From: an uncultured Clostridia bacterium
Lineage (GTDB): Bacteria > Bacillota > Clostridia > Oscillospirales > Oscillospiraceae
Length of the DNA stretch: 64,000 nucleotides
NCBI GenBank assembly: GCA_946061515.1
Contig: CAMGRL010000004.1
Location: 16,505-80,504 of the forward strand
Direction of reading: 5' to 3'
Both the position numbers and the translations under genes were made by a program. The notes under the pieces are model-generated. The model made no database searches. It was not told the DNA's origin and saw nothing but the letters and a program-made list of their open reading frames with translations. This document shows positions 1-64,000 of this stretch, piece by piece. Numbering within the stretch: the stretch's first letter is position 1; each line of letters opens with the position of its first letter.

Positions 1-336
1 GTGAGCCAGGCGGTCAAAATGGTGGGCATATCCAGAAGTACCTATTACAAATACAAGGATTTCATCCTGGAGCCCTCGGAGATGACGGTAGGGCACAAGG
101 CAGTGCTGTCCATGATGCTGACCCATGAACCGGGGATCCTCAGCACCGTGCTGAAGCAGCTGTCTGAGGCCGGCGGCAGCGTCCTGACCATCACCCAGAG
201 CCTGCCCATCCACGGCAGGGCCAGCGTTACGCTGAGCCTGGATGTAAGCTCCATGGGCATACGGCTGCCCGAGCTGCTGGAAAAACTGGAAAAGACCCCG
301 GGCGTGGAAAAGCCCAAACTGCTGGCTGTGGAATAG
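1..336 (+). CDS. ACT domain protein (PheB/UPF0735-like), 5' partial
   Basis: The reading frame is open at the window edge and ends at 336. Members of this family are about 145 residues, so roughly the first 35 residues lie outside; the GTG at base 1 is probably an internal Val. The visible start resembles the family's N-terminal helix (SQAVKMVGISRSTYYKYKD), followed by a small-ligand-binding ACT domain (about residues 30-108, HEPGILSTVLKQLSEAGGSV). ACT domains usually sense amino acids. The gene lies 14 bp upstream of thrC and thrB, so it is probably part of a threonine operon that may include homoserine dehydrogenase upstream. A regulatory role in aspartate-family synthesis is inferred from position only. 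Confidence 0.85.
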   Translation: MSQAVKMVGISRSTYYKYKDFILEPSEMTVGHKAVLSMMLTHEPGILSTVLKQLSEAGGSVLTITQSLPIHGRASVTLSLDVSSMGIRLPELLEKLEKTPGVEKPKLLAVE

Positions 337-350
337 AATAGAGGAGAAAA

Positions 351-1832
351 ATGATGAACTATCAGAGCACACGAGGAAAAATTGTTGTAAGCGACACCCG
401 GGCGGTCCTTCAGGGCATGGCCCCTGACGGCGGGCTGTTTATCGACCCGGAGCTTAAAAATATTGACTTTGACTGGGAAAAGTGCCTGACGCTGGACTCT
501 TTGGGCATGGCCCGGATGATCCTGTCGGCGCTGCTGCCCGGCTATAAAAATATGGACGAGCTTGTTCGGAAGGCCTATACGGGGAAATTCCAGACGGACG
601 ATTTAACTCCCCTGGTGCCAGTAGGGGAGGACTATGTGCTGGAGCTTTTCCGTGGCCCCACCTCCGCCTTTAAGGACGTGGCCCTGTCCATGCTGCCCCA
701 GCTGATGACCGCGGCCAGAGCGCAGGAGGGCATCAAGGACGAGACGGTGATCCTCACCGCCACCTCCGGCGATACAGGCAAGGCCGCGCTGGAGGGCTTC
801 CACGATGTTGAAGGCACCAGGATCATTGTGTTTTACCCTCACAACGGCGTTTCCGCCGTGCAGAAAGCCCAGATGGTGACCCAGACCGGGGCCAATGTGA
901 AGGTCTGCGCTGTCCGGGGAAATTTTGACGACTGCCAGCAGGGCGTGAAAAAAGCCTTCGGGGAGATCAACGCCAAGGGGTTGCTCTCCGGCAGTGGCAT
1001 GAGCCTGTCCTCTGCAAACTCCATCAATATCGGCCGGCTTGCGCCCCAGGTGGTGTATTATTTCATCGCCTATGCCAAGCTTCTGGGCCTTGGCAGAATC
1101 AAAAAAGGCGATTTGGTGGACTATGTGGTGCCCACCGGCAACTTTGGCGACATTCTGGCGGGCTATTTTGCCAAGCTCATGGGTCTGCCTGTGGGCCGCC
1201 TGGTCTGCGCCTCCAATGCCAATAAGGTGCTGACAGATTTCCTCAATACCGGCGTGTACGACCGGCGGCGGGATTTTGTCCGCACCAGCTCGCCCTCCAT
1301 GGATATTTTGGTGTCCTCCAATCTGGAACGGCTGCTGTATCTGGCGGCGGAGGGAGATACGGCGTATGTCTCCACCTGCATGGAGGCCCTGGCCAAAGAC
1401 GGGGTATATCAGGTCAGCGACAAGGTGCTTCAGAATATCCGCCGGGACTTCAGCGCGGGCTGCTGTGATGAAGCGGAGACGGAGAAAACCATAGGCCGCG
1501 TCTGGAGAGACTGCGCCTACCTCTGCGACCCCCACACCGCTGTGGCCTTTGCCGTGGCGGAGGAGTATAAAAAACAGCGGCAGGGCGGCGCGCCGGTGGT
1601 GGTGCTGTCCACGGCCTCGCCCTATAAATTCCCGGCGGCGGTGCTCAAAGCCATCGGCGGCGGCACAGAGGGGGACGAATTTGCACAGATGGAGACCCTG
1701 AGCCGAATCACCGGCACCCCCATTCCCCAAAACCTCTCCGGTCTGCGCAGCAGGGAAGTGCTGCATAAGGACCTGATCGACAAGGATGACATGCTCAGCT
1801 ACATCCTTGATACTCTCAACGTAAGGAAGTAA
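351..1832 (+). CDS. thrC: threonine synthase
   Basis: PLP-dependent enzyme converting O-phosphohomoserine to threonine, the last step of threonine synthesis. The 493-residue length fits the long threonine synthase class. The N-terminal threonine synthase domain has the hallmark MAPDGGLF near residue 23. The PLP lysine is in SAFKD (Lys108), and TSGDTGKAALEG is the phosphate-binding loop. The start is ATG 351 or the adjacent ATG 354 behind GAGGAG. It is followed 6 bp later by thrB, so the two are almost certainly cotranscribed. Confidence 0.96.
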   Translation: MMNYQSTRGKIVVSDTRAVLQGMAPDGGLFIDPELKNIDFDWEKCLTLDSLGMARMILSALLPGYKNMDELVRKAYTGKFQTDDLTPLVPVGEDYVLELFRGPTSAFKDVALSMLPQLMTAARAQEGIKDETVILTATSGDTGKAALEGFHDVEGTRIIVFYPHNGVSAVQKAQMVTQTGANVKVCAVRGNFDDCQQGVKKAFGEINAKGLLSGSGMSLSSANSINIGRLAPQVVYYFIAYAKLLGLGRIKKGDLVDYVVPTGNFGDILAGYFAKLMGLPVGRLVCASNANKVLTDFLNTGVYDRRRDFVRTSSPSMDILVSSNLERLLYLAAEGDTAYVSTCMEALAKDGVYQVSDKVLQNIRRDFSAGCCDEAETEKTIGRVWRDCAYLCDPHTAVAFAVAEEYKKQRQGGAPVVVLSTASPYKFPAAVLKAIGGGTEGDEFAQMETLSRITGTPIPQNLSGLRSREVLHKDLIDKDDMLSYILDTLNVRK

Positions 1833-1838
1833 AGAAAA

Positions 1839-2714
1839 ATGAAATTCAGAATACCGGCAAGCTCCGCCAATTTAGGGCCGGGCTTTGACTGCTTCGGCAT
1901 AGCCTGGCAGTGCTATAATGAGATCGAGTTTATCCCCCGGGAAGAAGGCCTTTTGATCTCCGGCTGTGAGGAAAAATACTGTAATGAAGACAATCTGGCC
2001 TATAAGGCATACCGCGCCGTCATGGCCTGGGCTGGACAGCCGGAATCCGGGCTGGAGATCCGCTTCGGCAGGACCGATATCCCTGTGTCAAGAGGAATGG
2101 GCTCCTCCGCCGCGCTGATCGTAGGCGGCGTGGTGGCGGCAAACGCGATCCACGGTCTGGAGCTCTCCGGCAGCGAGCTGCTGGCCATTGCCACCTCTGT
2201 GGAGGGGCACCCGGACAATATCGCCCCGGCGCTGTTCGGCGGCTTCACGGTCTCTGCCATGGACGGCATTGCCGCCGTCACTACCCATTTTCCCATCAGT
2301 GAAAAGCTATTTTTCACCCTGCTCATCCCCGACTTTGAGCTGTCCACTGAGCTGGCCCGGGGCGTACTGCCTGTAAACGTGTCAAGACAGGATGCCATCT
2401 TCAACATCTCCCGCTCCGCGCTGCTCATCAAGGCGCTGGAAAGGGGAGACAGGCAGCTTATGCGCATTGCCCTTGAGGATAAGCTGCACCAGCCCTACCG
2501 GACAAAATTGATAAACGGATACGACAGTGCGGAGGCCGCGGCGAAAAAGCTCGACGCCATGGGCATCTGCATCTCCGGCGCAGGCTCCACGCTGCTCTGC
2601 ATCGCCGACCGGCCGGAATTTTCCGCCGAAATGGAAAAAGAACTGAAGGAAAGCCTCCCCGGCTGGAAGGTCTTAGGGGTAAAGCCTGATCTGCAAGGCG
2701 TGAAGATGATATAG
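1839..2714 (+). CDS. thrB: homoserine kinase
   Basis: GHMP-family kinase that phosphorylates homoserine at the expense of ATP, giving the substrate of ThrC. The N-terminus FRIPASSANLGPGFDCFG is the typical first GHMP motif, and PVSRGMGSSAALIVGG (residues 82-97) is the glycine-rich ATP-binding loop. The C-terminal motif GICISGAGSTLLCI is also present. At 291 residues it is full length. It starts 6 bp after the thrC stop and is the last gene of the threonine operon; a new promoter follows for the next gene. Confidence 0.95.
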   Translation: MKFRIPASSANLGPGFDCFGIAWQCYNEIEFIPREEGLLISGCEEKYCNEDNLAYKAYRAVMAWAGQPESGLEIRFGRTDIPVSRGMGSSAALIVGGVVAANAIHGLELSGSELLAIATSVEGHPDNIAPALFGGFTVSAMDGIAAVTTHFPISEKLFFTLLIPDFELSTELARGVLPVNVSRQDAIFNISRSALLIKALERGDRQLMRIALEDKLHQPYRTKLINGYDSAEAAAKKLDAMGICISGAGSTLLCIADRPEFSAEMEKELKESLPGWKVLGVKPDLQGVKMI

Positions 2715-2751
2715 AATCTGATCCGAAAAAGCGGGAAATGCTGATATTTGC

Positions 2752-2780
2752 TTGAAAGTCGGGAAAGACTGTAATATAAT
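2752..2780 (+). promoter_or_regulatory. sigma-A type promoter for the small zinc-ribbon gene
   Basis: TTGAAA (2752-2757), a 17-bp spacer and a perfect TATAAT (2775-2780), about 40 bp before ATG 2823. Confidence 0.65.
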
Positions 2781-2822
2781 AGCAAAGTCTTTTCAGGTAA
2801 AACTTCATCAAGGAGAAATAAC

Positions 2823-3047
2823 ATGGATCTGGATAATCTCATCGAACTGGGCGACTGCCCCATCTGCCGCGGACCGGGAATCATGAGCCACGAGGGCGGC
2901 TGGAATGTGCAGGTGGAGTGCGCCGATTGCAGCGCACACACGGTATATGTGGAATACAACACCGAGGAGGAGAAGCGGGAAGCCGAACGGCAGGTGGCCC
3001 ATCTCTGGAACATCGGTAAAGTCATAAAGAGCGAAATTGGCGAATAA
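2823..3047 (+). CDS. small zinc-ribbon protein, Lar-like
   Basis: A 74-residue protein with two Cys pairs (CPIC at residues 13-16 and CADC near 38-41) separated by a short segment containing GGW, followed by an acidic helix ending in HLWN. This is the pattern of the Lar (restriction alleviation-like) zinc-ribbon family, C-P-x-C...C-x-x-C plus a helix with a conserved Trp. True Lar proteins modulate type I restriction; most chromosomal relatives have no known role, so I do not infer restriction alleviation. ATG 2823 follows AAGGAG and its own promoter; a hairpin follows the stop, so it is monocistronic. Confidence 0.75.
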   Translation: MDLDNLIELGDCPICRGPGIMSHEGGWNVQVECADCSAHTVYVEYNTEEEKREAERQVAHLWNIGKVIKSEIGE

Positions 3048-3065
3048 ACCGTCCTGAAAAAAGCA

Positions 3066-3099
3066 AAAGGGTATGCGTCTTTCCCGGCGCATACCCTTT
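3066..3099 (+). terminator. hairpin terminator after the zinc-ribbon gene
   Basis: A perfect 12-bp stem (3066-3077 with 3088-3099) with a 10-nt loop. The following T-run is weak. Confidence 0.6.
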
Positions 3100-3124
3100 C
3101 ATTCTGCCCGTTTTCGCTTTGCCG

Positions 3125-3175
3125 TTGACATTTTTTCTGTTTCAGGGTATAAACATATTGAAATAGTATGTTTAT
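3125..3175 (+). promoter_or_regulatory. promoter with overlapping perfect inverted repeat, upstream of MOSC gene
   Basis: TTGACA (3125-3130), 17-bp spacer, TATAAA (3148-3153). Overlapping the -10 and the expected start is a perfect 9-bp inverted repeat, ATAAACATA (3149-3157) and TATGTTTAT (3167-3175), with a 9-bp centre. The position fits a repressor operator; the regulator is unknown. Confidence 0.6.
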
Positions 3176-3216
3176 AACGCTGTCCGTAACTTTGCAGGAA
3201 GGGAGTGAAAGCAAGT

Positions 3217-3663
3217 ATGGAACAGCAGTCAGCCGTGATCAAAGCGGTGTGCATCAGCGAAAAAAAGGGAGAGCAAAAGCATCCCGTGGAGAAGATACAG
3301 CTGCGGCCCCATCTGGGGATCGTGGGAGACGCCCATGCCGGCGACTGGCACCGGCAGGTCAGCCTGCTCAGTCAGGAGAGTGTGGACCGGCTGCAGGAGA
3401 AGATCAGCATCCGGCTTTTTCCCGGCGCTTTCGCGGAAAATATTCTCTGTGAGGGGCTCTGCCTCTATGCCCTCCCCGTGGGGACCCGGCTGAAAATCGG
3501 CAGCGCCCTGTGCCAGGTCACGCAGATCGGAAAAGAATGTCACGCGGACTGCGCTATCCGGCGGCAGGCCGGGGACTGTGTTATGCCCCGGGAAGGGATT
3601 TTTGCCATAGTGCTGGAGGAGGGGACTGCCCGCCCCGGCGATCTGGTTTCCGTCATTTCCTGA
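3217..3663 (+). CDS. MOSC domain protein
   Basis: Stand-alone MOSC domain of 148 residues. MOSC domains are beta-rich modules found in molybdenum cofactor sulfurases and in YiiM-type proteins; they bind or handle Moco and sulfur. The signature GIVGDAHAGDWHRQVSLLS lies near residues 34-52, and the conserved cysteine is in GKECHADC (Cys108 and Cys112), with another at 121. ATG 3217 was chosen over the in-frame GTG 3205 because the GGAAGGGAG ribosome-binding site lies just upstream of both and is spaced better for ATG. It opens the molybdenum island, ahead of modABC and a molybdopterin-binding protein, which supports a cofactor role. Confidence 0.85.
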   Translation: MEQQSAVIKAVCISEKKGEQKHPVEKIQLRPHLGIVGDAHAGDWHRQVSLLSQESVDRLQEKISIRLFPGAFAENILCEGLCLYALPVGTRLKIGSALCQVTQIGKECHADCAIRRQAGDCVMPREGIFAIVLEEGTARPGDLVSVIS

Positions 3664-3707
3664 GCGGCAGAGCCTGCATGCAAGATGTCGAACTTTGTCG
3701 ACGCCAT

Positions 3708-3734
3708 GAGCCCAGTTGTCTGGGCTCTGTTTTT
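3708..3734 (+). terminator. rho-independent terminator after MOSC gene
   Basis: 8-bp stem GAGCCCAG/CTGGGCTC (3708-3715 with 3720-3727), TTGT loop, then T5 at 3730-3734. Confidence 0.75.
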
Positions 3735-3768
3735 ATGTCTGGGGCCGGATTTTGGGTGAAAAAGAGTT

Positions 3769-4542
3769 CTATTTCGGACACTGTCTTCCGGTGTGGTCAA
3801 TGGTGTATTCACCGGTGAGCAGCAGCTGGGAGATGGGGACAATGGTGTAGCCGTCGGCCAGAAGGGATTCGATGATCCCGGGCAGCGCCTCCGGCGTATT
3901 TTCCGCCGCGTTGTGAAACAGGACGATGCTGCCGGGCTGCACATTTTTCAGCACCCGGCTCTGGATGTCCTTGGCGGACAGGCCCTTCCAGTCCAGACTG
4001 TCCACATCCCACTGTATGGCGGTGGTGCCGGTACTGCTGACGGCCTTGATCACATGGTCGTCATACTCCCCGTAAGGGCAGCGAAATAGGGTGGGTGTCA
4101 CCCCGGTGACAGCGGCGATTTTCTGGTTGCAGGCGGTCACATCGGCCACGATCTCATCCTCGCTGAGCTTGGAGAAATGAGCGTGATTGGACGAGTGATT
4201 CATCACCTCGTTGCCCGCGTCCGCAAGGGCTTTTACGGATTCGGGGTATTTATCCACCCAGTCGCCCACCACGAAAAATGTGGCGTGGATGCCGTACTTG
4301 TTCAGAATGTCGATCAGCTGCTGTGTGTCCTCGTTTCCCCAGGCGGCGTCGAAGGAGAGGGAGACCACTTTATCCTCCCGCTGCACGCAGTAGATGGGCA
4401 GCTGCCGCTGGGTGGCCGAAGCGCCCACAATGGCCGGGTTGTTCACTGTCCAGAAAATCAGTACCACTGCCAGTACAAGCCCCAGGCCGGAGAGGACTTT
4501 TTTGTATTTCGTCAGGAATTTTCTCAGGTCGATCAAGCACAT
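3769..4542 (-). CDS. polysaccharide deacetylase, PdaB-like
   Basis: NodB-type deacetylase of about 257 residues, close in layout to the sporulation protein PdaB. One N-terminal membrane anchor (about residues 17-38) places the domain outside the cell. Catalytic motifs seen: SFDAAWG (motif 1, with the second Asp replaced by Ala, a PdaB-like feature), HSSNHAHF (metal His pair), RCPYGEYD and LFHNA (catalytic His). Likely removes N-acetyl groups from spore-related peptidoglycan or a similar polymer. The start is ambiguous: GTG 4545, ATG 4542, or TTG 4536, which has the best spacing from AAAAGGAG. It is divergent from the cysteine desulfidase gene and interrupts the molybdenum genes. Confidence 0.88.
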   Translation of the reverse strand: MCLIDLRKFLTKYKKVLSGLGLVLAVVLIFWTVNNPAIVGASATQRQLPIYCVQREDKVVSLSFDAAWGNEDTQQLIDILNKYGIHATFFVVGDWVDKYPESVKALADAGNEVMNHSSNHAHFSKLSEDEIVADVTACNQKIAAVTGVTPTLFRCPYGEYDDHVIKAVSSTGTTAIQWDVDSLDWKGLSAKDIQSRVLKNVQPGSIVLFHNAAENTPEALPGIIESLLADGYTIVPISQLLLTGEYTIDHTGRQCPK

Positions 4543-4629
4543 CACTCCTTTTGGTACATCCTATGACAAGCAGGCCGCCGATATTATTCCGGTTTGGGTT
4601 GACAAAGTTTAGATAATTCGGATTTGCGG

Positions 4630-4659
4630 TTGTGAAGCGGCGGCAAGTCATGTTACAAT
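4630..4659 (+). promoter_or_regulatory. possible promoter for cysteine desulfidase gene
   Basis: TTGTGA (4630-4635), 18-bp spacer, TACAAT (4654-4659), ending 41 bp before ATG 4701. The match is moderate. Confidence 0.4.
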
Positions 4660-4700
4660 ATCAACATATGTTAACGGAAAATTCGGAAAAGGAGGCGCAC

Positions 4701-5972
4701 ATGGAAAGAAACAGCGAAAAATACAGTACCTATCTCCAGATCCTCCGCAAGGAGCTGATCCCGGCTATGGGCTGTACGGAGCCCATTGCGGTGGCTTACT
4801 GCGCGGCCATTGCCGGAAAGACCCTGGGCTGTCTGCCGGAGCGGGTGGAGATCGAGGCCAGCGGCAACATCATCAAGAACGTAAAAAGCGTGATCGTGCC
4901 CAATACGGACGGCCGCAGGGGCGTTGAGGCCGCTGCCGCCGTGGGTATCATCGCCGGGGACGACAGCGCGGGACTGGAGGTCATCTCCCATGTGTCCGAG
5001 GAGGACAAGCGCAGGCTGGGGGAGTATCTGGAAACAACGCCCATCAAGGTCAGTCCCGCTAAGTCGGAGCTGGTGCTGGATGTGACGGTCAGCGTATTTT
5101 CAGGCGAAAGCAGCGCAAAGGTGCGTATCATCAACCACCACACAGGGCTGGCGCTGGTGGAAAAAGACGGCCAGGTGCTTTTTGAAGACGAGCCAGTGAA
5201 CCCGGCGGCGGAGAGCGGGCTGGACTATGGGCTGCTCTCGGTGGAAGATATCTATGATTTTGCCCAATCCCTTGACGTGGAGGACGTGCGGGAGCTGTTC
5301 GACAGGCAGATCGAATATAACTGCGCCATCGCCGGGGAGGGGCTGAACGGGGATTACGGAGCCAACATCGGAAAGGTCCTTTTAAACCAGGGAGACGATG
5401 TGCACACCCTGGCCCGGGCCAAGGCTGCCGCGGCCTCTGACGCCAGAATGGGCGGCTGCGAACTGCCGGTCATCATTAATTCCGGCAGCGGAAACCAGGG
5501 CATCACCGTCTGCGTACCGGTGGTGGAATACGCCCTGGAGCTGGGCAGCAGCAGGGAAAAGCTGTACCGGGCTCTGGCCATCTCCAATTTGACGGCCATC
5601 CACCTGAAGGAGGGGATCGGCCGCCTCTCCGCCTACTGCGGCGCGGTCAGCGCCGGGGCCAGCGCGGGCGCTGCCGTATCGTATTTGCGGGGCGGAGACC
5701 TGGACAGCATCTCCCACGCCCTGGTAAACGCCCTGGCCATCTCTTCGGGCATGGTCTGCGACGGGGCAAAGCCCAGCTGTGCGGCCAAGATCGCCGTGGC
5801 GGTGGATTCGGGACTGCTGGCCATGGAGATGTATGACGCGGGACAGCAGTTTTACGGCGGGGACGGCATCATCCTGAAGGGCGTGGAAAACACCATCAGG
5901 AACGTGGGTGTTCTGGGCCGGCACGGCATGAAGGAGACGGACAGGACCATCATTGAGCTGATGACAAAATAA
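4701..5972 (+). CDS. cyuA: L-cysteine desulfidase family protein (UPF0597/CyuA)
   Basis: 423-residue member of the serine dehydratase alpha-like/UPF0597 family. Characterised members (CdsB of Methanocaldococcus, CyuA of enterics) are 4Fe-4S enzymes that split L-cysteine into pyruvate, ammonia and sulfide. The cluster-ligand motif MGCTEPIAVAY has its Cys at residue 25, and further conserved cysteines lie in VCDGAKPSC near residue 350. ATG 4701 follows a strong GGAGG; longer in-frame starts lack one. It sits between the MOSC gene and modABC. Sulfide supply for Fe-S or sulfido-Mo centres is a possible but unproven link. A strong terminator follows. Confidence 0.87.
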   Translation: MERNSEKYSTYLQILRKELIPAMGCTEPIAVAYCAAIAGKTLGCLPERVEIEASGNIIKNVKSVIVPNTDGRRGVEAAAAVGIIAGDDSAGLEVISHVSEEDKRRLGEYLETTPIKVSPAKSELVLDVTVSVFSGESSAKVRIINHHTGLALVEKDGQVLFEDEPVNPAAESGLDYGLLSVEDIYDFAQSLDVEDVRELFDRQIEYNCAIAGEGLNGDYGANIGKVLLNQGDDVHTLARAKAAAASDARMGGCELPVIINSGSGNQGITVCVPVVEYALELGSSREKLYRALAISNLTAIHLKEGIGRLSAYCGAVSAGASAGAAVSYLRGGDLDSISHALVNALAISSGMVCDGAKPSCAAKIAVAVDSGLLAMEMYDAGQQFYGGDGIILKGVENTIRNVGVLGRHGMKETDRTIIELMTK

Positions 5973-5991
5973 AGTGGATAAGCGCACAGAC

Positions 5992-6036
5992 ACAGCTGTC
6001 AGAGCAAGAAAGCACTGCTCTGACAGCTGTTTTTCT
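5992..6036 (+). terminator. rho-independent terminator
   Basis: Perfect 15-bp stem (5992-6006 with 6016-6030) followed by TTTTCTTGTT. Confidence 0.85.
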
Positions 6037-6065
6037 TGTTAAATAAAAAAACTAAACTAAATTAC

Positions 6066-6109
6066 TTGCAAAAAATGAAGTACCGAATTATAATAGAATA
6101 CAAGTTGTA
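6066..6109 (+). promoter_or_regulatory. modABC promoter with small palindrome
   Basis: TTGCAA (6066-6071), 17-bp spacer, TATAAT (6089-6094). Just downstream is a short palindrome, TACAAGTTGTA (6099-6109), a possible operator at the transcription start. I see no Moco riboswitch in the 50-nt leader. Confidence 0.6.
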
Positions 6110-6147
6110 AACAAAAAATATTCGCTTAATCGTAAGGAGGAAATGAA

Positions 6148-7041
6148 ATGAAAGGAAAATTTCTTGCGCTCATACTCTGTATGCTGATGCTGCTGGCCGT
6201 TCTGACCGGCTGCGGCGCCAAGGACGAGCCTGTGAGCACTCCCCCTGCCGAGAGTGAAGAAGTAGCCGCTCCTGAAAGCGAAGCGCCCGCCCTTAAGGCT
6301 GAACCGGTGGAGCTGATCGTATTCGCGGCCGCTTCCATGACGGAGACCCTGACCGAACTGGGCGATGCCTACATGGCAGATCACCCTGAAGTCACCATTG
6401 TGTTCAACTTTGACTCTTCCGGCACCCTGAAGACCCAGATCCAGGAAGGCGCTGACTGCGATATCTTCATCTCCGCAGGTCAGAAGCAGATGAACCAGCT
6501 GGACATCACGGCCGATTCTTCCGTGAACACCGAAGGTCTGGACTTCGTTCTGGAAGGCAGCCGCTTTGACATTCTGGAGAACAAGGTCGCTCTGGCTGTT
6601 CCCGATGGCAACCCTGCCGGCATCAATTCCTATGACGACCTGAAGGCCGGACTGGAAGCTGGCAGCATCATGCTGGCCATGGGAAACGCCGACGTTCCTG
6701 TGGGCCAGTACACCCAGAAGATCCTGGCTTTCTTTGGCCTGGATGAGGAGCAGCTTGCCCAGGCAGGCTCCATCACCTACGGCTCCAACGTGAAGGAAGT
6801 AACCACCCAGGTATCTGAGGCTACTGTGGACTGCGGCATCATCTACGCCACCGACGCGGCCTCCGCCGGCCTGACGGTTGTGGACACCGCCACCGCTGAG
6901 ATGTGCGGACAGGTCATCTATCCCGCCGCCGTACTGAATGTTTCCAAGAACCCCGACGCAGCCCAGGTCTTCCTTGACTTCCTCAAGAGCGATGCTGCTG
7001 ATGCTGTGTTTGAAGCAGTTGGATTTACTCCCGTTGCCTAA
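6148..7041 (+). CDS. modA: molybdate ABC transporter substrate-binding lipoprotein
   Basis: 297-residue periplasmic-binding-type lipoprotein. The signal peptide has lipobox LLAVLTGC (lipid-modified Cys22), then an acidic Ser/Glu/Pro linker to about residue 50. The ModA fold begins at ELIVFAAASMTETLTELG, and the conserved oxyanion-binding residues are in AAASM and FNFDSSGTLKTQIQEGADCDIFISAG. It captures molybdate (or tungstate) outside the membrane for ModB/ModC. It has its own promoter; a hairpin separates it from modB. Codon use is more biased than in the neighbours, consistent with high expression. Confidence 0.95.
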   Translation: MKGKFLALILCMLMLLAVLTGCGAKDEPVSTPPAESEEVAAPESEAPALKAEPVELIVFAAASMTETLTELGDAYMADHPEVTIVFNFDSSGTLKTQIQEGADCDIFISAGQKQMNQLDITADSSVNTEGLDFVLEGSRFDILENKVALAVPDGNPAGINSYDDLKAGLEAGSIMLAMGNADVPVGQYTQKILAFFGLDEEQLAQAGSITYGSNVKEVTTQVSEATVDCGIIYATDAASAGLTVVDTATAEMCGQVIYPAAVLNVSKNPDAAQVFLDFLKSDAADAVFEAVGFTPVA

Positions 7042-7054
7042 GGAAAAATAATCG

Positions 7055-7083
7055 AACAGGCGGGCTTTCGCCCGCCTGTTTTA
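7055..7083 (+). terminator. intra-operon hairpin between modA and modB
   Basis: Perfect 11-bp GC-rich stem (7055-7065 with 7070-7080), TTTC loop, then a short T-run. It probably terminates a fraction of transcripts, so that binding protein exceeds permease and ATPase. Confidence 0.75.
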
Positions 7084-7102
7084 TAAAAGGATGAGATGAT
7101 TT

Positions 7103-7789
7103 ATGGATTGGTTTCCGCTGCTAAACTCCCTGCGGATCGCAGGCATCAGCACGGTCATTATCTTTTTTCTGGGCATATTTGCCGCCTACTATATTGCCAA
7201 GGCCCCAAGGATGATCAAGGGCTTACTTGATGTTATTCTCACGCTGCCGCTGGTGCTGCCGCCCACTGTGGTGGGCTACCTGCTGCTGCGGGTGCTGGGA
7301 CCAAAGCGCATTATCGGCGCCTGGTTTCTCTCCGCTTTCGGCATCAAGCTCACCATGACCTGGTGGTCTGCCATCTTTGCCACCACCGTGGTGATCTTCC
7401 CCCTGATGTACAGGACGGCCCGGGGCGCTTTTGAATCCTTTGACGAGACCCTGGCCTGGTCGGCAAAGTCCATCGGACTTTCCAATACTTATATTTTCTG
7501 GCGCATCAGAATGCCCTACTGCCGTCAGGGGATCCTGGCGGGTACGGTCCTCGCCTTCGCAAGAGCCCTGGGCGAGTATGGCGCCACCAGCATGATCGCC
7601 GGCTATACGCCCGGAAAGACCGCCACCATATCCACCACCGTGTACCAGCTCTGGCGGACCAATGACGACGCGCTGGCCTTCAAATGGGTGATGGTGAACC
7701 TGGCCATCTCCTTTGTGGTGCTGCTGGCGGTAAATATGCTGGAGAAAAAGTCGGGAAGAGGCTTGCGAAAAGGGAAAGCCGGGGTGTAA
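7103..7789 (+). CDS. modB: molybdate ABC transporter permease
   Basis: 228-residue integral membrane subunit with about five or six helices. The EAA cytoplasmic loop that docks to ModC is visible as ARALGEYGATSMIAGYTP near residues 152-170, with the ModB-typical GEYGA. It forms the channel for molybdate delivered by ModA. ATG 7103 follows AAGGATGAG. It ends one base before modC starts. Confidence 0.95.
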   Translation: MDWFPLLNSLRIAGISTVIIFFLGIFAAYYIAKAPRMIKGLLDVILTLPLVLPPTVVGYLLLRVLGPKRIIGAWFLSAFGIKLTMTWWSAIFATTVVIFPLMYRTARGAFESFDETLAWSAKSIGLSNTYIFWRIRMPYCRQGILAGTVLAFARALGEYGATSMIAGYTPGKTATISTTVYQLWRTNDDALAFKWVMVNLAISFVVLLAVNMLEKKSGRGLRKGKAGV

Positions 7790-7790
7790 T

Positions 7791-8837
7791 ATGTCACTGT
7801 ATGCAGATATAGAAAAAAACCTTGGCTCATTCAAGCTCAAGGTAAAGATCGAGGTGGAGAACGAGACGCTGGCCCTGCTGGGCGCGTCCGGCTGCGGGAA
7901 AAGTCTCTCCCTCAAGTGCATTGCGGGGATCGAGCGCCCGGACAGGGGAAAAATCGTCGTGGATGGCCGTACTCTATTCGATTCGGAAAAGGGGATAGAC
8001 CTGACGCCCCAAAAGCGCCGGACCGGACTGATGTTTCAAAACTACGCCCTGTTTCCCAACATGACCGTCCTGCAGAATATCCAGGCCGGTGCAAAGCGGG
8101 AGAAGGACCCGGAAAAGCGCAAAAGCTGCATTTCCGCCGTTATGGACAGCTTCGGTCTGTCGGAACTGTCAAACCATCTGCCTTACCAGCTCTCCGGCGG
8201 TCAGCAGCAGAGAGTGGCCCTGGCGCGCATTCTGGTCTCTGAGCCGGATATCCTCCTGCTGGACGAGCCTTTTTCCGCCCTGGACAGCCATCTGCGTTTC
8301 CGGTTGGAGCGGGAGCTGCACCAGGTCATTCAGGACTTCGGAAAGACCGTCGTACTTGTCTCCCACGACCGGGACGAGGTGTTCCGCCTGTCGGACAAGA
8401 TCGCCATTATCAAAGACGGCCAGGTGGACCGGTTCGGCCTGAAGGATGAGGTGTTCCGTCAGCCCGGCACGGTGAACGGAGCGATCCTCACCGGCTGTAA
8501 AAACATCAGCCGCATAGAAAAAATCGACGACCGGCGGATCAGGGCGCTGGACTGGGGAATAGACCTGGAGACGGACCAGGACCCGAAAGAGGCCCGCAGC
8601 GTGGGCATACGGATGCACGATATCCGCCTTGGCGACGGCGGGCGCAACAGCTTTGTCTGCCGTGTGGCTGACGTGATCGAAAATCCTTTCTCCTACACGG
8701 CTATGCTCCTGCCGGAGCAGGCGGAAGCTGCGTCGCTCATCGGCTGGGAGTTGGAAAAGGAACTGTGGCACAGCGTGGAAGGGGAAAAGGTCAGCGTTAC
8801 TCTGCCGCCTGAAAGCCTGCTGCTGTTAACAGAATAA
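7791..8837 (+). CDS. modC: molybdate ABC transporter ATP-binding protein
   Basis: 348-residue ATPase energising ModB. Walker A GASGCGKS (31-38), ABC signature LSGGQQQR (134-141), Walker B ILLLDEP (154-160) and the H-loop VLVSHDRDE are intact. The C-terminal region (about 285-345) is the expected place for a TOBE/Mop-like molybdate-binding regulatory domain. It begins one base after modB and is followed 24 bp later by the molybdopterin-binding protein gene, so uptake and cofactor handling are probably coexpressed. Confidence 0.95.
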   Translation: MSLYADIEKNLGSFKLKVKIEVENETLALLGASGCGKSLSLKCIAGIERPDRGKIVVDGRTLFDSEKGIDLTPQKRRTGLMFQNYALFPNMTVLQNIQAGAKREKDPEKRKSCISAVMDSFGLSELSNHLPYQLSGGQQQRVALARILVSEPDILLLDEPFSALDSHLRFRLERELHQVIQDFGKTVVLVSHDRDEVFRLSDKIAIIKDGQVDRFGLKDEVFRQPGTVNGAILTGCKNISRIEKIDDRRIRALDWGIDLETDQDPKEARSVGIRMHDIRLGDGGRNSFVCRVADVIENPFSYTAMLLPEQAEAASLIGWELEKELWHSVEGEKVSVTLPPESLLLLTE

Positions 8838-8861
8838 AAATATCCGAAAGGACATAAAAAT

Positions 8862-9878
8862 ATGAAAAAGGTTAAAGTGGAAGACGCTGTCGGCATGACC
8901 CTCTGTCACGATATCACGGAGATGCGCGACGGCTTCAAGGGCGCCGCGTTCAAGCGGGGCCATGTGATCCGGGAGGAGGATATTCCCAAGCTTCTGGATC
9001 TGGGCAAACGCACGGTGTTTATCTGGCAGGCTGACGCGGGGGAGATCCACGAGGAGGACGCTGCCCGCCGCATGGCCGCTATGGCCCCAGTAGAGGGCGC
9101 ACACTATACCGAGCCTTCCGAGGGCAAGGTGCTGCTCATGGCGGATCAGCGGGGCATGTTCCGCGTGGACACGGAGCTTTTGCGCCAGGTCAACTCCATC
9201 GGTGATTTGACCATTTCCACCCTGCCCGATCACCACCCGGTAGAAGCGGGGGCGCGGCTGGCCTCCATGCGCATTGTGCCGCTGGTGACCCAGGAGGAAC
9301 AGATCATCCGGGCCGAGGAGCTGTGCAAGGGCCGCCGTCTGCTGGACCTGCGTCCCTATAAATTTATGAAAGTGGGCGTTATCATCACCGGGTCCGAGAT
9401 CTATACCGGCAGGATCAAGGACAAATTTGAGCCGGTGGTCCGGGCCAAGCTGCAGAAGTACCCCAGCGAGATTTTGGGCGTCACCATCTGCGATGACGAT
9501 CTGGACATGATCGTCGCCGCGGCAAAGGGCTACCTGGACGCGGGAGCGGACTTTTTGATCTTCACCGGCGGCATGTCTGTGGACCCGGACGACCTGACCC
9601 CCACCGCCATCCGGAAGCTGGGCGCGGACATCGTGAGCCACGGTGTGCCCTCTCAGCCGGGCAACATGACGCTGGTGGCCTATCTGGGGGATGTGGCCAT
9701 TCTGGGCGTCCCCGGCGCGGCGGTCAGTCTGCCTACCACCATATTCGATGTGCTGCTGCCTCAGATCTTCGCCGGAGATAAGCTCACCAAGGAGGATCTT
9801 GTCCGCCTGGGCGACGGCGGCCTGTGCCAGCTCTGCAAGAGCTGTCATTTCCCCAACTGCACTTTCGGACGTTATTAA
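8862..9878 (+). CDS. molybdopterin-binding protein (MoeA/MogA-like C-terminal domain)
   Basis: 338 residues. The second half (about 168-320) is a MoCF-biosynthesis/MPT-binding fold of the MogA/MoeA/CinA type: KVGVIITGSEIYTG, FTGGMSVDPDDLTP and GVPSQPGNM are the characteristic loops. The first half lacks a full MoeA layout, as in the shorter molybdopterin-binding proteins that accompany molybdenum hydroxylases in clostridia. The extreme C-terminus carries four cysteines (Cys322, 325, 328 and 333; CQLCKSCHFPNC), a likely metal site not found in plain MogA. It probably acts in molybdate insertion or Moco delivery. It is the last gene after modABC, before a terminator facing the trs operon. Confidence 0.88.
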   Translation: MKKVKVEDAVGMTLCHDITEMRDGFKGAAFKRGHVIREEDIPKLLDLGKRTVFIWQADAGEIHEEDAARRMAAMAPVEGAHYTEPSEGKVLLMADQRGMFRVDTELLRQVNSIGDLTISTLPDHHPVEAGARLASMRIVPLVTQEEQIIRAEELCKGRRLLDLRPYKFMKVGVIITGSEIYTGRIKDKFEPVVRAKLQKYPSEILGVTICDDDLDMIVAAAKGYLDAGADFLIFTGGMSVDPDDLTPTAIRKLGADIVSHGVPSQPGNMTLVAYLGDVAILGVPGAAVSLPTTIFDVLLPQIFAGDKLTKEDLVRLGDGGLCQLCKSCHFPNCTFGRY

Positions 9879-9892
9879 TCATACCGAACGAT

Positions 9893-9930
9893 AAAATCTC
9901 CCTCCGGACGTCCGAAGGGAGATTTTCTTG
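9893..9930 (+). terminator. terminator between convergent mod and trs operons
   Basis: Nearly perfect 16-bp stem (9893-9908 with 9911-9926) followed by TTTTCTTG. A-rich on the left and T-rich on the right, so it can serve both strands. Confidence 0.8.
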
Positions 9931-9931
9931 T

Positions 9932-11134
9932 TCAAAATATTTTCCTTTTTCCCAAAACCATGGGCCTGTCGTCCTTTGACGCGGGCCCCATTTTTATTTT
10001 CACCTTTTTCCCCGGCATGGCCCGCAGGGCGGCATCTTCAAGGGCCTCCACGCTGCCGTCCAGACAAAGGGCCTCAATGCAGAGTGTATCCCCGGACAGC
10101 TCCGCCCGGTAGTCCACCACGAAGGGCAGATCAAAAATCTCCTCGTCAAGGTTGAGAATATCGGAGCTGACGCCTTTTCTCCGCAGGGTGTCCAGCCGGA
10201 TGGCCGCACTGCCGCAGGGGCAGGGCTCCGGGAAAATCCGGGTATAGTCCCCAGTGCGGTAGCGGATGAGGGGCATGGCCTCCATGCCGATGGTGGTGAT
10301 TACCAGCTCGCCGTACTGGCCATGGGGCAGGGGACGGCCCACCTCGTCGATGATCTCTGCGATGACATGGTTTTCCCGCAGGTGCATCCCCTCATGGGCA
10401 GGGCAGGTGACAGCGCCCCCAAGGCCCATCTCCCTGGACCCGTAGTGGGGAAACAGCCGGGTGCCCAAAAGCTCCTCGGCCCGCCGGGTGACGGAGAGGG
10501 GACAGGCGTCGCCGCTGATCAGCGCCCGGCGCAGACTGCCCTTGCCGCAAAAGCGGAGCAGGGAGAGAAGCTGTACCGGCATCCCCACAAAGGTATCCGG
10601 CTTTTCCCGGTCCATAACTTCGCTCAGTTCGCCGTAGTTCAGGCTCACGCCCAGCTTCAGGGGCTTTGCGCCCAGACGGGTGACCGCCTCGGCAATCAGT
10701 TCCCCCAGACCGTAAGGCCCGGAGAAGGGCATACAGATCATGGTGCAGCTTCCGGGAAAAATCAGCTCGCTGAGCCCGGCCATGAAAAGGCGGACGGTGT
10801 TTTCACAGTCTCCAAGGGTGTAAAAGACCCGCTTCGCCGTCCCGGTGGTGCCGCTGGTGGCGTCGGACAGCACCCGCTGGATCTCCGCCTGGGAGGTGAG
10901 CAGCAGGGAAGGGGCGTTCATAGCCAGATCTTCGTCGGTGGTAAAGGGCAGGGTCCTTAATTCCTCCAGGCTATCCAGCTTTGAGGGCAGCGCCCCATAA
11001 AAACCCTGCCGCTGCTGTTCGCGGGAAAGGAGATCATTCAGTTTTTGCAGTTGAACCGCCTCAATGTCAGCCCGGCTCAGGCTGTTCAGGCCCTCTTGTT
11101 CCATGATGAGGGCGTCAAGCTTGCTTCTGTTCAT
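9932..11134 (-). CDS. AMP-forming CoA ligase, PaaK-like (DVU_1553 family)
   Basis: 400-residue adenylating enzyme of the phenylacetate-CoA ligase type. The P-loop is SDATSGTTGTAKR (about residues 90-102); HYGSREMG is the A5-like motif, and LIRYRTGDY plus CPCG the A8 region. The Cys/His segment CPAHEGMH resembles the PaaK structural metal site. The catalytic lysine is probably in the final GKRKIF. It should activate a carboxylic acid as acyl-AMP or acyl-CoA; the substrate is unknown. ATG 11134 overlaps the radical SAM gene stop (ATGA), so the two are translationally coupled. It is the last gene of the operon. I recall this as the DVU_1553 family; its partners here support that. Confidence 0.85.
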   Translation of the reverse strand: MNRSKLDALIMEQEGLNSLSRADIEAVQLQKLNDLLSREQQRQGFYGALPSKLDSLEELRTLPFTTDEDLAMNAPSLLLTSQAEIQRVLSDATSGTTGTAKRVFYTLGDCENTVRLFMAGLSELIFPGSCTMICMPFSGPYGLGELIAEAVTRLGAKPLKLGVSLNYGELSEVMDREKPDTFVGMPVQLLSLLRFCGKGSLRRALISGDACPLSVTRRAEELLGTRLFPHYGSREMGLGGAVTCPAHEGMHLRENHVIAEIIDEVGRPLPHGQYGELVITTIGMEAMPLIRYRTGDYTRIFPEPCPCGSAAIRLDTLRRKGVSSDILNLDEEIFDLPFVVDYRAELSGDTLCIEALCLDGSVEALEDAALRAMPGKKVKIKMGPASKDDRPMVLGKRKIF

Positions 11135-12462
11135 CTTCTGTATAAGGACCTTCCCTCCGTGTCAGTCAGATTGTACGCGCAGAAGGGCACCAGGCCGTAA
11201 CGGCTGTCCACCTCGCAGATGTAGCATCGCTTCAGCCGCTCCAGATCCAGATTATAGGCGTCCTGAAACACCATGCCGGACACGGCAAAGGTGTTCAGCC
11301 TGGCCTGTTCCAGAAATTCGTCCAGGGCGGAGGTCTCCGTCATCTCGCCGTCGGCGGCAAATTCCGCTTTGCTGCCGCTGCCGCTCCACTGATTTGCCAC
11401 AAACTCCCGGGAGTCGTCAGAGCCGGTACAGCAGCAACAGGAGCCGGACTTTTTGGGCAGCAGCTTCAGACTGCCGTCCTTTCGCTTCATGTAGCTTGCG
11501 TGGAAGGAGCAGTAGGGGTTCTCGGCTCCGCCGCCGCTGAAATCCGCCGCCTTCATCACTCCGCCGGTCTGCTCCTCAATCAGGCGCAGCATACGGGGAA
11601 TGGTGATGGGTCTTCCCGGCCGGTCAAGGCCGCAGCGGCCGAAATAGCTGATGGGCTGAAAATGGATCCCCCGGACAGAGGGCATGTGTTCAAGGGCAAA
11701 GCGCAGAAGATCTCCGACCTGCATGTCGTTCACCCCCGGCACCATCACCGGCACCAGCACGATGCCAAGCCCGGCTTTTGCGCAGTTTTCCATGGCCCGC
11801 AGCTTTTCCGCCAGCAGGGCTTTTCCACGAAGTGTTATGTAAACCGAATCGTCCAGGCCGTCAAACTGGAGAAAGACCGTGTCAAGCCCGGCGGCTTTCA
11901 GCTTTTCTGCGTAATCCTCTTCCTCCGCAAGGCGGATGCCGTTGGTGTTCAGCTGAAAGAAGCTGAAGCCTTTTTCCCGGCCCAGACGGATGATCTCCGG
12001 CAGATCGTCCCGGACGGTGGGTTCGCCCCCGGAGAGCTGGATGTTGAAGGGGCCGCCGTGGGCCATGAGAAAATCGTACTGCTTTTCGATCTCTTCCATG
12101 CTCAGGTCGGCGGGCGCCTGCTCCCCGGCGGAGGCAAAGCAGACCGGGCAGCGCAGATTGCAGCGGTTGGTAAGCTCCAAAAGCATACAGCAGCCCTTGC
12201 GCAGATGCTCTGCGCACAGGCCGCAGTCATAAGGGCAGCCCTTGTCTGTCATTTTTGGCAAAACGGGGGCCTCATTTTTGGTATTTTCGCTGGACCATTG
12301 CAGATAACTGCGCAGGTCTCCCTCCCAGATCAGGGAAGTGAACTTCCCGTGCTCCGGGCAGGTTTTCGTCATATATATACAGCCGTCGTCCCCGCTGTGC
12401 TTCTCCGCGTCCAGCAGGCGGAGACACTGGGGACACACGCTCTGGGTTTTCCCGATGAGCAT
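11131..12462 (-). CDS. trsS: radical SAM protein, Tes/MJ0619-like (TrsS type)
   Basis: 443 residues. An N-terminal zinc-ribbon-like segment (Cys10, Cys13, Cys34) is followed by GCPYDCGLC (Cys76, 80, 83), then the radical SAM cluster motif C101-x3-C105-x2-C108 in CNLRCPVCFA, and GGEP (145-148) for SAM. The CPYDCGLC plus CNLRCPVCFA layout is that of the MJ0619/tetraether-synthase group, which uses several clusters for C-C bond chemistry. Further cysteines are a CCCC run (342-345) and C413-x2-C416 with C428 near the C-terminus. Some TrsS proteins are, as I recall, selenoproteins; here the frame is uninterrupted. It starts directly at the stop of the C_GCAxxG_C_C gene. The reaction is unknown. 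Confidence 0.87.
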   Translation of the reverse strand: MLIGKTQSVCPQCLRLLDAEKHSGDDGCIYMTKTCPEHGKFTSLIWEGDLRSYLQWSSENTKNEAPVLPKMTDKGCPYDCGLCAEHLRKGCCMLLELTNRCNLRCPVCFASAGEQAPADLSMEEIEKQYDFLMAHGGPFNIQLSGGEPTVRDDLPEIIRLGREKGFSFFQLNTNGIRLAEEEDYAEKLKAAGLDTVFLQFDGLDDSVYITLRGKALLAEKLRAMENCAKAGLGIVLVPVMVPGVNDMQVGDLLRFALEHMPSVRGIHFQPISYFGRCGLDRPGRPITIPRMLRLIEEQTGGVMKAADFSGGGAENPYCSFHASYMKRKDGSLKLLPKKSGSCCCCTGSDDSREFVANQWSGSGSKAEFAADGEMTETSALDEFLEQARLNTFAVSGMVFQDAYNLDLERLKRCYICEVDSRYGLVPFCAYNLTDTEGRSLYRR

Positions 12463-12888
12463 TCAGATCAGACCCTTTTCACTGAGAATTTCCATACATT
12501 TTTCATAGGTGGCCGCAATGATCTGGGGGCAGTATTCCACCCGCTTGGCGGGGTTTCCCCGGGTAATCTCATTGCAGTCGGTGCCGCCATACTGGATCAG
12601 CATCTCCTCGTTGAACCAGCGGGTGAACTCGCCCATGGCGCTTTTGTGCTCCGGGGCGTCCATGCCGGTGTCCTCACCCTTGCCGGTGAAATAGGAGATG
12701 ACGCAGGCGCCGCCGGTCATGCAGCCGCAGCAGCCGCCGGAAAAGCCCACGCCGCCGTTGAGCCCGCCCATGGCGCGCACCAGACCGGGGTTTTCCTCTC
12801 CGGTGGTCTCAAGCATCAGGATGGCCAGGATCTGGGAACAAAAATAGCCGTATCGGGACAGCTCCATGATTCTGTCAAAAAGGTCCAT
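12463..12888 (-). CDS. C_GCAxxG_C_C family protein (DVU_1555 type)
   Basis: 141-residue protein with the Cys pattern of the C_GCAxxG_C_C family: Cys17, then a Gly-rich segment GGVGFSGGCCGCMTGGACV with Cys53, 54, 56 and 62, and further cysteines near residues 105 and 120. Members are redox or metal-cluster proteins found next to reductases, transporters and methyltransferases; no enzymatic role is established. It sits between the methyltransferase (3-bp gap) and the radical SAM gene (no gap), so stoichiometric expression is likely. Confidence 0.85.
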   Translation of the reverse strand: MDLFDRIMELSRYGYFCSQILAILMLETTGEENPGLVRAMGGLNGGVGFSGGCCGCMTGGACVISYFTGKGEDTGMDAPEHKSAMGEFTRWFNEEMLIQYGGTDCNEITRGNPAKRVEYCPQIIAATYEKCMEILSEKGLI

Positions 12889-12891
12889 GGT

Positions 12892-13410
12892 TTACTCCTT
12901 TCTGCAAATCAGCAGTTGATAAGTACACTTTTTGCCGCAGGGGACACAGTCCGCCGTGCCTGCCCACAGGGCTTCGATATAGTATTCGCGCCAGAGGGCG
13001 GTCAGATCCTCCTGATGAAGGACAGCAAAGCCCCAGCGCTCCGCAAGCTGCCGCAGCTCCTCGCCGGTTATAAAGCACACGTCGGAAAGGAGCAGCAGTC
13101 CGCCCGGTTTCAATATTCTGTGGCTCTCCCGCAGGGCGGCGGGGATGTCGCCGCTGACAAAAAAAGCGCATTGGGACAAGACGGCGTCAAAGGAGCCGTC
13201 GGCGTAGCCGGAATGTAGAAAATCGCCCTGCCTGACGGCGTCAGACCCGGGCTCCAGGTCGATCCCCTGGGCCGCAAAGCCCAGGCTTTGCAAAAGCAGC
13301 ACCGTCTCTCCGTTTCCTGCGCCCATATCCAGAATTTTCGCGCCCTTTTCCAGCCCGCTCAGCTCCAGCATCCGCAGGCTGTGGGCCACTCCGCCCGGAT
13401 GGCCCTTCAT
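12892..13410 (-). CDS. trsM: class I SAM methyltransferase (DVU_1556/TrsM type)
   Basis: 172-residue small methyltransferase. SAM-binding motif I is ILDMGAGNGETVLLL (about 26-40), the acidic motif II is GIDLEPGS, and ILKPGGLLLLSDV is the post-II strand. The C-terminus is unusual: CVPCGKKC followed by a last Cys, suggesting a metal or Fe-S site or a thiol handover. ATG 13410 was chosen because it overlaps the redox-protein stop (ATGA); a longer in-frame ORF would run through that gene. The substrate is unknown. The name follows my recollection of the TrsM/DVU_1556 family. Confidence 0.82.
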   Translation of the reverse strand: MKGHPGGVAHSLRMLELSGLEKGAKILDMGAGNGETVLLLQSLGFAAQGIDLEPGSDAVRQGDFLHSGYADGSFDAVLSQCAFFVSGDIPAALRESHRILKPGGLLLLSDVCFITGEELRQLAERWGFAVLHQEDLTALWREYYIEALWAGTADCVPCGKKCTYQLLICRKE

Positions 13411-13625
13411 TTGTCCTCCAGCGCCTTTTCCACGGACAGCACCTTGCCCAGGGCCAGCTCCTCCGGCACATAGACAAAGCCGCACTGGGGGCAGACGGGC
13501 AGCTCCACGGGAAAGCCATTGTCCAGATACATGAATTTGGCCTTGCCTTTTTCCAGAGCCACGCCGCATTTCATGCACTTCAGCTTGCCCTCCGGGTCGA
13601 TGGTATAGTAATTTTTATCCTGCAT
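13407..13625 (-). CDS. small two-CxxC redox protein (DVU_1557 type)
   Basis: 72 residues with CMKC (Cys17, Cys20) and CPQC (Cys45, Cys48), rubredoxin/zinc-ribbon spacing. A four-Cys metal site is likely; iron would make it an electron carrier. It is located between the dicluster oxidoreductase (4-bp gap) and the methyltransferase (ATGA overlap). It is the best candidate to carry electrons between the flavoprotein and the radical SAM or C_GCAxxG_C_C proteins, but that is inference. Confidence 0.8.
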   Translation of the reverse strand: MQDKNYYTIDPEGKLKCMKCGVALEKGKAKFMYLDNGFPVELPVCPQCGFVYVPEELALGKVLSVEKALEDK

Positions 13626-13629
13626 GTGT

Positions 13630-15921
13630 TCACTTCCTCAGCACGATGTTCATTCTGTGGCTGTACGCCCGGTGGACAAGGTAGCCGCCGTCCTCCGTCT
13701 CGGTGTATTTGACCCAGAAGGTCACGTTGCCGATACGCCGTCTGGCGATGAGCAGCCCGGTCTCGGCGTCAAAAATGGCCTCTCCCGTCTGCCGCAGCTC
13801 ATCCATCACGCCGATCACATCGGACTTCAAAATCATCCGGTCGTCCATGATTTTCAGGGCTTCCCCGGTAAATTCCAGCTTGTAATCCGGTTCCATGTTT
13901 GACGCCTCCTCGCCCCAGATATTGAAAAGCAGATCATTTTTCAGTGTGAGCCGGTTATAGCGTTTCTGACTGATATCCGGCGGAGCGCCGGCGTCGGTGC
14001 CGTATACCAGCTCCAGAATGTGCCGGGACTCCCGGCCCTCCCGGGCAAAGCGGTCGCGGCAGGCCATGCAGTAGCTGATATAGGGCGCGTCGCTGCGATC
14101 AAGGCACTTCTCCGTCATCTCCTTGGCCAACTCCCGGTTGGCATAGGCGGTAAGCCCGCCGTAGCCGCAGCAGGGGGAACGGTCGCCGGAATAGGGCGTC
14201 TCCACAAGCCGGCAGCCCAGCAGACCGGCAATGCGCCGTATGGCCTTCTGGGTCTCCTGATCGCCCCGGGCGCCGCAGGAGTCGTGCAGCGCGGCGGGCC
14301 GGTCAAGGCCCTGTGCGCCCTCCGGAAGCCCGATCTCGCACAGCACATCCCAAATCCCCTTGATTTTTAAGCCCTCGTGGGCGGACAGCTGCTTTTTGCA
14401 GCTGGGGCATCCGGCAATAACAATGGGGTTTCCCAAAGCCGCCAGCTGCCGGTCAATAAATTCTGTCACCGTGTCCAGCATCTCAACACGCCCGGCCCAG
14501 TCGCATATGGCGCCGCAGCAGCCCAGCATAAGGGCAACGCCCCCGTCCAGACGGCTGCATAGGTCCAGATAGGCGGCTTTCACCGTCTCCGGCGCGATGG
14601 CCGCGGCCTGACAGCCGGGGAAAAACACATAGCGGCATTGTTCAAAGCCCGGCTGGGGGCGGCAGAGAAAGGCCTCGTCATTGGAAAAGAGCATATCCAG
14701 CAGGGCAAACTCATGGGGGGCCAGGGGCATCTTGTCCGTGGAGACCATGTTCTGCCGGGCCAGATGGCAGACCTCTGCCATGTCAAAGCCGTTGGGGCAG
14801 GTGACCTTACACTGCCCGCAGAGGGAGCAGGAGTTCATGGGCTTGTTCAGCTGATGGTCGCCCATGATGATCTGGGTGTTGTTGAAGATCTCCCGGCCCA
14901 GCAGGGCGGGGTATTTTTTATAGTGTTCCAGATAGGCACAGCCCTTTTTGCACTCGTCACAGTGGCACTGTATGCACCTCCGGGCCTCTTCCACGGCCTG
15001 TTCCCGGGTGTAGCCCTCACGGCCGGAGGGGACGCGCACAGAGTCCTGAACCTCTTCAAGGCTGGTATAGAGCCGGGTCTCCGTCGCTCCTTCCTCGCCC
15101 CGGGAGTTGCCCGGGTCCAGCTTCTGGGCCAGCCGGTCCACAGAGAGGGCGGCTCTTTTGGCGGCAAAGGCGCAGTCCAGCACACGGCCTTCAAGCCCCA
15201 TGACCAGCTTCTCTTCCGGATAGACCATCAGCGCCTCATCGCAGACCGCCTCCGGGAAGAACCGCAGTGCCGCGGCCTTTGAGGCACAGACCACATCAAA
15301 GCCGGGACGCTTTTCCAGGAAAAACTCCCTGTCCAGTTTGCTCCCAAAGGAAAATTGAATATCCATACCCTTCAGGCGGCTCAGCTCCGCGGCAAAGGCC
15401 TCCGGACTTAAAAAGCCGGTTTCAGCGGCCAGGAAGGACTCCAGATCCGCTTCCTCGCAGAAAACCGTGATGGGATAGGCTTTTCTCTCCAGCTCGCCGG
15501 CGAGAAACAGGCAGAACAGCCCAGAGCCGAACAGGGCCACGGTCTTTTTCTTTTTCATGCGAAAAACGCCGCCGCTTTTACTGCGGACGCCGTATTGCGC
15601 CACGGCCTTTTCGATGTCCTTTATGGCAACGCCCTCTCCACGCTCACAGAGCTTGCATTTTGCCTCGCAGGGCGCATCGCAGCCGGAGGACAGAATGTGG
15701 ACAAAGGGGCTGGCCTTTTCGTACAGCGAAAGGGCCTTTTTATAATCGCCCTCCGCCACGGCCTTCAGCATGGCTTTGGTATCCAGCTTCAGCGGACAGG
15801 CGGCGTTGCAGTAGGCCGGCTGCTCGTAGATACAGCGGCTGATCATCTCGTCCATCATGTCCTTGGACAGGCGGTTGACGTGGTATACATGGGTGGAGCC
15901 CCGTTCATTGATTTGTGCCAT
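13630..15921 (-). CDS. multi-cluster Fe-S flavoprotein oxidoreductase (dicluster-binding, DVU_1558 type)
   Basis: 763 residues, first gene of the trs operon. Order of domains: an N-terminal DPYD/GltD-like Fe-S domain with Cys30, 38, 42 and a CDAPCEAKCKLC block near 80-93; a Rossmann-like nucleotide segment (VALFGSGLFCLFLAGEL, about 128-144); a Cys-rich stretch CIQCHCDECKKGC; a ferredoxin motif CSLCGQCKVTCPNG near 366-380; two HdrB/GlpC-type CCG domains (FFPGCQ...GCCGAICDW and HDSCGARGD...PCCGYGG); and a C-terminal domain of about 100 residues. CCG domains bind noncubane Fe-S clusters in heterodisulfide reductases. It probably feeds or removes electrons for the operon's chemistry or for Mop. 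ATG 15921 follows GAGGAGG. Confidence 0.85.
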   Translation of the reverse strand: MAQINERGSTHVYHVNRLSKDMMDEMISRCIYEQPAYCNAACPLKLDTKAMLKAVAEGDYKKALSLYEKASPFVHILSSGCDAPCEAKCKLCERGEGVAIKDIEKAVAQYGVRSKSGGVFRMKKKKTVALFGSGLFCLFLAGELERKAYPITVFCEEADLESFLAAETGFLSPEAFAAELSRLKGMDIQFSFGSKLDREFFLEKRPGFDVVCASKAAALRFFPEAVCDEALMVYPEEKLVMGLEGRVLDCAFAAKRAALSVDRLAQKLDPGNSRGEEGATETRLYTSLEEVQDSVRVPSGREGYTREQAVEEARRCIQCHCDECKKGCAYLEHYKKYPALLGREIFNNTQIIMGDHQLNKPMNSCSLCGQCKVTCPNGFDMAEVCHLARQNMVSTDKMPLAPHEFALLDMLFSNDEAFLCRPQPGFEQCRYVFFPGCQAAAIAPETVKAAYLDLCSRLDGGVALMLGCCGAICDWAGRVEMLDTVTEFIDRQLAALGNPIVIAGCPSCKKQLSAHEGLKIKGIWDVLCEIGLPEGAQGLDRPAALHDSCGARGDQETQKAIRRIAGLLGCRLVETPYSGDRSPCCGYGGLTAYANRELAKEMTEKCLDRSDAPYISYCMACRDRFAREGRESRHILELVYGTDAGAPPDISQKRYNRLTLKNDLLFNIWGEEASNMEPDYKLEFTGEALKIMDDRMILKSDVIGVMDELRQTGEAIFDAETGLLIARRRIGNVTFWVKYTETEDGGYLVHRAYSHRMNIVLRK

Positions 15922-15950
15922 TTTTATACCTCCTCTGAGGCAAATAGTTC

Positions 15951-16006
15951 AATAGAGAGGCTTAAGTAAGCCTCTCTATTGTATCATGGAATCAAAGGTC
16001 TGTAAA
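15951..16006 (-). promoter_or_regulatory. trs operon promoter with inverted repeat at the start point (also possible mop terminator)
   Basis: On the minus strand TTTACA (16006-16001) begins immediately after the mop stop codon, with a 17-bp spacer and TACAAT (15983-15978). A perfect 13-bp inverted repeat with a 4-nt centre (15951-15963 with 15968-15980) overlaps the -10 and start. It could be an operator, a 5' RNA hairpin, or the mop terminator; the T-run is poor, which favours the first two. Confidence 0.6.
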
Positions 16007-18769
16007 TTACTTCTCCAGTTCCTTCAGGGCGGCCAGCACCTTGTCGGGACGGGCGGGGATGCGGGTGATGCGTGCGCCGGTGGCATTGTAGATGGCGTTC
16101 AGGATGGCCGGGTGAGGCGCATCCAGCGGGGCCTCGCCGCAGCCGGCAGCACCGTAGGGGCCGTTGGGACGGTAGGTCTCGTTGAAGTGCAGCTCGATGT
16201 CATCGGGAGCATCGTTGGGGTAGGGGATGCCGCACTTGAGCAGGCTGGTGTGCTTGCTCAGGTCCTCAAAGTCCTCGCTGAGGGCCAGGCCGATGCCCTG
16301 GACAAGGCCGCCGTAGAAGTTGCCTTCCACCAGAAGCCTGTTCATAATGGTGCCCACGTCGGCAACACAGGTGAACTTCTCCACCTTGACCTTGCCGGTC
16401 TGGGTGTCCACACGGACCTCGGGCAGGAAGATGGTGTACATGTAGGTGGCAAAGGGATCGCCCTGGGCGGTATCCTGGTCAATGGGATGATCCGCGCAGA
16501 AGGTGGTTACCCAGTTGCCCTCGTACTTGGTTTCAAGGCCCTCGGCCTTCATTTCGTCGTAAGTCCGGTAAGTGCCGTCCTCTTTCTTCATGGCTGCCAC
16601 CAGGTTCTCAGCGGCCAGACGGCAGGCGTTGCCGGTCATGACCTGAGAGCGGGAGCCGCCGGCGGGACCTGCGTTGGGGGTGTACTTGGTGTCGTTCATC
16701 ACAAGGCGGATCTGGTCGGGACGGATGCCGGCCTGACGCAGAGTCTCGTGGGCGGAGACCACAACACCCATATCGGCGCCCTGGCCGTGATCCTCCCAGG
16801 CAGCGTACATGGTGACGGTGCCGTCGGGGTTCAGCTCAGCAATGGCGGTAGAGGCGTCAACGCCGTCCAGGCCGCAGCCGTATACGCCCAGAGAAACGCC
16901 GATGCCGTACTTATATCTGCCGTCGGAGGCGGCGTTCTTTTCGGCCACTCTCTTCTTGCCGGCCTCGTACAGAGGACGGGCCTTGTCAAACAGGGCTTCC
17001 TCGCAGTAGACCTCGGGGGGATAGCCGGTGGGGATGGTGGTGCCCTCAGCCTCCTTGTAGCAGTTCATGGCGCGCATCTCGAAGGGATCAATGCCCATCT
17101 TGGCGGCCAGACAGTCAATGGCGATCTCAGAGCCCATGAAGGACTGGGGAGAGCCGTATGCACGGAAGGCGGAGCCCCAGGCGTGGTTGGTGAACACGGT
17201 CTGGCTCTTGTTGCGGATGGAGTTGATGCCGTAGCCTGCGCCGGTGAACTGGCTCAGACGCATGGTCAGCAGGTCGCCGAACTCGGAGTAGGGGCCGTGG
17301 TCAACGTAGTTATCGCCCCACAGTGCAAGGAGCTTGCCCTTCTCGTCCGCTGCCAGCTTGATGTGCATGAAGGCGGGGGAGCGCTTGCCGGTGTAGGTGA
17401 TGTTCTGGAACTGGTTGAACACCAGGGAGACGGGACGCTGGCAGATAATTGCAGCAGCGCCGATCAGGGCCTCGTTGGTGGGGGAGAACTTGTAGCCGAA
17501 GGTGCCGCCGGCGTGGTTCTGGACAATGCGCAGCTTCTCCATGGGAACGCCGATACCGCCTGCGATCATGGGCATGTGCAGATGGATACCGATGGACTTG
17601 GAGTGGACGGTCACCATGCCGTCCTCGTCGATGTAGCCATAGCCGCAGTCGGGCTCCAGATGCAGATGGGGCTGACGGGAGCAGTAGCTCTCGATCTCCA
17701 CCTGCTGGGAATCGGGAATGCTGTCCCAATCGAAGTCAGGTCCCTTGATGCAGTTGGTCTCGAAGAAGACGTTGGGGGTGCCGGGATGGATCTCAATGGC
17801 GTCCTCAGCCATGGCGTCCGGGGCACTCATGTAGGCGGGCAGCTCTTCGATCTCTACCTTCACCGCGTCGGCAGCGGCGCGGGCGTGCTCTTCGGTGTCG
17901 GCGGCCACAATGGCGATGGCGTCGCCGAACTGGAAGATCTTATCGCTGCACAGCACCGGGCGCTCAAAGCCGTCGGTCTTGTTGTGCTTGGGCAGCATGA
18001 CCAGACCGTTGATCTTGTTGGTGCCGCCAACGGCCAGAATGTCCTTATAGGTGATGACTTTGAATACGCCGGGCATCTTCTCGGCCTCGGCGGTGTCGAT
18101 GCTCTTGATGTTGGCGTGGGAGACCTTGGCCTGGGTCAGGGCCAGACGCAGGGTGTCCTCGGGCATCTTCAGCGCGTCGTCAGCGCCGAAGTCCCAGGTA
18201 CCGGTGACCTTCTGGGCAGCGGAGGGACGGATGTACTTGGTGCCCTTGATGCTGTCGCCGGTGGGCTGGAAGACCAGGTCCTCCTTGGTCTTCTCGCCGC
18301 GCAGAACCGCGGCGGCGTCCATAACGGCGTCGACCAGGGGCTTATAGCCGGTGCAGCGGCACAGGTTGCGGGTCTTGTTGAACCAGTCGCGCACTTCCTC
18401 GCGGGTGGGGTTGGGGTTCTGCTCCAGCAGCACCTTTGCGCTGATGATGAAGCCGGGGGTGCAGAAGCCGCACTGGGCGCAGCCGTGAGCCATCCAGGCC
18501 ACCTGCAGGGGGTGCATGTCGCCGATGGTGCCAATGCCCTCGATGGTGGTGATCTCGGCATTGTCTCTGACTCTGCTCATCTTGGTGATGCAGGCCTTGG
18601 TCACCTTGCCGTCCATAATGACGTTGCATGCGCCGCAGTGGCCTTCGCCGCAGCCGATCTTGCAGCCGGTGAGCAGCAGGCGATCGCGCAGCACCTGGGC
18701 CAGGGTTTCGGTGCCCTCCAATACCAGATTGCGCTTCACGCCGTTGATGACAAGTGTTTTCTTTATCAT
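16007..18769 (-). CDS. mop: Mop-type molybdenum aldehyde oxidoreductase
   Basis: 920-residue single-chain, FAD-free member of the xanthine oxidase family, colinear with Desulfovibrio gigas aldehyde oxidoreductase (Mop). The ligands of both 2Fe-2S clusters fall at the same numbers as I recall for Mop: Cys40, 45, 48, 60 and Cys100, 103, 137, 139. The molybdenum domains follow; [14 protein letters not shown] and WEDHGQGAD are the cofactor-binding loops, and the catalytic Glu is in GCGEAPL (about Glu879). Mop uses molybdopterin cytosine dinucleotide and oxidises aldehydes to acids; the substrate here is unknown. It lies between a small gene upstream and the trs operon downstream, with xdhC and a nucleotidyltransferase divergent. 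Confidence 0.95.
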
Positions 18770-18812
18770 ACCTTACCTCCTGAAACTAATGTTTTTCTCA
18801 GTACCTTCCAAC

Positions 18813-19064
18813 TTACTTGTGGCTGCCGCAGCCGTCGTGGTTCGGTCCCAGCCCGGTCAGATCCTTGAGCCGTTCAAGGCCCCTGCCGGTATAAAAAACC
18901 AGCTCGGACATCCCGCCGCTGAGATTTTCGCCCCGCAGCCTGAGGCAGTTCGCGTTTTCGTAGTAGTCAATGGGAAGCTCCCGGCGGAAGACCTGGCCGG
19001 TCTTTTTGTCGGTGATCTCCACGGTTACCACGTCCGCAGTGATTTCAAATAATTCTTCGTCCAT
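18813..19064 (-). CDS. conserved small protein upstream of mop
   Basis: 83 residues, not recognised. Predicted mostly beta-strand (FEITADVVTVEITDKKTGQ), with one Cys in the middle and a C-terminal DGCGSHK that could bind metal. No signal peptide or membrane segment. ATG 19064 follows AAAGGAGG. It is 43 bp upstream of mop on the same strand behind a shared promoter, so a role as a Mop chaperone or assembly partner is possible but not shown. Confidence 0.7.
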   Translation of the reverse strand: MDEELFEITADVVTVEITDKKTGQVFRRELPIDYYENANCLRLRGENLSGGMSELVFYTGRGLERLKDLTGLGPNHDGCGSHK

Positions 19065-19100
19065 TTGACCTCCTTTAAAAACAGCTGATTTGTCAATTCC

Positions 19101-19262
19101 ATTCTACCGCCCGCCGGATTTTTTGGTCAACTTGTATACAAAAGTAAGTCGCAGAAATCAATATTCATTTTTTGGCGTTTATGCATAAAATCAGCTTTTT
19201 AACGTTGTTACAATAACAATGTTTTTGTGGTGATTTACAAAAACGGAGAAATCAGTTATACT
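19101..19262. promoter_or_regulatory. divergent promoters with two palindromes (mop operon / nucleotidyltransferase operon)
   Basis: Minus promoter: TTGACC (19130-19125), 18-bp spacer, TAGAAT (19106-19101), towards the 83-aa gene and mop. Plus promoter: TTTACA (19234-19239), 17-bp spacer, TATACT (19257-19262), towards 19290. Between them lie the perfect palindrome TTGTATACAA (19132-19141, GntR-like) and a 10-bp-arm inverted repeat, AACGTTGTTA (19201-19210), CAA, TAACAATGTT (19214-19223), with one mismatch. Both are good operator candidates; the downstream gene encodes a ModE-like DNA-binding domain. Confidence 0.65.
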
Positions 19263-19289
19263 ATATAAAAAATTTGGAGGAGCTTGAAC

Positions 19290-20213
19290 ATGAATATCGG
19301 AGCTGTGATCGTTGCGGCGGGGATGTCCTCGCGAATGGGCGACTTCAAGCCCATGCTGAATATCGGTTCGATCTCTATTGCCCAGCGGATCATCGCCACT
19401 TTTCATCAGGCGGATGTGACGAAAATCGTCATGGTGACGGGGTACAATGCCCTGACGTTGGAGCGCCATCTGGCCAACAACGGCGTGATCTTTCTGCGCA
19501 ATGAAAACTATGAGACCACCCAGATGTTCGACTCGGCGAAGATCGGCCTGGAATATATGCGGGACAAGTGCGATAAGGTCCTTTTTACGCCGGTGGATAT
19601 TCCTTTGTTTACGGCAAACACGGTGACTACGCTCTTAAATTCCGGCGCGGAGCTGGCCTGCCCGGTCTGTGACGGAAAGACAGGGCACCCTATTCTGATC
19701 TCCTCCGCCATTATCGAAAAGATCCTTGCCGACTCCGGCGAGCGGGGCCTGCAGGGGGCCATATCCCGCTGCGGTGTGGAGATGACCCAGGTCGAAGTAT
19801 CGGACCAGGGCGTGCTTCACGACGCGGACACGCCGGACGATTATAAAGCCCTGCTCCAGTACCACAACAAACAGTTGATCCGGCCGGTGGTAAACGTCTC
19901 TCTGGCAAAGGAAATGCCCTTTTTTGACAGTAAGATCGCCATGCTGCTGACCCTTGTGGATGAAACCGCCTCTGTCCGAACCGCCTGCCAGCGCATGCAG
20001 ATCTCCTATTCCAGCGGCTGGAACATTATCCGCACCTTGGAATCCCAGCTGGGCTGCTCTCTTGTGGAGCGCAGTCAGGGGGGAGCCGGGGGAGGGCAGA
20101 GCCGCCTGACGGAGAAAGGACACCGGCTTCTGACCCGTTTTGAAGCCTTTCAGGAGGAGGTCCGCGGCAGCGCAAACGTTTTGTACGAAAAATATTTCAG
20201 CGGTGAATTTTGA
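19290..20213 (+). CDS. MobA/MocA-like nucleotidyltransferase fused to ModE-like winged helix (DVU_1551 type)
   Basis: 307 residues, two domains. The first (1-200) is a MobA-like NTP transferase: VIVAAGMSSRMGDFKPML at the N-terminus, FTPVDIPLF as the metal-binding Asp loop, and GHPIL later. Such enzymes add CMP or GMP to molybdopterin; because Mop uses MCD, cytidylyl transfer is the natural guess. The second (about 210-305) matches the ModE N-terminal domain: SYSSGWNIIRTLESQLG, LVERSQGGAGGGQSRLTEKG. ModE represses molybdate genes, so this fusion may sense cofactor and bind the adjacent operators. ATG 19290 has GGAGG at 9-bp spacing; an upstream in-frame TTG at 19284 is less likely. Confidence 0.88.
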   Translation: MNIGAVIVAAGMSSRMGDFKPMLNIGSISIAQRIIATFHQADVTKIVMVTGYNALTLERHLANNGVIFLRNENYETTQMFDSAKIGLEYMRDKCDKVLFTPVDIPLFTANTVTTLLNSGAELACPVCDGKTGHPILISSAIIEKILADSGERGLQGAISRCGVEMTQVEVSDQGVLHDADTPDDYKALLQYHNKQLIRPVVNVSLAKEMPFFDSKIAMLLTLVDETASVRTACQRMQISYSSGWNIIRTLESQLGCSLVERSQGGAGGGQSRLTEKGHRLLTRFEAFQEEVRGSANVLYEKYFSGEF

Positions 20214-21271
20214 TGAGAAGGATATTTCTTGTCCGCCACGGTAAGCCGGACATTCCCCAGGGTGAACGCCGGTATATCGGCCGGACGGATGTAAAGCTCA
20301 GTACCCTGGGAAAGCTCCAGGCGGTGCTGCTGGGCACCGTTCCTGAGATAAAAAACGCCAGTGCTGTTTTTTGCAGCCCCTTGTCCCGGAGCCGGGAGAC
20401 GGCGCAATTTCTTTGCCCGGAGCCGGTAGTTGTGGAAGGACTTGCGGAAATGAGCGCGGGGGACTGGGACGGCCTGCGCTTTGACGAGGTAAAAGAGCGC
20501 TGGCCGGAGCTGTATGCCGCCCGTGGGCTTGACCCCAATATCCCCATACCCGGGGCGGAGGATGTTTTTGAGGGGCAGAAGCGCTTTGAAGGGGCTGTCC
20601 GAACCTGTCTGGATCGGAGCGAAGGGGATATCGTTATCGTGGCGCACATCACGGTCAATCAGTCTCTTCTCTGTCTGGCCAAGGGGATCCCGGCGGACCG
20701 CTGCCGGGGGATAAAGCTGCCCTGCGGCTCTTATTCGGTGCTGGACTTTGACGGAAACTTCCATGTTATTCAGGAGGGCGTCCTGCCCCACCCGGCGCTG
20801 GATGACGCGCTGTGTGAGAAGCTGCTGGACGCGGCCGGGGCCGACGACAGGCTGAAGGCCCACTGCTTTGCGGTGGCGGATCAGGCTGTGTGGCTGTGCG
20901 AAGAACTGAACCGGGCCGGCTGCGGCTTCAACGGCAGTCTTGTGCGCTCGGCAGCACTGCTGCATGATATTGCCCGGGCCTGCCCCGACCATCCGGGGAC
21001 GGGGGCCGCCTGGCTCAGTGAGCTGGGCTATGAAGAGGCGGCCAATGTGATCCGGCAGCATCACGACCCGGATTCCACGGAGATCAACGAGGCCGCGCTG
21101 GTCTATATGGCGGACAAGCTGGTGCAGGGCAGCCAAACCGTCACTCTGGAGGAGCGTTTTTCCGCCAGTCTGGCAAAATGCCGGAATGAGGAAGCAATCA
21201 AGGCTAACAGACGGCGATATGATACAGCCAAAACCATAAAAAACGGGATAAATAGCTTATGTAAACGATGA
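20213..21271 (+). CDS. histidine phosphatase - HD domain fusion
   Basis: 352 residues. N-terminal histidine phosphatase (phosphoglycerate-mutase-like, about 1-190): LVRHGK with the nucleophilic His, FCSPLSRSRETA, and the second His in VAHITVNQ, the CobC/GpmB pattern. C-terminal HD domain (about 215-330): HCFAVADQAVWL, LLHDIAR (metal HD pair) and QHHDP. Both halves are phosphohydrolases of small molecules or nucleotides. ATG 20213 overlaps the TGA of the nucleotidyltransferase gene, so the products are coupled; a housekeeping step on a molybdopterin or nucleotide intermediate is inferred. It may correspond to DVU_1552, which I recall only loosely. Confidence 0.82.
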   Translation: MRRIFLVRHGKPDIPQGERRYIGRTDVKLSTLGKLQAVLLGTVPEIKNASAVFCSPLSRSRETAQFLCPEPVVVEGLAEMSAGDWDGLRFDEVKERWPELYAARGLDPNIPIPGAEDVFEGQKRFEGAVRTCLDRSEGDIVIVAHITVNQSLLCLAKGIPADRCRGIKLPCGSYSVLDFDGNFHVIQEGVLPHPALDDALCEKLLDAAGADDRLKAHCFAVADQAVWLCEELNRAGCGFNGSLVRSAALLHDIARACPDHPGTGAAWLSELGYEEAANVIRQHHDPDSTEINEAALVYMADKLVQGSQTVTLEERFSASLAKCRNEEAIKANRRRYDTAKTIKNGINSLCKR

Positions 21272-21289
21272 TTAAATCGGCAAGAACGG

Positions 21290-21390
21290 ATCGCGAGAAA
21301 ATTTGTGTTCTGATGAAGGCACTTTTTTGCAGGAATACTTTGTGTATTGCAAGAAAAAGTGACAAAATCAGGGCGCAAATTTGCCGCGAG
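21290..21390. repeat. degenerate copy of the 160-bp palindromic repeat
   Basis: Imperfect nested palindrome: CGCGAGAAAATTTGTG at the left pairs with GCGCAAATTTGCCGCG at the right, with CACTTTTTT...GAAAAAGTG and a central ATAC-TTTGTGTAT hairpin inside. Segments such as AAAATTTGTG...GGCGCAAATTTGC recur in the element at 55175-55337. The terminal ATACYAAT repeats are missing. Confidence 0.5.
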
Positions 21391-21442
21391 ACGCCGTAGG
21401 CGATTTATTCAGCGTTTACTTATGCGGAAAGGAACTGATCGT

Positions 21443-22468
21443 ATGAGAAACATGTTCAGAATTATGGCGGAAAAGCTCAAAGCGGGGGAGGACCTGGTGC
21501 TGGTCACGGTGATCGCCTCCTCCGGCGCGACGCCCAGAGGCGCGGGAGCCAGAATGCTTGTGGGCGCTCAGGGGCGCATCTGCGGGACCATCGGCGGCGG
21601 CGCGGTGGAGTACCGCTCGGAACACATCGCGGCCCAGGTGCTGAAGGATAAGTCCTCCGGACTCCACGATTTCAGCCTGACCCGGGACGATGTGCAGAAT
21701 CTGGGAATGATCTGCGGCGGCGCGGTGAAGGTGTTCTTCTGCTTCCTGCCCGGCGGGGACGAGGGCCTGATCGCTCTTGCGGAAAAAGCGGAGGAGCTGT
21801 TTGCCAAAGGGGAGGATATGTGGCTCATCTCCCATATCTCCAACGGCGGCAAGCTGGGCGTGTACACCCGGACAGAGGGCTTTTACGGCCTTGACGCGCC
21901 GGCCTGGCTGGAGGACAGTCTGGGCCACCACCCGGCCCACATGGAAAAAGACGGTGAGGAATACTATGCCGAACAGATCTGCTCGGCCTCCCGGGTCTAT
22001 GTTTTCGGCTGCGGCCATGTGGCCCAGGAGCTGGTGCCGGTGCTGAGCCATGTGGGCTTTCGCTGTGTGGCCATGGACGACAGGCCGGAGTTTGCTTCCA
22101 AGGACCTGTTTCCCACGGCGGATGAGGTAAAGCTCATCGACTTTGAACATGTGGACCGGTATATTACCGTGACGGACCAGGACTACGTCTGCATCATGAC
22201 CCGGGGCCACGCCTTTGACGCCGTGATCCAGGCCCAGATCCTCCGTACCCCTGCCTGCTATATCGGCGTGATCGGCAGCGCCCACAAAAAAGCGGGCGTT
22301 TATCAGAAGCTGAGAGAGGAGTACGGCTTTGCGGACGAGGACTTTGCCCGGATCACCTCGCCCATCGGCCTGGACATCAAGGCGGAGACGCCGGAGGAGA
22401 TCGCCATCTCCATCGCCGGACAACTCATCGAGCTGAGGGCCAGACTGAATAAGAACATAGGAAAATAA
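21443..22468 (+). CDS. xdhC: XdhC/CoxI family molybdenum hydroxylase maturation factor
   Basis: 341 residues. XdhC proteins bind molybdopterin cofactor, assist its sulfuration and deliver it to xanthine dehydrogenase-type enzymes. N-terminal XdhC/CoxI motif: VTVIASSGATPRGAGARMLV, then TIGGGAVEY, and NLGMICGGAVKVFFCF with the conserved CGG. The C-terminal Rossmann domain is VYVFGCGHVAQELV...VAMDDRPEFA and YIGVIGSAHKK. ATG 21443 is preceded by AAAGGA; upstream in-frame ATGs at 21347 and 21422 are weaker. The obvious client is Mop. Confidence 0.93.
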   Translation: MRNMFRIMAEKLKAGEDLVLVTVIASSGATPRGAGARMLVGAQGRICGTIGGGAVEYRSEHIAAQVLKDKSSGLHDFSLTRDDVQNLGMICGGAVKVFFCFLPGGDEGLIALAEKAEELFAKGEDMWLISHISNGGKLGVYTRTEGFYGLDAPAWLEDSLGHHPAHMEKDGEEYYAEQICSASRVYVFGCGHVAQELVPVLSHVGFRCVAMDDRPEFASKDLFPTADEVKLIDFEHVDRYITVTDQDYVCIMTRGHAFDAVIQAQILRTPACYIGVIGSAHKKAGVYQKLREEYGFADEDFARITSPIGLDIKAETPEEIAISIAGQLIELRARLNKNIGK

Positions 22469-22477
22469 TTGTTCGCG

Positions 22478-22513
22478 TTTTACACAATTTTTTGCTTGCA
22501 AAATTGTGCAAAA
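22478..22513. terminator. palindrome after xdhC, probable terminator
   Basis: 14-bp arms with one mismatch, TTTTACACAATTTT (22478-22491) and AAAATTGTGCAAAA (22500-22513), loop of 8. AT-rich and symmetric, without a separate T-run. Confidence 0.45.
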
Positions 22514-22603
22514 CAATGAAAGTCAAAAAGCGTGAGACGTTTCACCCCTTTTCGGCGTCTTTATAGATAGAGAGACAAAAGACAGAAAAGAATGAGGGGT
22601 TTT

Positions 22604-22747
22604 ATGATCAAGCTTGACGATATTCTGGCCATCTGCATTGCGGCGCTGCTGACGCTGTCCATCTTGTTCTGCACAAAATTCATGGCCGTCCCGGAACCCG
22701 GCGGCGTGTATTATCCCGCCGAGCAGACGATCCAGGCGGACAGCTGA
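22604..22747 (+). CDS. 47-aa membrane microprotein
   Basis: A 47-codon ORF, ATG 22604 to TGA 22747, behind a good ribosome-binding site (GAGGGG, 6 bp before ATG). It begins MIKLDD, then one hydrophobic helix of about 20 residues (ILAICIAALLTLSILFC), then a short tail MAVPEPGGVYYPAEQ. One transmembrane segment with the tail probably outside. No homologue recognised. It follows xdhC by 135 bp and precedes a strong terminator, so it is transcribed with the molybdenum island or alone. Confidence 0.55.
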   Translation: MIKLDDILAICIAALLTLSILFCTKFMAVPEPGGVYYPAEQTIQADS

Positions 22748-23178
22748 AAATGAATTAACCGGAGGCGTACACGCGTCTTAGTGTTGGTAATCTGTTAACC
22801 TGTCTAATAACCAATTTTCCCCATGTGAAGAGGCTGCCGCAGAATTTTTTCTGCGACAGCCTCTTCCATGTTGGCTGATGACTGTACTTTTTTGAATAAT
22901 CGTGATACAATTAAAGAGCTTTTTATGTAAGTTTGCACCTATTTTTGCAGTCTCTCCCTATGTACCTGGCTTCCAATTTATTAGTCCAATGTATTTATCA
23001 ATGGGATTAATACCCTTTTTGGATTATTGAACAGAAGTCAGTCACCCATCCTTCGGTCTGCAAATAACACACTATAGGACCTGTATCCGCATGAAAAATA
23101 ACGTTTGGGGCAGTGACATTCGCAAAAATGAAGAAAAACTTTAAAGTAAGTTATTTTCTGAAAACGGGGGAAACAAAA
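22748..23178. other. intergenic region at the GC transition
   Basis: About 430 bp without a convincing gene. The first 120 bp contain the terminator described separately. From about 22900 the sequence becomes AT-rich and matches the composition of the following acyltransferase pair. No clear promoter was identified. Confidence 0.5.
22830..22866 (+). terminator. strong hairpin terminator
   Basis: Stem GAGGCTGCCGCAGAA (22830-22844) with TTCTGCGACAGCCTC (22849-22863), one mismatch, TTTT loop and a short T-rich tail. Confidence 0.7.
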
Positions 23179-24621
23179 GTGCTTTTTAACTCCTATGAAT
23201 TTATTTTGGCGTTTCTGCCGATTACATTAGTGATTTACTTCCTGGCCTGCAGAGTCAGGAAAGGGCGCTTGGGAATTGCCGTATTGGCAGCTGCGTCCAT
23301 TCTTTTTGTAGCCGTTTCCAACATACAGAGCGCAGCAATTTTGCTCCTCAGCGTTGCGGCAAACTATTGGCTTGGCCATCAAATATCCCACAAACAAAGA
23401 GAGGTCCAAAAAGTATGGCTGATTGTTGGACTTATCTTCGATATCGGAATTCTGGGATATTTCAAATACGCCAATTTCCTGGTTGATGGTATCAATGGTT
23501 TTTTCGGAGCTGATATACCGCTGGTTCGTGCTTTCCTGCCCGTTGGGTTGAGCTTCTATACGTTCCAACAGATTGCATATTTGGCAGATATTTATAAAGG
23601 TGAAGCTATGCCCTGCGGTTTCGGGGAGTATCTGCTCTATGTAGCTTTCTTCCCCAAACTGGTTCAGGGACCGATTGCACAGCAAAAGGAATTGATCCCG
23701 CAGTTTTCTGATTTGGGCAGGAAAGTGTTGAATTGGGATAACGTCGCAAAAGGGCTTTCTTTGTTTGCAATCGGTCTGGCAAAAAAAGTTTTGGTGGCGG
23801 ACAACTTTGGCAAAATTGTGGACTATGGTTTCGGCCACATTTCTTCATTGAACTCGTTTGAAGCCATGCTGGCTGTTCTGGGCTACACATTCCAGATTTA
23901 CTTTGACTTTTCTGGCTATTGTGATATGGCCGTGGGCATCGGCCTGATGTTCAATATTGAGCTTCCGCAAAATTTCAACTCTCCCTATAAAGCTCTGAGT
24001 ATTTCTGATTTCTGGAAACGATGGCATATCACACTGACAAACTTTCTCACCAGGTATATCTACATTCCACTGGGCGGCAGCCGCAAGGGAAAGATCAGAG
24101 GATATCTGAATATTCTGATTGTGTTTTTGGTTAGTGGATTATGGCACGGCGCAGGTTATACGTTCATACTGTGGGGACTGATGCATGGTATCGCAATGGC
24201 GCTTGAGCGGATTACGAAAAGCGGGTATGAAAAGCTTCCCAAGGTGATTCGCTGGATCTTAACCTTTGCTTTTATCAACATAACCTGGGTGTTTTTCCGT
24301 GCGGGAAGTGTTACCGATGCTATGGCGATGCTAAAGCAGGTCTTTGTGGGTGGATGGAGTTTTGCCATCAATGCCGAGTTAACGGAAACGCTGTTACAAC
24401 CGACCTTGATTAGCATTGCAAACAGAATATTAGGGTTGCCAGTCGTATCTGTTTTTGCCTGTGCTGGGGCGTTGCTTACGGTCCTATTGGTGAAAAACAG
24501 CACCGAGTGGCTGAAAACCTTCAAGCCTTGTGCAGGAGTGTGGGTTCAGACATATTTCCTGCTTATACTGAGTATCCTTTCTGTTTCCGGCGTGAGCACC
24601 TTTCTGTATTCTAATTTCTAA
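23179..24621 (+). CDS. MBOAT family O-acyltransferase (AlgI/DltB-like)
   Basis: 480-residue polytopic membrane protein (about ten helices). MBOAT enzymes pass acyl groups across the membrane onto exported polysaccharides or teichoic acids. Typical landmarks: LFNSYEFILAFLP at the N-terminus, PVGLSFYTFQQIAYLADIY, LVQGPI, ISDFWKRWHITLTNFLTRYIYIPLGG, and the catalytic His in SGLWHGAGYTFILWGLMHG. GTG 23179 was chosen because homologues start at this LFNSYEF motif and GGGGG precedes it; the upstream extension has no ribosome-binding site. Low GC compared with the neighbours suggests acquisition. It forms a pair with the next gene. Confidence 0.92.
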   Translation: MLFNSYEFILAFLPITLVIYFLACRVRKGRLGIAVLAAASILFVAVSNIQSAAILLLSVAANYWLGHQISHKQREVQKVWLIVGLIFDIGILGYFKYANFLVDGINGFFGADIPLVRAFLPVGLSFYTFQQIAYLADIYKGEAMPCGFGEYLLYVAFFPKLVQGPIAQQKELIPQFSDLGRKVLNWDNVAKGLSLFAIGLAKKVLVADNFGKIVDYGFGHISSLNSFEAMLAVLGYTFQIYFDFSGYCDMAVGIGLMFNIELPQNFNSPYKALSISDFWKRWHITLTNFLTRYIYIPLGGSRKGKIRGYLNILIVFLVSGLWHGAGYTFILWGLMHGIAMALERITKSGYEKLPKVIRWILTFAFINITWVFFRAGSVTDAMAMLKQVFVGGWSFAINAELTETLLQPTLISIANRILGLPVVSVFACAGALLTVLLVKNSTEWLKTFKPCAGVWVQTYFLLILSILSVSGVSTFLYSNF

Positions 24622-24633
24622 GGGAGAAACGTG

Positions 24634-25683
24634 ATGAAATCAAAGAAATGGACAATCACAATGCTATTGGTAATCGTTTTGTCACTGACTGTATTTGCCG
24701 GAATCATGTACTGGATGGATCCCTTACTCCATTACGGCACAGAAAACGATACTTTTACATACTATGAATACGGCGAAATGTATTCAAATCCGGGAATTGC
24801 AATGCACTATACTTATGATGCTGTCATGGTCGGCACATCCATGATAGAAAATACTGATGTAGATCTATGCGATGAATTATTCGGATGCAAGATGGTCCGC
24901 CTTCCTTACTCCGGCGGAACGACCTATAACATGAAAACCATTCTGGATGTCTGTTTTGCCAGTGGCAATGAAATTAAGACGGTTTTCTGGGAGCTGGATG
25001 AGTTCCAGATATTTGGTAGCGCAACAGAACCACGATATCCACTGCCAGATTATCTTTATCGCATGGACCACAGGGAAGACTTATCTTATTTGCTGAACCT
25101 GGATATATTTTATCACTATGGAATGAATAATATTCTGGGGACGCTTCGGGGTGAGATGCGATCAGCTGAAAGGCGTGGTGAAACGCTGACCGGAACCTTC
25201 GGCGCGGAAGCGACTCTGGCTGGCTATTCTCGTCCAGAAAAATCAGCAAGTATTTGCGGCTTTTATAATTCTGCCCTACCAGAAAAAGTTGATGCAAACC
25301 TCTGCAATATAGAGATATTGATTCAGACACACCCGGAAACGCAATTTGTGTTCTTCATGCCTCCGTTCAGTGTACTTTATTGGGATGCAGAAATCCGCAA
25401 TGGAACATTTGAATCCACAATGGATGGTGTAAAATATGCCCTGAAACACCTGCTTGAATATGAGAATGTGCAGATATTCTTTTTTCAAGGTGAAAAAGAA
25501 ATTATTACTAATCTGAATAACTATAAAGATTATTCGCACTACGGACCCTGGATAAATAATCTCACAACGCAATATATCTCAGAAGGACGCAACCAAGTTA
25601 CAAAAGACAACGTTGAACAATTAATTTGTGACATGAAGGATACCATTTATAGCTTTGATTTTGAACTGTTGCTTAAGTCTTAA
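24634..25683 (+). CDS. SGNH-like acyltransferase partner protein
   Basis: 349 residues, one N-terminal membrane helix (about 7-28), the rest extracellular. The VMVGTSMIENTD motif is the SGNH block I (GTS with the nucleophilic Ser), and the C-terminal DYSHYGPWIN supplies the D-x-x-H-type block V. Such proteins accompany MBOATs (like DltD or AlgJ/X) and complete acyl transfer onto a surface polymer. ATG 24634 follows GGGAG at 8 bp, 12 bp after the MBOAT stop. AT-rich like its partner. Confidence 0.83.
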   Translation: MKSKKWTITMLLVIVLSLTVFAGIMYWMDPLLHYGTENDTFTYYEYGEMYSNPGIAMHYTYDAVMVGTSMIENTDVDLCDELFGCKMVRLPYSGGTTYNMKTILDVCFASGNEIKTVFWELDEFQIFGSATEPRYPLPDYLYRMDHREDLSYLLNLDIFYHYGMNNILGTLRGEMRSAERRGETLTGTFGAEATLAGYSRPEKSASICGFYNSALPEKVDANLCNIEILIQTHPETQFVFFMPPFSVLYWDAEIRNGTFESTMDGVKYALKHLLEYENVQIFFFQGEKEIITNLNNYKDYSHYGPWINNLTTQYISEGRNQVTKDNVEQLICDMKDTIYSFDFELLLKS

Positions 25684-25706
25684 CCAGGGGTAAGCATATA
25701 TAGTTT

Positions 25707-25913
25707 TTGATAAAGATGATCAGAGATACTATGGACACTAAGAGTATTAAATACATCCTTCGTCCACAGGAACTTCATATTATTAGTCTGATGAAAGAAC
25801 TCAATAGTGTCAAATGTCATCCGGACTCACCAGACTCAGTGTATAAAGAGATACAGAATATGTTCGGTGCATTTGCCTGTAGTAGTATAAAAAAGAGAAA
25901 GGTTTTCGATTAA
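25707..25913 (+). CDS. weak small ORF, unknown
   Basis: Up to 68 codons (TTG 25707, or ATG 25716 with 65 codons), AT-rich, no convincing ribosome-binding site. The sequence is hydrophilic with no motif. It ends shortly before the terminator shared with hypA. It may be a degraded gene belonging to the AT-rich insert. Confidence 0.25.
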   Translation: MIKMIRDTMDTKSIKYILRPQELHIISLMKELNSVKCHPDSPDSVYKEIQNMFGAFACSSIKKRKVFD

Positions 25914-25936
25914 CCGGCAATAGACATAAATAAAAA

Positions 25937-25980
25937 ATAGCCGCAAGCCATTGTTTGATGACTTGCGGCTATGGTTTTTA
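25937..25980. terminator. bidirectional terminator
   Basis: 11-bp stem ATAGCCGCAAG/CTTGCGGCTAT (25937-25947 with 25962-25972), with an A-run on the left and a T-run on the right. It ends hypA on the minus strand and the acyltransferase transcript on the plus strand. Confidence 0.8.
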
Positions 25981-26334
25981 TTGCTGATTTTCTTCCGGCA
26001 GGTGGATCTCCTTGATGGTGAAATCCTTGCCGGACAGGATCGTCTTGTCAAAGCTGCCGCAGTTGGGACAGTAGCCCTCATGCTCCACCACATTGAAGAT
26101 CTCGTCACAGTCGTCGCACTCGGCCAGACCGGGAACGGTCTCCATGATGAGCTTTGTATCGCTGAGCATGGTGCCCTCTGTGACCAGAGGGTACACATCC
26201 TCAACATACTTGGGGATGATCAGGGACAATTCCCCGATCTCCACAACGATCTCGCTGATGCTTTGAATATTGTTTTCGGCGGCAAAGTCCATGACGGTCT
26301 TGCACATCTGCCGTACTACGCCAATCTCATGCAT
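25978..26334 (-). CDS. hypA: nickel metallochaperone HypA
   Basis: 118 residues. It begins MHEIGVV; in HypA the N-terminal amine and the MHE histidine bind nickel. The zinc domain is CDDC and CPNC (about residues 74-93). HypA inserts nickel into NiFe hydrogenase (and in some species urease). No hydrogenase or other hyp gene is in the window. It is 10 bp downstream of the Fe-S flavoprotein gene on the same strand, so the two are an operon. Confidence 0.93.
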   Translation of the reverse strand: MHEIGVVRQMCKTVMDFAAENNIQSISEIVVEIGELSLIIPKYVEDVYPLVTEGTMLSDTKLIMETVPGLAECDDCDEIFNVVEHEGYCPNCGSFDKTILSGKDFTIKEIHLPEENQQ

Positions 26335-26344
26335 GGGCGCTCAC

Positions 26345-29032
26345 TTACTTTCCGAAGCCGATCTTCTTTGCGGCGACGGTGCCCAGACGTACGGGCACGT
26401 TGCCGGCGATACGGGCAAGGGTCTGGAAATAGGGGGTGCCCACATTGTCGCTGATCTTCTCCAGGTGGATGGCGTCAAACTTGCACTTGGTGGTGCAGAT
26501 GCCGCAGCCTACGCACATGTATTCATCCACAATTACCGCGCCGCAGCCAAGGCAGCGCTCGGTCTCTTTCTTCAGCTGCTCCTCGGTGAATACGCCGCGC
26601 AGATCCTTGAAGGTCTTTTTCGCCTCAGCGGCAGCGCCGCCGGCGGCCTTCTGCCGGGGAGCAGTGTCGAAGGATTCGATGGAGACGGCGGCGGTGGAGA
26701 CGTCCAGGGCCTTGTAATCCCGGCGGTCGCGGCCGAAGTCCAGACGCTGGCCCGGATGGACAAAGCGGTGGATGGAGATGGCGCCCTCCTTACCGGCGGC
26801 AATGGCGTCGATGGCAAACTTGGGTCCGGTCACCACGTCGCCGCCCGCGAAGATGTCAGGCTCGCCGGTCTGGTAGCTGAGAGAATCCACATACACGGTG
26901 CCCTTGCGGCTAAACTGCATATTGGTCCCCTCGTCGATGCCGCCCATATCCACAAGCTGGCCGATGGCGGAAATCACGCTGCTGACGGGAACGGTCTGGA
27001 ACTTGCCGGTGCCCACGGGCTTGCGGCGGCCCTTTGCGTCGGCCTCGCCCAGCTCCATAAGCTCCACCTTCAGCTCCTGGGCCTTGCCCTTGCCGCAGAT
27101 CTCCACGGGGGAGGCCAGGAACATGAACTTGACGCCCTCTTCCTCCGCCTCGGCGATCTCATCGTCGGCTGCGGGCATTTCGTCACGGCCCCGGCGGTAG
27201 ACGATGGTCACGTTCTCCGCGCCCAGACGGACAGCGGTGCGGGCCACGTCGATGGCCACATTGCCGCCGCCGATGACGGCCACATCATTGCCGATCCCGG
27301 GCTTCTCGCCCAGGTTCACGGCCTTCAAAAAGTCGATGCCGGTAAACACGCCGGGCAGATCGTCGCCCTTGCAGCCCACGGCCATACCCTTGGATGCGCC
27401 GATGCCCAGGTAAAAGGCCTTGAAGCCCTCCTGACGGAGCTGTTGAATGGTGACGTCCTTGCCCACCTGAACGCCGGTTTTGAACTCGACGCCCAGCTCG
27501 CGGAGAATGTCGATCTCGGCATTGACCACATCACGGTCCAAACGGAAGCTGGGGATGCCCAGGGTCATCATACCGCCCAGCAGCTTTTCCTTTTCAAAAA
27601 CGGTCACGGGATAGCCCTTGACGGCCAGATAGTAGGCGCAGCTCAGACCCGCTGGGCCGGCGCCGATGACGGCGATCTTTTCGGGATAGGGCTTGCCGGT
27701 CTGGTTGAGCATTTTGGGCACATAGCGGGTGCCGGCCTCCAGATCCTTTTCGGCGATGAACTTCTTGATGTCGTCGATAGCGATGGGGGAGTCGATGCTG
27801 CCGCGGGTGCAGGCGTCCTCGCAGGCCTTGTTGCAGATACGGCCGCAGACGGCGGGGAAGGGGTTCTCCTTCTTGATCAGCTCCAGAGCTTCGGTGTACC
27901 GGCCCTGGGAGGCCAGCTTGATATAGCCCTGAACAGGAATGTGGGCGGGGCACTGGGACTTGCAGGGGGCGGTGCCGGTGGAAACCACGTCGGTGCGGTT
28001 GGTGCGGTAGTCCACGTTGTAGTCGGACTTTTTCCACATGCTGTTCCGGTACTCGACGGTGCTCACATCGCCCACAACAGGCTCGGTGGAGCAGAGCTTC
28101 TGACCCAGCTTCAGGGCGTTCATCTGGCAGTTTTCCACGCACTGGCCGCAGGCCACGCAGTTTTGCTTATCGACTCTGGCAACATAGTTTGAACGCAGGC
28201 TGTCGGGCTTGCGGAAGTACTCGCCGATGCGCAGGGCAAAGCAGGAGCAGCCGCAGCAGTTGCAGATGGCGCTGGCGTCCTCAAAGCCGGGGGCCTGGTT
28301 GATCTCATGGACAAGGCCGTTGTCCTCGGCCCGCTTGAGGATCTGATAAGCCTCCTCCTTGCTGACCTCACGGTGTGCGCCGGTCTTTATGTAAGTGCGG
28401 GCGTTTTCGTTGAGGTACATGCACATATCCTCTTCCAGGTGGCCGCAGCCCTCACCCATCAGGCGGCGGGCACGGCGGCAGGAGCAGGGGCCTACAGAGA
28501 CGATCTCCGCTTTGTCAATCAGCGTGGAGATCTCATCGTAGGAAGCTGTGCGGGAGTTATTCTCGATGGCGCTCATGACGGGCATGACCCGCATGAAGGA
28601 CATGCCGGGGGCCATGACGGGAGCCAGAACGCTTATACGGCGGCGGGTGTACTCTTCAAAGCAGCGGCCCAGATCGGGGTATTTGTCGCACTGCTCACGG
28701 TTGGTCAGAATACCTTCCATGATACCGGGGACCCAGATGGGGTAATAGTAGCCCGGCGCGCCGTCCACAGGTCTTGTGCGGATCACACCGCAGGTAACGA
28801 GCTTGTCAAGCTGCGTTTGGGTGAAATCCACGCTCTTTTTCGCGCGCCTTGCGATATCCTCCACCGTTCTGGGGGTCTCCAGACGCATGTGCATCATTAC
28901 CTCGCACATGTCGTCGCTGACGATGGGTTCAAGGATCCTGTACTCCGGGTCATTGTAGGTGATGCCGGTATAGGTCAGGCTTTCAAGGCTTATCTTGCTA
29001 GCAAGTTTAAGAATATTTGGTCTTTTTGCCAT
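26345..29032 (-). CDS. large Fe-S NAD(P)/FAD oxidoreductase (GltD-like core)
   Basis: 895 residues. An N-terminal region of about 170 residues includes a possible winged-helix stretch (VEDIARRAKKSVDFTQTQLDKL), then CSCRRARR, CNCCGCSC and a ferredoxin motif CVACGQCVENCQMNA (about 290-305). Next is a DPYD/GltD N-terminal Fe-S domain (APCKSQCPAHIPVQG, CGRICNKACEDACTRG), the GltD two-dinucleotide core (VIGAGPAGLSCAYYLA, VIGGGNVAIDVARTA, FAGGDVVTGP), and C-terminal CLGCG plus CVGCGICTTKC. It is likely an NAD(P)H-ferredoxin-type electron-transfer subunit; the partner is unknown. The coupled hypA suggests a hydrogenase or other nickel enzyme elsewhere. Confidence 0.88.
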   Translation of the reverse strand: MAKRPNILKLASKISLESLTYTGITYNDPEYRILEPIVSDDMCEVMMHMRLETPRTVEDIARRAKKSVDFTQTQLDKLVTCGVIRTRPVDGAPGYYYPIWVPGIMEGILTNREQCDKYPDLGRCFEEYTRRRISVLAPVMAPGMSFMRVMPVMSAIENNSRTASYDEISTLIDKAEIVSVGPCSCRRARRLMGEGCGHLEEDMCMYLNENARTYIKTGAHREVSKEEAYQILKRAEDNGLVHEINQAPGFEDASAICNCCGCSCFALRIGEYFRKPDSLRSNYVARVDKQNCVACGQCVENCQMNALKLGQKLCSTEPVVGDVSTVEYRNSMWKKSDYNVDYRTNRTDVVSTGTAPCKSQCPAHIPVQGYIKLASQGRYTEALELIKKENPFPAVCGRICNKACEDACTRGSIDSPIAIDDIKKFIAEKDLEAGTRYVPKMLNQTGKPYPEKIAVIGAGPAGLSCAYYLAVKGYPVTVFEKEKLLGGMMTLGIPSFRLDRDVVNAEIDILRELGVEFKTGVQVGKDVTIQQLRQEGFKAFYLGIGASKGMAVGCKGDDLPGVFTGIDFLKAVNLGEKPGIGNDVAVIGGGNVAIDVARTAVRLGAENVTIVYRRGRDEMPAADDEIAEAEEEGVKFMFLASPVEICGKGKAQELKVELMELGEADAKGRRKPVGTGKFQTVPVSSVISAIGQLVDMGGIDEGTNMQFSRKGTVYVDSLSYQTGEPDIFAGGDVVTGPKFAIDAIAAGKEGAISIHRFVHPGQRLDFGRDRRDYKALDVSTAAVSIESFDTAPRQKAAGGAAAEAKKTFKDLRGVFTEEQLKKETERCLGCGAVIVDEYMCVGCGICTTKCKFDAIHLEKISDNVGTPYFQTLARIAGNVPVRLGTVAAKKIGFGK

Positions 29033-29076
29033 TTCACTCCACCTCGTTAAAATTTTTGGTGTGTTAAACTATTCTC

Positions 29077-29177
29077 ATTATACCATCGAAATGCGTTTAC
29101 CGCAATTATATATTTGTTGAAAAGTGTATAAAACCAGCTGTGCGCGCCTTGATTTATTCATATCTTTAGGCTATACT
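29077..29177. promoter_or_regulatory. divergent promoters
   Basis: Minus: TTGCGG (29105-29100), 17-bp spacer, TATAAT (29082-29077), to the Fe-S flavoprotein and hypA. Plus: TTGATT (29149-29154), 17-bp spacer, TATACT (29172-29177), to the CYTH gene. Confidence 0.65.
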
Positions 29178-29194
29178 TTCAAGCGGTGATCGAA

Positions 29195-29698
29195 ATGAAA
29201 GACAGCATTTACGAGATAGAACGGAAATATCTGATCCGGTACCCGGACATGGATCTGCTGAACAGCCGGGCCGAAAAAACAGAGATCACCCAGACCTATC
29301 TCAAAACCCGGGACGGTCATACGGCAAGGGTGAGAAAGCGGGGCCTGGACGGGGCTTACGTCTATACGCACACGCAGAAAACCCGGCTCAGCGACGTGAA
29401 AAGAATAGAGCTGGAGCGGGAGATCAGCGAGGAGGAGTATACGCGCCTTCTGGAGGACGCAGACCCGGCCCGCGGCGTTATCCATAAGGACAGATACTGC
29501 CTGACGTACAGGGAACAAATGTTCGAGATCGACGTCTATCCCTTTTGGAACGATAGGGCCATCATGGAGATCGAGCTGGACAACGAAGGGCAGGAGATCA
29601 TTTTCCCGCCGGAAATTCAGATCATCCGTGAAGTGACTGCGGATAAACGCTATACCAATTCTTCCCTTGCAAAGCAAGTACCCTATGACAGCATATGA
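29195..29698 (+). CDS. CYTH domain protein (class IV adenylate cyclase/triphosphatase family)
   Basis: 167 residues. The family signature E-x-E-x-K appears as IYEIERKYLI near the N-terminus, followed by alternating charged strands (ARVRKRG, ELEREISEEEY, EIDVYPFWNDRAIMEIELD) that line the triphosphate tunnel. CYTH enzymes hydrolyse inorganic or organic triphosphates; bacterial ones are often tripolyphosphatases. ATG 29195 is preferred over GTG 29186 because ExExK usually sits very near the start. The promoter -10 ends 17 bp upstream, so the leader is very short. It heads a run of co-oriented genes to 34357. Confidence 0.85.
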   Translation: MKDSIYEIERKYLIRYPDMDLLNSRAEKTEITQTYLKTRDGHTARVRKRGLDGAYVYTHTQKTRLSDVKRIELEREISEEEYTRLLEDADPARGVIHKDRYCLTYREQMFEIDVYPFWNDRAIMEIELDNEGQEIIFPPEIQIIREVTADKRYTNSSLAKQVPYDSI

Positions 29699-29711
29699 AA
29701 GGATACAGACA

Positions 29712-30998
29712 ATGAAAAAGATAATGGCATTGATCCTTGTTCTGGCTCTTGCGGCCACCATGTGCGCCTGCGACGGGCTGGAAAAGCTGGAGCAGGTGGA
29801 GCTTCCGCCTCTGCCCACTGTGGAGCCCAGCCAGGAGCCGGAGACCACACCCGAACCGGAGGAGAGCCCTGAACCCAGCCCGGAACCGGTGGAGCTGGGA
29901 AACCGGGTGATCGTAAGCATAAAGAATCATACGGAAATCCACAACGCCCCGGATAACGAGGAACAGCGCATCCTGACCTTCTCCTATGATACGCCCCAAG
30001 TCCATATTGAGGGCAATGACGCCGCGGCGGCGGTCATCAACGACCACATCGCCCTGCTGGATGAGCTGTATTATACCGGCACCGGTGAAGGCGATGGCCT
30101 TAACGCCATGCTGGAAATGGCTCTGGACAATTACAGCTATTCCGTGGACACCGGGGCCGAGATCGGTCTTGAATTTTCCAGCGACAGAACGGTCAAAATT
30201 TCCCGCGCAGACAGCAGCGCAGTTAGTCTGGTGTTCACCACCATGACCTATACCGGCGGCGCACACGGCAATTACTTTGACGCAGGCTATGTGTACGACG
30301 CCCAGACCGGCGAACTGCTGACGCTGGATAAGCTCACTTCCGACGTTGACGCGTTTTCTGATTTTGTTCTGGAATACATGCTTACCCTGGCCAAGGAAGA
30401 CGAGACCTATGCAAGTCTTGACCTGATCGAGGATCTGCCCTCCGCCCTGGCCATGCTGATCCGTGAAGGCTCATGGTACTTTGACGAAAACGGCCTTGTG
30501 CTGTTCTCCGATGTCTATGAACTGGCTTCTTACGCGGAGGGGATCATCCGTTTCACCGTTCCCTATGAAGAGCTGGAGAACTATATCGACGCCAAGTGGC
30601 TGCCCACGGAGCGCTTGAGCGGGGACGGCAGCTTTGAAGCATCCCTGCAGAGCGATGTGCCCTCCGGCAGCGTGGAGATCATTGACAAGGTGACAGCGGA
30701 CAGCGAGGGGCTGGAGCTCTGCCTCAAAGCCGTGGGCACGGTGTACGATGTCAGTATCAGCTCTGTTGAGTACGCTGATTACAGCCACAAGTTCTTTGAG
30801 ACGGCAAGCCACTGGGCCTGCAGCTATATGAACGACTGCGCCATCCAGCTGGTCACCCTCATCTCCGAGGGAATGCCCGATCTGATGATCAGCTACACCA
30901 CGGCAGACGGTACACGACAGCACATTCTGATCTCCCAGAGCGGGGAGGACGGCAGTATTATCCTGATCGACGCGGAGAGCGTGGAGGCAGTCGGATGA
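29712..30998 (+). CDS. lipoprotein with DUF3298/DUF4163-like domain
   Basis: 428 residues. A signal peptide (MKKIMALILVLALAATMCAC) contains a lipobox-like cysteine and is followed by a Pro/Glu-rich linker (about 35-70). The domain at about 75-290 has the DUF4163 to DUF3298 pattern seen in RsiV-type extracytoplasmic proteins: a strand-rich half, then FTTMTYTGGAHGNYFDAGYVYD and GELLTLDKLTSD. RsiV relatives bind lysozyme; nothing here proves that. The C-terminal 130 residues are unassigned. ATG 29712 has AAAGGA upstream; the longer frame would overlap the CYTH gene. Confidence 0.8.
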   Translation: MKKIMALILVLALAATMCACDGLEKLEQVELPPLPTVEPSQEPETTPEPEESPEPSPEPVELGNRVIVSIKNHTEIHNAPDNEEQRILTFSYDTPQVHIEGNDAAAAVINDHIALLDELYYTGTGEGDGLNAMLEMALDNYSYSVDTGAEIGLEFSSDRTVKISRADSSAVSLVFTTMTYTGGAHGNYFDAGYVYDAQTGELLTLDKLTSDVDAFSDFVLEYMLTLAKEDETYASLDLIEDLPSALAMLIREGSWYFDENGLVLFSDVYELASYAEGIIRFTVPYEELENYIDAKWLPTERLSGDGSFEASLQSDVPSGSVEIIDKVTADSEGLELCLKAVGTVYDVSISSVEYADYSHKFFETASHWACSYMNDCAIQLVTLISEGMPDLMISYTTADGTRQHILISQSGEDGSIILIDAESVEAVG

Positions 30999-31771
30999 CG
31001 CTCCGGGAAGAACAAAAGGATTTCCGGATGGAAAGAAAATATTACTTCTATACGGATAAAGAGGGAAAGATCAGAAAAGAATGCAGGATGTTTTGCCCAT
31101 CTGAACATTCCGCTTATGTTTGTTTCAGTTCAACCGCGGGGAACGAGCTTATCGGCATGTTTCCGGAAATCAGGGTTATCGTGTTGGAAGAGGATTTGTC
31201 GATTGGAGAAATATCTGATTTATCGCAAAGATACAGCGTCCCATATATCCTTGATTTTCATGGGAAGAATCCTTGCGTGGAGTTCAATGCGCAGATAGCT
31301 GCCTTGGAACGTGTGGATGAAATTACCGTATGGTATGGGGATAATCCGTCAGAGTATTGCGGTATGCTGTATGCGTTATCTGCGATGTCTCAGATTAAGC
31401 CGGAGGCGGAAATAAAGCTATTGAATGTAGGGGTCGGCGGTTTTTTGTCTGCGGAAGAAGCCCTGTTTGCGCTTCCAGCTGAGACGCTCATGAAATTTGA
31501 ATACGCTGCGTCCCGTGACGAAATCCTGAGTTATGTAAAAAAATGGGAAAGGCTTGAACGGCAGAACAAATTGCTCAGAGTGTGGGAAGGGAATGAAATC
31601 GTATCAGTAAATGAAGATTATTTTGATAATGCGCTTAAAACATACCTTGATGAGTCGGAAAAGAAGGACATGGAAGCGGCAACCAAGCTTTCGGCCGAGC
31701 TTGAATTCAGCAAAGGTTGGTCCATTAACATCATGTTCCTTATCGACAGAGTAAAAAAACAAAAGCAATGA
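30995..31771 (+). CDS. DUF1835-like protein
   Basis: 258 residues, cytoplasmic, no signal. The middle part (IRVIVLEEDLSIGEISD, then ITVWYGDNPSEYCGMLYALSAM) resembles DUF1835, a nucleotide-binding-like domain of unknown function, and the C-terminal part could be the associated DUF3658 region; the match is from pattern only. ATG 30995 overlaps the previous stop (ATGA) and has GGAGG at 7 bp; an internal ATG at 31028 is also well placed. Lower GC than the flanking genes. Confidence 0.6.
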   Translation: MTLREEQKDFRMERKYYFYTDKEGKIRKECRMFCPSEHSAYVCFSSTAGNELIGMFPEIRVIVLEEDLSIGEISDLSQRYSVPYILDFHGKNPCVEFNAQIAALERVDEITVWYGDNPSEYCGMLYALSAMSQIKPEAEIKLLNVGVGGFLSAEEALFALPAETLMKFEYAASRDEILSYVKKWERLERQNKLLRVWEGNEIVSVNEDYFDNALKTYLDESEKKDMEAATKLSAELEFSKGWSINIMFLIDRVKKQKQ

Positions 31772-31781
31772 AGGAGAAAAA

Positions 31782-33164
31782 ATGAAGAAGCTGATTATGG
31801 CGGTATTGGCAATAGGGATACTTGTTGCGGCCTTCTTTTTGATCAGTCCGCCGCTGAATCGAAACGGGCAGTCCGACCTTCCGGACCCGACTGAGAACAG
31901 CACGGAAATGCCGCCGGAAGAGACGCCGGAACCGGTGTTTTACGACGGCGTTCAGGTGGACGAAAACACAAAATCCATAGCGCTGAATCCCGAAAGCAGC
32001 GTGGAGGAACTTGCCGCCTTGGCAGAGAATCTCACCGGTCTGGAGCTTATCGACTTCGGCGCAAGGGAACCCGGCGAGGAAGAACTGTCCCTGCTCAATG
32101 AAGCCTTTCCCGAAGTTGCCCTTCAATACAGCGTGGCGGTAAACGGGCAGACCTATGACTGCGGCGTTACCGAGCTTGACTTCTCAGCCATGAGCCCTGC
32201 CGATGTGGACCTGGCGGCGGAACAGATCAAAAAGCTTCCGGCGCTGAGCTATGTGTATCTGGGCGGGGAGTCGGAAAACGCGGGGGCTCTCGGTTTTACG
32301 GAGGTGGGAAAATTCCAGAGCGCAAGGCCGGACGTCAGCTATGATTTCAGCTTTACCATTTACGACAAGACCTTCTCCACCGCCGACGAGATCATCGACC
32401 TGAACCACACCTGGCTGGGAGACGCCGGAGAAGCGGTGAAGGCGGTGCTGCCCTACATGAATAAATGCACCTATCTGGACATGGACACCTGCGGCCTCTC
32501 CAACGAGCAGATGGAAGAGATCCGGAACGCATTCCCCAACATCAAGGTGGTATGGCGGATCAATTTCGGTTCCCAGTACAGCGTGAGAACGGATGTGGAG
32601 AAGATCCTGGCCTCCGTCAAGGGCGAGTGGCTCACGGCGGAAAACGTGGCTCCTCTGAAGTACTGCACCGATGTGAAATACCTGGATCTTGGACATAATA
32701 TCATCGGCGACATCTCCTTTGTGGCCTCTATGCCGGACCTGGAAGTGGCTGTGCTGGCCATCAATTACTGGAGCGATGCCACGCCCCTGGCCTCCTGCAA
32801 GAAGCTGGAGTATCTGGAGGTGTTCAATACCTTCCTGTCTGACCTGTCGCCCCTGGCGGAGCTGACCAACCTGAAGCATCTGAACATCTGCTGGCTGGAG
32901 AATGTGACGGATATTACGCCGCTGTATGGCCTGACCAATCTGGAGCGCCTGTGGATCGGCAGCATGACGCCTATCCCCCAGGACCAGATCGATACCATCC
33001 GGGAAAAACTGCCCAACTGCGTCATCAACACCACCACCGAGAACCCCACTGAGGAGGGCTGGCGCGATGACGAGCGCTACGAGCTTCTCAAGGAGCAGTT
33101 CGGCTATGACGAGGGCGCCTATTCCTTCTACTATCTGGACCCCAAATATTATCCCCAGAGCTGA
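31782..33164 (+). CDS. exported leucine-rich repeat protein
   Basis: 460 residues. One N-terminal hydrophobic segment (about 4-24) without a clear lipobox, then a Pro/Glu-rich linker. The C-terminal half (about 280-430) holds several degenerate leucine-rich repeats: VKYLDLGHNIIGDISFVASMP, LEYLEVFNTFLSDLSPLAELTNLKHL, LTNLERLWIG. LRR domains bind proteins; the target is unknown. It lies between the DUF1835-like and phosphodiester glycosidase genes, 7-10 bp apart, so they are probably one operon for a surface function. Confidence 0.8.
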   Translation: MKKLIMAVLAIGILVAAFFLISPPLNRNGQSDLPDPTENSTEMPPEETPEPVFYDGVQVDENTKSIALNPESSVEELAALAENLTGLELIDFGAREPGEEELSLLNEAFPEVALQYSVAVNGQTYDCGVTELDFSAMSPADVDLAAEQIKKLPALSYVYLGGESENAGALGFTEVGKFQSARPDVSYDFSFTIYDKTFSTADEIIDLNHTWLGDAGEAVKAVLPYMNKCTYLDMDTCGLSNEQMEEIRNAFPNIKVVWRINFGSQYSVRTDVEKILASVKGEWLTAENVAPLKYCTDVKYLDLGHNIIGDISFVASMPDLEVAVLAINYWSDATPLASCKKLEYLEVFNTFLSDLSPLAELTNLKHLNICWLENVTDITPLYGLTNLERLWIGSMTPIPQDQIDTIREKLPNCVINTTTENPTEEGWRDDERYELLKEQFGYDEGAYSFYYLDPKYYPQS

Positions 33165-33171
33165 GAAGGAA

Positions 33172-34131
33172 ATGAAAAAGAAGCTGATACGCTCTTTCTG
33201 CCTGGATATTCTGCTGGTGGGCATAGGGCTGAATGTCTTTGCTCTGTTTCACCATGTGCTCGATTTCTCTCCCAAGACTGAGCCGGTGGAGCTTGTGGCC
33301 CCTGCGGCGCCTGAGCCGTCTGCGCCGGTCACCGGCGAGGACGCCGGGCCTGTGCCTGAAGAGCCGGAGCGCCCGCTGACATGGCGGGAGAAGTTCGCGG
33401 ATAAGTTTACCGACGGCGATGTGGTCCAAACGGAAAACGCGTATATGAGCGAGAATATCAATGTCACCTTTTCCAGAATTGAAGAGGACGGCATCATATA
33501 TCACGTCGCCGATATATACATCACCGATATCCGGTATCTGAGAGGCGGTTTTTCCCACGGTGTGTACTCCGCGCGCAGTGCGCCGATAAGTGAGACAGCT
33601 TCTCTCTATAATGCTGTTGTGGCCCTTTCCGGCGACCACTACGGCGGGAGATACGAGGGCATCGTCGTTCGAAACGGCGTGCTCTACAGAGAGTCGCGCT
33701 TTGCTGATGTCTGCGTTCTCTACACCGACGGCGTGATGGCGACCTTTGCCGACGAGGACTTTGACCTTGAGGCCGAAAGCGAAAAGGGCCTATGGCAGGT
33801 GTGGAGCTTTGGCCCCATGCTTCTTGATAACGGTCAGGCCATGACCGAATTCAAGAGCGACGTTCAGCGTCCAAATCCCCGTTCGGCTATCGGTTATTTT
33901 GAGCCCGGACATTACTGCTTTGTTCAGGTGGACGGGCGCATTGAATCGTCGAGGGGAATGACGCTTGAAGAGCTCTCTCAGCTTTTTGCCGATCTGGGCT
34001 GCACGGCGGCGTACAACCTTGACGGCGGCCAGTCATCCGGTTTTGTGTGGCAGGGGCAGCTGCAGAGCTATCCCTATAAAAGACCTGTTTACGACATCAT
34101 CTATGTGTCGGAGACCATCGGGGAGGATTGA
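33172..34131 (+). CDS. phosphodiester glycosidase (NAGPA) family protein
   Basis: 319 residues, signal-anchor at about 6-28, then a Pro-rich linker. The catalytic NAGPA/phosphodiester glycosidase domain (about 90-315) has the family hallmarks ALSGDHYGG near the start and YNLDGGQSSGFVWQG near the end. Bacterial members act on phosphodiester-linked surface sugars or teichoic acids. ATG 33172 is 7 bp after the LRR stop with AAGGA adjacent; the longer frame overlaps the LRR gene and is rejected. Confidence 0.87.
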   Translation: MKKKLIRSFCLDILLVGIGLNVFALFHHVLDFSPKTEPVELVAPAAPEPSAPVTGEDAGPVPEEPERPLTWREKFADKFTDGDVVQTENAYMSENINVTFSRIEEDGIIYHVADIYITDIRYLRGGFSHGVYSARSAPISETASLYNAVVALSGDHYGGRYEGIVVRNGVLYRESRFADVCVLYTDGVMATFADEDFDLEAESEKGLWQVWSFGPMLLDNGQAMTEFKSDVQRPNPRSAIGYFEPGHYCFVQVDGRIESSRGMTLEELSQLFADLGCTAAYNLDGGQSSGFVWQGQLQSYPYKRPVYDIIYVSETIGED

Positions 34132-34132
34132 T

Positions 34133-34357
34133 ATGATAAAGCGTGTATTGGCGCACAGCTGCATTGTGCTTTCCCTCATCTTCATGGTGCTTTGGGTGCT
34201 GGACAGAGTGAATGCGGCAATGCACTTTCTGAGCAGAGATGTATTCAAGATCCCGTTTTTGATTTTCCTTATTCTCGTTTTGATCCTTGCGGTTATCCTT
34301 GTGGTGGAGGACGCCCGGCAAAGCTGCGGCGACGCGCAGGAAACAAAGAGAAAATAG
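34133..34357 (+). CDS. small membrane protein, two helices
   Basis: 74 residues. Two hydrophobic segments (about 7-24 and 40-58) separated by a short loop, then a hydrophilic C-terminal tail with one Cys. ATG 34133 starts 1 bp after the glycosidase stop, preceded by GGGGAGG. It is the last gene before the ribosomal leader. Not recognised; it probably assists the neighbouring surface proteins. Confidence 0.6.
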   Translation: MIKRVLAHSCIVLSLIFMVLWVLDRVNAAMHFLSRDVFKIPFLIFLILVLILAVILVVEDARQSCGDAQETKRK

Positions 34358-34378
34358 CATGAAAATGCGCAAAAACGC

Positions 34379-34489
34379 TTGACAAGCCGTGCTTGTCGTG
34401 GTATCCTATCAAGGCCGCATTGAAGGGGTTTACAAGAGAGAACTGTCTCCGCCCCAAGAGCGAGACCTGTAAAGAGGGAGGAAAAATCA
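34379..34489 (+). promoter_or_regulatory. rplU promoter and ribosomal protein L21 leader
   Basis: TTGACA (34379-34384), 17-bp spacer, TATCCT (34402-34407). The roughly 75-nt leader has paired segments (TTTACA near 34430 with TGTAAA near 34470) and the position and layout of the Firmicutes L21 autoregulatory leader. The motif match is by eye. Confidence 0.6.
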
Positions 34490-34804
34490 ATGAAGCATGC
34501 TATCATCGTGACCGGCGGCAAGCAGTACCGCGTTGCCGAGGGCGACGTTATCTTTGTGGAAAAGCTTGACGTTGCAGCAGGTGAGTCCGTCAAGTTCGAC
34601 CAGGTTCTGGCCGTGATCGACGGCGAGACCGCAAAGTTCGGCGCACCTGTGATCGAAGGCGCATCCGTCTCCGCCAATGTGGTGAAGAACGGCAAGGGCG
34701 CAAAGGTCCGCGTCTACAAGATGAAGCCCAAAAAGGGCTACCGCAGGACTCAGGGCCACAGACAGCCCTACACCAAGGTCCAGATCGAGACCATCAACGC
34801 ATAA
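34490..34804 (+). CDS. rplU: 50S ribosomal protein L21
   Basis: 104 residues, full-length L21: [17 protein letters not shown] at the start, the [12 protein letters not shown] turn, and [20 protein letters not shown] at the C-terminus. It binds 23S rRNA. Ribosome-binding site GAGGGAGG before ATG 34490. It is followed 39 bp later by rpmA; the cysteine protease gene prp usually found between them in Firmicutes is absent. Confidence 0.97.
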
Positions 34805-34843
34805 TTTCCGCAACTGATATTGACTTATGGAGGTGTAACCTAA

Positions 34844-35107
34844 ATGGCACATAAAAAAGGTATGGGTTCTACCAAGAACGGCCGCGACAGCGAGTCTAAG
34901 CGTCTTGGTGCCAAGAGAGCCGACGGACAGTTTGTTCTGGCCGGCAACATCCTTGTCAGACAGCGCGGAACCAAGATCCACCCGGGTACCAATGTTGGTA
35001 AGGGTAAGGACGACACTCTGTTCGCCCTCGTGGACGGCACCGTGAAGTTCGAGCGCATGGGCAAGGACCGCAAGAAGGTCTCTGTTTACGAAGAAATCGC
35101 TCAGTAA
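34844..35107 (+). CDS. rpmA: 50S ribosomal protein L27
   Basis: 87 residues, beginning [20 protein letters not shown]. This is the mature-type N-terminus; the FF-containing extension cleaved by Prp in many Firmicutes is missing, which agrees with the missing prp gene. The rest ([28 protein letters not shown]) is typical. L27 reaches the peptidyl-transferase centre. It is followed by a terminator before obgE. Confidence 0.97.
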
Positions 35108-35117
35108 ATGTTGACAA

Positions 35118-35146
35118 AAGGCCGGACATAATTGTCCGGCTTTTTT
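35118..35146 (+). terminator. rho-independent terminator after rpmA
   Basis: 8-bp stem GCCGGACA/TGTCCGGC (35121-35128 with 35133-35140) and T6. Some read-through to obgE is expected. Confidence 0.8.
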
Positions 35147-35174
35147 CTATCCATGGAAGGAAGGGGAGGCAGAA

Positions 35175-36458
35175 ATGGCATCTTCTTTTGTAGATAAGGC
35201 GCGGATCACCATCAAGGCCGGCAACGGCGGCGACGGTGCGGTAGCCTTCCACAGAGAAAAATATGTGGCGGCAGGCGGCCCCGACGGGGGCGACGGCGGC
35301 CGCGGCGGAAACATTGTTTTCGTTGTTGACGACAATATGTCCACGCTGATGGACTTTCGATACAAGCGCAAATATGTGGCGGGCAACGGTATGCCCGGCC
35401 AGGGCAAGCGCTGCTACGGCAAGGACGGTGAGTCCCTGTATATTAAAGTCCCCAGAGGCACCATCATCCGGGATACGGAGACCGGGGCCATCATGCACGA
35501 TATGTCCACCGGGGAAAACTGGGTGGCGGCAAAAGGCGGCCGGGGCGGCTGGGGCAATATGCACTTTGCCACGCCTACCCGTCAGGTGCCCCGCTTTGCC
35601 AAGCCCGGCCTGCCCGGGGAGAGCCACGACATCACCCTGGAGCTGAAGCTTCTGGCAGACGTGGGTCTGGTGGGCTTTCCCAACGTGGGCAAATCTACCT
35701 TGCTCTCCGTGGTCAGCAAGGCCCATCCCAAAATCGCCAATTACCACTTCACCACCCTGTTTCCCAACCTGGGTGTGGTGTATGTGGATGAAGGCGTCTC
35801 CTTCGTCATGGCGGATATCCCCGGCATTATCGAGGGCGCGTCTGAAGGCGCTGGCCTGGGACATGATTTTCTCCGCCATATTGACCGCTGCCGCCTGCTG
35901 ATCCATCTGGTGGACGTGTCCGGCAGCGAGGGCCGTGACCCGGTGGAGGATTTTGACGCCATCAACGCGGAGCTGCACGAGTATGACCCGGCTCTGGCCG
36001 AGAGGCCCCAGATCGTTGCGGCCAACAAGTGCGACCTGCTGGGCGATGACCGGGAGAACATCCAGCGCCTGAAAGAGCATGTGGAGGCGCTGGGCTACAG
36101 CTTCTTCGAGATGAGCGCCGTCACCCACGAGGGAACCAGAGATCTGGTCAAGGAGTGCGCCCGCCGCCTGGCGGAGCTTCCGCCGGTGGCCAGCTATGAG
36201 GCGGACTATGTGCCGCCCGAACCGGTGATCGACACCTCCGAGGCTCTGGACATCCGCCAGTTCGACGACATGTGGGTGGTGGAAGGCCCCTGGCTCCAGC
36301 GCCTCGTGGCCACCATCAACTTTTCCGATTATGAGAGCCGCATGTATTTCGACCGGGTCCTCCGGGAATCCGGCGTGTTCCAGCGCATGGAGGAAATGGG
36401 CGTCAAGGACGGCGACACCGTCAGCATGTACGACCTGATGTTTGAATATAAGGATTAA
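35175..36458 (+). CDS. obgE: GTPase Obg
   Basis: 427 residues with the three Obg domains. N-terminal Obg fold (1-158) rich in GGDGG repeats (KAGNGGDGAVAFHREK, GGPDGGDGGRGGN). G domain (159-330) with G1 GFPNVGKST, G3 DIPGIIEGA and G4 NKCD. C-terminal OCT domain (about 345-427). Obg acts in 50S assembly and stress or sporulation control. The order rplU-rpmA-obgE is conserved. ATG 35175 follows GGAAGGGGAGG. Confidence 0.97.
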   Translation: MASSFVDKARITIKAGNGGDGAVAFHREKYVAAGGPDGGDGGRGGNIVFVVDDNMSTLMDFRYKRKYVAGNGMPGQGKRCYGKDGESLYIKVPRGTIIRDTETGAIMHDMSTGENWVAAKGGRGGWGNMHFATPTRQVPRFAKPGLPGESHDITLELKLLADVGLVGFPNVGKSTLLSVVSKAHPKIANYHFTTLFPNLGVVYVDEGVSFVMADIPGIIEGASEGAGLGHDFLRHIDRCRLLIHLVDVSGSEGRDPVEDFDAINAELHEYDPALAERPQIVAANKCDLLGDDRENIQRLKEHVEALGYSFFEMSAVTHEGTRDLVKECARRLAELPPVASYEADYVPPEPVIDTSEALDIRQFDDMWVVEGPWLQRLVATINFSDYESRMYFDRVLRESGVFQRMEEMGVKDGDTVSMYDLMFEYKD

Positions 36459-36474
36459 ATCCGCATTTTTAATA

Positions 36475-36525
36475 AAGCACTGCGTCCGGCAGACCGGTAA
36501 GGGGTCTGCCGGACGCGGTGCTTTT
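36475..36525 (+). terminator. rho-independent terminator after obgE
   Basis: Long stem, 21 bp with one mismatch (36475-36495 with 36503-36523), ending in TTTT. Confidence 0.8.
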
Positions 36526-36616
36526 GACCTTTCTCAACGATTGTTGAAGTTCAGTTGAGATTAAGTTGCAATTTTGAATTTATACTTTGCCCATAAAATG
36601 AGAGAGGTACTGAGCG

Positions 36617-37192
36617 ATGAAGCAGATAACGAGAAAACAGATCTTTACCATCCCAAATTTTCTGTCCTTTTTGCGGCTGTGCATGATCCCGCTGATCATC
36701 TGGCTGTACTGTGCGCAGAAAAACTACGTCCTTACCGCCGTAGTGCTGGTGCTGTCCGGCCTGACGGACACGATCGACGGCTTTATTGCCCGCCGCTTCA
36801 ACATGGTTACGGATCTGGGAAAAGCCCTTGACCCTATCGCGGACAAGCTGACCCAGGCGTCGGTGATGTTTTGTCTGCTGACCCGCTTTCAGATGATGCT
36901 TGTTCCGCTGCTGCTTCTCATCTTCAAGGAAGTGTGCAACGGCATTATGAGCCTTTTCGTCATCAAAAAGACCGGCAAGGTCTGCGGCGCGGACTGGCAC
37001 GGCAAGGTCTGTACCTGGCTTCTCTACGCCATGATGTTTCTGCACATCGTCTGGTTTGATATTTCCCGCCAATGGTCAACGGCGCTTATCAGTATCTGTG
37101 TGATCATGATGACCGTTTCCTTCGCGCTGTACATGGTCCGAAATTACAAGATGCTGACAAAAGAGGTTACGAACAATGATAACGCTGCTTAA
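36617..37192 (+). CDS. CDP-alcohol phosphatidyltransferase
   Basis: 191-residue membrane enzyme. The family catalytic motif D-x2-D-G-x2-A-R-x8-G-x3-D-x3-D is intact: LTDTIDGFIARRFNMVTD with LGKALDPIADK (about residues 51-78). It transfers a phosphatidyl group from CDP-diacylglycerol to an alcohol such as glycerol 3-phosphate; whether it is PgsA cannot be decided here. It overlaps the following ABC exporter gene by 17 bp, which suggests coupled expression. Confidence 0.9.
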   Translation: MKQITRKQIFTIPNFLSFLRLCMIPLIIWLYCAQKNYVLTAVVLVLSGLTDTIDGFIARRFNMVTDLGKALDPIADKLTQASVMFCLLTRFQMMLVPLLLLIFKEVCNGIMSLFVIKKTGKVCGADWHGKVCTWLLYAMMFLHIVWFDISRQWSTALISICVIMMTVSFALYMVRNYKMLTKEVTNNDNAA

Positions 37193-38957
37193 AAAAATGC
37201 GGCGGAGAGAGAAGCTCATGGCTCTGCTGTGTGTTCTTCTGGTACTGGGTCAGGTGTATTTTGACCTGGCCATGCCGGATTACATGAGCGATCTCACCGT
37301 CATGATACAGACACCCGGCTCCGTGCAGTCCGAGATCTGGAGCGTGGGCGGAAAAATGCTGGGCTGCGCTCTCGCCAGTATGGCCCTTGCGGTGATCGCG
37401 GGCTATTTCGCGGCCCAGACCGCCGCCGGCTTCAGCTATACCGTGAGAGAAGAGATCTTCGACAAGGTCTCTTCCTTCGGCAAGCAGGAGATGAACGGCT
37501 TTTCCGTGCCCAGCCTGATCGTGAGGACAACCAATGACGTGACCCAGATCCAGATGCTCATCGCCATGGGATTGCAGATCCTGATCAAGGCCCCGGTGAT
37601 GGCGGTCTGGGCCGTCATCAAGATCATCAACAAGAGCTGGGAGCTTTCCGCCCTTACGGCCTGCTTTGTGGTCTTTCTGCTGTCGGTGATGATCGTTACG
37701 CTGATCGTCCTGCTGCCCAGATTCAGGAAGGTGCAGCGGCAGACCGACGACATCAACCGCATCGCCCGGGAGGAATTAAACGGCATCAGCGTGATACACG
37801 CCTTCAACGCCGAGGAATACCAGAACAAAAAATTCAGCCAGGCAAACGACGCGCTGACCAATACCCAGCTTTTCAACCAGCGGACCTTCGCGGCCCTCAT
37901 GCCGCTGATGAGTCTGGGTATGAGCGCCCTGTCCCTGGGCATCTACTGGCTGGGCGCCTCACTCATCGAAAATATCCCTGTCACGGACCTTATGGCCCGC
38001 ATTGCCCTGTCGGGTGATGTGGTGGTGTTCAGTACCTACGCCACCTTTGTGGTCATGTCGCTGATGATGATCGTGATGATCTTTATGATGCTCCCGGCGG
38101 CCCAGGTCTCCGCGGTGAGGATCAATGAGATATTAAAGACCGAACCCGCTGTCAAAGAAGGCAAAAGGGGAGAGGGGACAGAGCGGGGCACCCTGGAATT
38201 TCGCAATGTGTCCTTCCAATACCCGGACAGCAGCCACCCCGTGCTGAAGAATATCAGCTTTCAGGCAAAACGGGGAGAGACCGTGGCCTTTATCGGCGCC
38301 ACCGGCAGCGGCAAGACCACGCTGGTCAGCCTGGCCGCCCGCTTCTTTGACGCAACGGCTGGACAGGTGCTCTTGGACGGCGAGGATATCCGGGAATACA
38401 GCTTCAAGGCGCTTTATGATAAGCTGGGCTATGTGACACAGAAGGCCGTGCTGTTCTCCGGCTCCGTGGAGGAAAACGTGAATTTCGGCGAGAGCGACGC
38501 CGCCGTGTCCGAGGAGAACACATGGGAGGCCCTGAACGTCTCCCAGGCCGCTGAATTTGTGGAGCGTATGCCGGAAAAGCTGGGCGAAAAGATCGAGATC
38601 GGCGGAGGCAATCTGTCCGGCGGTCAGAAGCAGAGAATATCCATCGCACGGGCTCTGGCCAGAAAACCGGAGATCCTGATTTTTGACGACTCCTTCTCCG
38701 CCCTGGACTATAAAACAGACGCTAAGCTGAGACGGGCCCTGGAGGATGAATTTCACGACACCACAAAGCTCATTGTGGCCCAGCGCATCGGCACCATAAA
38801 GAACGCGGATAAAATCGTGGTTCTGGACCACGGCCGGGCCGTGGGCCTTGGCCGCCATGAGGAGCTGATGGAAAACTGCCCGGTCTACCGGGAGATCGCG
38901 CTCTCCCAGCTCTCCGCCCGGGAGCTTGGGGACAAGGAGGAAAACCATGCATCCTAA
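37176..38957 (+). CDS. ABC exporter half-transporter, degenerate-site subunit
   Basis: 593 residues: six-helix exporter domain (1-320) plus ATPase (330-593). Walker A GATGSGKTT, Q-loop VTQKAVLFSG, signature LSGGQKQR. The Walker B region is ILIFDDSFSALD, with Asp in place of the catalytic Glu, and the switch is VAQRIGT with Gln instead of His. These changes mark the noncanonical half of a heterodimeric exporter such as TM287/288 or BmrCD. ATG 37176 lies inside the end of the preceding gene, with AGAGG upstream. The partner is the next gene (11-bp overlap). Confidence 0.93.
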   Translation: MITLLKKMRRREKLMALLCVLLVLGQVYFDLAMPDYMSDLTVMIQTPGSVQSEIWSVGGKMLGCALASMALAVIAGYFAAQTAAGFSYTVREEIFDKVSSFGKQEMNGFSVPSLIVRTTNDVTQIQMLIAMGLQILIKAPVMAVWAVIKIINKSWELSALTACFVVFLLSVMIVTLIVLLPRFRKVQRQTDDINRIAREELNGISVIHAFNAEEYQNKKFSQANDALTNTQLFNQRTFAALMPLMSLGMSALSLGIYWLGASLIENIPVTDLMARIALSGDVVVFSTYATFVVMSLMMIVMIFMMLPAAQVSAVRINEILKTEPAVKEGKRGEGTERGTLEFRNVSFQYPDSSHPVLKNISFQAKRGETVAFIGATGSGKTTLVSLAARFFDATAGQVLLDGEDIREYSFKALYDKLGYVTQKAVLFSGSVEENVNFGESDAAVSEENTWEALNVSQAAEFVERMPEKLGEKIEIGGGNLSGGQKQRISIARALARKPEILIFDDSFSALDYKTDAKLRRALEDEFHDTTKLIVAQRIGTIKNADKIVVLDHGRAVGLGRHEELMENCPVYREIALSQLSARELGDKEENHAS

Positions 38958-40737
38958 AAGACATGTTGTTTATACCGGCGAAAAAGTGGATATGGGCGGC
39001 CAGCTTTCCCGCCTGATCGGCCATGCAAAGGATATCGTTCTTCCTTTTATTGTGGCCATCCTTTTTGCCTGCGGCGGCGTGGTGCTGACCATCATCGGCC
39101 CAAACCAGCTTTCAAAAATCACACAGTATATTATCGACGGCATTGCTACGGGCATCGACATGGAGGCCATCGCCAGAACGGCCCTTTTCCTGTTGGGCTT
39201 GTATGTTCTCAGCGCCATATTCAGCTTCATCCAGCATTTTATTCTGGCAACAGTGACCCTTCGCCTGTCAAACCGGCTGCGTGCGGACATATTTGACAAG
39301 GTGAACCGGGCGCCCATGAAGCTCTTCGGGCGGATCCCCTACGGCGATATCCTCAGCCGCATGACCAACGATGTGAACACCCTGGTCCAGAGCCTTTCCA
39401 ACAGCCTGCCCTCCATGGTCTCCGCCGCGGCCCAGTTTATCGGCTGCCTGGTGATGATGTTCATCACTGAGTGGCACATGAGCCTTGCCGCCATCGGGGC
39501 CACGCTGCTGGGCTTTGCCCTGATGGGGCTGATCATGTCCCGGTCACAGAAATACTTCCTGGACAGACAGACCTCCCTGGGCCAGCTCAACGGATACGTG
39601 GAGGAGATGTACACCGGACACGACGTGGTCCGCATCTCCCGGGCGGAAAAGAAGATGAAATCGGAGTTTGACCGGCTCAACAAAGAGGTCTATCAGGCCA
39701 ACAGAAAGTCACAGTTCATTTCCGGCATCATGCAGCCGCTGATGGGCTTTGTGGGGAATCTCGGCTATGTGGCGGTGTGCATTTACGGCTCCAAGCTGGC
39801 CATGGACGGCGTTATCGACTTTGGCGTTATTGTGGCCTTCATCATGTATGTGCGTCTCTTCACCTCCCCGCTGAGTACGCTTGCCCAGGGCATGACCCAG
39901 ATGCAGGCCGCGGCGGCGGCAGGAAAACGGGTGTTCGATTTCCTTGAAGAGGAGGAACTGGAGGACGAGAGCGAAAAGGAGAGCTATACCGCGCCCGTCA
40001 AAGGCCAGGTTGAATTTAAAAACCTGCGCTTTGGCTACAGCGAGGATCAGAAAAACGCCGTAATCAAGGATTTCTCCGCCAGCGTAAAGCCGGGACAGAA
40101 GATCGCCATCGTCGGCCCCACCGGCGCGGGAAAGACCACCATTGTCAACCTGCTCATGCGCTTTTATGAGCTTTGGGACGGCAGCATCCTGATCGACGGG
40201 GTGCCCACATCCCAAATGAAGCGGGAGGATGTACACAGCATGTTCTCCATGGTACTCCAAGACACCTGGATGTTCCAGGGCACAGTCAGGGAAAATCTGG
40301 TGTTCAACTGCCAACAGGTCCCCGATGAAACGATCGAAAAGGCCTGCCGGGCCTGCGGCATCTGGGACTTTGTGGAGTCACTGCCGGAAGGGCTTGACAC
40401 AGTGCTCACGGAAAACACCAGCATCTCCGCCGGACAAAAGCAGCTGTTCACCATTGCCCGGGCCATGATCCAGAACCGGCCCATGCTGATTCTGGACGAG
40501 GCCACCTCCTCTGTGGATACCCGCACAGAGCTGATGACTCAGAAAGCGATGGATGAGCTGATGAAGGACCGCACCAGCTTTGTGATCGCCCATAGGCTGT
40601 CCACCATTAAAAACGCCGATTTGATCCTTGTTCTGAAGGACGGCAACATTATCGAACAGGGCGACCACGAGACGCTGCTCAAACAGGGCGGCTTCTACGC
40701 GGAGCTGTACAACAGTCAATTTGACAAGACCGCATAA
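38947..40737 (+). CDS. ABC exporter half-transporter, canonical catalytic subunit
   Basis: 596 residues: six-helix domain (about 20-330) and ATPase (345-590). Walker A GPTGAGKTT, Walker B MLILDEATSSVD with the catalytic Glu, H-loop VIAHRLST. The signature is altered (ISAGQKQL), as expected for the subunit paired with the degenerate Walker B partner. ATG 38947 has GGAGG 6 bp upstream and overlaps the previous stop by 11 bp; the longer TTG frame is not credible. The heterodimer probably exports a lipid, drug or peptide; the substrate cannot be read from sequence. Confidence 0.93.
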   Translation: MHPKRHVVYTGEKVDMGGQLSRLIGHAKDIVLPFIVAILFACGGVVLTIIGPNQLSKITQYIIDGIATGIDMEAIARTALFLLGLYVLSAIFSFIQHFILATVTLRLSNRLRADIFDKVNRAPMKLFGRIPYGDILSRMTNDVNTLVQSLSNSLPSMVSAAAQFIGCLVMMFITEWHMSLAAIGATLLGFALMGLIMSRSQKYFLDRQTSLGQLNGYVEEMYTGHDVVRISRAEKKMKSEFDRLNKEVYQANRKSQFISGIMQPLMGFVGNLGYVAVCIYGSKLAMDGVIDFGVIVAFIMYVRLFTSPLSTLAQGMTQMQAAAAAGKRVFDFLEEEELEDESEKESYTAPVKGQVEFKNLRFGYSEDQKNAVIKDFSASVKPGQKIAIVGPTGAGKTTIVNLLMRFYELWDGSILIDGVPTSQMKREDVHSMFSMVLQDTWMFQGTVRENLVFNCQQVPDETIEKACRACGIWDFVESLPEGLDTVLTENTSISAGQKQLFTIARAMIQNRPMLILDEATSSVDTRTELMTQKAMDELMKDRTSFVIAHRLSTIKNADLILVLKDGNIIEQGDHETLLKQGGFYAELYNSQFDKTA

Positions 40738-40762
40738 AAGCAGAGAAAGAGAGGAAAATAAC

Positions 40763-40960
40763 ATGAACAAATTTTTAAAAGCCATGCTCAGGCATACGAC
40801 TACGGTCAGCATCATCTCTGCAATCCTGCTCCTGCTCAGTGCGGCCGCGCTGATCTTCAAGCCGGAGATCATTCTGCTGATCCTCCGGTATGGGTTTGCT
40901 GTACTGAATGTTATTTTGGCTGTGTGGCTGATCGTTTCTCTGATTCGGAGTAAAATATAA
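40763..40960 (+). CDS. small membrane protein
   Basis: 65 residues with two hydrophobic segments (about 14-32 and 36-58) and a basic N-terminus (MNKFLKAMLRHTTT). ATG 40763 follows AGAGAGG, 25 bp after the ABC subunit and 23 bp before ftsH. Not recognised; it may be an accessory of the exporter or a substrate or partner of FtsH. Confidence 0.55.
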   Translation: MNKFLKAMLRHTTTVSIISAILLLLSAAALIFKPEIILLILRYGFAVLNVILAVWLIVSLIRSKI

Positions 40961-40983
40961 AACATATTAAGAGGTGTAAAAAC

Positions 40984-42798
40984 ATGCAGGAAGTAAAAAA
41001 ACCGCGTAAACCGCTAATCTTTTATTATACCATTGCCCTTGTGATACTGCTGCTGTTCAACCTTCTGGCCATGCCTTATATCAATGCCTACCAAGTCAAA
41101 GAGGTTGACTACGGCACCTTTATGTCCATGACGGAGGAACAGAATATCGGCAAGGTGGAAGTCATGGACAACCAGATCGTCTTCACCGATAAGGCGGAGG
41201 AGAACATCTACAAGACCGGCCGTATGGATGATCCCCAGATGGTTGACCGTCTGTATAACTCCGGCGCTGAATTTGCCAGTGAGATCGTGGAGGAGACCTC
41301 CCCGCTGCTGACCATTTTGCTCTACTGGGTTTTGCCCCTGGTGCTGTTTATCGCTCTCGGCCAATTCATGTATAAAAAGCTGATGGACAAGGCCAGCGGC
41401 GGCGCCAACTCCATGATGTTCAACATGGGAAAGAGCAACGCCAAGGTGTATGTGAAGTCCTCCGACGGCATCCGTTTTTCTGATGTGGCCGGTGTGGACG
41501 AGGCCAAGGAGAACCTGGCTGAGATCGTGGATTACCTGCACAATCCGGACAAATACCGGCAGATCGGCGCATCCATGCCCAAGGGCGTGCTGCTGGTGGG
41601 CCCTCCGGGCACCGGTAAGACCATGCTGGCCAAGGCTGTAGCCGGCGAGGCCAATGTGCCCTTCTTCTCCATGTCCGGCTCGGAATTTGTGGAGATGTTC
41701 GTGGGCATGGGCGCATCCAAGGTCCGCGACCTGTTCAAGCAGGCCAAGGAGAAGGCCCCCTGCATCGTGTTTATCGATGAGATCGACGCTATCGGCAAAA
41801 AACGGGACGGTCAGCTGGGCAGCAACGACGAGCGGGAGCAGACATTGAACCAGCTGCTTACCGAGATGGACGGCTTTGAGGGCAACAGCGGCGTAATTAT
41901 CCTTGCCGCCACCAACCGCCCTGAATCTCTGGACCCGGCCCTGACCCGACCAGGCCGCTTTGACCGGCGGGTGCCCGTGGAGCTGCCCGACCTGAAGGGC
42001 AGGGAAGAGATCTTGAAGGTACACGCCAGAAAGGTGAAGATTGCCGACGATGTAAACTTCGGCAAGGTAGCCCGCATGGCCTCCGGCGCTTCCGGCGCGG
42101 AGCTTGCCAATATTGTCAATGAGGCGGCCCTCCGGGCTGTGCGCGACGGCAGAGGCTTCGCCACCCAGGCGGACCTGGAGGAGAGCATTGAGGTGGTCAT
42201 TGCCGGATACCAGAAGAAAAACGCCATCCTGACGGACAGGGAGAAGCGCATTGTGGCATACCATGAGATCGGACACGCCCTCGTGGCTGCAAAGCAGACC
42301 AATTCTGCCCCTGTGCAGAAGATCACCATCGTTCCCCGCACCTCCGGCGCTCTGGGCTACACCATGCAGGTGGAAGAGGGCGACCACTACCTGATGAGCA
42401 AGGAAGAGATCGAGAACAAGATCGCCACCTACACCGGCGGCCGGGCCGCTGAGGAAGTGGTATTCGGTTCTGTGACCACCGGCGCTTCCAATGACATTGA
42501 GCAGGCCACCAAGCTGGCCCGGGCCATGATCTCCCGCTACGGCATGAGCGAAGATTTCGACATGGTGGCCATGGAGACCGTCACCAACCAGTATCTGGGC
42601 GGCGACACGTCTCTGGCCTGCTCCGCCGAGACCCAGAGCAAGATCGACCAGCAGGTGATCGCTCTGGTGAAAAAGCAGCATGAAAAAGCCCTGGAGATCC
42701 TGCGCGAAAACCGGGAAAAGCTGGACGAGCTGGCAAAGTTTCTTTACGAAAAGGAGACCATCACCGGCGAGGAGTTCATGCACATTCTCAACGCCTGA
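40984..42798 (+). CDS. ftsH: ATP-dependent zinc metalloprotease FtsH
   Basis: 604 residues. Two N-terminal membrane helices (about 11-31 and 105-125) flank a short extracytoplasmic part. AAA+ domain: Walker A GPPGTGKT, pore loop FVGMGAS, Walker [15 protein letters not shown] region [19 protein letters not shown]. Protease domain: HEIGH zinc motif with the third ligand Asp in [12 protein letters not shown]. It degrades misassembled membrane and short-lived cytosolic proteins. GAGGTG precedes ATG 40984. Confidence 0.97.
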
Positions 42799-43102
42799 AT
42801 TGAATTGTTCACAGTCCTGCACTTGACAGAAGTGCCCGCATGCGGTAATTTATACAGGGTCGTGAATGAAAGCCTGCGGGCTGCGCAAGCTATTATCTGA
42901 TACCAATTCTTGATAAAAATCTTTAATATCAGCTTGGTCTATTGGCACAATACTGCGTTATCGTCACTTGCCATACACAAAGTATGGCGGCGCTCCTCTG
43001 CCTTGTCTTGCACCAATATCCCTTCGCTGCTGATTCAATCTTTCTATCAAGAATTAGTATGACAGATGAAAATGGCACTATATGATACAAAGGAGATATA
43101 AA
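42799..43102. other. ftsH-trxA intergenic region
   Basis: 304 bp. It holds a possible promoter (TTGACA 42823-42828, 17-bp spacer, TAATTT) and then the 161-bp repeat (42900-43060). If the promoter serves trxA, the repeat has separated it from its gene. Confidence 0.45.
42900..43060. repeat. MITE-like palindromic element, copy A
   Basis: 161 bp with terminal inverted repeats of about 33 bp: the left end ATACCAATTCTTGATAAAAA and the right end, read in reverse, ATACTAATTCTTGATAGAAA. Internally it has a perfect hairpin GCCATAC-ACAAA-GTATGGC (42970-42988) and TGCAAGACAAGGCAG on the minus strand. No ORF. The same architecture recurs at 55175-55337. Confidence 0.75.
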
Positions 43103-43414
43103 ATGGCAGAAATCGTTATTACCGAGCAGAATTTTGAGCAGGAAGTGTTAAAGGCCGACAAGCCCGTGCTGGTGGACTTCTGGGCTTCCTGGTGCGGCCC
43201 CTGCCGTATGCTGGCTCCCACCATCGGGCAGCTGGCGGAGGAAATGGAGGGCGTAGCCAAGGTGGGCAAGGTCAATGTGGACGAGCAGCCCGGCCTGGCC
43301 GCAAGATTCGGCATTTCCAGCATCCCCACCCTCATCGTTTTTGAGGACGGCAAGGTCAAAAATACCTCCGTCGGCGTGGTTCCCAAGTCCATGATTGAGG
43401 ACATGCTCCGATAA
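43103..43414 (+). CDS. trxA: thioredoxin
   Basis: 103 residues. Classical thioredoxin with active site [10 protein letters not shown] (redox Cys pair near 30-33), the conserved cis-Pro in SIPTLIVF, and the C-terminal Gly. Reduces protein disulfides. ATG 43103 follows AAAGGAG; an in-frame ATG at 43082 lacks a site. Monocistronic between the repeat and a terminator. Confidence 0.97.
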
Positions 43415-43420
43415 AGCTTT

Positions 43421-43451
43421 TCACCCGGTCAAATGGCCGGGTGATTTGTTT
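43421..43451 (+). terminator. rho-independent terminator after trxA
   Basis: 10-bp stem TCACCCGGTC/GGCCGGGTGA (43421-43430 with 43435-43444), AAAT loop, TTTGTTT tail. Confidence 0.75.
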
Positions 43452-43523
43452 ATAAGCTTTTTACAAAAAGCTTGGGATTTTGGTGTATAATCAGCTTAAC
43501 AACGGATACGGAAGGAAAAAACC

Positions 43524-44255
43524 ATGAAAGAAAGTGAAATACAGGATAATGCCGAGCTGGAGCGCATGATGCTGGAAAAGCTGGCCCAGGACGAGGTCAG
43601 AAACAAGATACAGGATTTTGCCCTTTCCTACCGGGAGCTGATGGCCTATTACCGCTGTGCCATGATGGAGGTCTCCACCAAATTCCAAGTGCTGAACGAG
43701 GAGCTGTCCCTCCAGTATGACAGAAACCCCATTGAATCCATCAAGACCCGGCTGAAATCCCCGGAGAGTACGCTGGAAAAGCTGCAGAGGAAAAAGCTCC
43801 CCATCAGCATGGTCAGCATTGAGGAGAACATCAACGATATCGCCGGGGTTAGGGTCATCTGTGCCTTCCCTTCGGATATCTACATGCTGGCCGAAGCTTT
43901 CCTGCGCCAGGACGATATCGTCCTCCTTGAGCGGAAGGACTACATCAAAAACCCCAAGCCCAACGGGTACAGGAGTCTGCATCTGGTGGTAAAGACGCCC
44001 ATTTTCCTGCATAACACCAAGCGCATGATGAAAGTGGAAGTGCAGTTTCGCACCATTTCCATGGACTGGTGGGCCAGTCTTGAACATAAGATCCGGTATA
44101 AAAAAGACGTGCAGATCTCTGAGGAGATCGACAACGAGCTGTATCTATGCGCCGAGATCAGCGCCGGTCTTGACCGCCGCATGGAGGAAATTCAGCAGAA
44201 AGTGGAACTCTGCGCCGCCATGGAAGAACAGGCGGAGCAGATGAGTGATCCGTGA
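43524..44255 (+). CDS. small alarmone synthetase, RelQ-like
   Basis: 243 residues, synthetase domain only, with no hydrolase, TGS or ACT domains, so it is a small (p)ppGpp synthetase of the RelQ/RelP type. Landmarks: IESIKTRLKSPESTLEKL, NDIAGVRVICAF, DYIKNPKPNGYRSLHLVV (GTP-binding), EVQFRTISMDWWASLEHKIRYK. It makes the stringent-response alarmone from ATP and GTP or GDP, usually under cell-wall or alkaline stress. It overlaps an HsdR remnant at its 3' end. Confidence 0.92.
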   Translation: MKESEIQDNAELERMMLEKLAQDEVRNKIQDFALSYRELMAYYRCAMMEVSTKFQVLNEELSLQYDRNPIESIKTRLKSPESTLEKLQRKKLPISMVSIEENINDIAGVRVICAFPSDIYMLAEAFLRQDDIVLLERKDYIKNPKPNGYRSLHLVVKTPIFLHNTKRMMKVEVQFRTISMDWWASLEHKIRYKKDVQISEEIDNELYLCAEISAGLDRRMEEIQQKVELCAAMEEQAEQMSDP

Positions 44256-44361
44256 CACGCTGTGGAATGAACTCCCTGCGTGCTACGATGAGCTTAGTAT
44301 TTCCGCTTACCGTCAGCGGATCTATGAGTATGTGTATACCCGTTATAAGGATGTTGCGTAA
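44245..44361 (+). pseudogene. C-terminal remnant of type I restriction subunit HsdR
   Basis: In frame from 44245 to the TAA at 44361 the translation is VIRDTLWNELPACYDELSIS followed by AYRQRIYEYVYTRYKDVA. The pattern (L-P-x-x-Y-D-x-x-S-I-x-x-Y-R-Q-x-I-Y-x-Y-V-x-x-x-Y) is what I know as the extreme C-terminus of HsdR proteins. A stop lies just upstream in this frame, and no hsdR, hsdS or hsdM sequence precedes it. It is a vestige of a deleted restriction locus. Confidence 0.6.
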
Positions 44362-44381
44362 ATCCGGGAGAAAAAAGTAAG

Positions 44382-44416
44382 GAAAAGCTGAGTGCCGTTT
44401 GACACTCAGCTTTTCT
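44382..44416. terminator. bidirectional terminator
   Basis: Perfect 13-bp stem GAAAAGCTGAGTG/CACTCAGCTTTTC (44382-44394 with 44403-44415), shared by the plus-strand synthetase region and the minus-strand PIG-L gene. Confidence 0.8.
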
Positions 44417-44418
44417 TA

Positions 44419-45189
44419 TCACTCAGCCTCTGGCAGGCAGTGCATATGGATTTTTCCCAGTACGCGGAAGCCCTCGGCGTGGCTTTTCAGGCAGCGCAGA
44501 CCCATGTCCGCGGAACGGAGCTTCAGATAAAGGGCCAGGGTCTTTGCGGCGGGGGAACCGGCGGGAAACTGGGAGCTATGGCAGTCGAAAAGGGCGGAGA
44601 GCTGCTTTTCCACAAATCCCTTTGTGCCCACATAACGGTTGGGCTTTGCGGTCATGTAATAGGCCAGGGCTTTCACATCCGCGGGCGCGGCGCCGTAGGC
44701 CTCCATGATCTCCTTAAAGGGGGCGAAACAGGCCACGCGGCGCGCCGCGTTCCCCACGTTCAGATGATCGGCGTGACATTCGCTGCTGACGCAGGGGTCC
44801 GGCGCGAAGATAACATCGGGGCCAAAATCGCCTACCACAGCGGCAATCGCCCGGAAAAGCACCTTTTCCTCGTATAATCCGCCGTCGCTCAGACCCAGAA
44901 AGCGCAAATCGTCCACGCCCAATACACGGGCGGAGCGCCTGGCCTCCTCCATACGCAGTAAAGCCAGTTCATCGGGTCTGGTCCCCGCCGGGGCGTTTTC
45001 CAGACCAAAGCGCCCGTCAAGACAGACGAGAAAGCAGACTTTTTTTCCCGCCGCTGCAAGCTTGGCCGCGGTAGCTCCCGCGCCTACCTCAATATCGTCG
45101 GGGTGCGGGCCGATGAACAGATAGCGGTCAAAGGCTTCCAGATCCGGCAGGGGAGCGGCAAGTTTGATGGCAAGGGAGGTGAGACTCAT
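44419..45189 (-). CDS. PIG-L family deacetylase
   Basis: 256 residues. LmbE/PIG-L zinc hydrolases remove N-acetyl groups from GlcNAc-type sugars. Zinc motif GPHPDDIEVGAGAT near residue 27 and the distal ligand in SECHADHLNVG. No signal peptide, so the substrate is intracellular. It overlaps the GPH transporter gene by 4 bp, which suggests that an imported amino-sugar conjugate is deacetylated inside. The specific sugar is unknown. Confidence 0.9.
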   Translation of the reverse strand: MSLTSLAIKLAAPLPDLEAFDRYLFIGPHPDDIEVGAGATAAKLAAAGKKVCFLVCLDGRFGLENAPAGTRPDELALLRMEEARRSARVLGVDDLRFLGLSDGGLYEEKVLFRAIAAVVGDFGPDVIFAPDPCVSSECHADHLNVGNAARRVACFAPFKEIMEAYGAAPADVKALAYYMTAKPNRYVGTKGFVEKQLSALFDCHSSQFPAGSPAAKTLALYLKLRSADMGLRCLKSHAEGFRVLGKIHMHCLPEAE

Positions 45190-46670
45190 GCTTGAACACC
45201 CTCGGCCCGTTTGGCAAGCTCGCCGCAGATGCGGGAGTATTCGTCCTCGTCCAGCTTATAGTGCTTTTTATACAGCAGGTGGGAGATGAGCATCAGGGCG
45301 CAGGGCAGAACGGTGATAAACAGCAGCAGGCCCAGGGTCTGGCCGTGCTGTACGCCGCTGAGAACGGCGGTGATGGAGCTGAGCTTCTCCGCCTCGCTGA
45401 TGGCGCCGGTGGAGGCCGCAGTCTCCAGGGAGGAGATCTGGTTGGTATAATCCGTCACCCGGAAGATCATGTAGCTTGCGGAGGCGATCACCACCGTCAG
45501 TGCGGAGGCCAGCTTGGTCAGAAAGGGGCGGAGGGAGGCGATAATGGCCTCGTCTCTCGTGTTGTGGAGATATTCGTTATATTCCACCGTGTTGATAATG
45601 GAGATCATCATAATCAGATAGAAGCAATACTGCCCGAAGTTTGCGGCCATGTAGCCGATAACGATGATCCAGAATTTGAGCATGGTTGAGCCCATGGTCA
45701 GCCCGGGAATGAGCATCAGCGCGTAGCCCACGGCGGAAATCAACATCATGACATTCATCAGCTTTTTCCGGGTGATGCGGCGGGAGATGGCCGGATAGAA
45801 GATCATCAAAAAAGCGGTGGCGGACATGCCCACGGTGGTGAAAATGGAGAACAGGCCGCCCTGATAGCCAAAGGAAAAGTAGATGTAGGTGCATCCGATG
45901 CCGGAAAAGACGATGCCGTTGCCGATCTGCTGAATAAGGAAAATCAGGGAGATCCACAAAAGCTGGTCGTTGCCGGTGATGGTGCCGATGATCTTTTTAA
46001 AGCTGATGGGAGGGGCGCTCTCCTTGCTGTAATTTCTCTGCTCGCGGACGCCGAAAATGGTAAAGCACAAAAAGAGCGGGGCCAGCAGGCAGACCACAAG
46101 AGCGATGCGCCCATAGGCAATATTTGCGCTTCCGCCGATGGTCATGCTGCCGGTGGTGAACATGGGGATCAGCACGCTGGCCGCGGTGCCGCCGATGCCG
46201 GCGAAAAGGGTCGCACGGGCGGTAAACTGATTTCGTGCGTCAGCGTCGGAGCTCAGGGCCGGCACCATGCCCCAATAGGAGATGTCGTGCATGGTGTAGG
46301 TAATGCTGAACAGAAAATAGGCAACGCCGAAAAACCAGATAAAGCTCCAGCCCTGGAGCTTCGTGTTGAACAGCGCGTAGATCACAACGGAGGTAGACAG
46401 TATGCCGATGACCAGCCAGGGCTTGAATTTGCCCCATTTGGTGCGGGTGCGCTCAATGATGTTGCCCATGATCGGGTCGTTCAGCGCGTCAAATACCCGG
46501 GCGCCCACCATAATAGCCGTGACAGCGGTGAGCTGGGCGGCATTCAGCCCACGGGTAAAGAGAATGAATGACAGCAGAAAGTTTGTGATCAGGGAATAGA
46601 CCATATCCCGGCCCACTGTGCCCAGGGGAAACATGATGAGATTTTTCTTTCGTAATTTCAAGTCTTCCAT
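45186..46670 (-). CDS. GPH family sugar/cation symporter
   Basis: 494 residues, about 12 membrane helices. Glycoside-pentoside-hexuronide family features: N-terminal GTVGRDMVYSLITNFLLSFILFT, and after helix 2 DALNDPIMGNIIERTRTKWGKFKPW, the family's D-P-x-x-G...R-x-K-W-G motif. Cation-coupled uptake of a glycoside or uronide. ATG 46670 has GGAG upstream; the longer ORF start lies in the LysR gene. Middle gene of the LysR-GPH-PIG-L operon. Confidence 0.9.
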   Translation of the reverse strand: MEDLKLRKKNLIMFPLGTVGRDMVYSLITNFLLSFILFTRGLNAAQLTAVTAIMVGARVFDALNDPIMGNIIERTRTKWGKFKPWLVIGILSTSVVIYALFNTKLQGWSFIWFFGVAYFLFSITYTMHDISYWGMVPALSSDADARNQFTARATLFAGIGGTAASVLIPMFTTGSMTIGGSANIAYGRIALVVCLLAPLFLCFTIFGVREQRNYSKESAPPISFKKIIGTITGNDQLLWISLIFLIQQIGNGIVFSGIGCTYIYFSFGYQGGLFSIFTTVGMSATAFLMIFYPAISRRITRKKLMNVMMLISAVGYALMLIPGLTMGSTMLKFWIIVIGYMAANFGQYCFYLIMMISIINTVEYNEYLHNTRDEAIIASLRPFLTKLASALTVVIASASYMIFRVTDYTNQISSLETAASTGAISEAEKLSSITAVLSGVQHGQTLGLLLFITVLPCALMLISHLLYKKHYKLDEDEYSRICGELAKRAEGVQA

Positions 46671-46695
46671 TTCAACATCTCCGTTATCAAAATTT

Positions 46696-47649
46696 TCAAA
46701 GGAACTTGGTGTTTTCCGGCGGGACATATTCGTATTCCGGGAAAAGAACATGCAGAGGCTTGCGGCTGTCCTCCTCAATGGAGTCGTGGACAAAGTTCAG
46801 AAACTCATTGATGAGAGGGGAGGGGAGCAGCTCTTTACTGTGCACAAGCACATATTCCACCTGACGCTCGCTGTTGGTGATGACCTTGGTTGCTAAAAGG
46901 GCGTTGGGCGTGTAGGTGGTCTGGGGGAAGATGCTGATGCCCACGCCACGCTCGCTCAGGGCCACGGCGTCAAGATAGTTGGACATTTCGCAGATGATAT
47001 TCGGCTCCGCGCCGACTTCCCGAAACCATTTATGTATGGCGTCCACCCTGGATTTGCGGCTGGGGACGATCAGCGGCTCACCCACCAGGGAGGAAAGACT
47101 GACCTGTTTTCCCTCGGCCTTGGCCAGGGGATGGCTTGCGGGAATGATGGCGACCCAGGGTTCCCGGCCCACCTGAAAGCCCTCCAGATGCTCCGTGTCG
47201 TAAGGCGCGGCAATGACAGCGATATCCACCAGACCCCGGTAAAGCCGGTCCAGCACGTCGTCGCTGCTGCCGTTCCACAGGCTGAATTGGATCCGGGGAA
47301 ACTCCTCCCGGAAACCGGCGATCCAGCGGGAGACCAAAAAAGGCGCCCGACCTTCCACCATGCCGATGCTGATGGTCCCGGACAGACCGTCCTTCATATC
47401 GGCCAGCTCCTGTTTGGTCTTGTCCGCCAGCTCCAGAATCTGTGTGGCCCGGCGGAGAAGCAGATTGCCCGCTTCGGTGAGCTGAAGGTGCCGTTTGCCC
47501 CGAATCAGCAGGGTGACGCCCAGCTCCTCCTCCAGCGCCTTCAGCTGGTTACTCAGCGGCGGCTGGCTCATGTTCAGTTTTTCGGCGGCCCGGGTAATAT
47601 TCAGCTCCTGGGCCACCACGGTAAAGTACCTTAAACTCCGCAAATCCAT
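46696..47649 (-). CDS. LysR-type transcriptional regulator
   Basis: 317 residues. Winged-helix domain (1-60) MDLRSLRYFTVVAQELNITRAAEKLNMSQPPLSNQLKALEEELG, then the periplasmic-binding-like effector domain (about 90-300). ATG 47649 fits both the family start and GAGG at 9 bp. It is divergent from the micro-ORF trio and upstream of the GPH-PIG-L genes on its own strand. A dyad with the T-N11-A LysR signature lies in the intergenic region. Confidence 0.94.
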   Translation of the reverse strand: MDLRSLRYFTVVAQELNITRAAEKLNMSQPPLSNQLKALEEELGVTLLIRGKRHLQLTEAGNLLLRRATQILELADKTKQELADMKDGLSGTISIGMVEGRAPFLVSRWIAGFREEFPRIQFSLWNGSSDDVLDRLYRGLVDIAVIAAPYDTEHLEGFQVGREPWVAIIPASHPLAKAEGKQVSLSSLVGEPLIVPSRKSRVDAIHKWFREVGAEPNIICEMSNYLDAVALSERGVGISIFPQTTYTPNALLATKVITNSERQVEYVLVHSKELLPSPLINEFLNFVHDSIEEDSRKPLHVLFPEYEYVPPENTKFL

Positions 47650-47666
47650 ATATGAAAACCTCAACT

Positions 47667-47735
47667 TCATATCCAAACGATATGATAGAACTAATGTATT
47701 AAGTATTTAACAATTTCAGAAAAGGGTGCTACACT
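47667..47735 (+). promoter_or_regulatory. LysR box and promoter of the micro-ORF operon
   Basis: Perfect dyad TCATATC-CAAAC-GATATGA (47667-47685), containing T-N11-A. Downstream on the plus strand: TTAACA (47707-47712), 17-bp spacer, TACACT (47730-47735), 44 bp before the first micro-ORF. A classical position for a LysR activator upstream of -35. Confidence 0.65.
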
Positions 47736-47779
47736 ACAATCGTCCTGAGGGACAAGAAAAAACGAAAGGATGAACAAAA

Positions 47780-47836
47780 ATGAAAAAAGTAGAAAGATTC
47801 TTTGAAGACCTGTACGAGAGCTACCTGCACCGCTGA
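47780..47836 (+). CDS. micro-ORF 1, 18-aa peptide
   Basis: Encodes MKKVERFFEDLYESYLHR, stop TGA 47834. AAAGGA lies 9 bp before ATG. Sixteen of 18 residues are identical to micro-ORF 2, with synonymous codon changes, so the peptide sequence rather than the DNA is conserved. Charged and aromatic; it could form a short amphipathic helix. Not recognised. Confidence 0.65.
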   Translation: MKKVERFFEDLYESYLHR

Positions 47837-47886
47837 TAAGCAGCCGGGCCGGTTTAGAATGTTAATGAAAGAAAGGATGAAAGATC

Positions 47887-47943
47887 ATGAAAAAAATAGA
47901 GCTTTTCTTTGAAGACCTGTACGAGAGCTATCTGCACCGCTGA
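47887..47943 (+). CDS. micro-ORF 2, 18-aa peptide
   Basis: Encodes MKKIELFFEDLYESYLHR, stop TGA 47941. AAAGGA lies about 8 bp before ATG. It is a tandem duplicate of micro-ORF 1 (differences V4I and R6L). No function recognised. Confidence 0.65.
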   Translation: MKKIELFFEDLYESYLHR

Positions 47944-47988
47944 AACTGAGCGGAAAATGAAATCTGAGGAAAGGGGATCTGGACGAAA

Positions 47989-48042
47989 ATGAAGAGAGTT
48001 TCACGTCTTCTCAGAGAATATTATGCAACATTCTCCAGATAA
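47989..48042 (+). CDS. micro-ORF 3, 17-aa peptide, divergent paralogue
   Basis: Encodes MKRVSRLLREYYATFSR, stop TAA. It aligns without gaps to the first 15 residues of the other two (MK-K/R-V/I...Tyr12...aromatic15). GAGGAAAGGGG precedes it, at a longer spacing. It is more basic than the acidic first two, so the products could pair. Confidence 0.5.
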   Translation: MKRVSRLLREYYATFSR

Positions 48043-48067
48043 AATCAATATGAAAGACAATAATTAG

Positions 48068-48112
48068 AGGCACGACCGTCAGATGATATTCTGAATGAGT
48101 CGTGCCTTTTAT
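48068..48112. terminator. bidirectional terminator after the micro-ORFs
   Basis: Outer stem AGGCACGAC/GTCGTGCCT (48068-48076 with 48099-48107) and inner TCAGA/TCTGA, followed by TTTTATTG. It also ends the minus-strand ABC operon. Confidence 0.75.
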
Positions 48113-48121
48113 TGTTTCGTA

Positions 48122-48895
48122 TCAGTTGCCGCACTCTATGCTGATCTGGTTGAAGAGATGGAGAATGTCGTCCACCACCAGGGCCTGTTTTTCTTCGCCC
48201 TCTTTGTCCAGGACGATGTGGCCCTTATCCATCATCAGAAGCCGGCTGCCGTATTCCACGGCGTAGCGGAGATTGTGGGTCACCATAATGGCGGTCAGGT
48301 TCTTCTCCTTGACCACCTTGTCGGTGAGTTCCATGATGATCTCCGCGGTTTTGGGGTCGAGAGCCGCGGTGTGCTCGTCAAGGATCAGAAAATCAATAGG
48401 GGTGAGGGTGGCCATAACCAGGGCCACAGCCTGGCGCTGTCCGCCGGAGAGGGAACCCAGCTTCACGTCCATTTTGTTTTCCAGACCCAGGCCCAGGGCG
48501 GCCAGCTGCTCCCGGTAATAGTCTTTACGCTTGTAGTTGGTACCCCGGCTGAGACCGAAGCGCTTGCCCTTGTTGTCGGCCAGAGAGAGGTTTTCCAGCA
48601 TGGTCATGTTGGGGCAGGTGCCCAAAGCGGGATTCTGATACACGCGGCCAATGCGGCGGTAGCGCTTGAACTCCTCAAGGGAGTTGATCCTCTGCCCGTT
48701 TACGGTGATCTCGCCTTTGTCCACGGGGATGCTGCCGCAGATGATGTTCAGCAGGGAAGTTTTGCCGCTGCCGTTGCTGCCAACGATGGAGACAAATTCC
48801 TTGTCCTTTACCGACAGGCTGAAATCATCGAATATGCACATCTCGGTGACAAGGCCGGGATTATAGACTTTTCTGATGTGGTTCAGTTCAAGCAT
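48122..48895 (-). CDS. ABC transporter ATPase (TrpZ-like)
   Basis: 257 residues. Walker A GSNGSGKT, signature LSGGQRQA, Walker B LILDEHTAALD, H-loop VTHN. LSGGQRQA and DEHTAALD are characteristic of the ATPases paired with ABC_sub_bind (TrpX) proteins. It overlaps the permease gene by 8 bp. With its partners and a Trp T-box upstream, tryptophan (or an indole precursor) is the likely substrate. Confidence 0.9.
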   Translation of the reverse strand: MLELNHIRKVYNPGLVTEMCIFDDFSLSVKDKEFVSIVGSNGSGKTSLLNIICGSIPVDKGEITVNGQRINSLEEFKRYRRIGRVYQNPALGTCPNMTMLENLSLADNKGKRFGLSRGTNYKRKDYYREQLAALGLGLENKMDVKLGSLSGGQRQAVALVMATLTPIDFLILDEHTAALDPKTAEIIMELTDKVVKEKNLTAIMVTHNLRYAVEYGSRLLMMDKGHIVLDKEGEEKQALVVDDILHLFNQISIECGN

Positions 48896-49784
48896 TGCGC
48901 TTCACCTTACCTTCCCCCACGTTGCCGATGACAAGGATCACAAGGAACAGCACCGCCGTGATCAGCTTCAAAAGGTTTGCGGGCAGACCCAGGCTGATGG
49001 CAAGCTGGATGCAGCACTTATACACAACGCTGCCCACCAGCACAGCCGTAGTGCCCTTCACACCGGGGAATTTTTTGAAAATGGTGGTGCCGATGATGAC
49101 GGCCGCCAGGCCGAAGACCATCTGGCCTGTACCCATGGTGCTGGAAAAGCTGCGCTGCTCGTGGCAGACCACGGAGCCGGCCAGGGCCACCAGGGCGTTG
49201 GCGATGACCAAGCCGAGAATCTTCATTTTTCCCTTGTCCTGGGCCAGCGTGGTGACCAGAGTGGCATTGTCGCCGGTGGCCCGGAGCAGCATGCCGTTTT
49301 TGGTCTTGAAATAGAGATCAAGAATCAGCTTGAAAAGAAGGACAAGAACGAGGGAGACAATAAATTTCCTGTGGATCAGGGACAGTCCCCCTAACAGAGA
49401 GCCCACGGGAGCGGCCACAAAGATGGTGTCCACATCACGGCCGATATTCAGGTTTGACCCGGCAATCTGCAGGTTGATGGAAAACAGGGCGGTCATGGTG
49501 ATGATGCCCGCCAGCAGGTCACGGACCTTCAGCTTCACATGGATCAGGCCCGTGGCAAGCCCGGCCAGAGCGCCGGCGCCCATGGCGATCACAAGAGTGA
49601 GGAAAGGATTTACGCCCCTGATGAGAAGCGCGGCCGTGACGGCAGCTCCCAGAGGGAAGCTGCCGTCCACGGAAAGGTCGGGGAAATCCAGCAGTTTATA
49701 GGTGATGTAAATACCGTAGGTCAGAAGCGCGTAGATAAAGCCCTGGGTTATGGTGCTTTCCGCAAGCTCTAAAAATACATTCAT
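48888..49784 (-). CDS. ABC transporter permease (TrpY-like)
   Basis: 298 residues, about eight helices, of the branched-chain/simple-sugar permease superfamily: DFPDLSVDGSFPLGAAV near the N-terminus is the motif of the TrpY type, and ATGDNATLVTTLAQD the cytoplasmic coupling loop. It is 22 bp downstream of the binding-protein gene in a three-gene operon. Confidence 0.9.
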   Translation of the reverse strand: MNVFLELAESTITQGFIYALLTYGIYITYKLLDFPDLSVDGSFPLGAAVTAALLIRGVNPFLTLVIAMGAGALAGLATGLIHVKLKVRDLLAGIITMTALFSINLQIAGSNLNIGRDVDTIFVAAPVGSLLGGLSLIHRKFIVSLVLVLLFKLILDLYFKTKNGMLLRATGDNATLVTTLAQDKGKMKILGLVIANALVALAGSVVCHEQRSFSSTMGTGQMVFGLAAVIIGTTIFKKFPGVKGTTAVLVGSVVYKCCIQLAISLGLPANLLKLITAVLFLVILVIGNVGEGKVKRNA

Positions 49785-49806
49785 GTCAATTTACAGTCCA
49801 ATCCAA

Positions 49807-50775
49807 TTATTCTGCGTTTGCCTCAATGGCTTTGTCGGCGATGTCAGCAGGAAGCTCAATGCTCATGGCGGCCAGAGCCTCAGAGTTGATGTAGATGCCG
49901 TACTCGGTGACGGTCTCATAGGGCAGCTCCTCGCAGGTGGCTTCACCCTTGAGAACCTTTGCGGCAAGCCGTCCGGCCTGTTTGCCCAGCTCGATGTAGT
50001 CGATACCGGCGGAGGCCACGCAGCCAATCTTGACCTGCTCGATCTCACTGCCGTATACAGGGATGCCTGCCTCGTTGGTCTTATCCAGAATGGAGGCCAG
50101 CACGCCCACCACGTTGTTGTCGGTCAGGTTGGAGATGCAGTCAACCTTCTTGCTGATGAGGGTATCGGCGGCCTGGGTGACCTCAGACTGGGCGGTGACG
50201 CCAATCTCAACGATCTCAAAGCCGTAGTCAGGGGCTTTTTCCTTGTACTCGCGGATAGCGGAGACGGAGTTGGGCTCGCTGGTGGTGTAGATGATGCCGA
50301 TGGTCTTGGCCTCGGGCTGGAGGGTGCGGATCAGGTCCAGCTGGGCTTCCACCGGGAGCTTGTCGGACACGCCGGTCACGTTGCCGCTGTCAAGCTTGGC
50401 TTCCACAGGGTCGGTAATGGCATTGAAAACAACGGGGATATTCTTATCCTCAGCCGCGGCGAAGCAGGCAGTGGCGGAGGGGGTGGCGATGCCGACCATC
50501 AGGTCAACATTGTTCGCGGAGAAGTTCTGGCCGATCTGGATGGCGATGTTGTCGTCAAAGCCGGCGTTCTGGTAATCCACGGTGAAGTCCTCGCCCTCTT
50601 TCAGGCCGGCCTCTTCCAGACCAAGCAGGAAGCCTTCGCGGCAGTTGTCAAGTGAGGGGTGTTCGCCGTACTGGGAGATGCCGATGGAGTAAACGTCCTT
50701 GGAACCGGAGCTGCCGCAGGCGGCCAGAGAAACGAGCATAAGAACAGCAATTACAAAAGTGAATATTTTTTTCAT
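49807..50775 (-). CDS. ABC transporter substrate-binding lipoprotein (TrpX-like)
   Basis: 322 residues, ABC_sub_bind family. Signal peptide with lipobox VSLAAC (Cys20), then IGISQYGEHPSLDNCREGFLLGLEEAG, VGIATPSATACFA and NIPVVFNAITDPVEAKL, the family's two-lobe landmarks. Extracellular capture of an aromatic amino acid is inferred from the upstream Trp T-box. ATG 50775 follows AGGAGG. Confidence 0.9.
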   Translation of the reverse strand: MKKIFTFVIAVLMLVSLAACGSSGSKDVYSIGISQYGEHPSLDNCREGFLLGLEEAGLKEGEDFTVDYQNAGFDDNIAIQIGQNFSANNVDLMVGIATPSATACFAAAEDKNIPVVFNAITDPVEAKLDSGNVTGVSDKLPVEAQLDLIRTLQPEAKTIGIIYTTSEPNSVSAIREYKEKAPDYGFEIVEIGVTAQSEVTQAADTLISKKVDCISNLTDNNVVGVLASILDKTNEAGIPVYGSEIEQVKIGCVASAGIDYIELGKQAGRLAAKVLKGEATCEELPYETVTEYGIYINSEALAAMSIELPADIADKAIEANAE

Positions 50776-50880
50776 GATAATTTTCCTCCTGAATTATGAT
50801 ATGTGGATGTGATGGCATGGCGTCTGTGTTTTTTGTTTACCGTACACCATCGTTTTGTCAGAAGAAACATAAGATCACCT

Positions 50881-51208
50881 CGTATAAAAAACAAAAATCC
50901 TGTCCCTTGATTTTCAAGGGACAGGAGAAAAAACAATTCCTGCGGTGCCACCCAAGTTGATACTTAAACGTATCCGCCTCTGTCTTGTACCATCATACAA
51001 GTCTGCCCTGATAACGGGAGCAGATCACCCGTTGACTGCTACTCACCAAACGGCTTTCGGTCACCCTCAGAAGTCCATTCACAAACTACCCGAATATCGC
51101 CTTTCAGCAAACGGCGACTCTCTGCAAGACGAATAGAAAGCTACTTACTCTTCATCATCGGTTTTGATTTATTGTCTGCATCATAAACCACCCTCAACCG
51201 TTTGTCAA
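50881..51208 (-). promoter_or_regulatory. tryptophan T-box leader with promoter, controls trpXYZ-like operon
   Basis: Promoter: TTGACA (51208-51203), 17-bp spacer, TATGAT (51185-51180). The leader has GAAG-AGTA at the base of Stem I, the AGAGAG bulge, and the specifier loop reading GAA-TGG-A-CTTC: specifier UGG (complement of 51077-51075), tryptophan. The T-box sequence GGTGGCACCGC lies at about 50954-50943. The terminator is an 11-bp stem (50899-50909 with 50915-50925) plus a U-run. Uncharged tRNA-Trp should allow read-through to the transporter. Confidence 0.92.
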
Positions 51209-51378
51209 GCACTTTTTTGCGTTAAATCAAAAAACTTGCTCCCCCGGAAGGGTGGTTCAGTTCAAAAATACCACTGTGGCCGCCCCAACGCAACAAAAAA
51301 TTTGCATGTAGTGAAAATTTTGTCTGATTGACCATTTGAAAAATTCATTAACACTTTAATTTAGTAAAATATGCGGAA

Positions 51379-51734
51379 TTGACATTTTTCGATCACGGCA
51401 GTAAAATCAGCACATATTTTTTGAAGGGGACTTCAAATTCATATCGTGAAATGCTATGATGAAGACAAGTACCTTGGAAATCCTGTCACAGCGAGCCGGG
51501 GAGGGTGTAAGCCCGGTACAAAGGGGCTGAGGGAATAACACTTCGGAGCAGTGAACCGAAAGGGCCAGCCGAATAGGGGAGACGCGGTGTGCAGCGTTAA
51601 AGTACACGGGTTTGATGGAACTCGAAAAGTGACTGTATTATATATGCAGTAAGTTAGGTGGCACCGCGGATCAGCAGCAATTCGTCCTAAAAGTTTTTAG
51701 GCAATGCTGCAAGTAAATTCGGAGGTGCTTTTTT
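51379..51734 (+). promoter_or_regulatory. asparagine T-box leader with promoter, controls asnB
   Basis: Promoter: TTGACA (51379-51384), 17-bp spacer, TAAAAT (51402-51407). Stem I starts GAAG-AC-AAGTA; the 3' side reads AAT-AAC-A-CTTC, giving specifier AAC (51537-51539), asparagine. The T-box GGTGGCACCGCGG is at 51658-51669. The terminator pairs GCACC (from 51661) with GGTGC (51724-51728) before T6. A second promoter-like pair (TTCAAA/TATGAT, -10 at 51455) would remove part of Stem I and is less likely. Confidence 0.92.
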
Positions 51735-53315
51735 ATGTGTTCAATTATGGGTTTTCTTTCACCGAGGCTTGACGCGGAGACGGTCAGAGAGTATTTTGAC
51801 CGGACAGTCTCCCGGGGACCGGACCAGAGCCGGATCGAGCCTGCGGGCAGCGGTTTCTTGTGCTTCCACCGGCTGGCCATTATGGGCCTGAACGAGAGCG
51901 GCATGCAGCCCTTCCATCTGGACGGCGACATGGTGGTCTGCAACGGCGAGCTGTACGGCTTCCGTCCGGTAAAGGAAAAGCTGGCGGAAAAATACGATTT
52001 CGTCAGCGAGTCCGACTGTGAGATCATTCTCCCCATGTACAGGGAATACGGACTGGAGATGTTCTCCATGCTGGACGCGGAATTTGCCATGATCATCTAC
52101 GATGCCAAGGCCGACAGACTGATCGCGGCCCGGGACCCCATCGGCATCCGCCCGCTGTACTACGGCTATCTGGACGACGGCCAGCCCGTTTTCGCCAGCG
52201 AGGCGAAAAACCTTGTTGGCCTGTGCGACAGGATCATGCCCTTCCCGCCGGGACACTACTATGCCGACGGCCAGTTTGTCCGTTATGCGGACCTGACCAC
52301 CGTGGAGGAGTATTCCAAAGACGCCCTGGAAGCTGTGTGCCCCAAGATCAGGGAAAAGCTCATTGCCGCCGTGGAAAAGCGGCTGGACGCGGACGCGCCT
52401 CTGGGCTTCCTGCTCTCCGGCGGGCTGGATTCCAGCCTTGTCTGCGCCATATCCGCAAAGCTGCTGGGCCGGAAGATCCGCACCTTTGCCATCGGCATGG
52501 ATCTGGACGCCATCGACCTGAAGTACGCCCGGCAGGTGGCAGACTTCATCGGCGCGGAGCACACCGAGGTCATTATGACCCGGGAAGAGGTGCTGGACAC
52601 GCTGGAACGCCTTATCGCCCTGCTTGGTACATATGATATTACCACCATCCGGGCCAGCATGGGCATGTATCTCTGCTGCAAGGCCATCCACGAGATCAGC
52701 GATGTGCGCGTTTTGATGACCGGCGAGATCTCCGACGAGCTTTTCGGCTATAAATACACCGACTTTGCCCCCTCTCCCGAGGAGTTTCAGAAGGAGGCCA
52801 AGAAGCGGGTGGATGAGCTGCACATGTACGATGTGCTTCGCGCTGACCGCTGCATCTCCGTAAACTCCATTGAGGCGAGAGTGCCCTTCGGCGATCTGGA
52901 CTTTGTGCGCTATGTGATGAGCATTGACCCCAAGCTGAAAATGAACAACTACAACATGGGCAAATATCTGCTCCGCAAGGCCTTTGCCGATGACCATATC
53001 CTGCCCGAGAACATTTTGTGGAGACAGAAGGCGGCCTTCTCCGACGCGGTGGGCCACTCCATGGTGGACGATCTGAAGGAATACGCCGAGACGGTGTACA
53101 GCGACGAGGAATTTGCCGCCGGCTGCGCAAAATATGATTTTGCAAGGCCCTTTACCAAGGAGAGCCTGCTGTACCGTGACATTTTTGAAAAATATTATCC
53201 CGGCCAAGCCGAGATGGTCAAGGACTTCTGGATGCCCAACCGCTCCTGGGAGGGCTGCGATGTGGACGATCCCTCTGCCCGCGTGCTGGCAAACTACGGC
53301 GCAAGCGGATTCTGA
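51735..53315 (+). CDS. asnB: asparagine synthase (glutamine-hydrolysing)
   Basis: 526 residues, class II amidotransferase. It starts MCSIMGF, so Cys2 becomes the N-terminal nucleophile of the glutaminase domain (1-200). Synthetase domain: the PP-loop LLSGGLDSSLV near 228-238 binds ATP; the GEISDELFGYKY and RVPFGD segments bind aspartate. It makes asparagine from aspartate, glutamine and ATP. The Asn T-box upstream gives direct end-product control. The ANTAR regulator gene follows 17 bp later. Confidence 0.96.
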   Translation: MCSIMGFLSPRLDAETVREYFDRTVSRGPDQSRIEPAGSGFLCFHRLAIMGLNESGMQPFHLDGDMVVCNGELYGFRPVKEKLAEKYDFVSESDCEIILPMYREYGLEMFSMLDAEFAMIIYDAKADRLIAARDPIGIRPLYYGYLDDGQPVFASEAKNLVGLCDRIMPFPPGHYYADGQFVRYADLTTVEEYSKDALEAVCPKIREKLIAAVEKRLDADAPLGFLLSGGLDSSLVCAISAKLLGRKIRTFAIGMDLDAIDLKYARQVADFIGAEHTEVIMTREEVLDTLERLIALLGTYDITTIRASMGMYLCCKAIHEISDVRVLMTGEISDELFGYKYTDFAPSPEEFQKEAKKRVDELHMYDVLRADRCISVNSIEARVPFGDLDFVRYVMSIDPKLKMNNYNMGKYLLRKAFADDHILPENILWRQKAAFSDAVGHSMVDDLKEYAETVYSDEEFAAGCAKYDFARPFTKESLLYRDIFEKYYPGQAEMVKDFWMPNRSWEGCDVDDPSARVLANYGASGF

Positions 53316-53332
53316 TTTGATGGGAGAGCTTT

Positions 53333-53887
53333 ATGAAGTACTCGCCTAACCTGAAATACAACATACTGGTTTCGGAGAGCTGCGGCCTTGCCCAGTCCCT
53401 GCCCTACCGGCTGCCCTGCGGCTTCCCGGCCCAGATCAAAAGCGCCGGGGCAGGGGAGCTCCGCGCCCTTGCGATGGAGCGTCCGGTGGACGGCTTGATT
53501 TTGAGCAGCGATGAGCTGAACATCGCCCTTGAGGCGGCAGAACACAGCTATACGGCGGTGCTGGTTGTGGCAAAAGGCGACGCTTCTGCCCTCAATGAAC
53601 CCTGCGCCCGAGCCGGCGTCATGGTCTGCACAATGGAGAGCCTCTCCACCGTGCTGCCCTGCTTTCTGGCCTGCTGCGCAAGACTGCGCGCTCTGTGTAC
53701 GGAGACGGTGAGTCTGAAACGAAAGCTGGACGACACGCGGATCGTCACCCGGGCAAAGCTGCTTTTGATGTCAAGGCTGAAGATGAGCGAGGCCGAGGCC
53801 CACCGCTATATTGAAAAGACCGCCATGGACACCGGCTCCAAACGCCGTGAGGTGGCGGAGAGCATTATCAGGACCTACGAGGAATAA
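53333..53887 (+). CDS. ANTAR domain RNA-binding antiterminator
   Basis: 184 residues. The N-terminal 120 residues look like a receiver fold that has lost the acidic phosphorylation site (pseudo-receiver). A short coiled coil (LRALCTETVSLKRKLDDTRI) leads to the ANTAR domain (about 130-184): RAKLLLMSRLKMSEAEAHRYIEKTAMDTGSKRREVAESIIRTY. ANTAR proteins bind hexaloop hairpins in leader RNA and block terminators, mostly in nitrogen genes. Cotranscribed with asnB. The glnN leader at 63 kb has a fitting hairpin. Confidence 0.9.
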   Translation: MKYSPNLKYNILVSESCGLAQSLPYRLPCGFPAQIKSAGAGELRALAMERPVDGLILSSDELNIALEAAEHSYTAVLVVAKGDASALNEPCARAGVMVCTMESLSTVLPCFLACCARLRALCTETVSLKRKLDDTRIVTRAKLLLMSRLKMSEAEAHRYIEKTAMDTGSKRREVAESIIRTYEE

Positions 53888-53961
53888 ACAGTTGATCCGA
53901 CCTGTGGCTGCAATCACAGGTCGGATTTTCATGTTATGTGTTGGGGTTGTCTACAGCCCAA

Positions 53962-54008
53962 GGCTCCCTCTGATGAGGGAGCTGTCAGCGAAGCTGACTG
54001 AGGGAGAG
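53962..54008. repeat. left inverted repeat of the DUF559 cassette
   Basis: 47 bp starting GGCTCCCTCTGATGAGGGAG and ending CTGAGGGAGAG, with internal palindromes. It is repeated in opposite orientation at 54357-54411. The last codons and stop of the DUF559 gene lie inside it. Confidence 0.75.
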
Positions 54009-54353
54009 ACGCCTGACAGTCAGATCAATGTATTCGCATACACCACGAAAATTTCGGTCAATATCCAGATTGCAAACTCTCACTACCGTTAGATTCATGG
54101 ACTCCAGGTCTTTTGTGCGCAGTGCATCTTTTTCGGCCTGCTCTGCTGTATAATGTCCGCCGCCGTCAAGTTCGATGACTAGCCTTGCTCTTGCGCAATA
54201 GAAATCCGCAATGTAATTACCAATTGCTTTTTGCCTTTGAAAGCGCACTGGGTAGGTTCTCAAAAAATCATACCACAGCTTCCGTTCCCATGGGGTCATA
54301 TTCTTTCGGAGTGCCTTTGCAAGAGGGATATTCTCTTTATTATAGTCTTTCAT
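53985..54353 (-). CDS. DUF559 endonuclease-like protein
   Basis: 122 residues, Vsr/PD-(D/E)xK-like family DUF559: N-terminal NMTPWERKLWYDFLR, then PVRFQRQKAIGNYIADFYC, LVIELDGGGHYT (the E-L-D-G-x-x-H catalytic core) and VVRVCNLDIDRN. Activity on DNA is presumed from the fold. ATG 54353 is preceded by GGAGAG supplied by the right repeat, and the final residues SLSQLR and the stop come from the left repeat, so the gene and repeats form one unit. Confidence 0.88.
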   Translation of the reverse strand: MKDYNKENIPLAKALRKNMTPWERKLWYDFLRTYPVRFQRQKAIGNYIADFYCARARLVIELDGGGHYTAEQAEKDALRTKDLESMNLTVVRVCNLDIDRNFRGVCEYIDLTVRRLSLSQLR

Positions 54354-54356
54354 TTT

Positions 54357-54411
54357 CTCTCCCTCCGTCAAAAATCAAAGATTTTTGACACCTCCCTCAT
54401 CAGAGGGAGGC
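54357..54411. repeat. right inverted repeat of the DUF559 cassette
   Basis: 55 bp; on the minus strand it starts GCCTCCCTCTGATGAGGGAG like the left copy and ends GGAGGGAGAG. Its centre differs: a perfect small palindrome, TGTCAAAAATC/GATTTTTGACG. Confidence 0.75.
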
Positions 54412-54498
54412 ATTGGTGCAGTGCGAAATCACACATTATGCCCCCTATCGAACGGCGTACAAAAGTGCGCTCTTATCTGTTCGACTAATCGGAATTTG

Positions 54499-55017
54499 TC
54501 AGCCTTTTTTAAAACGCAAATAAAAACTATTTTGACTACGATTTTGGCAGGCAAGTACAAGCCCGGCTTTCAAGCACAAGTTCGTGATGCTTAGGGTGTT
54601 TTGTGTATCTTTTTTTACTACGCCGTATGTAGTAGAAATATGTTCATTTGGCAAGCTAACCGTAACGTCTACGCAGAACGGTTCAGGATATGCAGATGGA
54701 ATATTGCAATCCCAAATATGAAGCTCTCCACCATTTACCAGTACTCTTGCTGCTTCTGAAATTGCATTTTTTTGATCTTCAGCACTCATAAACATCAGCG
54801 AATAAAATGATGTTACATGATCAAAAGAATTATCGCTAAATTTCAGATGTGTTGCATCCATCAGGATCTTTTCAAATCCCGGTGGCGCTTCATCTAATTC
54901 ATCTTGTCGAATATCTATAGCAACGACCTGGTTTGTATATAGGCGCCCAATTACACCTTCTCCGCCACCTCCAATATCCAGAATTTTGCCATTAAATTCC
55001 TTGTTTAGCGTAATCAT
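54499..55017 (-). CDS. class I SAM-dependent methyltransferase, AT-rich
   Basis: 172 residues. Motif I is KILDIGGGGEGVIGRL, motif II AIDIRQDELDEAP, then DATHLKFSDNSFDHVTSFYSLMFM and AARVLVNGGELHIWD. A methyltransferase type-11 fold; the substrate is unknown. Clearly lower GC than the neighbours and located next to the nuclease cassette, so probably acquired. The ribosome-binding site is weak. Confidence 0.82.
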   Translation of the reverse strand: MITLNKEFNGKILDIGGGGEGVIGRLYTNQVVAIDIRQDELDEAPPGFEKILMDATHLKFSDNSFDHVTSFYSLMFMSAEDQKNAISEAARVLVNGGELHIWDCNIPSAYPEPFCVDVTVSLPNEHISTTYGVVKKDTQNTLSITNLCLKAGLVLACQNRSQNSFYLRFKKG

Positions 55018-55323
55018 CTTGATTCACCATCTTCGTCAAATTCCGCTTCGCAGGTCTGTTTGATTTCATGCTATCATATAACAGAAAAGAATGCAGGAAC
55101 AGCCACAGCAGAGCAAACTGCTGTGGCTGTAACTTCCTTATGAACACCCGCTCTTCACGGGCTTTTTATTTTTAATACTAATCCCGGATAAAAAGCTTTA
55201 TTGGATTTCCGAGCAAAATTTGTGTCAGGCAAGGCGGCTTTCGCAGAGCATAATGGAGATATATGGTCAAGAAAGCCAACGCAGCATGGCGCAAATTTTG
55301 CTGGAAAGCGTTGAATGTTTTTA
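55018..55323. other. intergenic region nadE to methyltransferase
   Basis: 306 bp with no gene. It holds the perfect hairpin at 55099-55130 and most of the MITE copy B (55175-55337). Confidence 0.6.
55099..55130. terminator. strong hairpin, possible nadE terminator
   Basis: Perfect 13-bp stem (55099-55111 with 55118-55130) with a 6-nt loop; only a modest T-run on the minus strand. Confidence 0.5.
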
Positions 55324-55337
55324 TCAGGGATTAGTAT
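55175..55337. repeat. MITE-like palindromic element, copy B
   Basis: 163 bp. Ends ATACTAATCCCGGATAAAAA and, reversed, ATACTAATCCCTGATAAAAA: 19 of 20 match. Shared internal words with copy A (reversed) include GCAAGACAAGGCAG versus TCAGGCAAGGCGG and AACGCAGTATTG versus AACGCAGCATGG. Its right end supplies the last codons and stop of nadE. Confidence 0.75.
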
Positions 55338-57264
55338 AAATTTCGATTTCTTCCAGCTCTTTCATCCATAAAGCGGAACAGGCGTCGGAGGGCATGCGCC
55401 AGTCGCCACGGGGGGAGAGGGTGACGGTGCCCACCTTGGGCCCGTCGGGCAGGCAGGAGCGCTTGAACTGCTGAGCGAAGAACCGGCGGGTAAAGACCCT
55501 CAGCCAGTGGAGGATGGTCTCATCGGAATAGCTGCCCTGGAAGGCGTAGCGGGCCAGGGCGTAGATACGCCTGGGGGAGGAGCCGTTTCGGAGCATGTGG
55601 TACAGGAAAAAGTCGTGCAGCTCATAGGGACCCACAATGTCCTCCGTCTTCTGGGAAATCTTTCCCTCGCTGTCCGCGGGCAGCAGCTCCGGGGACACGG
55701 GGGTATCCAGAATGTCGTCCAGAATGGCCTTGACCTGCGCGTCACAGTGCTTTGACTCATAGGCGATAATATAGCGCACAAGGGTCTTGGGCACGGAGGC
55801 GTTGACTGCGTACATGGACATATGGTCGCCGTTATAGGTGGCCCAGCCCAAGGCCAGCTCCGACAGGTCGCCGGTGCCTACCACAATGCCGTTTTCCCGG
55901 TTGGCGATATCCATCAGTACCTGGGTCCGCTCCCGGGCCTGGCAGTTTTCAAAGGTCACGTCGGTCTTTTCCGGGTCCTGGCCGATATCCGCAAAGTGCT
56001 GCCTGACGGCGGCGGTGATATCCACCTGGCGGAAGCTGACGCCCAGCTCCTCACAGAGCGCCTGGGCGTTGCTGCGGGTCCGCTCCGTGGTGCCGAAGCA
56101 GGGCATGGTGACGGCGAGAATATCTGTCCTTGGCCGCATTAACATATCCATGGCCCGGACCATCACCAGCAGCGCCAGGGTGCTGTCCAGCCCGCCGGAG
56201 ATACCGATGACCGCCTTGGGGCAGTGAATATGCTCCAGGCGCTTTTTTAAGCCGTGGGACTGGATGCTGAGGATGGCCTCCGCCCGCTCGGACAGAACCT
56301 CGCTGTCAGCGGGGACAAAGGGGTGTCTGGGAATCAGTCTGGTGAGCTCCACATCGTGCAGCGGATGGGAGAAAGGAACGCGGCGGCAGCTTTTTCCGCT
56401 TCTGCCGGAAAAGCTGGTGTTGCGGTGGCGCTCGTTTCTCAGCCGGAACAGGTCCGCTTCAGTGGAGATAAAATCGGTCTCCGCTGCAAAGGGCTTTTTC
56501 TCCGCCAGCTTCATGCCGTTTTCAAATATGAAGCTGTGCCCGGAGAACACCATGTCCTGGGTGGACTCGCCGATGCCGGCGTTGGCATAGGCATAGGCGC
56601 AGATGAGCCGGGAGGAGGCGGAGGAGACAAGCAGGCGGCGGTAATCGTCCTTGCCGATCAGCTCGTTGGAGGCGGACAGGTTGGCAATGACGGTGGCCCC
56701 GGAGAGGCAGAGATCGGTGGCCGGGGTCACAGGCGCCCACAGGTCCTCGCAGATCTCAATGCCGATGACCAGCTCTTCCATCTCCTTACAGCAGAAAAGC
56801 AGGTCTGTGCCGAAGGGGACAGTCTTTCCACAGAGGCTGATCTCATTGGGGCCGGAATACTCATTTCCGGAGCTGAACTGCCGCTTTTCGTAAAATTCGC
56901 CGTAGTTGGGAAGGATGCTCTTGGGGACAAGGCCCAGTATTGCTCCATCCTGTACCACGGCGGCACAGTTATAGAGCTTGCCTCCGAGCCGCAGGGGCAG
57001 GCCCAGGGCAGTTACACAGTGCTTGCCCCGGCTGTATTCCCGAAAGGCGTCCAGCGTCTCTCGGGCGGCGGAGAGCAGCAGATCGGAATAGAACAGATCG
57101 CCGCAGGTATAAGCGGTCAGATGCAGCTCCGGCAGCACCAGCAGCGCACTGCCCATGGCCTCCGCCCGGTCAAGGGCGGCCTTTGCCGTAGTGAGATTAA
57201 ATTCCACATCGCCCACCTTCACCTGGGGACAGGCGGCGGCCAGCTTAACAAAACCAAGCTCCAT
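55324..57264 (-). CDS. nadE: glutamine-dependent NAD+ synthetase
   Basis: 646 residues, two domains. N-terminal nitrilase-like glutaminase (1-280): Glu in [14 protein letters not shown], Lys in [17 protein letters not shown] and Cys in [11 protein letters not shown]-terminal NAD synthetase (about 325-640): PP-loop [14 protein letters not shown]. It amidates nicotinic acid adenine dinucleotide to NAD+. Start [15 protein letters not shown] is the usual one. The last residues (YTNP) are encoded by the end of MITE copy B, so the insertion changed the native C-terminus slightly. Confidence 0.96.
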
Positions 57265-57375
57265 AAACGCACCTCCAAGGGATATTCTTTACTTAATGGA
57301 CCAGATTTTAAACCTGCCCATGGGCCCTGTCAACGAATTTTTTGCGATTTAGCGTAGAAAAATGGAAAAACCCTC

Positions 57376-57404
57376 TTGACAAGTGGGGAAGATGGAATTA
57401 TAAT
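57376..57404 (+). promoter_or_regulatory. consensus promoter of the met leader operon
   Basis: Perfect TTGACA (57376-57381), 17-bp spacer, perfect TATAAT (57399-57404), 31 bp before the leader-peptide ATG. Confidence 0.8.
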
Positions 57405-57434
57405 CACCACAACCTTTGAAAGGAGCGAACCGAT

Positions 57435-57548
57435 ATGCGTAAGTCCTTTGGTCTTAACAGCATGATGATGGGGATGATGTGCATGTTCCGCATGTGCATG
57501 ATGTGCCGCGCGCAAAATTCCGGTTCGCCATGTTTCATATCGGCCTGA
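57435..57548 (+). CDS. Met/Cys-rich leader peptide (37 aa) of metNIQ
   Basis: A 37-codon ORF with AAAGGAG at 9 bp. After MRKSFGLNS comes MMMGMMCMFRMCMMC; in all there are ten Met and four Cys. It lies between a consensus promoter and a terminator hairpin placed directly before metN, the layout of amino-acid attenuation (as trpL or hisL): stalling at Met codons when charged tRNA-Met is short would free the downstream genes. A copper-binding peptide is the alternative reading. No SAM riboswitch is seen. Confidence 0.7.
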   Translation: MRKSFGLNSMMMGMMCMFRMCMMCRAQNSGSPCFISA

Positions 57549-57574
57549 ATTTCAGTTTAGCCTGAATCATTACA

Positions 57575-57610
57575 GCCGGGAAGCATGCGAGCTTCCCGGC
57601 TTTTCATTTT
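57575..57610 (+). terminator. attenuator terminator before metN
   Basis: Perfect 10-bp stem GCCGGGAAGC/GCTTCCCGGC (57575-57584 with 57591-57600), then TTTTCATTTT. It begins 26 bp after the leader-peptide stop; the segments GCCTGAATTTCAG and AGCCTGAATC between them could form alternative pairings. Confidence 0.75.
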
Positions 57611-57622
57611 GGAGTTGATTGA

Positions 57623-58612
57623 ATGATCGAACTAAAGCACCTGTCCAAAACCTACCGCACCCAGGAAAAAGAGATCGTGGCCCTGGAGGATATCAACCTG
57701 ACCATAAACGACGGGGAGATCTTCGGCATCATTGGTCTGTCCGGCGCGGGGAAAAGCACCCTTGTCCGGTGTATCAACCTGCTTGAGGAGCCAACGGACG
57801 GCCAGGTCATCATCGACGGGAAAAGCGTGACTGAGCTTTCCCGCAAGGAACTTTTGAAGCTGCGGCAGTCCATCGGCATGATCTTTCAGGGCTTTAACCT
57901 GCTGGCCCAGAGAAGCGTGCTGAACAACGTCTGCTACCCCTTGGAGATCGCCGGGGTAGGCCGGAAAGAGGCCAAAGCGCGGGCTATGGAGCTGCTGCAC
58001 ATGGTGGGTCTTGCCGACAGGGCCAATTCCTACCCGTCCCAGCTCTCCGGCGGCCAGAAGCAGCGCGTGGCCATCGCCAGAGCGCTGGCGACAAGCCCCA
58101 AGTATCTGCTCTGCGACGAGGCCACCAGCGCCCTTGACCCCAATACCACCCGCTCCATTCTGGAGCTGCTGCGGGAGATCAACAATAGTCTGGGCGTCAC
58201 CATCGTGGTCATCACCCATGAGATGAAGGTCATCGATCAGATCTGTGACAGGGTGGCGGTCATCGACCACAGCCGGATCGCTGAGGAAGGGAAGGTGAGC
58301 GAGGTGTTCACTAACCCCCGATCCCAGATCGCCCGGGATCTGATCATCCCCAGGGAACGGACCGTGCTGGACACCACCGGCGGCCGCCGGCTCCGGCTGA
58401 CCTTTGAGGGGGATTATTCCAATGCTCCGGTGATCTCGGAGATGGTGCTGGAGTGCCAGGCCCCGGTGAACATCCTCTTTGCGGACACCAAGGAGTTTGA
58501 AGGCGTTATCCACGGGCAGATGATCATTGAGCTGCCCAAGGACCAGCATCAGGCGGATAAAATCATCGTCTGGCTGAGAAACAGCCAGGTAAAATGGCGG
58601 GAGGAGGATTAA
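57623..58612 (+). CDS. metN: methionine ABC transporter ATP-binding protein
   Basis: 329 residues. Walker A GLSGAGKST, signature LSGGQKQR, Walker B YLLCDEATSALD, H-loop VITHE. The C-terminal NIL domain (about 255-329, LRLTFEGDYSNAPVISEMV) identifies MetN; it senses methionine and trans-inhibits transport. First gene after the attenuator; ends 3 bp before metI. Confidence 0.96.
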   Translation: MIELKHLSKTYRTQEKEIVALEDINLTINDGEIFGIIGLSGAGKSTLVRCINLLEEPTDGQVIIDGKSVTELSRKELLKLRQSIGMIFQGFNLLAQRSVLNNVCYPLEIAGVGRKEAKARAMELLHMVGLADRANSYPSQLSGGQKQRVAIARALATSPKYLLCDEATSALDPNTTRSILELLREINNSLGVTIVVITHEMKVIDQICDRVAVIDHSRIAEEGKVSEVFTNPRSQIARDLIIPRERTVLDTTGGRRLRLTFEGDYSNAPVISEMVLECQAPVNILFADTKEFEGVIHGQMIIELPKDQHQADKIIVWLRNSQVKWREED

Positions 58613-58615
58613 GCC

Positions 58616-59296
58616 ATGCTCTCAGAAATGTTTTATAAGCTGTGGGACAACGGCCTTATCCAGCTGGGTATATGGGAGACCATATACATGACCCTGATCT
58701 CCTCGGCCATCGCCTATGTGATCGGCCTGCCCCTGGGCGTCATTCTTAATGTGACGGACGACGGCGGTATCCACCCGGTAAAATGGCTGAACCGGATTCT
58801 GGGCTTCATCGTCAACTTCTTCAGAAGCATCCCCTTTATCATCCTGATGGTGGCCATGCTCCCTGTGGCCCGGCTGATCGTGGGGACGGCCCTGGGAAAC
58901 AAAGCTGTTATTGTGATGCTCATCATTGCCGCTGCTCCCTATGTGGGGCGCATGGTGGAGTCCTCTCTGAAGGAAGTGGACGCGGGCGTCATTGAGGCCG
59001 CCCAGTCCATGGGCTCCAACAATTTTCAAATCGTATTCAAGGTGCTTCTGCCGGAGGCCAAGCCCTCGCTGATCACCGGCGCGGTGATCTCCATGGTGAC
59101 GATCCTCAGCTACTCCGCCATGGCGGCCACCATCGGCGGCACCGGCCTTGGACAGATCGCCATTATCTACGGCCACCAGCGCAGCAACGACGATATCACC
59201 TGGATCTGCGTGCTGCTCATGGTGGTGATCGTTCAGGTGATCCAGGAAGTGGGCACCAGAATCGCCCATAAGACCGATAAGAGGATAAGACTATGA
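58616..59296 (+). CDS. metI: methionine ABC transporter permease
   Basis: 226 residues, five membrane helices. The EAA loop is EAAQSMGSNNFQIVFKVLLPEAKPSLITG, typical of MetI; GLPLGVILNVTD near the N-terminus is also a family landmark. It forms the channel for MetN/MetQ. Its stop overlaps the start of a 25-codon ORF. Confidence 0.96.
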   Translation: MLSEMFYKLWDNGLIQLGIWETIYMTLISSAIAYVIGLPLGVILNVTDDGGIHPVKWLNRILGFIVNFFRSIPFIILMVAMLPVARLIVGTALGNKAVIVMLIIAAAPYVGRMVESSLKEVDAGVIEAAQSMGSNNFQIVFKVLLPEAKPSLITGAVISMVTILSYSAMAATIGGTGLGQIAIIYGHQRSNDDITWICVLLMVVIVQVIQEVGTRIAHKTDKRIRL

Positions 59297-59370
59297 ACGA
59301 TTTACTCTTTTTTCTGACTCATGCCAACTGGCACCGTGTTCGAATGTGGCGCGGCGTCAATGAAAAGTAA
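59293..59370 (+). CDS. 25-aa ORF between metI and metQ
   Basis: Encodes MNDLLFFLTHANWHRVRMWR plus five residues, TAA 59368-59370. The ATG overlaps the metI stop (ATGA) and AGAGGA lies upstream, so it may be translated by coupling. Unknown; it could be a small regulator or only a spacer that tunes metQ expression. Confidence 0.4.
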   Translation: MNDLLFFLTHANWHRVRMWRGVNEK

Positions 59371-59412
59371 GATTACAACATCACATTCAAAAAATGATAA
59401 GGAGAACATAAA

Positions 59413-60303
59413 ATGAAAAAGACATTTGCACTCATTCTCGCTCTTGCGCTGGTAGTTTTCACTCTCGCCGCCTGCGGCAGCAGCAACAGCGCTCCCGCAG
59501 CATCCGAAGCGCCCGCCGCCTCTGAGACCCCCGCAGAATCCGAAGCCCCCGCCGCCGCTGAACTTGAGCCTATCGTTGTGGGCGCAAGCGCAACCCCCCA
59601 CGCAGAGATCCTGGAGCAGGTCAAGGACGCCCTGGCTGCCGAAGGCTATGACCTTCAGATCGTGATCTTTGACGACTATGTCCTGCCCAACACCGCTCTG
59701 GACGACGGCACCCTGGACGCAAACTACTTCCAGCACACCCCCTACCTGAACAGCTTCAACGCTTCCAACGGCACCAATCTTTCTGTGGCTGCCCTGATCC
59801 ACTATGAGCCCTTCGGCGTATACGGCAACGGCATTTCCGATCTGGCTGACCTGGCCGATGGCGCTACCATCATCATCCCCGCTGACGACAGCAACGAGAC
59901 CCGCGCTCTGCTCCTGCTCCAGCAGGAGGGCCTGATCACCCTGCCCGAGGATGCCAGCGCAGAAGCCGGCGTCACCACCCTTGACATCGTCGACAACGGC
60001 GGCTACAACATTCAGGCTGTCCAGGCCGACACCGTTCCCGCCCAGCTCAGTAACAGCAACGAGGGCACCATCGCTGTAATTAACGGCAACTATGCTCTCC
60101 AGGCCGGTCTCCACGCCTCCGACGCTCTGGCCCTTGAGGACGCCTCCGGCGACGCCGCCCAGACCTACGCCAACATCATCGCCTGCCGCACCGGCGAGGA
60201 GAACAGCGAGAAGGTCCAGGCTCTGGTCAAGGCCCTGCAGACCGATGAAGTCAAGAACTTTATTGCCGACACCTACAACGGCGCTGTCGTGGCTATCTTC
60301 TAA
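59413..60303 (+). CDS. metQ: methionine-binding lipoprotein
   Basis: 296 residues, NlpA/MetQ family. Lipobox FTLAAC (Cys20), then an Ala/Glu/Ser/Pro-rich linker (about 21-53). Family landmarks: GASATPHAEILEQVKDAL, DYVLPNTALDDGTLDANYFQHTPYLN, the NNGGYNIQ-like and NGNYALQAGL motifs. Strong codon bias suggests high expression, as for modA. Extracellular Met capture for MetNI. Confidence 0.96.
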   Translation: MKKTFALILALALVVFTLAACGSSNSAPAASEAPAASETPAESEAPAAAELEPIVVGASATPHAEILEQVKDALAAEGYDLQIVIFDDYVLPNTALDDGTLDANYFQHTPYLNSFNASNGTNLSVAALIHYEPFGVYGNGISDLADLADGATIIIPADDSNETRALLLLQQEGLITLPEDASAEAGVTTLDIVDNGGYNIQAVQADTVPAQLSNSNEGTIAVINGNYALQAGLHASDALALEDASGDAAQTYANIIACRTGEENSEKVQALVKALQTDEVKNFIADTYNGAVVAIF

Positions 60304-60317
60304 ATTAAAGGGAAATG

Positions 60318-60357
60318 AAAAAAGATCCGCGGGATGTTCTCCCGTGGATCTTTTTTC
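60318..60357. terminator. bidirectional terminator metQ / MATE gene
   Basis: 17-bp stem with one mismatch, AAAAAAGATCCGCGGGA (60318-60334) and TCCCGTGGATCTTTTTT (60340-60356). Confidence 0.85.
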
Positions 60358-61708
60358 ATGCTTTGAGACTTCGCATCCAGCGCTTCCTTTTGAACACCGC
60401 AAGGGAAATGCCGAAGCGGACGCACTCTTCCAAAGACAGAATGAAATACACCCAGGGGATGGAGAGCCTGAAGAGAAAGGCGGAGAGCAGCCCCAGGGGA
60501 ACACCGAAGAGCCATGTGCCGATCAGGTCGATGGCCATCACAAACTCCGTTCTTCCGCCGCTGCGGATCACGCCGCCGCCAAGGATCATGTTTTCCACCT
60601 TGAAGGGTGCGATCAGGGCGTAGGCCAGCAAAATCTGCGTGGTGAGGTGCCGGACGGTTTCGTCCACCCGGTAGATTTTCACATAGAAGGGGCTTGCCAG
60701 TACGATTAGTACGGAGAGAAAAACCGAGCCGGCAAAGCCGTAAAGCAGAAGTTTTTTCCCCGCTTTGTATGCGCTGTCGTACTCGCCGTTTCCCAACAGC
60801 TTGCCGATAAGGATGCCCGCGCCCTGAGAAAGACCGCAGAGCGCGCCGATCATCAGGCCCTGCACAGGGTTGATGAGGGTCATGGCCGCCATGGCGTCTG
60901 TGCCGATATGCCCATAGATCACGGCGTACACATTTTCCCCCAGGCTCCACATAAACTCGCAGACCAGCAGCGGCAGCAGCATGGCGGCGTACTGCTTCCA
61001 GTTGAAGCCGGAAAAACCGGCCTTTTCTTTCAGCGCCGGGGCGAAAAGCCTCCACTGTTTAAACATCAAAAGGAGCATAACCGCGAAGTTTACAGCCTGG
61101 GAGACTACTGTGGCCAAGGCCGCGCCCTCGGCCCCCAAGGCGGGGAGGCCAAGTTTGCCGAAGATGAGGAGATAATTCAAGGCCGTGTTGGTCACCGCCG
61201 CCCCGATGCTGGCATACAGGGGCAGGGCGGCTTTCTCCATGCAGCGAAACAGGGTGGAGAGCATGGTCGCCCCGGCCAGGGGGAGGAAGGTGGCCGAGAT
61301 GATGGAGAGATAGGCGGCGGCAGACAGAACGGTTTCCCGGTCCTTGGAATACAGGCCCATGATCTGAACGGGAAACAGGGCGCAGAGCAGCGTAAAGACG
61401 CAGGCCAGAGCGGCCATGAACAGGAGATTTACCGTAAAGCTGCGCTTGACCTCGCGCCGGTTTTCCTGCCCCATGTACTGGGAGATCATGATCCCCGCCA
61501 CCGTGCCCAGGGCGGAGACGATCACGGAATACACGGAGGAAAATTTCCCCGCCAGGCCCACGCCGGCAATGCTCACGCTGCCCAGCTGGCCGATCATGAT
61601 CTGATCCACGATGCTGAAGGAAGCCTGAAGCATGGACTGGAGCGCCACAGGGATGGCCAGGGCGCACACGGTTTGAAAAAAGCTTTTCTTTTCTGCTGTT
61701 TCTATCAT
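60356..61708 (-). CDS. MATE family efflux transporter
   Basis: 450 residues, about 12 helices in two pseudo-repeats: PVALQSMLQASFSIVDQIMIGQLG near the N-terminus and the repeat INPVQGLMIGALCGLSQGAGILIG later. MATE pumps use Na+ or H+ gradients to export cations, drugs or metabolites; the substrate is unknown. ATG 61708 has GGAGG upstream; the longer frame start is not supported. Confidence 0.93.
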   Translation of the reverse strand: MIETAEKKSFFQTVCALAIPVALQSMLQASFSIVDQIMIGQLGSVSIAGVGLAGKFSSVYSVIVSALGTVAGIMISQYMGQENRREVKRSFTVNLLFMAALACVFTLLCALFPVQIMGLYSKDRETVLSAAAYLSIISATFLPLAGATMLSTLFRCMEKAALPLYASIGAAVTNTALNYLLIFGKLGLPALGAEGAALATVVSQAVNFAVMLLLMFKQWRLFAPALKEKAGFSGFNWKQYAAMLLPLLVCEFMWSLGENVYAVIYGHIGTDAMAAMTLINPVQGLMIGALCGLSQGAGILIGKLLGNGEYDSAYKAGKKLLLYGFAGSVFLSVLIVLASPFYVKIYRVDETVRHLTTQILLAYALIAPFKVENMILGGGVIRSGGRTEFVMAIDLIGTWLFGVPLGLLSAFLFRLSIPWVYFILSLEECVRFGISLAVFKRKRWMRSLKA

Positions 61709-61799
61709 ATTGGGCCTCCAATACATCGAACTGCCCTTATTGTATGTGCCCTGCAGGGAAATTTCAAAGGTTAAACGCGTAACCCACAACAAAAAATCA

Positions 61800-61833
61800 A
61801 CGCGGGATTTGTGCATATTTGCTTATCCCGCGT
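61800..61833 (-). terminator. terminator after the LacI gene
   Basis: 9-bp stem ACGCGGGAT/ATCCCGCGT (61800-61808 with 61825-61833); on the minus strand it is followed by TTGATTTTTTG. Confidence 0.7.
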
Positions 61834-61836
61834 GTA

Positions 61837-62856
61837 TTATTCTGTTTTGGCCTTTCCGGTGCTGGCGCGCTCGACCAGCGTAACCGGCAAAATGATCTCT
61901 GTGGGGACTTCTTTTCCCTCTTTCAGCTCCCGCAGCTTTTGGATGGCGGTTTGGGCTTTCAGCGAGAGATTCTGACTGACGGTGGTCAGGGCAGGGGAGA
62001 TGAGGGTGGAAATGGGCGCGTCATCAAAACCGGCCACAGAAATCTCCCCGGGAACAGAGACCTGGTTATCCCGGAGAAACTGGATCAGCTCCGCCGCGTA
62101 ATAATCGGAGACGGCAAAAACGGCGGAATAGCTTCTGAGCTCCGGAAGCTTTTCCCGGTAAAAAGCCAGACGCTGCTCCTTCCGGTTGGGGATGAGCATA
62201 AAGGCGGAGCCAGTCTCACCAAAACCGGCCCGAAAGCCCTCAAAGCGCTCCTTGTCCATACATTCGCAGTTGTCGGCGATGCACAAGGCCCGCCGGTGGC
62301 CCAGACCTTGAAAACAGGCCCCCACCTGATAGCCGCCGCCGTAGTTATCAATGCTGATATTGCAGATGCGTTTTGTGTCCTGACAGTAGCCGTCGTACAC
62401 CACAAAGGGGATCCGCATCCGGTCTCTCAGGGTGGCATAGTCCTGCTCGCAAAAGCCCATGATGACCAGCCCGTCCATGTTCCACATGGAGGAGAACTTG
62501 ATGATCTCTTCCACGTCCCGCGTCTTTTTGATCATCATAAACTGCCCGCTCTTTTCGATCTCGGCGGAGAGGTAGTTGAGAGAGGAGGCGATATAGCTGT
62601 CTTCCAGGGCGCGGCCTTCGTATTTCTCGTGGTCGTTGATCATGATTCCGATGATGCGGGAACTGTTTTGGGCCAGGAGGATTCCGGCCATACTGGGGAT
62701 GTACTGACGCTCCTCCAGCAGGGCCTGCACTCTTTTCACGGTCTCGTCGGAGATCTTTTTGGTCTTTCCGTGCAGCACATTGGAAACCGTGGCCGTGCTC
62801 AGGCCCAGCTCCCCGGCAATGTCCGATATTCTTACCCGCTTGTCATCCAAAGCCAT
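61837..62856 (-). CDS. LacI family transcriptional regulator
   Basis: 339 residues. HTH (about 9-30): VRISDIAGELGLSTATVSNVLHG, then the hinge QALLEERQYIPS and the sugar-binding-protein-like effector domain (60-330) with IGIMINDHE, DGLVIMGF and VAGFDDAPISTLISPALTTV. The start is ambiguous: GTG 62859, ATG 62856 or TTG 62850. Probably a sugar-responsive repressor; no obvious sugar gene adjoins it, so the target is not local or is its own promoter. Confidence 0.93.
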   Translation of the reverse strand: MALDDKRVRISDIAGELGLSTATVSNVLHGKTKKISDETVKRVQALLEERQYIPSMAGILLAQNSSRIIGIMINDHEKYEGRALEDSYIASSLNYLSAEIEKSGQFMMIKKTRDVEEIIKFSSMWNMDGLVIMGFCEQDYATLRDRMRIPFVVYDGYCQDTKRICNISIDNYGGGYQVGACFQGLGHRRALCIADNCECMDKERFEGFRAGFGETGSAFMLIPNRKEQRLAFYREKLPELRSYSAVFAVSDYYAAELIQFLRDNQVSVPGEISVAGFDDAPISTLISPALTTVSQNLSLKAQTAIQKLRELKEGKEVPTEIILPVTLVERASTGKAKTE

Positions 62857-62967
62857 CACCCCTGCTTATGATAAATAATATTATAACGCCCCATGCAAGA
62901 GAGGACAAGAATTTCCCCCGGATATCGACAAATTTTTGGTTATAGTGTAAAACTTACAAAATGGGTA

Positions 62968-63060
62968 TTGACAATTTGGCAATACCGTCCTATAATCCAC
63001 CCATATTGAAACGGCAAAGGCGTCGTGCAGTATAGTGCATGGCCTCTTTGCCGCTATTTA
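62968..63060 (+). promoter_or_regulatory. glnN promoter and ANTAR-type attenuated leader
   Basis: Perfect TTGACA (62968-62973), 17-bp spacer, perfect TATAAT (62991-62996). The leader has a terminator: CGGCAAAGGC (63012-63021) with GCCTCTTTGCCG (63042-63053), then CTATTTATTTT. The same 5' arm can form the exclusive hairpin ACGGC-[AAAGGC]-GTCGT (63011-63026), whose hexaloop has A1 and G4, the ANTAR-recognition rule. A second canonical hexaloop was not found. Confidence 0.65.
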
Positions 63061-63102
63061 TTTTCAATAGATATTTTAGAAATGAAGAAACGAGGTAAGC
63101 TT

Positions 63103-64000
63103 ATGAACACAGTCACAGATGTATTCGGCTCAATGGTTTTCAATGATTCGGTAATGAGGGCGCGTCTGCCCAAGGACGTGTTCAAGCAAGTCCAGCGTTC
63201 CATAAATGAAGGCAAGCGGCTTGACAGCGCGGCGGCCACGGTTGTGGCCAACGCCATGAAGGACTGGGCCATCGAAAAGGGCGCAACCCATTTCACCCAC
63301 TGGTTCCAGCCCATGACCGGCATCACCGCCGAGAAACACGACAGCTTCATCTCTCCCGTGGACGGCGGCAAGGTCATTATGGAGTTTTCCGGCAAGGAAC
63401 TGATCCAGGGCGAGCCTGACGCTTCCAGCTTCCCCTCCGGCGGCCTGCGCGCCACCTTTGAGGCCAGAGGCTACACCGCCTGGGACCCCACCTCCTACGC
63501 CTTTATCAAAGACGGCGTGCTCTGCATCCCCACCGCTTTCTGCTCCTACGGCGGCGAAGCGCTGGACAAAAAGACCCCGCTGCTCCGCTCCATGGAAGCC
63601 ATCAACAAGCAGGGCATGAGAGTGATCCGGCTTTTCGGCAACACTGACGTGACCTCCATCAAGACCACCGTCGGTCCCGAGCAGGAGTACTTTCTTATTG
63701 ATAAAAGCGTATTTGAAAAACGCAAAGACCTGATGTACACCGGCCGCACCCTGTTCGGCGCAAAGCCTCCCAAGGGCCAGGAGCTGGAGGATCACTACTT
63801 CGGCACCATCAAGCCCAGAGTGGCCGCCTTTATGAAGGAGCTGAACGAGGAGCTGTGGAAGCTGGGCGTTCTGGCCAAGACCGAGCACAACGAGGTCGCT
63901 CCCGCACAGCACGAGCTGGCTCCCATCTTCACCACCACCAACATTGCCACCGACCACAACCAGCTGACCATGGAGATCATGCAGAAGGTGGCAAAGAAGC
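63103..64000 (+). CDS. glnN: glutamine synthetase type III, 3' partial
   Basis: First 299 codons; the gene runs past the window end (GSIII is about 700 residues). The N-terminus [22 protein letters not shown] and [20 protein letters not shown] are specific for GSIII, and [23 protein letters not shown] and [10 protein letters not shown] carry the first active-site glutamates; [16 protein letters not shown] follows. It condenses ammonia and glutamate. ATG 63103 follows GAGG. The leader suggests ANTAR antitermination. Confidence 0.96.

Follow-up and report, generated by a model that had tools for sequence, protein, structure and literature searches.

The window analysed here, a 64,000-nucleotide stretch of DNA from an uncultured member of the Clostridia (assembly G000, 2.22 Mb, 81% complete), contains on its minus strand, at 53962-54411, a 450-bp unit that consists of a gene for a DUF559 nuclease and of the hairpin-forming arms on either side of it. 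Judged by its copies and by the sequences that surround them, this arm-gene-arm unit is shown to be discrete and repeatedly mobile, with gene-free derivatives. On balance we favour the view that it belongs to a REP-type family of mobile DNA, as a small element whose DUF559 nuclease would act on folded arms, its own and, in trans, those of other segments, because the unit sits in unrelated contexts, a derivative of it occupies at least five sites, hairpin pairing has been kept and the polarity of the arms is fixed. The same view is favoured because nuclease clades track the palindrome type and the gene is under purifying selection, and because a unit in Deinococcus is found at two junctions of an hpa operon and a composite at a second locus of the window genome (L015) has near-clean empty sites. 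By analogy, we read the unit as a counterpart of the REP/RAYT systems in which a Vsr-like PD-(D/E)XK nuclease would replace the HUH transposase; the action of the nuclease on the arms is what we infer from these patterns.

The limits of the unit (arm A, gene, arm B) are given by the ends of homology islands in other Clostridia and by a second copy in the same genome, and they coincide exactly with the coordinates at which a first-pass annotation, made from the letters of the window, had placed a DUF559 ORF between two oppositely oriented repeats. Arm A (56 bp; 54356..54411, minus strand) was assigned from its folding, its arm-type signature G..G and its position 5' of the gene. It consists of an outer palindrome, CCTCCCTC-TGAT-GAGGGAGG, and a second hairpin, TCAAAAATC..GATTTTTGA, followed by GGAGGGAGAGA, which carries the ribosome-binding site of the gene. 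The inner end of the arm thus provides this site (GGAGGGAGAG-AAA-ATG; the start codon occupies 54351-54353), with two bases between the arm end and the ATG. Arm B (46 bp; 53962..54007, plus strand), assigned from its folding, its signature C..T and its position 3' of the gene, has the outer palindrome GCTCCCTC-TGAT-GAGGGAGC and a second hairpin, TCAGC-GAA-GCTGA, followed by GAGGGAGA, and the last codons of the gene (SLSQLR) and its TGA are encoded within it. The proposal that one repeat supplies the ribosome-binding site and the other the last codons and the stop was therefore right on both counts. That these are inverted repeats of 47-55 bp holds for their opposite orientation but not for their extent: the arms are 56 and 46 bp long and alike in the outer part only (31 nt, 87% complementary), and because the inner hairpin is not shared we regard them as separate arm types, not as a single repeat that occurs in both directions.

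Each arm, taken as a single strand, folds into a pair of hairpins, an outer pyrimidine-rich palindrome (CTCCCTC-N4-GAGGGAG) and the inner hairpin, with stabilities well beyond those of shuffled sequence (z -7.2 for arm A and -4.8 for arm B; none of 200 shuffles equalled either). The inner segment varies greatly, with 112 distinct versions among the 141 distinct arms from all loci collected; in these arms 86% of the possible inner-stem pairs are formed, compared with 39% in shuffles, and every counted inner-stem position shows all four Watson-Crick pairs. The two-letter signature, G..G or C..T, discriminates 140 of the 141 arms. Where both arms were found around a gene, the order was A-gene-B at 16 of 24 loci and B-gene-A at none, the remainder being arrays or same-type pairs, and 22 of 23 gene-free short doublets run in the order A-B. 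Because polarity is conserved and the hairpins covary, these patterns point to recognition of a folded structure whose two ends differ. The GTAG/CTAC tag is present in neither arm; CGTC is found inside arm A only, on the other strand and off its end, and not in arm B. Rfam was consulted for a known RNA family corresponding to the arms, and all matches were weak and under the gathering score.

The gene (53985..54353, minus strand; 122 aa from the ATG) is the only one in the unit, which holds no transposase, and its product is a YcjD-like member of PF04480 (DUF559; E=1.3e-26, 93 bits against a cut-off of 20.6). The AlphaFold2 model of the protein (pLDDT 91) has as its nearest PDB structure 3hrl, itself a DUF559 protein, and next among nucleases the homing endonuclease I-Bth0305I (3r3p). 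D56, E67, D69, H73 and D82 are invariant across 24 sequences (alignment A1, with residues counted from the TTG start), and these acidic residues and the histidine are the ones expected for catalysis. Model, structure matches and invariant residues all agree with a Vsr-like PD-(D/E)XK fold, the class to which DUF559 proteins belong in the available text of the papers on YcjD (PMC1189080) and Caulobacter VsrA (PMC12907096). In Caulobacter there are unlinked partners (PMC12907096); the neighbour of the window unit, a small gene at 54499-55017, is of the Methyltransf_11 type and not a C5 DNA methyltransferase, so that no Vsr partner lies nearby. The sister genome G212 lacks this small methyltransferase gene and has different sequence at the syntenic position.

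Between the two copies of the nuclease gene in the window genome dN is 0.007 and dS 0.149, and pairs with estimable dS give dN/dS of about 0.04-0.17. Because dN between the copies is far below dS, the nuclease is by this codon-level measure under purifying selection and kept working. When mapped onto the phylogeny of 72 proteins, the type of the outer palindrome changes 10 times, compared with 31.3 times in shuffles, none of 200 being as low; near-copies inflate this agreement in part, and the main types nevertheless divide at deep branches. Palindrome type, as read from this tree, follows nuclease clade, an agreement that would also arise by co-inheritance, with no need for recognition.

A pattern search of the window genome found arms at six additional places. 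One, on contig C12, has the gene and is a second complete 450-bp unit, 97% identical to the first, with 13 differences, none of them in the arms. The other places, on contigs C6, C9, C17, C31 and C38, hold five short elements of ~150 bp, that on C9 with a broken B arm. All five align with both ends of the unit, have an identical internal deletion junction and keep the last ~15-18 codons of the gene (e.g. RKAGGVCEDIDPTVRCLSLSQ vs RNFRGVCEYIDLTVRRLSLSQ); because junction, unit ends and gene end are common to all, they look like the offspring of one deletion derivative that was dispersed to several sites. As deletion derivatives with the ends of their parent, the five short copies have one of the features that define MITEs. 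The search for empty sites that the first-pass annotation had recommended was successful in part: at three short-element sites and at the site of the window unit, the element is missing from syntenic relatives (G212, G274, G004, G219), but none of these joins is base-exact, the intergenic regions of the relatives being too altered. An enzyme of the RAYT/IS200 type that might act on the arms was sought in this genome and rejected, the single Y1_Tnp match being weak and its locus having no arm. A separate, MITE-like element of 169 bp lies at 55172-55340 of the window, with 23-bp inverted ends (TTAATACTAATCCC..GATAAAAA) and, in the same genome, four more copies at 94-98% identity plus more diverged ones.

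A scan of named genomes yielded 80 loci, chiefly in Clostridia MAGs and in Bifidobacterium biavatii. Homology between the window unit and other units ends at the arm ends, the flanks being unrelated, to within 0-1 base at three loci (L055, L058, L060) and within 5 bases at three others (L059, L064, L069), and these island edges define the element ends 53962 and 54411 independently of the window; no target-site duplication was evident where the islands end at the arms. The arms are near-identical between genomes (in several, identity is about 96-98% across 46-56 bp), and the nearest DUF559 proteins in other genomes are about 72-84% identical. With its second copy, its derivatives and homology ending at the arms, the unit of about 450 bp is indeed mobile-looking, as had been proposed from the window, and the impression that its repeat was familiar from gut Firmicutes proved well founded, the family being widespread there. 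The description of the unit as self-contained fits the arm-bounded unit of other species but not fully the window genome, where it also lies within a larger composite.

Other arrangements of arms and gene were met as well. Genome G136 (L171-L182) has at least nine A-B doublets of ~233-314 bp with a different interior, and its DUF559 gene, which is not enclosed by arms, flanks two A-B doublets (~255 bp). In Deinococcus the same DUF559 unit is found in two species, each time at another junction within one hpa operon, and one species has the insertion point of the other intact. In Sphingomonas parapaucimobilis two DUF559 genes (L319:14995-15390 and L313:14821-15357), located in a transhydrogenase operon and next to dnaG, respectively, both adjoin CTCCC..GGGAG palindromes.

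Counts across loci agree with a connection between gene and repeat. Inverted repeats (E<1e-3) flank 25 of 68 DUF559 ORFs, compared with 5 of the 137 remaining ORFs that were taken from these loci. A palindrome with a pyrimidine stem was present at a distance of at most 150 bp from 53 of 68 DUF559 ORFs and from 11 of 151 controls (p=4e-26; the palindrome definition was set after some flanks had been inspected, which makes the palindrome p-values descriptive). Other palindromes contrast far less (57/68 vs 96/151). Pyrimidine palindromes accompany DUF559 genes on viral contigs too (11 of 16, vs 8 of 68 controls). Distant DUF559-like viral proteins (<30% identity) were near palindromes in 0 of 15 cases, a count that carries no information because their controls were equally at 0 of 83. 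In a small mixed set drawn from Alpha- and Gammaproteobacteria, Neisseria, Deinococcus, Cyanobacteria and gut phages, with annotated genes as controls, the counts were 11/16 and 18/165 (p=7e-7). YcjD-like DUF559 genes are thus strongly linked to hairpin repeats in Clostridia, and the link in other phyla finds support in a small sample. Among the family's 201 genomes, one arm pattern was present in 24 of the 62 that have DUF559 and in 8 of the 139 that lack it (Fisher p=2e-8), a count that covers this single palindrome type and treats related, non-independent genomes as separate; the 38 DUF559-bearing genomes without the searched pattern and the 8 with arms and no DUF559 count against the reading that we favour. 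Neither of the two outcomes that the first-pass annotation had named as fatal to its proposal was seen: the repeats are not confined to the window, being present at other places both together with the gene and in its absence, and the gene is far from being found without them at the same rate, its link to repeats lying far above that of control genes.

Arms in some genomes without a detected DUF559 gene also suit an account in which the arms are non-autonomous repeats, moved in trans by another transposase or a host enzyme, and the DUF559 protein is a Vsr-like repair or stress passenger that profits from their spread. E. coli offers a similar picture. Its DUF559 member, YcjD, is encoded between sapF and fabI, and in E. 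coli K-12 palindromes that resemble, and that we take to be, Box C lie at this one locus between ycjD (b1289), which is upstream, and fabI. Box C query repeats are present in 5395 of 5426 E. coli genomes, the median number of places in a genome being 19, compared with 3366 genomes that have a ycjD match covering >=80% of the query, and Box C-like repeats occur also in strains without ycjD; the connection of YcjD with Box C is a testable lead, not evidence. Caulobacter VsrA, a characterised DUF559 protein, works in the DNA-damage response and is tied to cytosine methylation as well as to predicted mismatch repair (PMC12907096), which speaks for a passenger and against a mobiliser. A passenger would, however, not account for a unit without any other gene, for the fixed polarity of the arms around the gene, for a palindrome type that tracks the nuclease clade or for an association repeated in unrelated phyla, and we consider such a role unlikely.

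Under the reading that we favour, that of a mobile element whose own nuclease acts on the arms, the DUF559 nuclease would recognise the arms in their folded form, be it in single strands or in cruciforms such as might arise behind a replication fork, and would nick or cut at the arms or at a target hairpin, after which replication or repair would copy the arm-bounded segment into a new site. The enzyme would serve its own unit and, in trans, gene-free arm-bounded segments (REPIN-like doublets and MITEs), much as RAYTs are supposed to act on REPINs. For the further suggestion that the nuclease might protect the unit, we found no evidence. In the genus of the window the unit is in addition nested in a larger composite, one relative of which has landed in a terminator hairpin, and since this composite has ends of its own, another enzyme could be the mover there.

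Outer modules, both on the minus strand, adjoin the arms of the window unit: that next to arm A (54412..54490), which some other DUF559 units share, has a terminal-repeat-like end, AGTCGAACAGATAAGAGCGCAC, and that next to arm B (53888..53961) has a terminator-like hairpin, TCCGACCTGTG..CACAGGTCGGA, and then CAACTGTTTA at its end. Outer modules are common to DUF559 units at L015, L040, L046, L051, L056 and L078, with ends that resemble GTTCGTAAAACAGTTAA and a terminator-like hairpin also present, and may mark where a larger mobile composite ends; those flanking the window unit are similar to the ones of the L015 composite. At L015 (G000:C9, about 19.99-20.86 kb) a second DUF559 type lies within an insertion of ~870 bp that splits the loop region of a terminator hairpin; the hairpin, GCCCTGCCG-GAAA-CGGCAGGGC in G274, is intact in G274 and G212. 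The composite has near-clean empty sites in two sister genomes, and its left half-stem is duplicated imperfectly over ~9-12 bp. As this insertion is the larger composite with its own terminal-repeat-like ends, it is no proof of movement by the arms alone.

The terminator hairpin split by the C9 composite, together with the short element on C17, whose left edge touches a split terminator stem, would be in keeping with homing, in which the nuclease makes breaks between genes where hairpins can form, as at terminators, repair copies the unit in and the arms are landing pads or protection; the identity of the best PDB nuclease match beyond the DUF559 structure, a homing endonuclease, fits as well. 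We hold homing to be improbable all the same: a single near-clean insertion was seen, homing normally requires flank homology or one fixed site whereas the units are at many unrelated sites, and deletion derivatives that lack the nuclease have spread too. Still less credible is that, in the genus of the window, the mover is the larger composite, with GTTCGTAAAACAGTTAA-like ends and some other transposase, and A-DUF559-B its cargo. The shared outer modules of the loci listed above and the near-clean empty sites of L015 would agree with this, but the outer modules are absent from the shared homology at L055, L058, L060 and L064, where it ends at the arms, and the composite end motif is no commoner genome-wide than the same motif reversed, which served as control (5 vs 7). 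An anti-phage or restriction nuclease between ordinary terminators or translation signals is very improbable. PADLOC matches of the protein, though weak and partial (e.g. mREase_II, 1.5e-6), and one large cyanobacterial DUF559 protein inside a BREX locus speak in its favour, but the unit has no further defence gene and tiny units with deletion derivatives are an atypical way for defence systems to spread.

If the unit is a mobile element of the REP type, as we favour, its closest counterparts are the REPtrons (REP/REPIN with RAYT/TnpA-REP), in which one gene likewise lies between inverted short palindromes with central hairpins and gene-free inverted pairs are scattered in the genome, as here. 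The RAYT/REPIN papers link REPs of the GTAG type to HUH enzymes (PMC3116915, PMC3733652, PMC8266576), and CGTC REPs are apparently without an assigned enzyme (PMC3733652). REPtrons encode an HUH tyrosine transposase and have a GTAG end tag, whereas the window unit has a PD-(D/E)XK Vsr-like nuclease, no such tag and two distinct arm types, and, unlike REPtrons, it has multiplied as a whole within its genome; as transposase and tag are absent, we do not class it as a REPtron despite its REPtron-like working. MITEs and their parents (PMC10969869) share with it the short internal-deletion derivatives that have the ends of the parent and outnumber it, but MITE parents carry a DDE transposase where the window unit has DUF559 only, and here no target-site duplication was found at the arm ends and the ends are covarying hairpins. 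To I-Bth0305I, the closest solved nuclease fold apart from 3hrl and a Vsr-like homing endonuclease, the predicted likeness is one of fold, the window nuclease lying outside any intron or intein with hairpin arms on either side. VsrA and YcjD are of the same family, YcjD being a DUF559 protein encoded upstream of Box C-like palindromes; they were studied as repair or predicted nucleases, and the available text of the two papers makes no mention of a repeat association (PMC12907096, PMC1189080). No description of DUF559 joined to inverted repeats was found in the literature searched, in which subscription papers and preprints are thinly covered, so that this absence carries little weight.

The pairings of gene and hairpin in many bacterial phyla suggest that a whole class of repeat DNA is spread with the help of this enzyme. 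Short palindromic repeats rank among the commonest repeats of bacterial genomes, and to our knowledge the large families of CTCCC..GGGAG palindromic repeats have no assigned mobiliser. We put forward, tentatively and with doubt and hope almost in balance, that there is a REP-type class of mobile DNA across several phyla run by a hairpin-reading, Vsr-like DUF559 nuclease, YcjD included, which would explain the CTCCC..GGGAG families and perhaps Box C. If DUF559 proteins do serve pyrimidine-palindrome repeats, an uncharacterised family would gain a role, a large class of repeats would gain its mobiliser, and mobile DNA would gain a new type of enzyme.
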